This document shows, piece after piece, positions 1 to 23,243 of a stretch of DNA of 23,243 nt; position 1 is the stretch's first letter, and every line of letters begins with the position of its first letter. The stretch spans positions 1-23,243 of the IMG/VR virus record IMGVR_UViG_3300018083_000117. One strand, given 5' to 3'. The notes beneath the pieces are model-generated. The model made no database searches. It was given only the letters and a program-made list of their open reading frames with translations, and was not told the DNA's origin. A program made the position numbers and the translations under genes. The DNA is from a virus.

Positions 1-13
1 GAAAGGCATTGTT

Positions 14-958
14 TTACACCGCTGCGTAAATTAGTTTGTTTACGATTAACCCTGGCTGGGTATTATTATGTGCTGTTCCTGATCCTGCACTGGCATTTGT
101 TATAGTTACACCTGTAGAGGCCGTGGTGGAGGTCATAGAGGGGGTTCTATCTGCGGGAGTAGGGCTATCTCCGTTAGAGTTAAAGAAATTAGCTCCACTA
201 TCTGCTCCAGCTGATCCATGTCTGCTTCCATTAGCTGTAACTGTGTGGGAGTGACCAGGATCATTTAAAGTATTAGCATGAGTATGCGCGGGTAAGTCTG
301 CGGTTACAAGCGTATAAACATCCGTGCCGCCTGTAGCTCCTAAACTACTACCAATAATAGGAATAGTCATACGGCCAGCAGCTACGCCGCCCATATCGTC
401 TCTACCAATACCTACACGACCGCGATAATCTGGAACATTGAAAGTAGTAGAACTATCCCCTGCTCCAAATGTTGTACCTATTACCCCAAATAGAGAGCTA
501 TAAGTGGTTCTAGATATAGCTTGTCCATAGGGAAACAGCCAAAGAGAAGGCGCCGAAGTTCCGCAATAGTCTATTACTTCGCCTACAAGTCTAGCAGATG
601 CGACCGAGAAAGAGCCTGTAACCGTTAAATTAGTTACAGTCATATCAATTATTGTTACAGCGGTAGGGCCAATGGTCATAAGCGCCGTACCGCTGTATAC
701 GTATGTCCAAGCTCCCGTAGCTGAATTATACCATCCTGTAGTAGTATCGCTAGCAAGGGTAAGAGAAGGCGCGGCCAAAGAGCCCGCAGCTAACTTAAGC
801 GGCCCCGTCATAGACGAAACGCCAGTAGTGGCAACGCTAGTGGTTAAAGTAGCGCCTAAATCAGATAAGTTACTATTCATATCCGCAGATCGAATAGTAG
901 TACCTGCAACATAGGCTGCTACCGGGAGTGTGTAAGTACCACTTGTATTTCTTGGCAT
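14..958 (-). CDS. Tail fibre/tip protein with phage tail collar domain
   Basis: 314 aa. Residues about 1-60 look like the N-terminal attachment part seen on phage fibres. A beta-rich stretch follows, and then a tail collar domain (Phage_Collar type) at about 126-185, with the typical GEVIDYCG opening and the FNVPDYRGRVGIGRDD signature. The C-terminal part has HTHANT (225-230) and HSH (236-238) motifs, a Ser/Gly/Thr-rich loop, and the family ending HNNTQPGLIVNKLI (297-310). The HxH pairs are of the kind that bind metal along T4-type short fibres (family knowledge). It is probably a trimeric fibre acting in receptor contact. It is the last gene in the window. The ATG at 958 is the natural start because it fits the family N-terminus, but no clear SD precedes it. 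Only 13 nt lie beyond its TAA, and they hold nothing recognisable. Confidence 0.85.
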   Translation of the reverse strand: MPRNTSGTYTLPVAAYVAGTTIRSADMNSNLSDLGATLTTSVATTGVSSMTGPLKLAAGSLAAPSLTLASDTTTGWYNSATGAWTYVYSGTALMTIGPTAVTIIDMTVTNLTVTGSFSVASARLVGEVIDYCGTSAPSLWLFPYGQAISRTTYSSLFGVIGTTFGAGDSSTTFNVPDYRGRVGIGRDDMGGVAAGRMTIPIIGSSLGATGGTDVYTLVTADLPAHTHANTLNDPGHSHTVTANGSRHGSAGADSGANFFNSNGDSPTPADRTPSMTSTTASTGVTITNASAGSGTAHNNTQPGLIVNKLIYAAV

Positions 959-962
959 ACTA

Positions 963-991
963 TTGACTCGGTTGAAAAACTATGTTATATG
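963..991 (+). promoter_or_regulatory. Candidate sigma70-type promoter on the plus strand
   Basis: TTGACT (963-968), a 17-nt spacer, then TATATG (986-991). This is 5/6 and 4/6 to consensus at ideal spacing. It points towards the small plus-strand gene at 1021, with a predicted start near 998. The same AT-rich patch read on the minus strand contains TATAAC, a possible -10 for the tail gene, but no good -35 was found for it. Confidence 0.4.
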
Positions 992-1007
992 GTGTCTGCA
1001 ACTAAGC

Positions 1008-1014
1008 AAAGGAG
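1008..1014 (+). promoter_or_regulatory. Strong Shine-Dalgarno for a plus-strand small ORF
   Basis: AAAGGAG lies 6 nt upstream of the ATG at 1021. It is as good as the best SDs of the minus-strand virion genes, and is the main reason to take the tiny plus-strand ORF seriously. Confidence 0.5.
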
Positions 1015-1020
1015 ACTTCC

Positions 1021-1095
1021 ATGTTGGTTTTCATACTGTGCGCTGCTTTTATCATAATCGCTCTTAGTGGTCCCGCTAAAAATCCGCCAACTTAG
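1021..1095 (+). CDS. Putative 24-aa membrane peptide, antisense to the late operon
   Basis: ATG to TAG, 24 residues, beginning MLVFILCAAFIIIALSG and ending with a short polar tail. About 15 consecutive residues are hydrophobic, enough for one membrane helix. A cysteine sits at position 6, but there is no proper lipobox. It has its own SD (AAAGGAG) and a plausible promoter 30-58 nt upstream, and lies in the 117-nt gap between the 363-aa ejection-type gene and the tail gene. Its 3' end runs convergently 20 nt into the end of the 363-aa gene. No family is recognised. A small toxin-, holin- or spanin-like membrane peptide is possible but unproven; an accidental ORF is the alternative. Confidence 0.38.
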   Translation: MLVFILCAAFIIIALSGPAKNPPT

Positions 1096-2167
1096 GCGAT
1101 AGTTCTTTACCTGTCATAGCCGCTAACGCCCTTAATATATCTTGCGTAGTAGGGCTATGCGCGCCTTGTTGTACTAATTCTCCCAACCGAGTATGGCTTA
1201 GCATCTTTAATGCTTCGCTACCCATTTTACCCGCTACCATACCCCCAGCAGCACCTAATGGAATACCCATTCCTCCGTGAAATGCCCCTCCTAATACACC
1301 TCCTAGCCCTGTAGCTAGTGCGCCTCCGGCCCCTGGAATAGCGCTACCAGGTACTGCACTGGTAGGATTAGGAATCATCCCAGGTGGCGGTGGAGCGCTA
1401 GATATAGGCCCCGGCATAACTACTCTAGCATTAGCTGCCATAGCCCCAGGATGAACCCAACTAGGAGGCGGACCCGGCGCATTAGCTGGACTAGGTGTAT
1501 ATGGCCTAGCAGGGCCAAACATAGGCCCATCTCTGCCTTTTAGAGCTTTTAAATAATCTGGTAATTTATCATAAGGGAAACTACTCTTAGCTGCTTGACC
1601 TATTAATTTAGTTACCGCAGCGGGGACTAAAGAGCTAGCTCCCCCCATTATCATACTATTTTTTATATCTTTGTCTGTAGTTTCTTTTCCTTTTTTAGCT
1701 AAAGTATCTGCTACGTTTAAAGGCGCCGCTACAGATGTTTGGCCCGCCCATTGAGATATAAATCCTGCTCCTGATCTAGCAGCTGCACCAGCTGCCAAAG
1801 GTAAAATAGAAGCTATTGTACCTGCAGCATTTAAGCCCTTAGACCAATTCGGGTGCTCTTTCTCAAAAGAAGATAACTCATCAGTTTGGGGGACAAAATT
1901 GCCTACTACCGGGATACCCTTAGCTATGCTAGGGAATACTGCGTCTCGAATTGTCTCACCCCCCGGAGTAAAACGTATTAAATTCCATTTATTCATCACC
2001 TCTTTTATTTTTTGTTCTTTAGTTTTTTCTATAGGTTTACTAGCTACAGGATGTTTTAAAGTACCCCAGTCTACATCATTTTTGTCAGCAGGGCGCTTTA
2101 AAGAAGACCAATCGTCATCTTCTTTATTAGTTCTACGTAATGAGGCCCAGTCGTCTTCGCCAGCCAT
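1076..2167 (-). CDS. Putative internal virion/ejection protein with glycine-zipper segment
   Basis: 363 aa, not assigned to a named family. The N-terminus carries three spaced copies of an acidic-W-x-S/T-L-basic motif centred on W7, W20 and W34 (DDWASLRR, DDWSSLKR, VDWGTLKH). Residues 113-135 are an Ala/Gly/Leu hydrophobic stretch. 220-275 is Pro-rich, and 278-314 is a Gly-zipper segment (GLGGVLGG, GGMGIPLGAAGGMVAG), typical of proteins that insert in membranes. It directly follows the lysozyme-bearing gene with an 8-9 nt gap, in the place where podoviruses keep ejection proteins. I infer a role in the channel that carries DNA through the envelope. Low-complexity composition makes homology hard to judge by eye. 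Confidence 0.55.
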   Translation of the reverse strand: MAGEDDWASLRRTNKEDDDWSSLKRPADKNDVDWGTLKHPVASKPIEKTKEQKIKEVMNKWNLIRFTPGGETIRDAVFPSIAKGIPVVGNFVPQTDELSSFEKEHPNWSKGLNAAGTIASILPLAAGAAARSGAGFISQWAGQTSVAAPLNVADTLAKKGKETTDKDIKNSMIMGGASSLVPAAVTKLIGQAAKSSFPYDKLPDYLKALKGRDGPMFGPARPYTPSPANAPGPPPSWVHPGAMAANARVVMPGPISSAPPPPGMIPNPTSAVPGSAIPGAGGALATGLGGVLGGAFHGGMGIPLGAAGGMVAGKMGSEALKMLSHTRLGELVQQGAHSPTTQDILRALAAMTGKELSPKLADF

Positions 2168-2176
2168 TATTTACTA

Positions 2177-4321
2177 TTACTCCTTTGCTTCGAAATATTC
2201 GCCATTTCTAAATATATCCATGCCTTTATATTGAGGATTCTTCTTAACAAACTCCCTAACTTCTTTGGGGGAAGAAAAATCTCTTGCTATAACTCTCATA
2301 GCAGGACTATAATCTTTATCCCCAGGTTTACCTATTACGGGTTTATTTATAATTAGAGGGGTGTTATCGTAAAAGTTTTTCTTAACTATAGCCCATGTAG
2401 CAGGGTCGCTATCCCCCATAAGGTTAGCTATTTGACCTAGTTTTTCTTTTTGTTTTAATTCTTGTTTTAATAAATTTGTAATGAGTAAAGCACCTTCTTT
2501 GCTGCCTCGTAAATTTGGAACAGCTTGCATGAAAGTCTCAAGCTGGAAGTTAGAGCCTCTGCTACTAAATGTCTTATCTAAGTCTCTAGCCAATAAGATA
2601 GACTGTTTCTCTAGGCTATCTGCGGAAGATATGCTAGTAGACATCCCAGGGAAATAGTTATCTAACACTCTCTTAGCTTCATTTATATACGGCGCTTGCG
2701 GACCAAAGCTCAAATGTGGAGTAGTTCTAATGGTCTTATCTATAATATCTAAAGCTTGATGTGCTTCAGGGGATATATTGCTACTCTTTACAGCGTCAGC
2801 AATAGTCTCAGTTTGCGTGTCGCCTATTTTCTTTATATTTTCAACTCTAGTACCTGTTTTTGCTGCGTCTCTAGCTAATTCTCCAATAGCGCTATCTGGA
2901 CCAACACCGCTTTTTCCAGCTGCCCCAGCTTTATTAGGAGATATAACTTCAAATGTACCATCTGCCTTTTGACGTATATGTACCTGTAATCCTCCAGGTA
3001 ACGTAATAGGTATATCCCCTCCAGGAATATGTGTAGCTGTGGGCTGTCCACCCCCTGGAGTGGGCGTAACCATTAAATTACCCCCACCTTGAGTTTTGTA
3101 ACTATCCCCTTGTGCGTTCTTCTTATATTCTTCTAATATTTTCTGCTGATCTTCAGGGCTCGCGTTTCTTAAGCGCGCTCTTAATTGTGCTTCGCTCTCT
3201 AATGGCCTAGCGGGAGGCACTGCGCCTTGATATCCACCGGGAACACCCTGTATTTCACCTGTTTTAGGCTGTACAGTTGGGGTAGTAGAATACCCAGGCA
3301 CATTTTGAGCTACTTGTTCGCCTTGAGGTAATACTTTACTAGCTTCCTCTGTGTCTACTGGAACTGGAGGGCCACCAAGACGCATCATAGGAGCAGCGCC
3401 TTCTTTACCCTCGTCAAACCATTTAACTTCTCGTTCACGACGAACTACCAAACCAGAATTTTCTTTACCCCCCGCTCTATTATATTGTACAAATAACTGT
3501 TTAGCTCGATCAAAATTACCATCTTGAATAGCTTTACCTAGTCCAGATGTTTTCCAGGCTTCTCCTGAATTAAACGTAAGAGAAGTAAGAGCAGCTTTTA
3601 CTCCAAAAGGCAAATTTGGCTTAAAACTCTCTACTGCGTTCTCTGCTTTGGCCCATTCCCCGTCAAATCGTTTATGAGCTTCTTTGGCACTTACAACTTC
3701 CCCAGGGTATCTAGCTTTAGTACCAAATCCGTTTGAGTGTTGTTTGTAATCCCAAGTAGCTTTATCAGAAGTTTTAGCCCCCTCTAATAGAGGTTCATTT
3801 TCTGAGCGTTTAACTTCAGTTTTCCATTTATTATCATCAGCTTGAGTTTGACTGCCTACTTCAGCAGGGGATACGCCTTGCTCTCCAAGGCCCAAATCCG
3901 GGGGTTCTGGCGTAACTCCGGGGTCCGTGGAACCAGTTATAAGGGATTTATCATCCGTAGGTGCTTGGGCGCTTGGGGATACAGCTTTTTTAATGCCGCC
4001 CCACATAGACCCAAGCCCCCTACCCGCTGCCTTCATCGCAGCAGACCCTAATGTAGTAGAAATATCAGGAGCTTGATAACTTGGGTCTATTTGTTGTTCA
4101 GTAAGGTTTAAATTCCCCTGAGCCGACTGATCTTGATATCTGCCCTTAGCAAGGGCATCAAATATACCCTCTATATTACCTAAGTAAGCTCTAGGTATAT
4201 ACGCATTTTTAGAGTCTAATTGAAACCCTTTTTTCTTAGCTAAAAACTTCGCCATTTCAGTAGCGAAGTCTACTTGTGATCTAGTAGTATAGTTTGCACT
4301 ATTAGGGTTTTCGTTCGGCAT
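2177..4321 (-). CDS. Large internal virion protein with GH24 lysozyme domain
   Basis: 714 aa. Residues about 165-303 form a T4/P21-type (GH24) muramidase domain. The LEG at 179-181 and WDYKQHSNGFGT at 190-201 correspond to the catalytic Glu and Asp region (candidates E180, or E176, and D191; S196 replaces the usual Thr). The end of the domain matches the family pattern LTFNSGEAW plus NRAGGKENSGLVVRRERE (281-298). About 160 residues precede the domain and about 410 follow, partly helical and partly Gly/Pro-rich. This is not a lysis endolysin: it is fused into a long protein in the ejection block, so it most likely enters with the DNA and opens peptidoglycan at the start of infection, as the T7 gp16 transglycosylase does with a different enzyme fold. 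Its ATG follows directly on the TAA of the preceding gene (TAAATG), suggesting translational coupling. Confidence 0.8.
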   Translation of the reverse strand: MPNENPNSANYTTRSQVDFATEMAKFLAKKKGFQLDSKNAYIPRAYLGNIEGIFDALAKGRYQDQSAQGNLNLTEQQIDPSYQAPDISTTLGSAAMKAAGRGLGSMWGGIKKAVSPSAQAPTDDKSLITGSTDPGVTPEPPDLGLGEQGVSPAEVGSQTQADDNKWKTEVKRSENEPLLEGAKTSDKATWDYKQHSNGFGTKARYPGEVVSAKEAHKRFDGEWAKAENAVESFKPNLPFGVKAALTSLTFNSGEAWKTSGLGKAIQDGNFDRAKQLFVQYNRAGGKENSGLVVRREREVKWFDEGKEGAAPMMRLGGPPVPVDTEEASKVLPQGEQVAQNVPGYSTTPTVQPKTGEIQGVPGGYQGAVPPARPLESEAQLRARLRNASPEDQQKILEEYKKNAQGDSYKTQGGGNLMVTPTPGGGQPTATHIPGGDIPITLPGGLQVHIRQKADGTFEVISPNKAGAAGKSGVGPDSAIGELARDAAKTGTRVENIKKIGDTQTETIADAVKSSNISPEAHQALDIIDKTIRTTPHLSFGPQAPYINEAKRVLDNYFPGMSTSISSADSLEKQSILLARDLDKTFSSRGSNFQLETFMQAVPNLRGSKEGALLITNLLKQELKQKEKLGQIANLMGDSDPATWAIVKKNFYDNTPLIINKPVIGKPGDKDYSPAMRVIARDFSSPKEVREFVKKNPQYKGMDIFRNGEYFEAKE

Positions 4322-4792
4322 TTACATAGTCCCATTCGAAGGGAGCGACGGCATAGCGGGGCGATGCATAGAATGCATACGGGAATTTATTATTTTCCCC
4401 ATCCAGTCTCCGCCCCCTGAAGGCGCGCTAAATAGCCCTCCACCATAGTTACTAGTAGAAGGAGTGTTAGAAATTGGAACCGGAGTATTAGGTTGAGTAT
4501 TAGGGTCTACACCTGTATTACCCGCACTTTGATCCACTTGGGGCATATTTGTGCTAGGATTAGTAGGAGGCGTAGGCATACTACCTTGGCCCATGCCTCC
4601 TCCCATTCCACGCCCCATATTGCTTAACATACGCGATACAAAAGAATATAATCCCATAGGATTATTGCCAGATGAGCCCCCCATACTACCGGCCATACTA
4701 CCAGCCATATTACCGGCCATATTCGCCATCCCGGCTCCAGATAAATCTGGCTTAGTCCCAAAAGCTGATGGCATTCCTGATAATTGTGGCAA
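4322..4792 (-). CDS. Met/Gly-rich small virion-type protein, TTG start
   Basis: 156 aa, no family recognised. It is rich in Met, Gly, Ser, Asn and Pro, with a run of MAGN/MAGS/MGGS tetrads encoded by a 12-nt tandem repeat. The most likely start is TTG at 4792, because AAGGA lies 7 nt upstream; no ATG sits at that distance, and the next in-frame ATG (codon 7) has its AGGA too close. It lies between two internal-virion-type genes, 15 nt from the upstream stop and abutting the downstream ATG, so it is probably made together with them. Flexible composition suggests a linker or internal head component; this is inference only. Confidence 0.6.
   Translation of the reverse strand: MPQLSGMPSAFGTKPDLSGAGMANMAGNMAGSMAGSMGGSSGNNPMGLYSFVSRMLSNMGRGMGGGMGQGSMPTPPTNPSTNMPQVDQSAGNTGVDPNTQPNTPVPISNTPSTSNYGGGLFSAPSGGGDWMGKIINSRMHSMHRPAMPSLPSNGTM
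4681..4728 (+). repeat. 12-bp in-frame tandem repeat (four units)
   Basis: Four 12-nt units based on CCATACTACCGG (4681-4692, 4693-4704, 4705-4716 and a degenerate 4717-4728). They encode the repeated Met-Ala-Gly-Asn/Ser tetrads of the Met/Gly-rich protein. The repeat can change length without a frameshift. Confidence 0.75.
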
Positions 4793-4807
4793 AGTATGTT
4801 CCTTAGC

Positions 4808-5659
4808 TTATTTAGGCATTATATTATTAATTAGGCTCCCCCCCAAAGACATTCCAGCGGTGCCGCCCCCCATAGGTAAGCTAGCTAGTCCTATGCCCCC
4901 CTTCATAATGGCATCCATCATAGCGTTTTGGGAGGCGACTTTTTGCTGATAGTTTTTAAATGCTTGTTCTTGTGCAGTTGTAGCTAACCCAGCTACGTCA
5001 GTGGCAGTTTGATTAGCTTGTGGCGTATTTACTAAATTTTGAGCTATATTTCCAGGCTGGGATAGCCCCAACATTTTGTCTATCATATTTATAGGCGCAT
5101 TATATTGGTCTAAAGCCATCTTTTCAGCTTGTGGCATAAACTGTGCTATCATTCCGCCTTTAGTTAATCCTTGTTGGTTAGTAAGTTTATCCATTTCTAA
5201 TTGATAAGTTTTACTTCCCTCCATAATACCTTGATTTAATAACTCAGTTCTTTTTTGTTCCCTCTCAGGCTCCATAAAGCGCTCTAAATTCGCCATGGCG
5301 GGGTCCATGGCACGCTGTGTTAGATCATTGGCGCCGCCAACTAGATCAAACGGCTGTGTCCATTGCTCCATATTGGAGCCAATAGCGCCTCCAGCTCCAG
5401 CTCCTAGACTAGTCCTATTACTTTGTAAGTAGTCAAATATAGCTTGTTCTTCAGGGGTATATTCCTGTACTGCCTCGTATTTAGTTTCTCCAGTTATAGG
5501 ATCAATAGTACTCTTATAAGTTAATCCCCCAAGTGCATTTTTATTGCCCATAGTAGCCTGGGCAAGATTGGCTTTTTGTACGTCTGTTTGCTCCGCTCTA
5601 TTTTGAGCTGTAACCTTAGTTACGTCAATAGGCGGCGGTGCTTTAGGCGATTTAGGCAT
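4808..5659 (-). CDS. Internal virion protein (T7 gp14-position)
   Basis: 283 aa. The N-terminus is Pro/Ala-rich (PKAPPPIDVTKVTAQN), followed by a GGLTYKSTIDPITGETKY-type segment and long helical stretches rich in Gln, Asn, Ala and Met, then a hydrophobic Gly/Met C-terminus (from about 250). This architecture is familiar from podovirus proteins encoded just after the nozzle and GNAT genes, and position matches T7 gp14, an ejected core protein. Sequence identity to gp14 itself is not claimed. The ATG at 5659 overlaps the GNAT stop by 8 nt (ATGCCTAA), implying coupling. Confidence 0.6.
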   Translation of the reverse strand: MPKSPKAPPPIDVTKVTAQNRAEQTDVQKANLAQATMGNKNALGGLTYKSTIDPITGETKYEAVQEYTPEEQAIFDYLQSNRTSLGAGAGGAIGSNMEQWTQPFDLVGGANDLTQRAMDPAMANLERFMEPEREQKRTELLNQGIMEGSKTYQLEMDKLTNQQGLTKGGMIAQFMPQAEKMALDQYNAPINMIDKMLGLSQPGNIAQNLVNTPQANQTATDVAGLATTAQEQAFKNYQQKVASQNAMMDAIMKGGIGLASLPMGGGTAGMSLGGSLINNIMPK

Positions 5660-6089
5660 TTATTTTAACCCATTTAGGTATAGTATTTTTTGTAAGCTTA
5701 TATACCTTGGCATCTACGAATGTGTTACTTACTTTATAGTAATTCTCTTGTGTAAATTCATACACGAACCCTATGCGCTCTAGCAACTGCAAAAGCGTTT
5801 CGTTGGTGCAATAGGGTTTAGCAGTGAGCCTCTCGCATTTAAGTGTGTTAAATACATAACTGTATACATCTTTTATTGTTTTTTTATTCATACATTTGGG
5901 AGCATATAAGTGTATTTCTATATTAGCCTCAGTGTAATCATTAAAAATACACTGACCTACTATTTGTCCATCGTGGACCCATCCTAAAGCTCTATATGCG
6001 CCAGTAATAGGATAACCAGTGTTTCTTACAAAATACCCCGCTATAAGCTGTCCTACGCTATCTTCAGAGTTTCCTTGTATAGCGTGCAT
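5652..6089 (-). CDS. GNAT-like acetyltransferase-fold protein (T7 gp13-position)
   Basis: 145 aa. The order of elements is that of a small GNAT: a beta strand with WVHDGQIVGQCIF (37-49), a second strand EIHLYAP (58-64), a helix TIKDVYSYVFNTL, strand RLTAKPY, helix ETLLQLLERIGF (97-108), then a last strand. The usual acetyl-CoA loop Q/RxxGxG/A is not intact: the segment after the strand reads APKCMNKK. It may therefore be enzymatically altered or inactive, as thought for several phage GNAT-like virion proteins. It sits between the nozzle and the first internal protein, as T7 gp13 does. A role in internal core assembly is as likely as acetylation. Confidence 0.6.
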   Translation of the reverse strand: MHAIQGNSEDSVGQLIAGYFVRNTGYPITGAYRALGWVHDGQIVGQCIFNDYTEANIEIHLYAPKCMNKKTIKDVYSYVFNTLKCERLTAKPYCTNETLLQLLERIGFVYEFTQENYYKVSNTFVDAKVYKLTKNTIPKWVKINA

Positions 6090-7784
6090 TTATACGGGGC
6101 CTCCATATTCTACGGCTAACTCAAACACATTTATCTGAAGAACAGGTACACCAGCTCCGCTTCGAGAAACTACGCCATTACCGTCAAAGAGCATAGTATC
6201 AAATACGCCTGTATCAAACACGCTGCTTTGGGCTGCTTCGCTACTTGCGCCCCCCGCAGCAAGGTTTACTACCATTCTTATAGCTAAAGCCGTACCAAGG
6301 GCATTACAGCTGAGCCAATTGATAATAGTAGTTGTTCCCGTAGACCAACTAGCGCCATCCCAAGTAGAAGTATCCCAAATTGCCCCTGTAGGGGCTAGAA
6401 TAGTAACTGGTGCGGATACTATGCTATCCGCAAAATCTACGTCAATTTGGATAGTAGGAGTAATAGTACCGTCAGCCACAAGGAAGGGTCTAACAAGATT
6501 AGCATTTTTAAGCCTTCCGGGTTCTTCAAGGTAATTAAATGCACATTTTACGTCTGCTAGTATAGGGGATACTTTGTCTAGCCCTCCAGCGTATGCTAGG
6601 TTTACATTACCGTCGTTATCCCCAAAATAAAGACTACCATTAAATATCTCAAAACAGTTGGCATTCCAACCACTAAACGAAGTCCAAGCGCCTGTTAGCG
6701 CATTTTGAATATATTGTATCTGAGTGACGTTCTCTACTTGAGGTATGTTTAGTATAAGTAAACTCTGTTGAGGGAAAGATATAAACTGCCAGCCAAAGTT
6801 ACTAAAATACTGCTCCGCAGATAAAAGCATAGCATTTTGTATTCTATTAGTAAGTGCTACACTTCTAGACGCCGAAGGATCAAACGGTAAAGACTGTGAT
6901 ATAGGTAATACTCCCTGTTCTGATATGAACATCAGATCAGAGCCAAGTCTACAAAAACACCTACGACCAATAGGTCTAGGTAAGTCAAACACACCTACTA
7001 ACGCCCATGCATTAGCGTTATCGGGGTCTGTGCCTTTATAGACAGCTGCTTGGCCTTGGCTTGACATAAATACAGCTAAATCGTCTGGGCCATTGCCGCC
7101 GTCTACTGTCCATGTCCCCATGGCCATAAGATATCCACCTTTACTGAATAAAGGCCCCATATCTATGCCAGTAGCCGCTCCAGTTATAGCATCTGTACCA
7201 AGATAATAAGCTATAGTAGAGCTAGGGGAGACTAACCAAACTCTACGTTTAAATATATTAATATTAGCAAATATGCCTGTGACTGTACCTGTTATAGTTG
7301 CTACTGTCCAAGTAGAACCATTATATGTAGTTATACCGCTATCTGCTCCGTTGACAGATAATAGATAACTGGCTCCTAAAGATGGAGTAAAATTAACATA
7401 TTGAAATCTGGCGTTAGATTTACCCGTCGCGCCTGAAGTAGGTGTTCCATTAACACTTACATTTTCTATGATGCTTCCAGCAGCTGCAAATAAAGACTGA
7501 GCGCCTAACGAAGCAGAAGGTCTATAAGCCATTAAAGTCTCTACCGGGGCACTAGCTACGTTAGCTACCCAAGTATTGTACCCTCCTCGTATTTCTAACC
7601 AACCTGTACGTGGCACCCAATTGACTATAGATGCAGCGTACTTTGGCTCCATATTTGCCAAAGGAGAAAGAGCGTCCCACCCCCCGACAGGACATGGGAC
7701 TATTTTAACTGCTACGTCTTTATCGAAATAGCTACCTTTAGAACCCCAATGCTGGGCGTAGCTATCTTTTACATATTTGGGCAT
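6090..7784 (-). CDS. Tail nozzle-like beta-propeller protein
   Basis: 564 aa, almost all beta. It has repeated short strands, Gly/Asn turns and aromatic clusters such as WVPRTGWLEIRGGYN (55-69) near the start, plus later GSLYFGDNDGNV-type blades. The opening NWVPRTG-x-LEIRGGY pattern is familiar in podovirus proteins that follow the adaptor. Length and position fit the nozzle proteins T7 gp12 or P22 gp10, which close the tail channel; assignment to one of those families by sequence is not certain. It starts at ATG 7784, six nt after the adaptor stop, and its stop abuts the GNAT start. Confidence 0.6.
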   Translation of the reverse strand: MPKYVKDSYAQHWGSKGSYFDKDVAVKIVPCPVGGWDALSPLANMEPKYAASIVNWVPRTGWLEIRGGYNTWVANVASAPVETLMAYRPSASLGAQSLFAAAGSIIENVSVNGTPTSGATGKSNARFQYVNFTPSLGASYLLSVNGADSGITTYNGSTWTVATITGTVTGIFANINIFKRRVWLVSPSSTIAYYLGTDAITGAATGIDMGPLFSKGGYLMAMGTWTVDGGNGPDDLAVFMSSQGQAAVYKGTDPDNANAWALVGVFDLPRPIGRRCFCRLGSDLMFISEQGVLPISQSLPFDPSASRSVALTNRIQNAMLLSAEQYFSNFGWQFISFPQQSLLILNIPQVENVTQIQYIQNALTGAWTSFSGWNANCFEIFNGSLYFGDNDGNVNLAYAGGLDKVSPILADVKCAFNYLEEPGRLKNANLVRPFLVADGTITPTIQIDVDFADSIVSAPVTILAPTGAIWDTSTWDGASWSTGTTTIINWLSCNALGTALAIRMVVNLAAGGASSEAAQSSVFDTGVFDTMLFDGNGVVSRSGAGVPVLQINVFELAVEYGGPV

Positions 7785-7790
7785 TAGTTA

Positions 7791-8747
7791 TCAGCCCGTA
7801 TTAGGCCCTGTAGGACCGGGGAAGAAACCATCTTGTACGTTAGCAGGCGAGATAAAGATAGGATTAATTCTCTTGACCATATTAAGAGTTTCCCTACCAC
7901 CATCGCGAGCTATAAGTCTCTCTATGTAATTATCATAATCTGTGCGCTTGGAAGTCCAGTCGAAGCCTTTTTGTTCCCAAAAGCGCCATTTTACTCCGTT
8001 AATGACAGCACGATCACTAAGAATAGGGATATCGTCGTCATTAGCAAATAAAGCAGCAGTGGTATAAGTTCCATTTACATACACCGCATTAGTTGAGAGA
8101 TACTCAAATACTAACTGTAGGGGATCAGTTAAATCAGTCGGCGGTGGCCAAATACGATAAGTATTAGCCAAGGCACCTAACTGTCTGAAATACCTACGCG
8201 GGCCAGTAGTAACCACGCCAGATAAGTGCCACTGATCCAACTGAGGAGAACTAGGTCCAAGTAACTCCCATCTATTGGTTCTATCCCACCAAGTTCTATT
8301 TAGGAAAGAGTTAAAATCGCTTGGCTCGGGGTATAAGTCTTGTGCAAAGGTAATATCAGTAGCAGTATTATCACCTGTAGCCTCCATAGTCATTGTTATT
8401 TGAGTAGGACTGTCTACAGATAGTATCCTAGCTGCTACAGGTATATCACTGCCTGTGACAAAGAAATAACCAGCAGTAAGTGCAGACGTATCTGGGATAT
8501 TAGAGATAACTGCACTATTGGCAGTAGTATCCCCAGTAGTTTCAGTAGGAGCATTTACTACTAGGTTATATTCCTTTTGTAGTGCCGTCCAAGTGTGTCT
8601 CTGTCGTAACTCTTCTATTTCTTGATTAGCGTAGGCATACATCTGCATAGTTGTAGGCTGTAGAGAAGTTGTTACAACCGTGTCTACCGCTAAGCCTAAT
8701 TCTTGCTGAGCAGCTTGAATTATCTGTAATAAAGTTCTTTGTGCCAT
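7791..8747 (-). CDS. Head-tail adaptor (tail tubular A-like) protein
   Basis: 318 aa. The N-terminus (TLLQIIQAAQQELGL) followed by a helix with MQMYAYANQEIEELRQRHTW is typical of phage adaptor proteins that dock on the portal, including the T7 gp11/P22 gp4 functional class. A beta insertion follows at about 65-130, then PEPSDFNSFLNRTWWDRTNRWE and a C-terminal helical part with the ARD/GGRE ending. It lies immediately before the nozzle gene, as gp11 precedes gp12. It is longer than T7 gp11 because of the insertion. The ATG at 8747 has GAGG 7 nt upstream, and a structured leader precedes it. Confidence 0.65.
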   Translation of the reverse strand: MAQRTLLQIIQAAQQELGLAVDTVVTTSLQPTTMQMYAYANQEIEELRQRHTWTALQKEYNLVVNAPTETTGDTTANSAVISNIPDTSALTAGYFFVTGSDIPVAARILSVDSPTQITMTMEATGDNTATDITFAQDLYPEPSDFNSFLNRTWWDRTNRWELLGPSSPQLDQWHLSGVVTTGPRRYFRQLGALANTYRIWPPPTDLTDPLQLVFEYLSTNAVYVNGTYTTAALFANDDDIPILSDRAVINGVKWRFWEQKGFDWTSKRTDYDNYIERLIARDGGRETLNMVKRINPIFISPANVQDGFFPGPTGPNTG

Positions 8748-8768
8748 AGTAACCTCATAGAAGTATGG

Positions 8769-8815
8769 TGTGGGACTAGGCCGTGACTCCTAGAATTAAG
8801 GCTTTCGCCCCCACA
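8769..8815 (-). ncRNA. Candidate three-way-junction RNA in the adaptor leader
   Basis: In the minus-strand transcript this 47-nt stretch can fold with an outer stem TGTGGG/CCCACA (8810-8815 with 8769-8774), a GGC-GAAA-GCC hairpin (GNRA tetraloop, 8800-8809) and a CTAGG/CCTAG hairpin with an 8-nt loop (8776-8793). Together these make a compact three-way junction. It fills most of the 84-nt non-coding gap before the adaptor gene and ends about 20 nt upstream of its start codon. No U-run follows, so it is not an ordinary terminator. Function unknown; processing, stability or translational control are options. Confidence 0.35.
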
Positions 8816-8831
8816 TAAACCACTATAAGTA

Positions 8832-9248
8832 TTACGCCGAACCTTTACTATAGAACCAAGTGCTAATAGTAATAGGCTGGAATAATGCCTGCCAACCAGA
8901 TACCAGAGAGATACCCGTAGTTCCAGCAGTAGAGATACCATTGCCAAAGAGGGTAACAGCGCTACCTTTAGCATTATTATTGGCAAAGACTACCAGAGTA
9001 GCTGCGATATTAGAGATATAGAACTTATCTCCAAGCAAAGCGCCACCAGTAGGCGGTTCGCCACCTACAAGCGGAAGAGCAAGGCCACTAGTACCAGCAT
9101 TGACAAAATACACCCCAGGCACGCCAGGGATTTGCTTAGCTGCGCCTGCGGTAGCACCTTCTGCACTAATAGTATAAACGCCATTGGCCATAACACGAGC
9201 TAACATGTGGGGTAGACCAAGACCCATAAGGTTCTCAGGATTTGCCAT
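8832..9248 (-). CDS. Small beta-rich virion protein, possible decoration protein
   Basis: 138 aa, no named family. It begins MANPENLMGLGLPHMLARVM, a start seen on small phage head proteins. The rest is beta-rich and Gly/Ala/Thr-rich, ending in an ITISTWFYSKGSA strand. It is encoded between the second DUF115-like gene and the adaptor, which suits a decoration or minor head protein; this is inference. The ATG at 9248 has GAAGG upstream and overlaps the end of the previous gene by 14 nt. Eighty-four nt follow before the adaptor gene and hold the structured RNA candidate. Confidence 0.6.
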   Translation of the reverse strand: MANPENLMGLGLPHMLARVMANGVYTISAEGATAGAAKQIPGVPGVYFVNAGTSGLALPLVGGEPPTGGALLGDKFYISNIAATLVVFANNNAKGSAVTLFGNGISTAGTTGISLVSGWQALFQPITISTWFYSKGSA

Positions 9249-10080
9249 TTTTTAATACCTTCTCTTGTTCAAATTTAATCTTAGCCTTTGACATAAGATA
9301 CGCCAAAGGCCCATCGCTGTGTACTTCTATATCTAGCATATCGGAAAAATGTTTGAGAATATATTGGAAGTCAAAAATCTGTGCAAGCATATAGCCAGCA
9401 CACCTAAATGTAGGACTATCTTCGCCGTCTATCTTTATTTCCCTTATGTCTCCAAGAGTTTCTTTATCAGGATTTACAAAGTCATAAGCATGGTGCTTAT
9501 ACTGGTTAGTTAAACAAGTATCATACCCATACAAATGAATCTTTCTATACCCCATGGCCATAGCCATACCTATGGCTCGGGTGCCTACTGTGCATCCACC
9601 TATAATAAGCTTTTCGCCTATTTTGAATATTTTATTTTGAGCTTCATTGCCCATTGAGTTCCAGTAGTATTTCTTAGGCATATCTTTTAAGTGCTTAAAC
9701 ATAGTCCTATCACATTGAGAAGCTATTAAATAAGTAATATAAGCGTGCTTTCTCTGTAAATAATCACACATAATAGGATCAGGATCGCAAATTATACAGT
9801 ATACAGTCTGAGTATAAAGATTTCTCTCTAAGTATTCTTTTCTCACGTAATCGTGCGCTGATCCAGCTATCATTAAAGTATTGTAATTATCTAATTTACT
9901 TATATTTTTAGACAGAGAAGGCCCACCGCCGATTAAGGCGATGGGCTCATCCCTGCACGGACCTAGTAAAGAATCAATAGGAGATAAACCATATTTGTCC
10001 GCGTCTAAAATATTTTGATATATTTTAGCTGTCGGCACAGCAGTTTCTAATACTGGCGCATCTAGTTTAACCAGTGACAT
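9235..10080 (-). CDS. DUF115/GT42-like putative glycosyltransferase-fold protein, copy 2
   Basis: 281 aa from the ATG at 10080. The frame is also open to ATG 10086 and GTG 10098, but AGGA 5 nt before 10080 favours it. Motifs: IALIGGGPSL (about residues 47-56), a CDPD (98-101), GGCTVGTRAIGMAMAMGYRK with HLYGYDTC following (161-189), then KHHAY. This series is shared with the DUF115 family (MptE-like, motility accessory factor Maf) and resembles GT42 sialyltransferases, which are nucleotide- or CMP-sugar-binding Rossmann-type folds. It is a diverged paralogue of the gene at 10852-11787. Maf proteins glycosylate flagellin (established), so modification of a virion or host surface protein is a fair guess, but substrate and activity are unknown. 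It overlaps the 261-aa gene by 14 nt. Confidence 0.72.
   Translation of the reverse strand: MSLVKLDAPVLETAVPTAKIYQNILDADKYGLSPIDSLLGPCRDEPIALIGGGPSLSKNISKLDNYNTLMIAGSAHDYVRKEYLERNLYTQTVYCIICDPDPIMCDYLQRKHAYITYLIASQCDRTMFKHLKDMPKKYYWNSMGNEAQNKIFKIGEKLIIGGCTVGTRAIGMAMAMGYRKIHLYGYDTCLTNQYKHHAYDFVNPDKETLGDIREIKIDGEDSPTFRCAGYMLAQIFDFQYILKHFSDMLDIEVHSDGPLAYLMSKAKIKFEQEKVLKNGKS
9921..9946 (-). other. Intragenic RNA hairpin over the GGGP motif codons
   Basis: In the transcript GCCCATCGCC (9946-9937) pairs with GGCGGTGGGC (9930-9921) around a 6-nt loop: ten base pairs, one of them U-G. The wobble makes it complete only in the sense RNA. It covers the codons of the PIALIGGG motif, so part of it may simply reflect coding constraint. 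Confidence 0.3.
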
Positions 10081-10852
10081 TTTCATCCTGCTGTACACTA
10101 GCCATTAACGGGTCAGTGATCTTATCCTCTAGAGTAGGTGCCCTACGGCGCTTAGCCGCTTGTTGAGCTGCTTCTTTAGTAGGAGCATTATTGTTAATAC
10201 GCTCTGCCTGGGCATCATAATTGGGTATAAATGGAGGATTTAAACTAGCCCTGACAGGGTCAATAAGTTTAGTATTCATGGAATTTAACTGAGCTTTTAA
10301 CTGAGCTACAGTTTCTTCCATGATACGAGATTTCTGCTGCTCCTCCTCAAGAGCTTTCTGAAGCTTATGAAAATTAGCGCCTTTATTGGACATTTCAAGA
10401 TAAGCCTTGGCCCTATTTACATATTCTTGGCCGCCGCGTCCAATAGTATCAATGGCGTGAGCTGTAAGATTAGCGCACTGCTCAATAGTGTATACTCCTA
10501 CCCCACGTAAATTTTCACCTACAGCAGGGTGATTAGGAAATAATAGGCCAATAGGAGTACCTTCAGGTACTTGTGTCCTATCATGAATGAAATTAGCCCA
10601 AGCGTTCCTAAAGCGACGTTTATCATTGTCGGTTACAGGGCGATCGATGATATTTAACATTTCCCCTGGCTGCTGAATTTTAATATAAATCTCGTCTCGA
10701 TATACGGGGCGTCCTTCAGTGCTCATAGCAGACACATGCACAGATTTATTATAAAACATAACAAGTAGGTTACTATCATCGCCCCACTTGACCATACCTG
10801 TATGGCCGCCAGCGTTCCAATCTACCCCTGTGGGTTTAGAGTCCAAGCTCAT
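10067..10852 (-). CDS. Conserved podovirus-type virion protein of unknown function
   Basis: 261 aa. The N-terminal half contains VYRDEIYIKIQQPGEMLNII followed by RPVTDNDKRRFRNAWANF (residues about 50-88), and then a helix-hairpin-like segment in which the chain VYTIEQCANLTAHAIDTIGR resembles a fold that senses sequence order (118-140). This combination is common in phage proteins encoded near capsid genes, but I know no assigned function. Residues about 160-195 are a coiled coil (LQKALEEEQQKSRIMEETVAQLKAQL split by its heptads), and the C-terminus is basic (AAKRRRAP). It shares one nt with the preceding stop (TAATG) and overlaps the following gene. It is therefore translated together with both DUF115-like genes, and could be their partner or target. 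Confidence 0.65.
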   Translation of the reverse strand: MSLDSKPTGVDWNAGGHTGMVKWGDDSNLLVMFYNKSVHVSAMSTEGRPVYRDEIYIKIQQPGEMLNIIDRPVTDNDKRRFRNAWANFIHDRTQVPEGTPIGLLFPNHPAVGENLRGVGVYTIEQCANLTAHAIDTIGRGGQEYVNRAKAYLEMSNKGANFHKLQKALEEEQQKSRIMEETVAQLKAQLNSMNTKLIDPVRASLNPPFIPNYDAQAERINNNAPTKEAAQQAAKRRRAPTLEDKITDPLMASVQQDENVTG

Positions 10853-11787
10853 TACATTGCTCCTTTAGCTAACTGCTGCTCTAAGTCGGATTCTATCATT
10901 TTATGAAAAGCGTCTAATGCTCCGCCCCCGTGAAAAGTAGGCTTAAAGTACATTCTATGGGCGCAATAGAAGTCTTTGAAGTTCTCTAACTGAGCTAATT
11001 GATAGCCTACTACATAGTATTCTTTGGAAGATGGCCCTTCTGCATGCCCTAAGCGAATTTTATGGATCTTTTTGTCCATTATCTTCTCTTCTTCGTCACT
11101 AGCGTAACCATACGCGTGGTGCTCTTTTCCCTCTTCATCGGCAACGCAGCTATCAAATCCAAAGAAGTGTATATTAGAATAGCCCATAGAAAGAGCCAAG
11201 CAAATACTCCTAAGCCCCACAGTACATCCACCACCAACACCATTATATGTGTTACCTTTTTCAGTTTCTAATTTGATTAATTCTTCTTTTTGCTCATCGC
11301 TATGGCAGTGCCACATTACTACTTGGTAGTCTTTTAAAGTTTCAAATACACTCGGATGACTATTAGAAGAGATTAAATACTTAATCTCACTGTCGGGTTT
11401 AGTAAAATAATAAGAAGAGATTTTATCTGGGTCGCAATTAGCTGCATAAGTTGGCACTATGCCAACTGACATAAGATAATCATGCACAGAGCCGCAGCTA
11501 ATTATAGTTTTAAATGTTTTTAGCTCTTCTAGGTTATTTTTTAAGCTAGGGCCTCCGCCAACAAGAGCTATTTTCTTGGTATTTCCCTTTAATTTATTAA
11601 ATTCTGGTAGCTTTTCAAAACGTGGGTAATCTTTACCCATATTTATTCTAACATTGACTAATTGATCCCCTGAAGCAATAGCCGCGCTGGTGGCTACTCC
11701 TTTAATTCGAGAGTATTTACCAATAGTAGGAGGCGGCATTCCTGCCGCCTCCATCCTTTTGTGATCTATAGTCAGACCTTCAACCAT
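10852..11787 (-). CDS. DUF115/GT42-like putative glycosyltransferase-fold protein, copy 1
   Basis: 311 aa from ATG 11787. Motifs: KIALVGGGPSL (72-82), ANCDPDK (116-122), GGGCTVGLRSICLALSMGYS with IHFFGFDSC following (185-214), then HHAYGYAS (223-230). The order is that of DUF115/MptE-like/Maf proteins, and it resembles GT42 sialyltransferases. About 70 residues precede the domain. The ATG at 11787 has no SD; it lies 2 nt after the stop of the abundant upstream gene, so it probably depends on re-initiation. A second start at codon 17 (ATG 11739) has GGAGG upstream, but both are locked in a strong hairpin. Family members bind activated sugars or pterin diphosphates; the substrate here is unknown. 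Confidence 0.74.
   Translation of the reverse strand: MVEGLTIDHKRMEAAGMPPPTIGKYSRIKGVATSAAIASGDQLVNVRINMGKDYPRFEKLPEFNKLKGNTKKIALVGGGPSLKNNLEELKTFKTIISCGSVHDYLMSVGIVPTYAANCDPDKISSYYFTKPDSEIKYLISSNSHPSVFETLKDYQVVMWHCHSDEQKEELIKLETEKGNTYNGVGGGCTVGLRSICLALSMGYSNIHFFGFDSCVADEEGKEHHAYGYASDEEEKIMDKKIHKIRLGHAEGPSSKEYYVVGYQLAQLENFKDFYCAHRMYFKPTFHGGGALDAFHKMIESDLEQQLAKGAM
11729..11752 (-). promoter_or_regulatory. GC-rich 10-bp hairpin with GGAA tetraloop sequestering an internal start
   Basis: Perfect inverted repeat GGAGGCGGCA / TGCCGCCTCC around a 4-nt loop that reads GGAA (GNRA type) in the minus transcript. The 5' arm contains GGAGG and the loop-arm boundary contains the AUG at 11739, with an SD-to-AUG spacing of 8 nt. 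It sits 36-59 nt into the first DUF115-like gene, right after the highly expressed capsid and decoration genes, where a brake on downstream expression would make sense. On the plus strand the repeat is followed by ATCCTTTT, too weak a T-run for a confident terminator. Confidence 0.5.
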
Positions 11788-11789
11788 AA

Positions 11790-12356
11790 TTAGGCCGTTG
11801 CGCCTGCAACCAGCATATTCAGTGCCGGTAAGATATAGGTAAACACACGAGCCTCAGTCGGACCGTCTGCGCTAACCGAAATAGACGCAAGAACTTGAAT
11901 ACCCATGATCGCGTTAGACGTGATGCTAGAGGTAAACGAGCCGCTATTTCCGTTAAACGACAAGAACACAAACGCGTTAGCCTGAACCGACGGGCTAGCA
12001 CGTAAGCCTACGCCGCTGTCTGCCTTAAGAAGCGCCCAGAAGTAATCTCCAGTGTTTGCAACAGTCGATTGGAACTGAGCAAACCCGTAGAAATAGACGT
12101 TGGACACAACCAAGCCAGAGTTAATGTTGGTAGCTGCATAGCTATTATTGATTGCTACGCAATTATACTGCGTAACAGTAGCAGAAGCTATACAAAATAC
12201 CCATTCTGAGCCGTTGTTACCCTGGACCCTATCGCCAAGCTTAGCGCGAGGAGCAGGAACAGACGGATCAGTCGTGATGGTAACAGAGGACTGGACGTAG
12301 TTTAAATCTACGCCAGACTTGTTATCCATCGTATACCAGCTAGTAATAACAGCCAT
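11790..12356 (-). CDS. Probable capsid decoration protein
   Basis: 188 aa, beta-rich. The segment KLGDRVQGNNGSEWVFCIAS (39-58) and the following VTQYNCVAINNSYAATNIN resemble small phage head proteins that bind the capsid surface; no named family is certain. Support for a structural, abundant product: it follows the major capsid gene by 38 nt; it has a near-perfect SD (AAAGGAG, 7 nt from ATG); and it shares the capsid gene's higher GC and CGN-rich codon choice. The 23-nt start region is identical to that of the 101-aa gene at 21953. Confidence 0.65.
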   Translation of the reverse strand: MAVITSWYTMDNKSGVDLNYVQSSVTITTDPSVPAPRAKLGDRVQGNNGSEWVFCIASATVTQYNCVAINNSYAATNINSGLVVSNVYFYGFAQFQSTVANTGDYFWALLKADSGVGLRASPSVQANAFVFLSFNGNSGSFTSSITSNAIMGIQVLASISVSADGPTEARVFTYILPALNMLVAGATA

Positions 12357-12373
12357 TTTAGTTCTCCTTTATG
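12351..12373 (-). repeat. 23-nt translation-start repeat, copy A
   Basis: Identical to 21948-21970. The core is AAAGGAGAACTAAAATG followed by GCT, that is, SD, spacer, start codon and second codon. It sets the start of the decoration-like gene. Confidence 0.8.
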
Positions 12374-12381
12374 ACTTATCT

Positions 12382-12398
12382 CTAATATATTCTATTAG
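12382..12398 (-). other. AT-rich hairpin across the capsid gene stop codon
   Basis: CTAATA and TATTAG pair around the loop GAATA in the transcript. The capsid TAA lies in the 5' arm. There is no U-run. It is weak energetically; it may mark an mRNA processing or stability element. Confidence 0.25.
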
Positions 12399-13426
12399 GC
12401 ACTTAAAAGGCCCTGCAAGAATGCGTTAGAGAGGGTCATATTACCCGCCCAACCCAATAAGCGTACCATCGCATCCTGGTTAATAGAGAAGCGATCCGGG
12501 TCTAAAGGCACCATATTACGGGCACTATGAGGGCGCCAGTGAATATAGTTGGTGTTTAAGAAATACATGGTGTTGGTAGGCGCACCACCGACAGAAGTAG
12601 TAGACGTAGAAGTCTCGAACGGCAACGGATCACCGCTAAAGCCTTGGAATCCACCGTCTAACACAACATCGCTATTCATATACTTAAGCGACGTATATCC
12701 AGCTTCCGCAAGATCGGGAGCCGAACCGTCCGTCGATACGCGCTGAATAGACTGAAGTGCCTGAAGGTAATATTTATACATATTGTTATCGGCAACGATT
12801 AAGTCAGGGAAATCGCGACCGCGAACAAGCTGTACCCAAAGGCTGTCCATATACTGCAAGATATTTGCAGCATTGGTAGAAGCACCGCCGTTGGTAAGAG
12901 CGCTAAACACGATATTGCGATAGAACGCCCACTGCGAGCGATCAATGCCGCCTACCGTGCCCGACGTTGGTGAGCTAGCGACTAAAAGCTGCAACCCACC
13001 AATAGAGCCGGAAATAGAGCCGTCACCGTACACGCCGTTAGAGAGACCGTTCATAAAGGTCTGCTCGCCATTTTCGACGCGCGACTCTAACAGATCAATA
13101 ATGGCCTCTTCGCCACTATTCTGTAATTCCTCAAGGCCAGAGATAGACACAGCTAAAGCTGCTTGGCGGATGGGGAACTCAGCTGCGGTAAATACCTGCG
13201 ACGGGTTAATATTAACAGTCTGATAACCCGAATACCAAGTAAATGTAGTATTGTTCGCGTAGTTTAATTCCTGAACAATAGTACGACCGCCGGAGAACGT
13301 CTTAATACGACCTTTACGGTTCAAACGAGCGAGAACCGCGTTATTACGACTAACGTTATCCTGAAGAACGCCTGTGCGGTTCCGCAGGGTAGTAGTCGTT
13401 ACTTCTGACAGATTAGGAAAAGGCAT
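12395..13426 (-). CDS. Major capsid protein (HK97-fold type)
   Basis: 343 aa. It begins MPFPNLSEVTTTTLRNRTGVLQDNVSRNN and continues with KTFSGGRTIVQELNYANN and TFTWYSGYQTVNINPSQVFTA. The order is an N-arm, then an E-loop-like segment, then ISGLEELQNSGEEAIIDLLESR, a spine-helix-like region (about 110-130). The C-terminal half has WVQLVRGRDFPDLIVADNNMY and an NYIHWRPHSARNM P-domain/A-domain strand. This is the usual build of podovirus HK97-fold coat proteins of this size. It lies directly downstream of the acidic scaffold gene. Its codon use is shifted to CGN arginine and C-ending codons (57 % GC in the line at 12901), unlike its neighbours at 32-40 %, consistent with very high expression. The ATG at 13426 has AGTAGG as a modest SD. 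Confidence 0.9.
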   Translation of the reverse strand: MPFPNLSEVTTTTLRNRTGVLQDNVSRNNAVLARLNRKGRIKTFSGGRTIVQELNYANNTTFTWYSGYQTVNINPSQVFTAAEFPIRQAALAVSISGLEELQNSGEEAIIDLLESRVENGEQTFMNGLSNGVYGDGSISGSIGGLQLLVASSPTSGTVGGIDRSQWAFYRNIVFSALTNGGASTNAANILQYMDSLWVQLVRGRDFPDLIVADNNMYKYYLQALQSIQRVSTDGSAPDLAEAGYTSLKYMNSDVVLDGGFQGFSGDPLPFETSTSTTSVGGAPTNTMYFLNTNYIHWRPHSARNMVPLDPDRFSINQDAMVRLLGWAGNMTLSNAFLQGLLSA

Positions 13427-13460
13427 TTTACCTACTCTTTATATCAAGGGTTTATAGTAA

Positions 13461-14633
13461 TTAGTCTCTTAATTCCTCTATAGATTTACGGATTGAAGCT
13501 CTAATAGAGTTATCTTCCTTACCTTTACCGTTTAAATTGCCCGCAGGCAGTGAAGGTGCAGCAGGTTTGAGCCCCGCGCCAGCCTTTCTAGCTCTCGCTA
13601 ATCTGTCTGCTTTATCCTTGGCATCTTTCAAAGCTTTTTGAGAAGCTTCTGCGGCAATCTTTTGGTTAGCCTCTTGTTGAATAAGGGCTGAAACCTCGGG
13701 ATTTACCTTGATAGCCATTTCATAGGCGCCATCTAAATTAACCGCACCACTTGCGTTTAATGCTGGTACTGCACCACTCTGTAATAGCTGGCCCATAAGT
13801 TGGGACACAGTATTATAGTGAGGCTTGTCTTTAGCCCAATTCAAGATATAACTCTCTGTAGAAGCTTCCCTTTGAGCGGTAAGCTGCTGTTCAAGAGTCC
13901 CTATCTTTCCTTCTACAGTACTAGTAAATTCATTAAACCAAGTAGGCGGAGCGTCAGGGTCTGGAGTCTCTTCTGTAGCTTGTCCGTTAGAGACTAATTG
14001 GTTTATATTTACTCCAAAGCTAGAAGCTAGTTCTTTGAACGTACTAAGCTTCCTCTTTGGATCATTTAATCCTTCCATCCAACCGAAAAGTCTGTCTACT
14101 ACTACTCCTGGCGAAACCCCATACTGTTGAATTTGCTGGAGTCTCGGAGCGATTGCTCGCTCTATTTCCTCAACGCCTTTGATGCGTTGAGAAAACTGCT
14201 TAAACCCGTTGGAGACTTCCTCCTCGCGGGATAAGATTACTTTTTTATCTTCTGGGGATAATTTATCCCACGTAGCTTTGCCCTTAACTTTAAAGAAAGG
14301 CGGCGCCTCTATAGCGGGCTCTTCTTTTACTTCTTTCTTTTCTTTGCCCTCTTCTGAAGAAAGAGATTCCTCTGAATCCTCTTTCTCTTTACTCTCAAGC
14401 TCTCTTTTCTCAGTCTCTTCCTTATCAACATCGGAAACAGACTTTGATCGCTTATTAGAAGTACCACGGGGCTCTCGCGCCACTGATACTCTGCTTTCGT
14501 CATCATCTCCATCTTCGCTGTGCTCCTTTACAGCGGCATTAATCGCGCTCCTAACATCCTTAGGGGCTTCATCCTGCTCCTCTGAGCCGGGAATGATAGT
14601 ATCTGCTTCGAGACCGTCTTTAGCTCCTGCCAT
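13461..14633 (-). CDS. Head scaffolding protein
   Basis: 390 aa, highly charged and helical. Residues about 1-110 are strongly acidic and disordered (runs of E, D, S and K). The middle is helical, with VEEIERAIAPRLQQIQQYGVSPG and an FGWMEGLNDPKRKLSTFKELASSFG segment, a domain commonly found in phage scaffolds. 230-260 is a coiled coil (TVEGKIGTLEQQLTAQ). The C-terminus is Ala/Lys-rich and ends RASIRKSIEELRD, a typical short helix for binding the coat protein. Its place between portal and coat agrees. The SD before ATG 14633 is poor, and the 59-nt leader contains a hairpin. Confidence 0.82.
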   Translation of the reverse strand: MAGAKDGLEADTIIPGSEEQDEAPKDVRSAINAAVKEHSEDGDDDESRVSVAREPRGTSNKRSKSVSDVDKEETEKRELESKEKEDSEESLSSEEGKEKKEVKEEPAIEAPPFFKVKGKATWDKLSPEDKKVILSREEEVSNGFKQFSQRIKGVEEIERAIAPRLQQIQQYGVSPGVVVDRLFGWMEGLNDPKRKLSTFKELASSFGVNINQLVSNGQATEETPDPDAPPTWFNEFTSTVEGKIGTLEQQLTAQREASTESYILNWAKDKPHYNTVSQLMGQLLQSGAVPALNASGAVNLDGAYEMAIKVNPEVSALIQQEANQKIAAEASQKALKDAKDKADRLARARKAGAGLKPAAPSLPAGNLNGKGKEDNSIRASIRKSIEELRD

Positions 14634-14670
14634 GGGGGTTATCTTTCTCTAAAAAGGTTGCTCCAGTCAA

Positions 14671-14689
14671 CTACGAACGTGATTCGCAG
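14671..14689 (-). other. Hairpin in the scaffold gene leader
   Basis: In the minus transcript CTGCGAA pairs with TTCGTAG (seven pairs, one G-U) around the loop TCACG. It lies in the 59-nt gap before the scaffold gene. There is no immediate U-run, although T5 occurs about 15 nt later, so terminator function is doubtful. Confidence 0.3.
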
Positions 14690-14692
14690 AAA

Positions 14693-15088
14693 TTAATTAC
14701 TTTCTCTTATTTCCTTCTTTATGTCGCGCCCGTTACGTACTTCCCATAGGGCTCTCTTTATATCTTCCCTTCTTTTTTTCTTGTCTAGTTTCACTACTTT
14801 AGGTTTAGAATTTAAAATAGCTTTAGTTTCGTTACCTATTTCTACGCAGCCCCTAGCTCTAGTTTCGTCTCTAAATTTCTTCTTGGAAGTATAATATTTA
14901 CCATTACACATATGTCGAGTAGGTGCCATAGTATCAGAGTTAAATCTAAACTCTATTACTTGGTTGCCTATCATCATACGATTATCTGGCTCATGATTAG
15001 AGAGCCAAAGATAATACTCATAGTTTTTCTCCACCATGCCACGTTCGTTGGCTAGGTAGCACTCTGGTTTATATACATAACTAACCAC
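14693..15088 (-). CDS. Conserved phage protein between portal and scaffold
   Basis: 131 aa from GTG 15088 (AAGGAG 6 nt upstream; no in-frame ATG nearby before codon 18). The central part, IEFRFNSDTMAPTRHMCNGKYYTSKKKFRDETRARGC, continues to VEIGNE. This pattern of a start-of-sheet tract, then -G-YYTSK-KFR--T-A-GC-E-GN, is widespread in short phage proteins encoded near the portal (T7-like and P22-like groups). No function is established that I know of. The C-terminus is Lys/Arg-rich. It overlaps the zinc-ribbon gene by 8 nt, so the two are translated together. Confidence 0.7.
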   Translation of the reverse strand: MVSYVYKPECYLANERGMVEKNYEYYLWLSNHEPDNRMMIGNQVIEFRFNSDTMAPTRHMCNGKYYTSKKKFRDETRARGCVEIGNETKAILNSKPKVVKLDKKKRREDIKRALWEVRNGRDIKKEIRESN

Positions 15089-15215
15089 TTTTTTGCTCCT
15101 TTTTAGTGTCTTGGCAATCTTTACAAACCAATCTATGTCCTACTCTAAATACCCATAGTATTGATTTATTACATTTATCACATACATACCATACTGCTGG
15201 TACATGTTTTGACAT
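15081..15215 (-). CDS. 44-aa zinc-ribbon-like protein
   Basis: ATG at 15215 directly after the portal TAA (TAAATG); TAG at 15081. Two CxxC pairs (C12-x2-C15 and C31-x2-C34), 15 residues apart, make a classic four-cysteine zinc ribbon: WYVCDKC and LVCKDCQD. GAAGAG 7 nt upstream of the ATG serves as SD. The stop overlaps the next gene's GTG start by 8 nt. Small zinc-ribbon proteins in phage late operons may stabilise a connector or bind nucleic acid or protein; nothing more can be said here. The ORF is tight between neighbours and short, but the motif and signals support it. Confidence 0.75.
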   Translation of the reverse strand: MSKHVPAVWYVCDKCNKSILWVFRVGHRLVCKDCQDTKKEQKSG

Positions 15216-17870
15216 TTAAGCACTCTTCTTTTTGGGCTTCATTTTCTCTTTATGAGCTTTGTTTTGCTCTGTTTGTTTATGTTTAACTTTCTGAGCTTGT
15301 AATTTATCTTTATGTACTAATTCTTTCTTATCTAACTCGTGCTCTTTCTCTCTGTGTTCTAAGTCCATTTCTTTAGACTTCATATCTATATGAGCCTCTT
15401 CTTTCTTTTGGTGTAGCTCTTGAGACTTCATATGCATATTAGCTTGTAACTCTCTTAACTTCATAGCGTGCTCTTCACGCGCCATGACCATCTCCATCTG
15501 CATTTTCTCGCGTTCCATGGCCATGCGCTCTTTTTCCATTTCAAATTCTAATTGTGCTTTCTCCTGTTCTCTAGCAGACTCTTGTTGTGCTATAGCTGCC
15601 TCTCGCTGGTCATTCTCTAATTGCATCTTTGCAGCACGGTCGTCGTTTTCTTTTTGAGACTGCGCCTCCATCTGCATTTGCTGTATTTCAGCTTGTGCTT
15701 TCTTATCTTCAGGGCTAGGCACAGGGTTAGCAATCATTTCTTTAGACTTCTTCACCATAACTTCAGCGAAATTATCTATTTCAGCTTCTAAGTCCCTGCC
15801 AGTACGGGATTTACGTACTCCCCACTGTAAGGCTTTGGCAAATAACGGTAAAGTCTCCGGCATAGAAGCAGCGGTCTCTACTTGTTTCATATAATTAGAG
15901 AGTGAAGTTAAAAACTCATTGGCGTCTGCGCGTTCTTGAGTTTTATCCCCAAAAATAGTACTATCTGTTTCTATATCTATGCGATAGCCGCGAGAGATGT
16001 CTTTCCTAAGTAAATCTAAAGCTTTTTGGACCTTTATCATAATTAGAGCTTGCGGATCAGGTGGTGGCGGCTGTGGCGCCATCGGCATCTGAGGCATTTG
16101 CATCATTTGCGGCAGCTGCGGAGCCCCAGGGAAAGGCACCACATTACTCCCCATAGCGGGAGCTTGCGGAGCTGCTGGCTGCTGTGGAGGCTGCTGGGGC
16201 TGCTGCTGGCCTTGTTGCCCCGGCTGCCCCCCCTGCTGTGGAGGCTTAGGAGCTGCGCTAGACGTAAGCTGTTCATATTCCCGCATTACTGTGTCGGGCT
16301 GTAATGCCTCTTCAAATAGTATACAAGAGCTTTCTATTAAAGTCTCGTCAGAGAAGTGCTTACACGCTATTTCAGCCATAATTTTAATAACGTTACGGGC
16401 AAATTGAGCTACGTCTTCTTGAGACTCACTAAGTCTGGTACCAGCGTTGTTATTTTTAAGTCTTAACCCTCCAAGGGTCTCTCTGCTATCAGATGTTCCT
16501 CTGATAACATCACTAATACCTGTAACTTGGTCTAAATCTATCATCGCCTGTTGGCGAACTTTAAGCAAAGTCTCTATACAACTTTGGATAGTATCCAAAG
16601 GTATAAAATCCATAACTCCTTTTAATCCGCCAGCTTCAGCAAATGCTGCCCAACTATCTACGGGTATTAACTCGTTTTCTATACTTTCGTTAAATATACG
16701 CCCAATGGCGGTGTTATTAGAAGCATATACGCCTGCTACTTTACAAGCTTTAGTAAGCATAGCTATACGTTGAGTAAGCTCGTCAATTTGTATAGCTTGA
16801 TCTTGCCATTCTAAATAATCAGGTACAGGTATAATAGTATCATTGGTCATAGTCGCCATTAAAGGCGGCGGAACAGGGAAGAACCCTGTTAATTCTAAAG
16901 GATCATCTACAACTCTGCAAATATAATCATAGCCCGTACATATCCAATAAACTCTTTTATCAGATTTATTCCAAAACTCGTATACGGTGAGATTTCTTTG
17001 ATTGATATCCTCAAAGATAGAGCTGTCTGCGTAGGTTTGTCTTTCTGTTGTGCCCATAACTTTGGGCTCTGTATCCGCCCGAAGTTTATCGCCTATTTCT
17101 TCTCCAAAGAACTCCTTTGCTTCTTTTTTGGAGATATGTATTCTTTTACCGATTATTTGGACTTCTTCCCAAGTGCGAGCTTTAACTGGAAAGGTTAAAA
17201 AATCTCTCCAATCTATATAATCTACTTCAATTTTCTCAGATAGTACTTGAGTTTGGGTTTGTTCTAATTTTTCTTCTTCGGGAGTATCTTCAGTTAGAGC
17301 TTTATCCCCTGTGTCTAAGCCTATTTTATATAGCTCATCTTCTATACCGTTAATAGTAGGCGCGGGTAAGCTCTCCCCTTCACCTATTTCAGGCACATAT
17401 CTAGCCCAAAGAACACCTCTACCGGGGAGTAATCTATCTAGTACAGCTTTATTCATACCAGAGTGAAAACCAGAACTCTCTAGTTCATTAATTAATGAGC
17501 GCTCTAATATCTGAGAAGATAATCTAGCTATAGGATCGTGATCTACAAATTTACGGTCTACTGTGGGGATAGGACACTTAGAGTAAATAGCTGGCTTCAT
17601 AACTTTAGTATTAGCCCAAAGAAGGTTCATACGACGTTGACCTTCTTCGTCTGTACGGTTTCGCTCATCCCTGAAGCGCTTAAGTACAGTATTTCCTCTT
17701 TTATGCCAACGAGAGTTAGCTTGTTCGTGGGAATTTATCTGGGCCTTAAAGAATCCAGCTATTTTAAAGCTCTCTTTGCCGGGGCCAGCTCTAAGCTTAC
17801 CTCCGTCGTCGGGGTGGGCCGACATATCGTCTATGTTATCAATTTCATCAATAAGTTTGGGTGCTGGCAT
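15216..17870 (-). CDS. Portal protein, P22/podovirus type, with long coiled-coil tail
   Basis: 884 aa, long for a portal. Residues about 35-540 carry the portal core: a wing/clip region with RMNLLWANTKVMKPAIYSKCPIP (80-102), a W-RDFL segment (221-225), and the helical block DLDQVTGISDVIRGTSDSRETLGGLRLK (445-472), a familiar podovirus portal stretch. A Pro/Gln-rich insert (541-608) precedes a second helical part. 720-880 is one very long, highly charged helix rich in E, K, Q and M, matching the helical barrel that some P22-type portals extend inside the head; the last 20 residues are Lys-rich. It forms the dodecameric DNA gate and packaging motor dock at one capsid vertex. It lies directly after the 259-aa gene (5 nt gap). 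Confidence 0.88.
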   Translation of the reverse strand: MPAPKLIDEIDNIDDMSAHPDDGGKLRAGPGKESFKIAGFFKAQINSHEQANSRWHKRGNTVLKRFRDERNRTDEEGQRRMNLLWANTKVMKPAIYSKCPIPTVDRKFVDHDPIARLSSQILERSLINELESSGFHSGMNKAVLDRLLPGRGVLWARYVPEIGEGESLPAPTINGIEDELYKIGLDTGDKALTEDTPEEEKLEQTQTQVLSEKIEVDYIDWRDFLTFPVKARTWEEVQIIGKRIHISKKEAKEFFGEEIGDKLRADTEPKVMGTTERQTYADSSIFEDINQRNLTVYEFWNKSDKRVYWICTGYDYICRVVDDPLELTGFFPVPPPLMATMTNDTIIPVPDYLEWQDQAIQIDELTQRIAMLTKACKVAGVYASNNTAIGRIFNESIENELIPVDSWAAFAEAGGLKGVMDFIPLDTIQSCIETLLKVRQQAMIDLDQVTGISDVIRGTSDSRETLGGLRLKNNNAGTRLSESQEDVAQFARNVIKIMAEIACKHFSDETLIESSCILFEEALQPDTVMREYEQLTSSAAPKPPQQGGQPGQQGQQQPQQPPQQPAAPQAPAMGSNVVPFPGAPQLPQMMQMPQMPMAPQPPPPDPQALIMIKVQKALDLLRKDISRGYRIDIETDSTIFGDKTQERADANEFLTSLSNYMKQVETAASMPETLPLFAKALQWGVRKSRTGRDLEAEIDNFAEVMVKKSKEMIANPVPSPEDKKAQAEIQQMQMEAQSQKENDDRAAKMQLENDQREAAIAQQESAREQEKAQLEFEMEKERMAMEREKMQMEMVMAREEHAMKLRELQANMHMKSQELHQKKEEAHIDMKSKEMDLEHREKEHELDKKELVHKDKLQAQKVKHKQTEQNKAHKEKMKPKKKSA

Positions 17871-17875
17871 AGGGC

Positions 17876-18655
17876 TTACTCTTTAGGAGAATCTTTTAAA
17901 AGTTGAGCTATTAATTCTTGCATTGTAAGTTTATGGTTTTGATTCCCCGTAACAAGCTCAGACCTAATATTAGGGCTATTTTTAGGGGGATTAAGAATAT
18001 TTTCAAAATCACTAATTATACCCGGCTTACGTGCTAAAAATCTAGAGCTGTCAGGATAAGGATACCCCTCTTGTCTAGGCGTTAAATTATCCCCAAACTT
18101 CTCCCCCGGCTGCATATGCATATCTTTTCTTATTTGCGCTACTATTTCATCTAAAGTAGGTTTAGGGGGTAAGGGGCGTATATTATCGTTCCTTGCAAAT
18201 CCTGATTCTCCAACTCTAGAAGCTGGAAGACGAGGCGCTGTAGTAGATGGTAATTTATTTATAACCCCTGAATATCCGCTTAGCCCTTTAGCATTAGGGG
18301 GAAATAAACTACCTCTTGGCCCATCTTGTACGGGTATATTTGAACCAAACTGTGCATCATGGGGAATAGGCGCTAGATTAGAATTAGCTGGAGCTTCTAC
18401 CCCAGAATTTCTTATTTTATTAAATATATCCTTAGCTTCAAATAGACCGCTATCCCAATGAGGAGTTTTAGGCCCCCCCGTCTCTGGCGGCATTATTTGG
18501 TGCCCTGGGGGTGCCTTAGCCCCCATCCCCATAGGCCCAAAAGTAAAAGCTCTCATCAGGAATTTTTTAAGAATATCGCTAGTATCAGAAGGATCAGGAG
18601 CGCCAAATCTGGAAGCACCCATAGCTTTTATTTGAGCAGCTTCTTCGGGGGACAT
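17876..18655 (-). CDS. Hypothetical protein between terminase and portal
   Basis: 259 aa, family not recognised. The N-terminus MSPEEAAQIKAMGASRFG is helical. The middle is Pro/Gly/Asn-rich and probably disordered. Two matching amphipathic helices, TLDEIVAQIRKD (167-178) and TMQELIAQLLKD (244-255), flank a second flexible part. The duplicated helix could be a docking element for two sites on one partner, possibly the portal or terminase, but this is inference. The ATG shares one nt with the terminase stop (TAATG). Confidence 0.55.
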   Translation of the reverse strand: MSPEEAAQIKAMGASRFGAPDPSDTSDILKKFLMRAFTFGPMGMGAKAPPGHQIMPPETGGPKTPHWDSGLFEAKDIFNKIRNSGVEAPANSNLAPIPHDAQFGSNIPVQDGPRGSLFPPNAKGLSGYSGVINKLPSTTAPRLPASRVGESGFARNDNIRPLPPKPTLDEIVAQIRKDMHMQPGEKFGDNLTPRQEGYPYPDSSRFLARKPGIISDFENILNPPKNSPNIRSELVTGNQNHKLTMQELIAQLLKDSPKE

Positions 18656-20259
18656 TAGTATATTCTCATCTTATTGATATTTCTACTTGGTTTTATATCT
18701 TCTAGTATATCAGTAAGAGCTATAGTATTATCTTTAGTTCTGAGTATTTTTCTAACACTTTCAGCTTGAGTAGGAGCTGTGTAGGGCCTGCTCATACAAG
18801 CGTATCTAGTTTCATCTGGCGCATGATCTTCAGATTTACTATCTACGTCTTCCATTTTTAAAGGGTCATGCTCCATAATAGGTAGAGTTCTTATAATATG
18901 TGTACAGTTCTCCATAAAAAATATGTGTGGGGTTATGCCGTCACCTTTAAGACGGGCTCTTAACATATCCCATCCACCTAAAGCTCCCGCTCTGGGAACC
19001 CTTTTGTTGTCTGCTCTAGAGAGATTAATATAATAAGGCTTTTCTGCCATTCTTTCAGCGATAGAGGGCCCAGAGTCCCAACTAAACATTTTAGGGTCCG
19101 CTACTCTATACCTAATATTAGGTCTACCGTTTTCGTTTCTTGGCTCTTCCATTTCCCTTATGTTTATTCCATGAGCTACTTCTTCGGCCGTCATCTTTAA
19201 GCCAACATTCATGTTCTCGGTAGTAGATATAGTTGATGACTCGGCGTGTCGGCTACCATACCATTCTCGATAACGAATGAGCGCACCTTTAGGAAGGTAT
19301 TTAATTCCTGTATGTTCGGATTGTCCTTCAAAAAATTGCCACTGTTGAGGGTAGATTTCCACTCCGGCATCAAATTCATCTGGGACAATACACCACCATC
19401 CAACAGAGAAGGGAGTCGCTGTACCCCAATCCATTGACATAAACCTTGTCCAATGCCTGGGAGGCTTAAATTGTCTAATGACATGTTTCCTCGTATCAAA
19501 CTCGGGGAAGAAAGCCCCCAGCATAACGTTCCAATCCCCCATAAGCCAAGCTTTAACTAACTCAGCATTACCAGAGAGATATAAGTTACCTATATATGTA
19601 GGAGTATTTGTATAAGGATTATCTGTAACTTTAGAGGGTATAAAAATTCTATTTGATATTATCTTTTCTTTTGTGAAGGGATTATTAATCTCAGTAGGTA
19701 ATATCTTCATCCCGGTGGGAGCTGGATCAATATATCTAGCTTTGATCCAAGAATGCCCAGGTCCACCAGGATTTGCAGTAGCGATAAAACGAGAAGGCAC
19801 AGCAGGATTACGACTAAGGGTCGCCATAAGTTTAAATATAGGCTCAGGGTTCGCGAACGTTCCCATTTCTTCAACATAGACTCTCGTATACGAGTGTCCT
19901 TGGTACGCTTGTGCATCATTATCGGTCTCTAGGTATGCAAATCTTAGACGCGCACCATTGGGGAAGCGCCATAATTTGTCTTGCTCATTAAACTTAGCAC
20001 CGAGCGGAAGATAGAGTACTTTTGATCGCTCGACAAGTTCGACCAATTGAGTTCTTTCGCGTCTAACACAAAGACCGATCGCTTGTTCTTTATACTCATC
20101 AGCGTGTGATGCCCATTCTCCCAAAACACCATCTGATTTTCCACCGCCTCTAGCCCCTCCAAATAGTGTTTCAAATACAGGACAAGTAATTAGCCAACTC
20201 TGAGGCCCAGGATTAGGCTCCCATACAGTAGTATAATTGGTTTTTACTTGTATGTTCAT
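18655..20259 (-). CDS. terL: Terminase large subunit
   Basis: 534 aa, full length. ATPase domain: Walker A FGGARGGGKS (33-42), Walker B VYVEEM (127-132), and coupling motif TANPGG (161-166). RNase H-like nuclease domain: first acidic site MSMDWGT (D277), second RVADPK (D388), third SEDHAPDETRY (D478/D482). All three metal-binding regions are present, so it should be active. It drives DNA packaging at the portal with ATP and cuts concatemers. The small subunit is not obvious among the upstream small genes. ATG 20259 lies 2 nt after the previous stop. Confidence 0.96.
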   Translation of the reverse strand: MNIQVKTNYTTVWEPNPGPQSWLITCPVFETLFGGARGGGKSDGVLGEWASHADEYKEQAIGLCVRRERTQLVELVERSKVLYLPLGAKFNEQDKLWRFPNGARLRFAYLETDNDAQAYQGHSYTRVYVEEMGTFANPEPIFKLMATLSRNPAVPSRFIATANPGGPGHSWIKARYIDPAPTGMKILPTEINNPFTKEKIISNRIFIPSKVTDNPYTNTPTYIGNLYLSGNAELVKAWLMGDWNVMLGAFFPEFDTRKHVIRQFKPPRHWTRFMSMDWGTATPFSVGWWCIVPDEFDAGVEIYPQQWQFFEGQSEHTGIKYLPKGALIRYREWYGSRHAESSTISTTENMNVGLKMTAEEVAHGINIREMEEPRNENGRPNIRYRVADPKMFSWDSGPSIAERMAEKPYYINLSRADNKRVPRAGALGGWDMLRARLKGDGITPHIFFMENCTHIIRTLPIMEHDPLKMEDVDSKSEDHAPDETRYACMSRPYTAPTQAESVRKILRTKDNTIALTDILEDIKPSRNINKMRIY

Positions 20260-20261
20260 TG

Positions 20262-20534
20262 TTACTTTATGTTATCTTTAAGTAAATCTGTTGTATTCCA
20301 GTAAGTACCGTTATATCTGTTTTTAAAGTTAACTTTAAGAAGCTTAGCCATGTTTTTGTATTTGGGGTGCAGTAAATTTAAAATAACGCCCCCGTTTACG
20401 TTATAAAATATATGTTTGTTTTGTACCATCCAAACACGCTGTTCGGTTGGAAAATTATGAAACTCTTCTTGAGTTATATCAGAAGTAGCTAATAACTCAT
20501 CTTTCCAACTATCCTCATTTGGAAAGTGGGTCAT
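20262..20534 (-). CDS. Small protein upstream of terminase
   Basis: 90 aa, not recognised. It is rich in aromatic, Asn and Lys residues (NFPTEQRVWMVQNKHIFYNV, then LLHPKYKNMAKLL). The position just before the large terminase gene would suit a small-subunit role, but no helix-turn-helix is evident and the protein is short. It ends 2 nt before the terminase ATG and starts 2 nt after its upstream neighbour, so it is clearly part of the same translated string. Confidence 0.55.
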   Translation of the reverse strand: MTHFPNEDSWKDELLATSDITQEEFHNFPTEQRVWMVQNKHIFYNVNGGVILNLLHPKYKNMAKLLKVNFKNRYNGTYWNTTDLLKDNIK

Positions 20535-20536
20535 GT

Positions 20537-20800
20537 TTATCTCTTTCCTATACGATGTGCTCCTACTTTACCACTAGTTCTGAGCTTTCCTGCCCGCTGG
20601 CCAATAGAATGACCATATCCAGAGGCTTTCTTACGGCCTTCTTTGCTGGAGTCACTACCTGGATACATACCCCCAGAGCCGCCATACATATATTCAAAGA
20701 AACCGTCTGGATCGTTTTTGTTATCAAAACTCATCTTTACAAAGTTACGATTAGGATAAGCGGGGTCTATGCCCTTGGGGTGAGACTTACGTGGAGACAT
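20537..20800 (-). CDS. Small basic Gly-rich protein
   Basis: 87 aa. The N-terminus MSPRKSHPKGIDPAYPN is basic, the centre has a GGSGGMYPG patch, and the C-terminus (KKASGYGHSIGQRAGKLRTS) is Arg/Lys/Gly-rich. No family is recognised; basic composition suggests nucleic acid or acidic-partner binding. The SD TAGGAG lies upstream of ATG 20800, behind a leader hairpin. Confidence 0.55.
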   Translation of the reverse strand: MSPRKSHPKGIDPAYPNRNFVKMSFDNKNDPDGFFEYMYGGSGGMYPGSDSSKEGRKKASGYGHSIGQRAGKLRTSGKVGAHRIGKR

Positions 20801-20832
20801 AATAGTACTCCTAGATAATAAAATTACTACCT

Positions 20833-20853
20833 CTACCAGCTATTCGCTAGCAG
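20833..20853 (-). other. Leader hairpin with GAATA loop
   Basis: In the transcript CTGCTAGC pairs with GCTGGTAG (eight pairs, two G-U) around the loop GAATA. The wobbles make it an RNA-only, minus-strand structure. It sits in the 60-nt gap between the two small basic genes. The same GAATA loop caps the hairpin at 12382-12398. Confidence 0.35.
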
Positions 20854-20860
20854 CGCGTCA

Positions 20861-21133
20861 CTACGCTCCGCTTTTATGGCCTTTAGGCTGCTTAGCGTGT
20901 CCAGCGCCATGGCCCGGAGCTGCCGCAGGGAGAAGACCACTACGGAAAGTACGCGTACCCGCGCCAATACGATAGCCGCCAGTATTTTTGTCCATATTTG
21001 TATTAGAGTTCTTGGGTACTACACCGTGGGCGCAAGACATCTTGCCACGAGCTGAAGTAAGGGCACCCGCTTTACAAGACAAGCCTTTAGAACCAGCAAA
21101 TACTTCAGTAGCTTTGAACGGACCTTTAGACAT
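20861..21133 (-). CDS. Small basic Gly/Ala/Lys-rich protein
   Basis: 90 aa, ends in TAG. It is basic throughout: KSNTNM-type middle, C20 and C34 with SARGKMSCAHG, then a low-complexity C-terminus APGHGAGHAKQPKGHKSGA. It resembles its 87-aa neighbour in bulk composition (Gly, Lys, Arg, Ser, His), but not enough to call a duplicate. The SD AGAGG lies 9 nt from the ATG. A DNA-condensing or scaffold-interacting role is possible; nothing is proven. Confidence 0.55.
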   Translation of the reverse strand: MSKGPFKATEVFAGSKGLSCKAGALTSARGKMSCAHGVVPKNSNTNMDKNTGGYRIGAGTRTFRSGLLPAAAPGHGAGHAKQPKGHKSGA

Positions 21134-21171
21134 TTGCGTTACCTCTATGTTAAAGTGAAAAGAATATGAAC

Positions 21172-21624
21172 TTAATCTTTATCTTTGTCTACTGCGAACT
21201 CTTTTACTACCTCTGCTGTATCTATAGCTTCTTGGATGCGATAGTTAAATAGAGGGTTTTTTACATTTTCTAAAGTACTCTCTATGCACTTCCAATCTTT
21301 GTTCTCAACTATAAGTAACTCCTTCTTCTGCATAGCTTCTTCTACACGGCAAGAAAGAGCAAATCTTTTTCTAATTTCTTCCCCAGATTGTTTGTCATCT
21401 AACCTATCTAGGGCGAAGGTAATAATAGAACCTATCTTTTTATTTTCATATATAGGCGTATCTGTAACTCTTAATTGGTTTGGGAATTTATATATATTTT
21501 TATCATTTTCATCTAGTTCTTCTAATTTAATGCGCCCTTTATTGTCCACGATAGGCTCAGAGTAGGGTTCTCCTTTGGGAGTAATAACTAATTTATTTAC
21601 GTCTATTGACTTCTTTACTGACAT
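21172..21624 (-). CDS. 150-aa protein of unknown function
   Basis: No named family. The core GSIITFALDRLDDKQSGEEI (about 65-84), followed by a helix RKRFALSCRVEEAMQKKELL, resembles in layout a small phage protein type with the pattern 'G..I..AL......SGEE..KR..L'. I cannot name it, nor assign a role. It is acidic and helical in its second half. AGGAG lies 7 nt before the ATG at 21624. It could be a small-terminase or assembly factor by position only. Confidence 0.5.
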   Translation of the reverse strand: MSVKKSIDVNKLVITPKGEPYSEPIVDNKGRIKLEELDENDKNIYKFPNQLRVTDTPIYENKKIGSIITFALDRLDDKQSGEEIRKRFALSCRVEEAMQKKELLIVENKDWKCIESTLENVKNPLFNYRIQEAIDTAEVVKEFAVDKDKD

Positions 21625-21647
21625 AGTTTGCTCCTGCTACACTAAAT

Positions 21648-21953
21648 TTAAGGAGTTAAGGCGGCTTCAGCGATTGCTAATTCTTTATTTACGTCTGCTA
21701 GTTGTTTAATTAAAGCTGCTTTCTCAGTGGTAAGTGTATCTATTTGCTCAATAGCTGCTGCGTATTGATCTGTTATTTCATCTTGGAAGGCTGTCGCGTC
21801 GAGAGAGTCTAAACGTTCATCTACTGAAAGAATAACTACCCCATCTTTCAGTGTATCTGTGCGTCGATGTATTTCTCTCTTAACCGTATTACCATCTTTA
21901 TCAAGCTCAACTCTGATAGTGCTAGGATAAGTACGTTCTGTGTAAGTAGCCAT
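21648..21953 (-). CDS. Small protein with C-terminal coiled coil
   Basis: 101 aa. The N-terminal 50 residues are polar with beta character (TYTERTYPSTIRVELDKDGN). 55-97 is a coiled coil with regular heptads (EQIDTLTTEKAALIKQL). It follows the tail fibre-like gene, so it could be a fibre accessory or trimerisation factor (inference). It has the same 23-nt start region as the decoration gene. Confidence 0.55.
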   Translation of the reverse strand: MATYTERTYPSTIRVELDKDGNTVKREIHRRTDTLKDGVVILSVDERLDSLDATAFQDEITDQYAAAIEQIDTLTTEKAALIKQLADVNKELAIAEAALTP

Positions 21954-21970
21954 TTTAGTTCTCCTTTATG
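21948..21970 (-). repeat. 23-nt translation-start repeat, copy B
   Basis: Identical to 12351-12373 (core AAAGGAGAACTAAAATG). It contains the start of the 101-aa gene. Confidence 0.8.
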
Positions 21971-23243
21971 CTAATGTGATATTACCCACGCGAGTAGTAC
22001 CGTCAGAGCCTTTATAAGATATACGGAAGTTTGTATCGCTAGTAGGTGTTAATGTCCACTCTCCATTATTAGATAACGTCGCTGGCGTAGTCGTACTTGG
22101 AAGGTAGACAACTGTACCGTCATGATTAATAACAAAACGTGGAACCATGGTAGCAGTTGTATTCGGCACCGTACCAAATATCCACTTGAAACCATTAGCA
22201 GTGCTGGTCCAATCCTCTGTGGCCTGTGCAATAATAGCTTGATATGCGTTAAACGCAGGCGTTGTTTCTTGATAACCGCTAACCTGAATAGCACTGATGT
22301 TATTACCCGAGACAACTTTGGTAGGACTTCCTACAGTGCCGTTGTAGCGACGTAGCTGTAGATTTGCAGCAGCAGCATTGCCCTCCAGCCATACGTTGCC
22401 CTGGACGTGTAGGGGAGCTAGAGGTAATCCGCCTACGACGTTCGATGTACGTATACCCACGAAGTCCGTGCTGGCATCCACGAAGAACGCGTGCGTGAAG
22501 TTGTCGCTTTCAACGCGGAAATCGAGGTCATCCCCCGCCTCATTGAACACAACCGAGCCGGTTAGCTTGTTGGCTTGGCCAGCTGCGTTCATGGCGAAGA
22601 AATCGCCGCTAGAAGAATAAAGACTTATGCCGTTGGTCAGCGTGCCGACCGGGGAGGTACCGTTAAATATGTCTAAGTGGTTGGTGCCTTCGGTCGTGCC
22701 GCGGACAGCGGAACCGGCTATTTTGACGTTGCCGGTCTGAAAAAACCTTATCGCCTCAACATCCGTGGCGCCGTCCCACAACTGCACAGCAATCGGCGCG
22801 TTGACCGTCATGCTGCGTAGGTAATGCACTCCGCCCAAGGTAAACTGGAAATCGGTACTCGTTTGAATGGCGCCAACCACGTCCAGCTTCGCGCCAGGGC
22901 TCGCCGTCCCTATCCCTATCCTGTCCGTGCTCGCGTCCAGGAAAAATACGTTAGTATCTGTGTCGCCCTCCATGCGAACGTCGTAGTCGTTGCCAGGCTC
23001 ATTGATGACGAGGCTGGACGCGCCCACGGCAAGCCTAATGCCGCCATTGTAAACCACCCAATTGCCTGCCCCGCCGCCGGACGCCCCCAGCAGACCCGAA
23101 TAACAAATGTTCGTGCCATCATAAAACGCATGCGCGGCATCCTTGCTGGTCAGCGTCGTCGAAACTTCTAGGTAGGTATCCGCGCCAGCGCCGTGCACAT
23201 GCAGCTTCGAGTCCGGGTTCGTCGTCCCAATGCCGACGTTGCC
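21966..23243 (-). CDS. Tail fibre-like protein, 5' end cut by window edge
   Basis: At least 425 aa; the frame stays open to the right edge, so the true start is outside. The GTG at 23198 is internal (GNVGIGTTNPDSKLHV precedes it). Numbering from that GTG, two related blocks occur at 62-98 and 215-251: INEPGNDYDVRMEGDTDTNV / FNEAGDDLDFRVESDNFTHA, each followed by DASTD and GIGT or GIRT. GIGT-S-P-x-x-L-x-V motifs are typical of trimeric phage fibre shafts. No S74 chaperone domain is present; it ends YKGSDGTTRVGNITLA, as some fibres do. The 5' two-thirds are GC-rich (55-65 % in counted lines) compared with the 3' third. Probably the receptor-binding protein; 12 nt separate it from the 101-aa gene. 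Confidence 0.78.
   Translation of the reverse strand, partial: GNVGIGTTNPDSKLHVHGAGADTYLEVSTTLTSKDAAHAFYDGTNICYSGLLGASGGGAGNWVVYNGGIRLAVGASSLVINEPGNDYDVRMEGDTDTNVFFLDASTDRIGIGTASPGAKLDVVGAIQTSTDFQFTLGGVHYLRSMTVNAPIAVQLWDGATDVEAIRFFQTGNVKIAGSAVRGTTEGTNHLDIFNGTSPVGTLTNGISLYSSSGDFFAMNAAGQANKLTGSVVFNEAGDDLDFRVESDNFTHAFFVDASTDFVGIRTSNVVGGLPLAPLHVQGNVWLEGNAAAANLQLRRYNGTVGSPTKVVSGNNISAIQVSGYQETTPAFNAYQAIIAQATEDWTSTANGFKWIFGTVPNTTATMVPRFVINHDGTVVYLPSTTTPATLSNNGEWTLTPTSDTNFRISYKGSDGTTRVGNITLA

Follow-up and report, generated by a model that had tools for sequence, protein, structure and literature searches.

Why does a virus carry two genes of the DUF115 family (PF01973) among the genes that build its capsid? 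The question is raised by a 23,243-base IMG/VR fragment, the whole of which is called the window here. The pair sits between the genes for the major capsid protein (MCP) and a capsid cement-type protein on one side and an adaptor gene on the other, and the genes around it also encode terminase, portal and lysozyme-domain proteins. The same domain, pfam01973, forms the central part of Maf, where it resembles Cst-II, and Maf enzymes O-glycosylate Ser/Thr residues of flagellin with nonulosonic acids (PMC11339370). A few mycobacteriophages are known to glycosylate their virions, with phage glycosyltransferases of Che8, Corndog and Myrna modifying capsid and tail-tube proteins (Freeman et al. 2023, cited in PMC12363180). 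Openly licensed papers on DUF115 with phage yielded nothing relevant; one BREX match was rejected, as the protein there is DUF1156. The combination of Maf-type transferases with a phage nonulosonic-acid cassette was not described in the openly licensed papers searched. The reading that we favour, and consider probable, is that the pair are minimal Maf-type transferases that would move a CMP-nonulosonic acid, made by a phage-borne cassette, onto surface proteins of the virion.

Two old paralogues in a tightly packed gene block

As the sequence-only reading had described, the two DUF115 copies flank a single gene with overlaps of 1 nt (copy A with the p50-like gene) and 14 nt (the p50-like gene with copy B, counted from the ATG at 10080), all on the minus strand (Table 1). 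Copy B overlaps the gene for the 138-aa protein by a further 14 nt, and copy A starts 2 nt after the end of the 188-aa gene. No further PF01973 gene was found in the window. The 138-aa protein had no match in the Pfam or PHROG search. Further along lies a GNAT-like gene that most relatives, with or without DUF115, keep next to the head-closure-type gene; it possibly encodes another virion-modifying enzyme.

Table 1. Positions of the DUF115 pair and neighbouring genes in the window
Feature	Coordinates	Strand	Remarks
DUF115 copy A, resembling the central domain of Maf; predicted glycosyltransferase with a CMP-sugar donor	10852-11787	-	311 aa
DUF115 copy B; ancient paralogue of copy A	9235-10080	-	ATG start, AGGA upstream
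Copy B, longer alternative	9235-10098	-	GTG start possible
p50-like core morphogenesis protein, Mx8 p50 family	10067-10852	-	261 aa, coiled-coil-type stretch
Capsid cement/decoration-type protein; first acceptor candidate	11790-12356	-	188 aa, fold model
138-aa protein; second acceptor candidate	8832-9248	-	follows copy B in every relative having B
Major capsid protein (MCP)	12395-13426	-	phrog_9953 E 9.4e-107; 53% identity to Bradyrhizobium phage MCP
Adaptor/tail-tube-like protein	7791-8747	-	phrog_6013 E 6.3e-31; SU10 adaptor below cut-off
GNAT-like acyltransferase after head-closure-type gene	5652-6089	-	phrog_4470; annotated in relatives

Both copies score well above the curated PF01973 cut-off of 34.6 bits (81.3 for copy A, 59.4 for copy B), and they share 33% identity over 206 aa (E 3e-37), which excludes a chance resemblance. 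The motif series noticed earlier in the two proteins (GGGPSL, CDPD, GGCTVG-R, G-DSC or G-DTC, HHAY) is present in both and conserved across the wider family. The PHROG search of the window proteins gave a weak match to phrog_4603, a sialyltransferase. In a tree, the copy B sequences form one clade (support 99/96), from which it follows that A and B are separate old lineages stemming from one old duplication. Different substrates for the two are possible given these old lineages, yet both have kept the same candidate donor-site residues.

Neither A nor B found a relative as a single-protein query against viral contigs and 50,697 phage records; relatives were reached only after searching with an alignment of the two. 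A wider alignment of the family contained no stretch sufficiently conserved for scanning. The cultured phage records in the collection held no detectable relative of either copy, and a scan of genome contigs with the family alignment confirmed none, so that no host or prophage was identified by this route.

A fixed slot beside the capsid genes

Relatives were collected by an MCP-anchored scan (80 loci) and by DUF115-anchored scans (11, then 24 loci) that covered 2.9 million viral contigs. At every mappable locus, the DUF115 gene is found on one or the other side of p50, in the gap towards the MCP/cement gene or in that towards the 138-aa gene (the divergent record L099 has no recognised p50), which bears out the earlier placement of the pair in the capsid-to-adaptor segment. 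The full order A-p50-B-138 recurs in eight IMG/VR relatives, namely L010, L090 (with an extra A copy), L091, L094 (p50 at 8894-9727), L095, L096, L101 and L102, and L097 and L098 have copy A only. The placement holds even where MCP identity falls to about 50%, and none of the 19 whole records has a DUF115 gene outside the MCP-to-adaptor slot. Other relatives have no DUF115, and in these the cement gene is followed directly by p50; phages of Bradyrhizobium, Stenotrophomonas, Myxococcus and Rhizobium have other genes or none between cement and p50. By eye, HNH-endonuclease-like genes were seen near or inside the MCP region of L073/L098, L014, L038, L088 and L105, and in L073/L098 and L105 the MCP match falls into two pieces.

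This position points to a virion protein as the most likely acceptor. A different reading, which we regard as unlikely, is that the transferases and the cassette alter the host surface (LPS, capsule or flagellin) and thereby block superinfection or change receptors, leaving the virion itself unmodified. The natural acceptor of Maf is indeed flagellin, and Acinetobacter phage genes (epaA/epaB, O-acetyltransferases) are documented to modify nonulosonic acids of the host capsule (PMC6586298, PMC12053666). These genes resemble what is predicted for the present ones in acting on nonulosonic acids, but they alter the host capsule, whereas here a synthesis cassette accompanies putative transferases in a capsid operon. 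Against a host-surface role stands the confinement of DUF115 to the capsid-to-adaptor segment, with short overlaps, throughout this range of MCP divergence and with no copy elsewhere in the whole records.

The 261-aa p50-like protein has tblastn matches in Mx8, Mx9, BUCT555 and others, and its gene occupies the same position in relatives without DUF115; it is therefore a core phage gene with no DUF115-specific partnership. Hence, of the earlier proposal that the phage modifies its own capsid or tail, the virion protein as target is favoured by gene position, and a dedicated adaptor role for the 261-aa coiled-coil protein finds no support. The 188-aa protein makes a stronger acceptor candidate, as it models as a capsid cement or decoration protein. 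The AlphaFold model is of moderate confidence (pLDDT 74), and its highest-ranking matches in Foldseek and VIA are all to phage proteins of the capsid cement, decoration or head-fibre kind (Z up to 11.3), including those of Pam3, XM1, FCWL1 and T1; relatives of the protein match phrog_29386, a virion structural protein. The 138-aa protein beside copy B is a second candidate. Candidate acceptors are no richer in Ser/Thr in phages with DUF115 than in those without: the 188-aa protein contains 20%, and the two groups of homologues average 19% and 18%, so composition neither supports nor excludes the 188-aa protein as acceptor.

Sugar enzymes fused to, beside or accompanying DUF115

The relatives fall into records with a stand-alone DUF115 gene and records of a fused type, in which the DUF115 protein of the slot carries an N-terminal GT8-related domain (profile matches to Skp1 galactosyltransferase, E 1.7e-7, and glycogenin, 4.5e-6). 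Fused-type proteins also match phrog_1962, a glycosyltransferase, and several end in an FkbM or other methyltransferase domain. Genes adjoining DUF115 in relatives include those for FkbM, hexapeptide acyltransferases and methyltransferases. The hexapeptide acyltransferase genes lie in the slot itself, ahead of the GT8-DUF115 gene, in L075 (3326-4111) and L083 (9615-10798), and the L083 slot also holds a gene that weakly resembles hydrolases (UPF0227, below cut-off). PF00483 (NTP_transferase) and PF00535 (GT2) have no match in the 19 whole records, all of which carry DUF115. Like the mycobacteriophage enzymes, the predicted transferases here would be phage-encoded glycosyltransferases that modify virion proteins; the literature consulted on mycobacteriophages describes neither Maf/DUF115 enzymes nor a phage-borne nonulosonic-acid cassette.

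A CMP-sugar synthase (PF02348) is encoded in all 11 longer stand-alone-type records, in none of the 8 fused-type records and in none of 32 other relatives. The NeuB/PseI synthase (PF03102) has a similar distribution (10/11, 0/8 and 0/28), and in L102, the one stand-alone-type record without it, the contig begins inside the cassette. Ten of the 11 records belong to one related group, so they do not represent 11 independent events; L099 is more divergent and shows the same link, as it encodes NeuB, CMP synthase and a PseC-like protein of full length. As a pattern, the association is strong.

Nine records have a cassette of PseB, PseC, PseI, amidotransferase, HisF2, CMP synthase, methylase and GNAT genes, in which the place of the GNAT gene varies and single genes were undetected in two records. 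In L123, PseI (TIGR03586, 386.5 bits against a cut-off of 340.25), WbuX and the Pse-associated methylase (Pse_Me-ase) score above the NCBI cut-offs, and PseB, PseC and WbuZ are clear but below them. The record with the closest MCP (L010, 89%) carries the cassette. PseG was not found, nor was PF04101, and the relatives do not show the complete PseB, C, H, G, I and F set, with PseG undetected, PseB below the NCBI cut-off and PseC partial. The PseC-like gene of L121-L128 and L130 (for example, L123:4534-5166) encodes about 210 aa, of which some 70 N-terminal residues match PseC/DegT; L129 has a 354-aa version. The shorter protein may be a minimal aminotransferase. Given the undetected PseG and the short PseC-like gene, host enzymes may be required to complete the sugar, or it may be something other than pseudaminic acid.

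Two side observations come from the same records: in L130, a stomatin/prohibitin-like (SPFH) protein, recognised by eye, is encoded next to the sugar cassette (12750-13673), and L125 contains a CRISPR-like array of eight regular 29-nt repeats with 61-nt spacing (10926-11381), adjoined by a TnpB-like transposase gene (11657-13078).

The window itself contains no cassette genes. Judging from the relatives, the donor is likely to be a phage-made CMP-pseudaminic-acid-type sugar, from a cassette that we infer for the unsequenced part of this phage. Several DUF115 phages show no CMP synthase (the fused type, and L013-L015, L026 and L058), and in these the donors may differ or be host-derived. Among cultured phage records, three have PseI-like matches, which are weak.

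Fold, candidate donor site and proposed role

The earlier assignment of the pair to Maf/GT42-type enzymes agrees with these fusions, neighbours and cassettes, and also with the fold, which was computed for copy A only, copy B being judged by homology. The AlphaFold model of copy A, made with 27 family members, has a pLDDT of 90.3 and a pTM of 0.88. Its best PDB match is Maf of Magnetospirillum magneticum (5mu5; Z 20.0 over 221 residues, Foldseek E 8.8e-9), followed by MptE (8sd5, Z 14.6), GT29 (Z 9.8) and CstII of GT42 (Z 9.7). The family profile likewise matches Maf best (E 9.5e-14), then MptE (E 4.7e-8). The likeness to Maf is confined to its central PF01973 domain: copy A matches residues 244-503 of the 632 in 5mu5, and the phage proteins, at about 280-310 aa, are without the N- and C-terminal domains of the three-domain Maf architecture. 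A further difference from Maf is the genetic setting, with capsid genes in place of flagellar genes as neighbours. GT42 and GT29 enzymes share with the phage family the general fold (Z about 9.7), a GxGPS motif and a T-G...G-D stretch, and their donors are CMP-sugars, as predicted for the phage enzymes; sequence similarity to CstII is marginal (E 0.024-0.076), and the known members act on glycans as acceptors.

Residues G77-S81, D119, W159, G187, T189, G210, D212, Y226 and Q266 (copy A numbering) are conserved or nearly so in the family. On the alignment to CstII, the region of T189 and Y226 probably corresponds to the CMP site of that enzyme. Conservation of the candidate active-site residues in both paralogues argues against the view that DUF115 proteins belong to the virion and act on the host envelope during entry, or are non-catalytic binding proteins, for which their place among structural genes, in a conserved slot, would speak. 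The fusions to other sugar enzymes and a cassette whose product would be a donor in the cytoplasm also fit this view poorly, and we hold it to be very unlikely.

About as improbable, or slightly more so, is that A and B are no glycosyltransferases but pyrophosphokinases of the MptE kind, with a pterin or some other small molecule as substrate. The Pfam family name points that way, as does the rank of MptE (6-hydroxymethylpterin diphosphokinase, or HPPK), which has the same Pfam family and fold, as second-best structure with a significant profile match. However, Maf is clearly ahead in both fold and profile, and the TDGDR stretch of MptE reads T-V-G-x-R in the phage family, with loss of the acidic positions, which are presumably the catalytic ones. 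The gene context is sugar-related, with fusions to the GT8-like domain and to methyltransferases and with linkage to CMP-sugar synthase and NeuB. That the slot is a mere cargo hot spot with DUF115 as a passenger, as unrelated (for example, HNH-endonuclease-like) genes in the slot of some relatives might suggest, is scarcely credible given its recurrence there across deep divergence, with no copy elsewhere in the 19 whole records, and the retention of A and B as a pair since an old duplication.

Taken together, the sequence evidence makes CMP-nonulosonic-acid transfer the most likely activity of the Maf-type pair. Copies A and B would each be a Maf central domain that binds a CMP-activated nonulosonic acid, probably of the pseudaminic-acid type and produced by the phage-borne cassette, and would transfer it during late expression onto virion surface proteins, first the 188-aa cement protein next to A and second the 138-aa protein next to B. 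More tentatively, and with rather less confidence, we suggest that a group of uncultivated podovirus-like phages may make its own nonulosonic acid (pseudaminic-type, possibly acetamidino-modified), with which two dedicated Maf-type enzymes, one per surface protein, would decorate the capsid.

With Maf-like genes among the capsid genes and sugar-making genes in relatives, these viruses probably sugar-coat their own particles. If true, this would be a virus with a self-made sialic-acid-like coat and a separate solution to virion glycosylation, for which donor, enzyme pair and acceptor are all predicted, and it would hint at what the unannotated 'MptE-like' proteins of uncultured phages are for.
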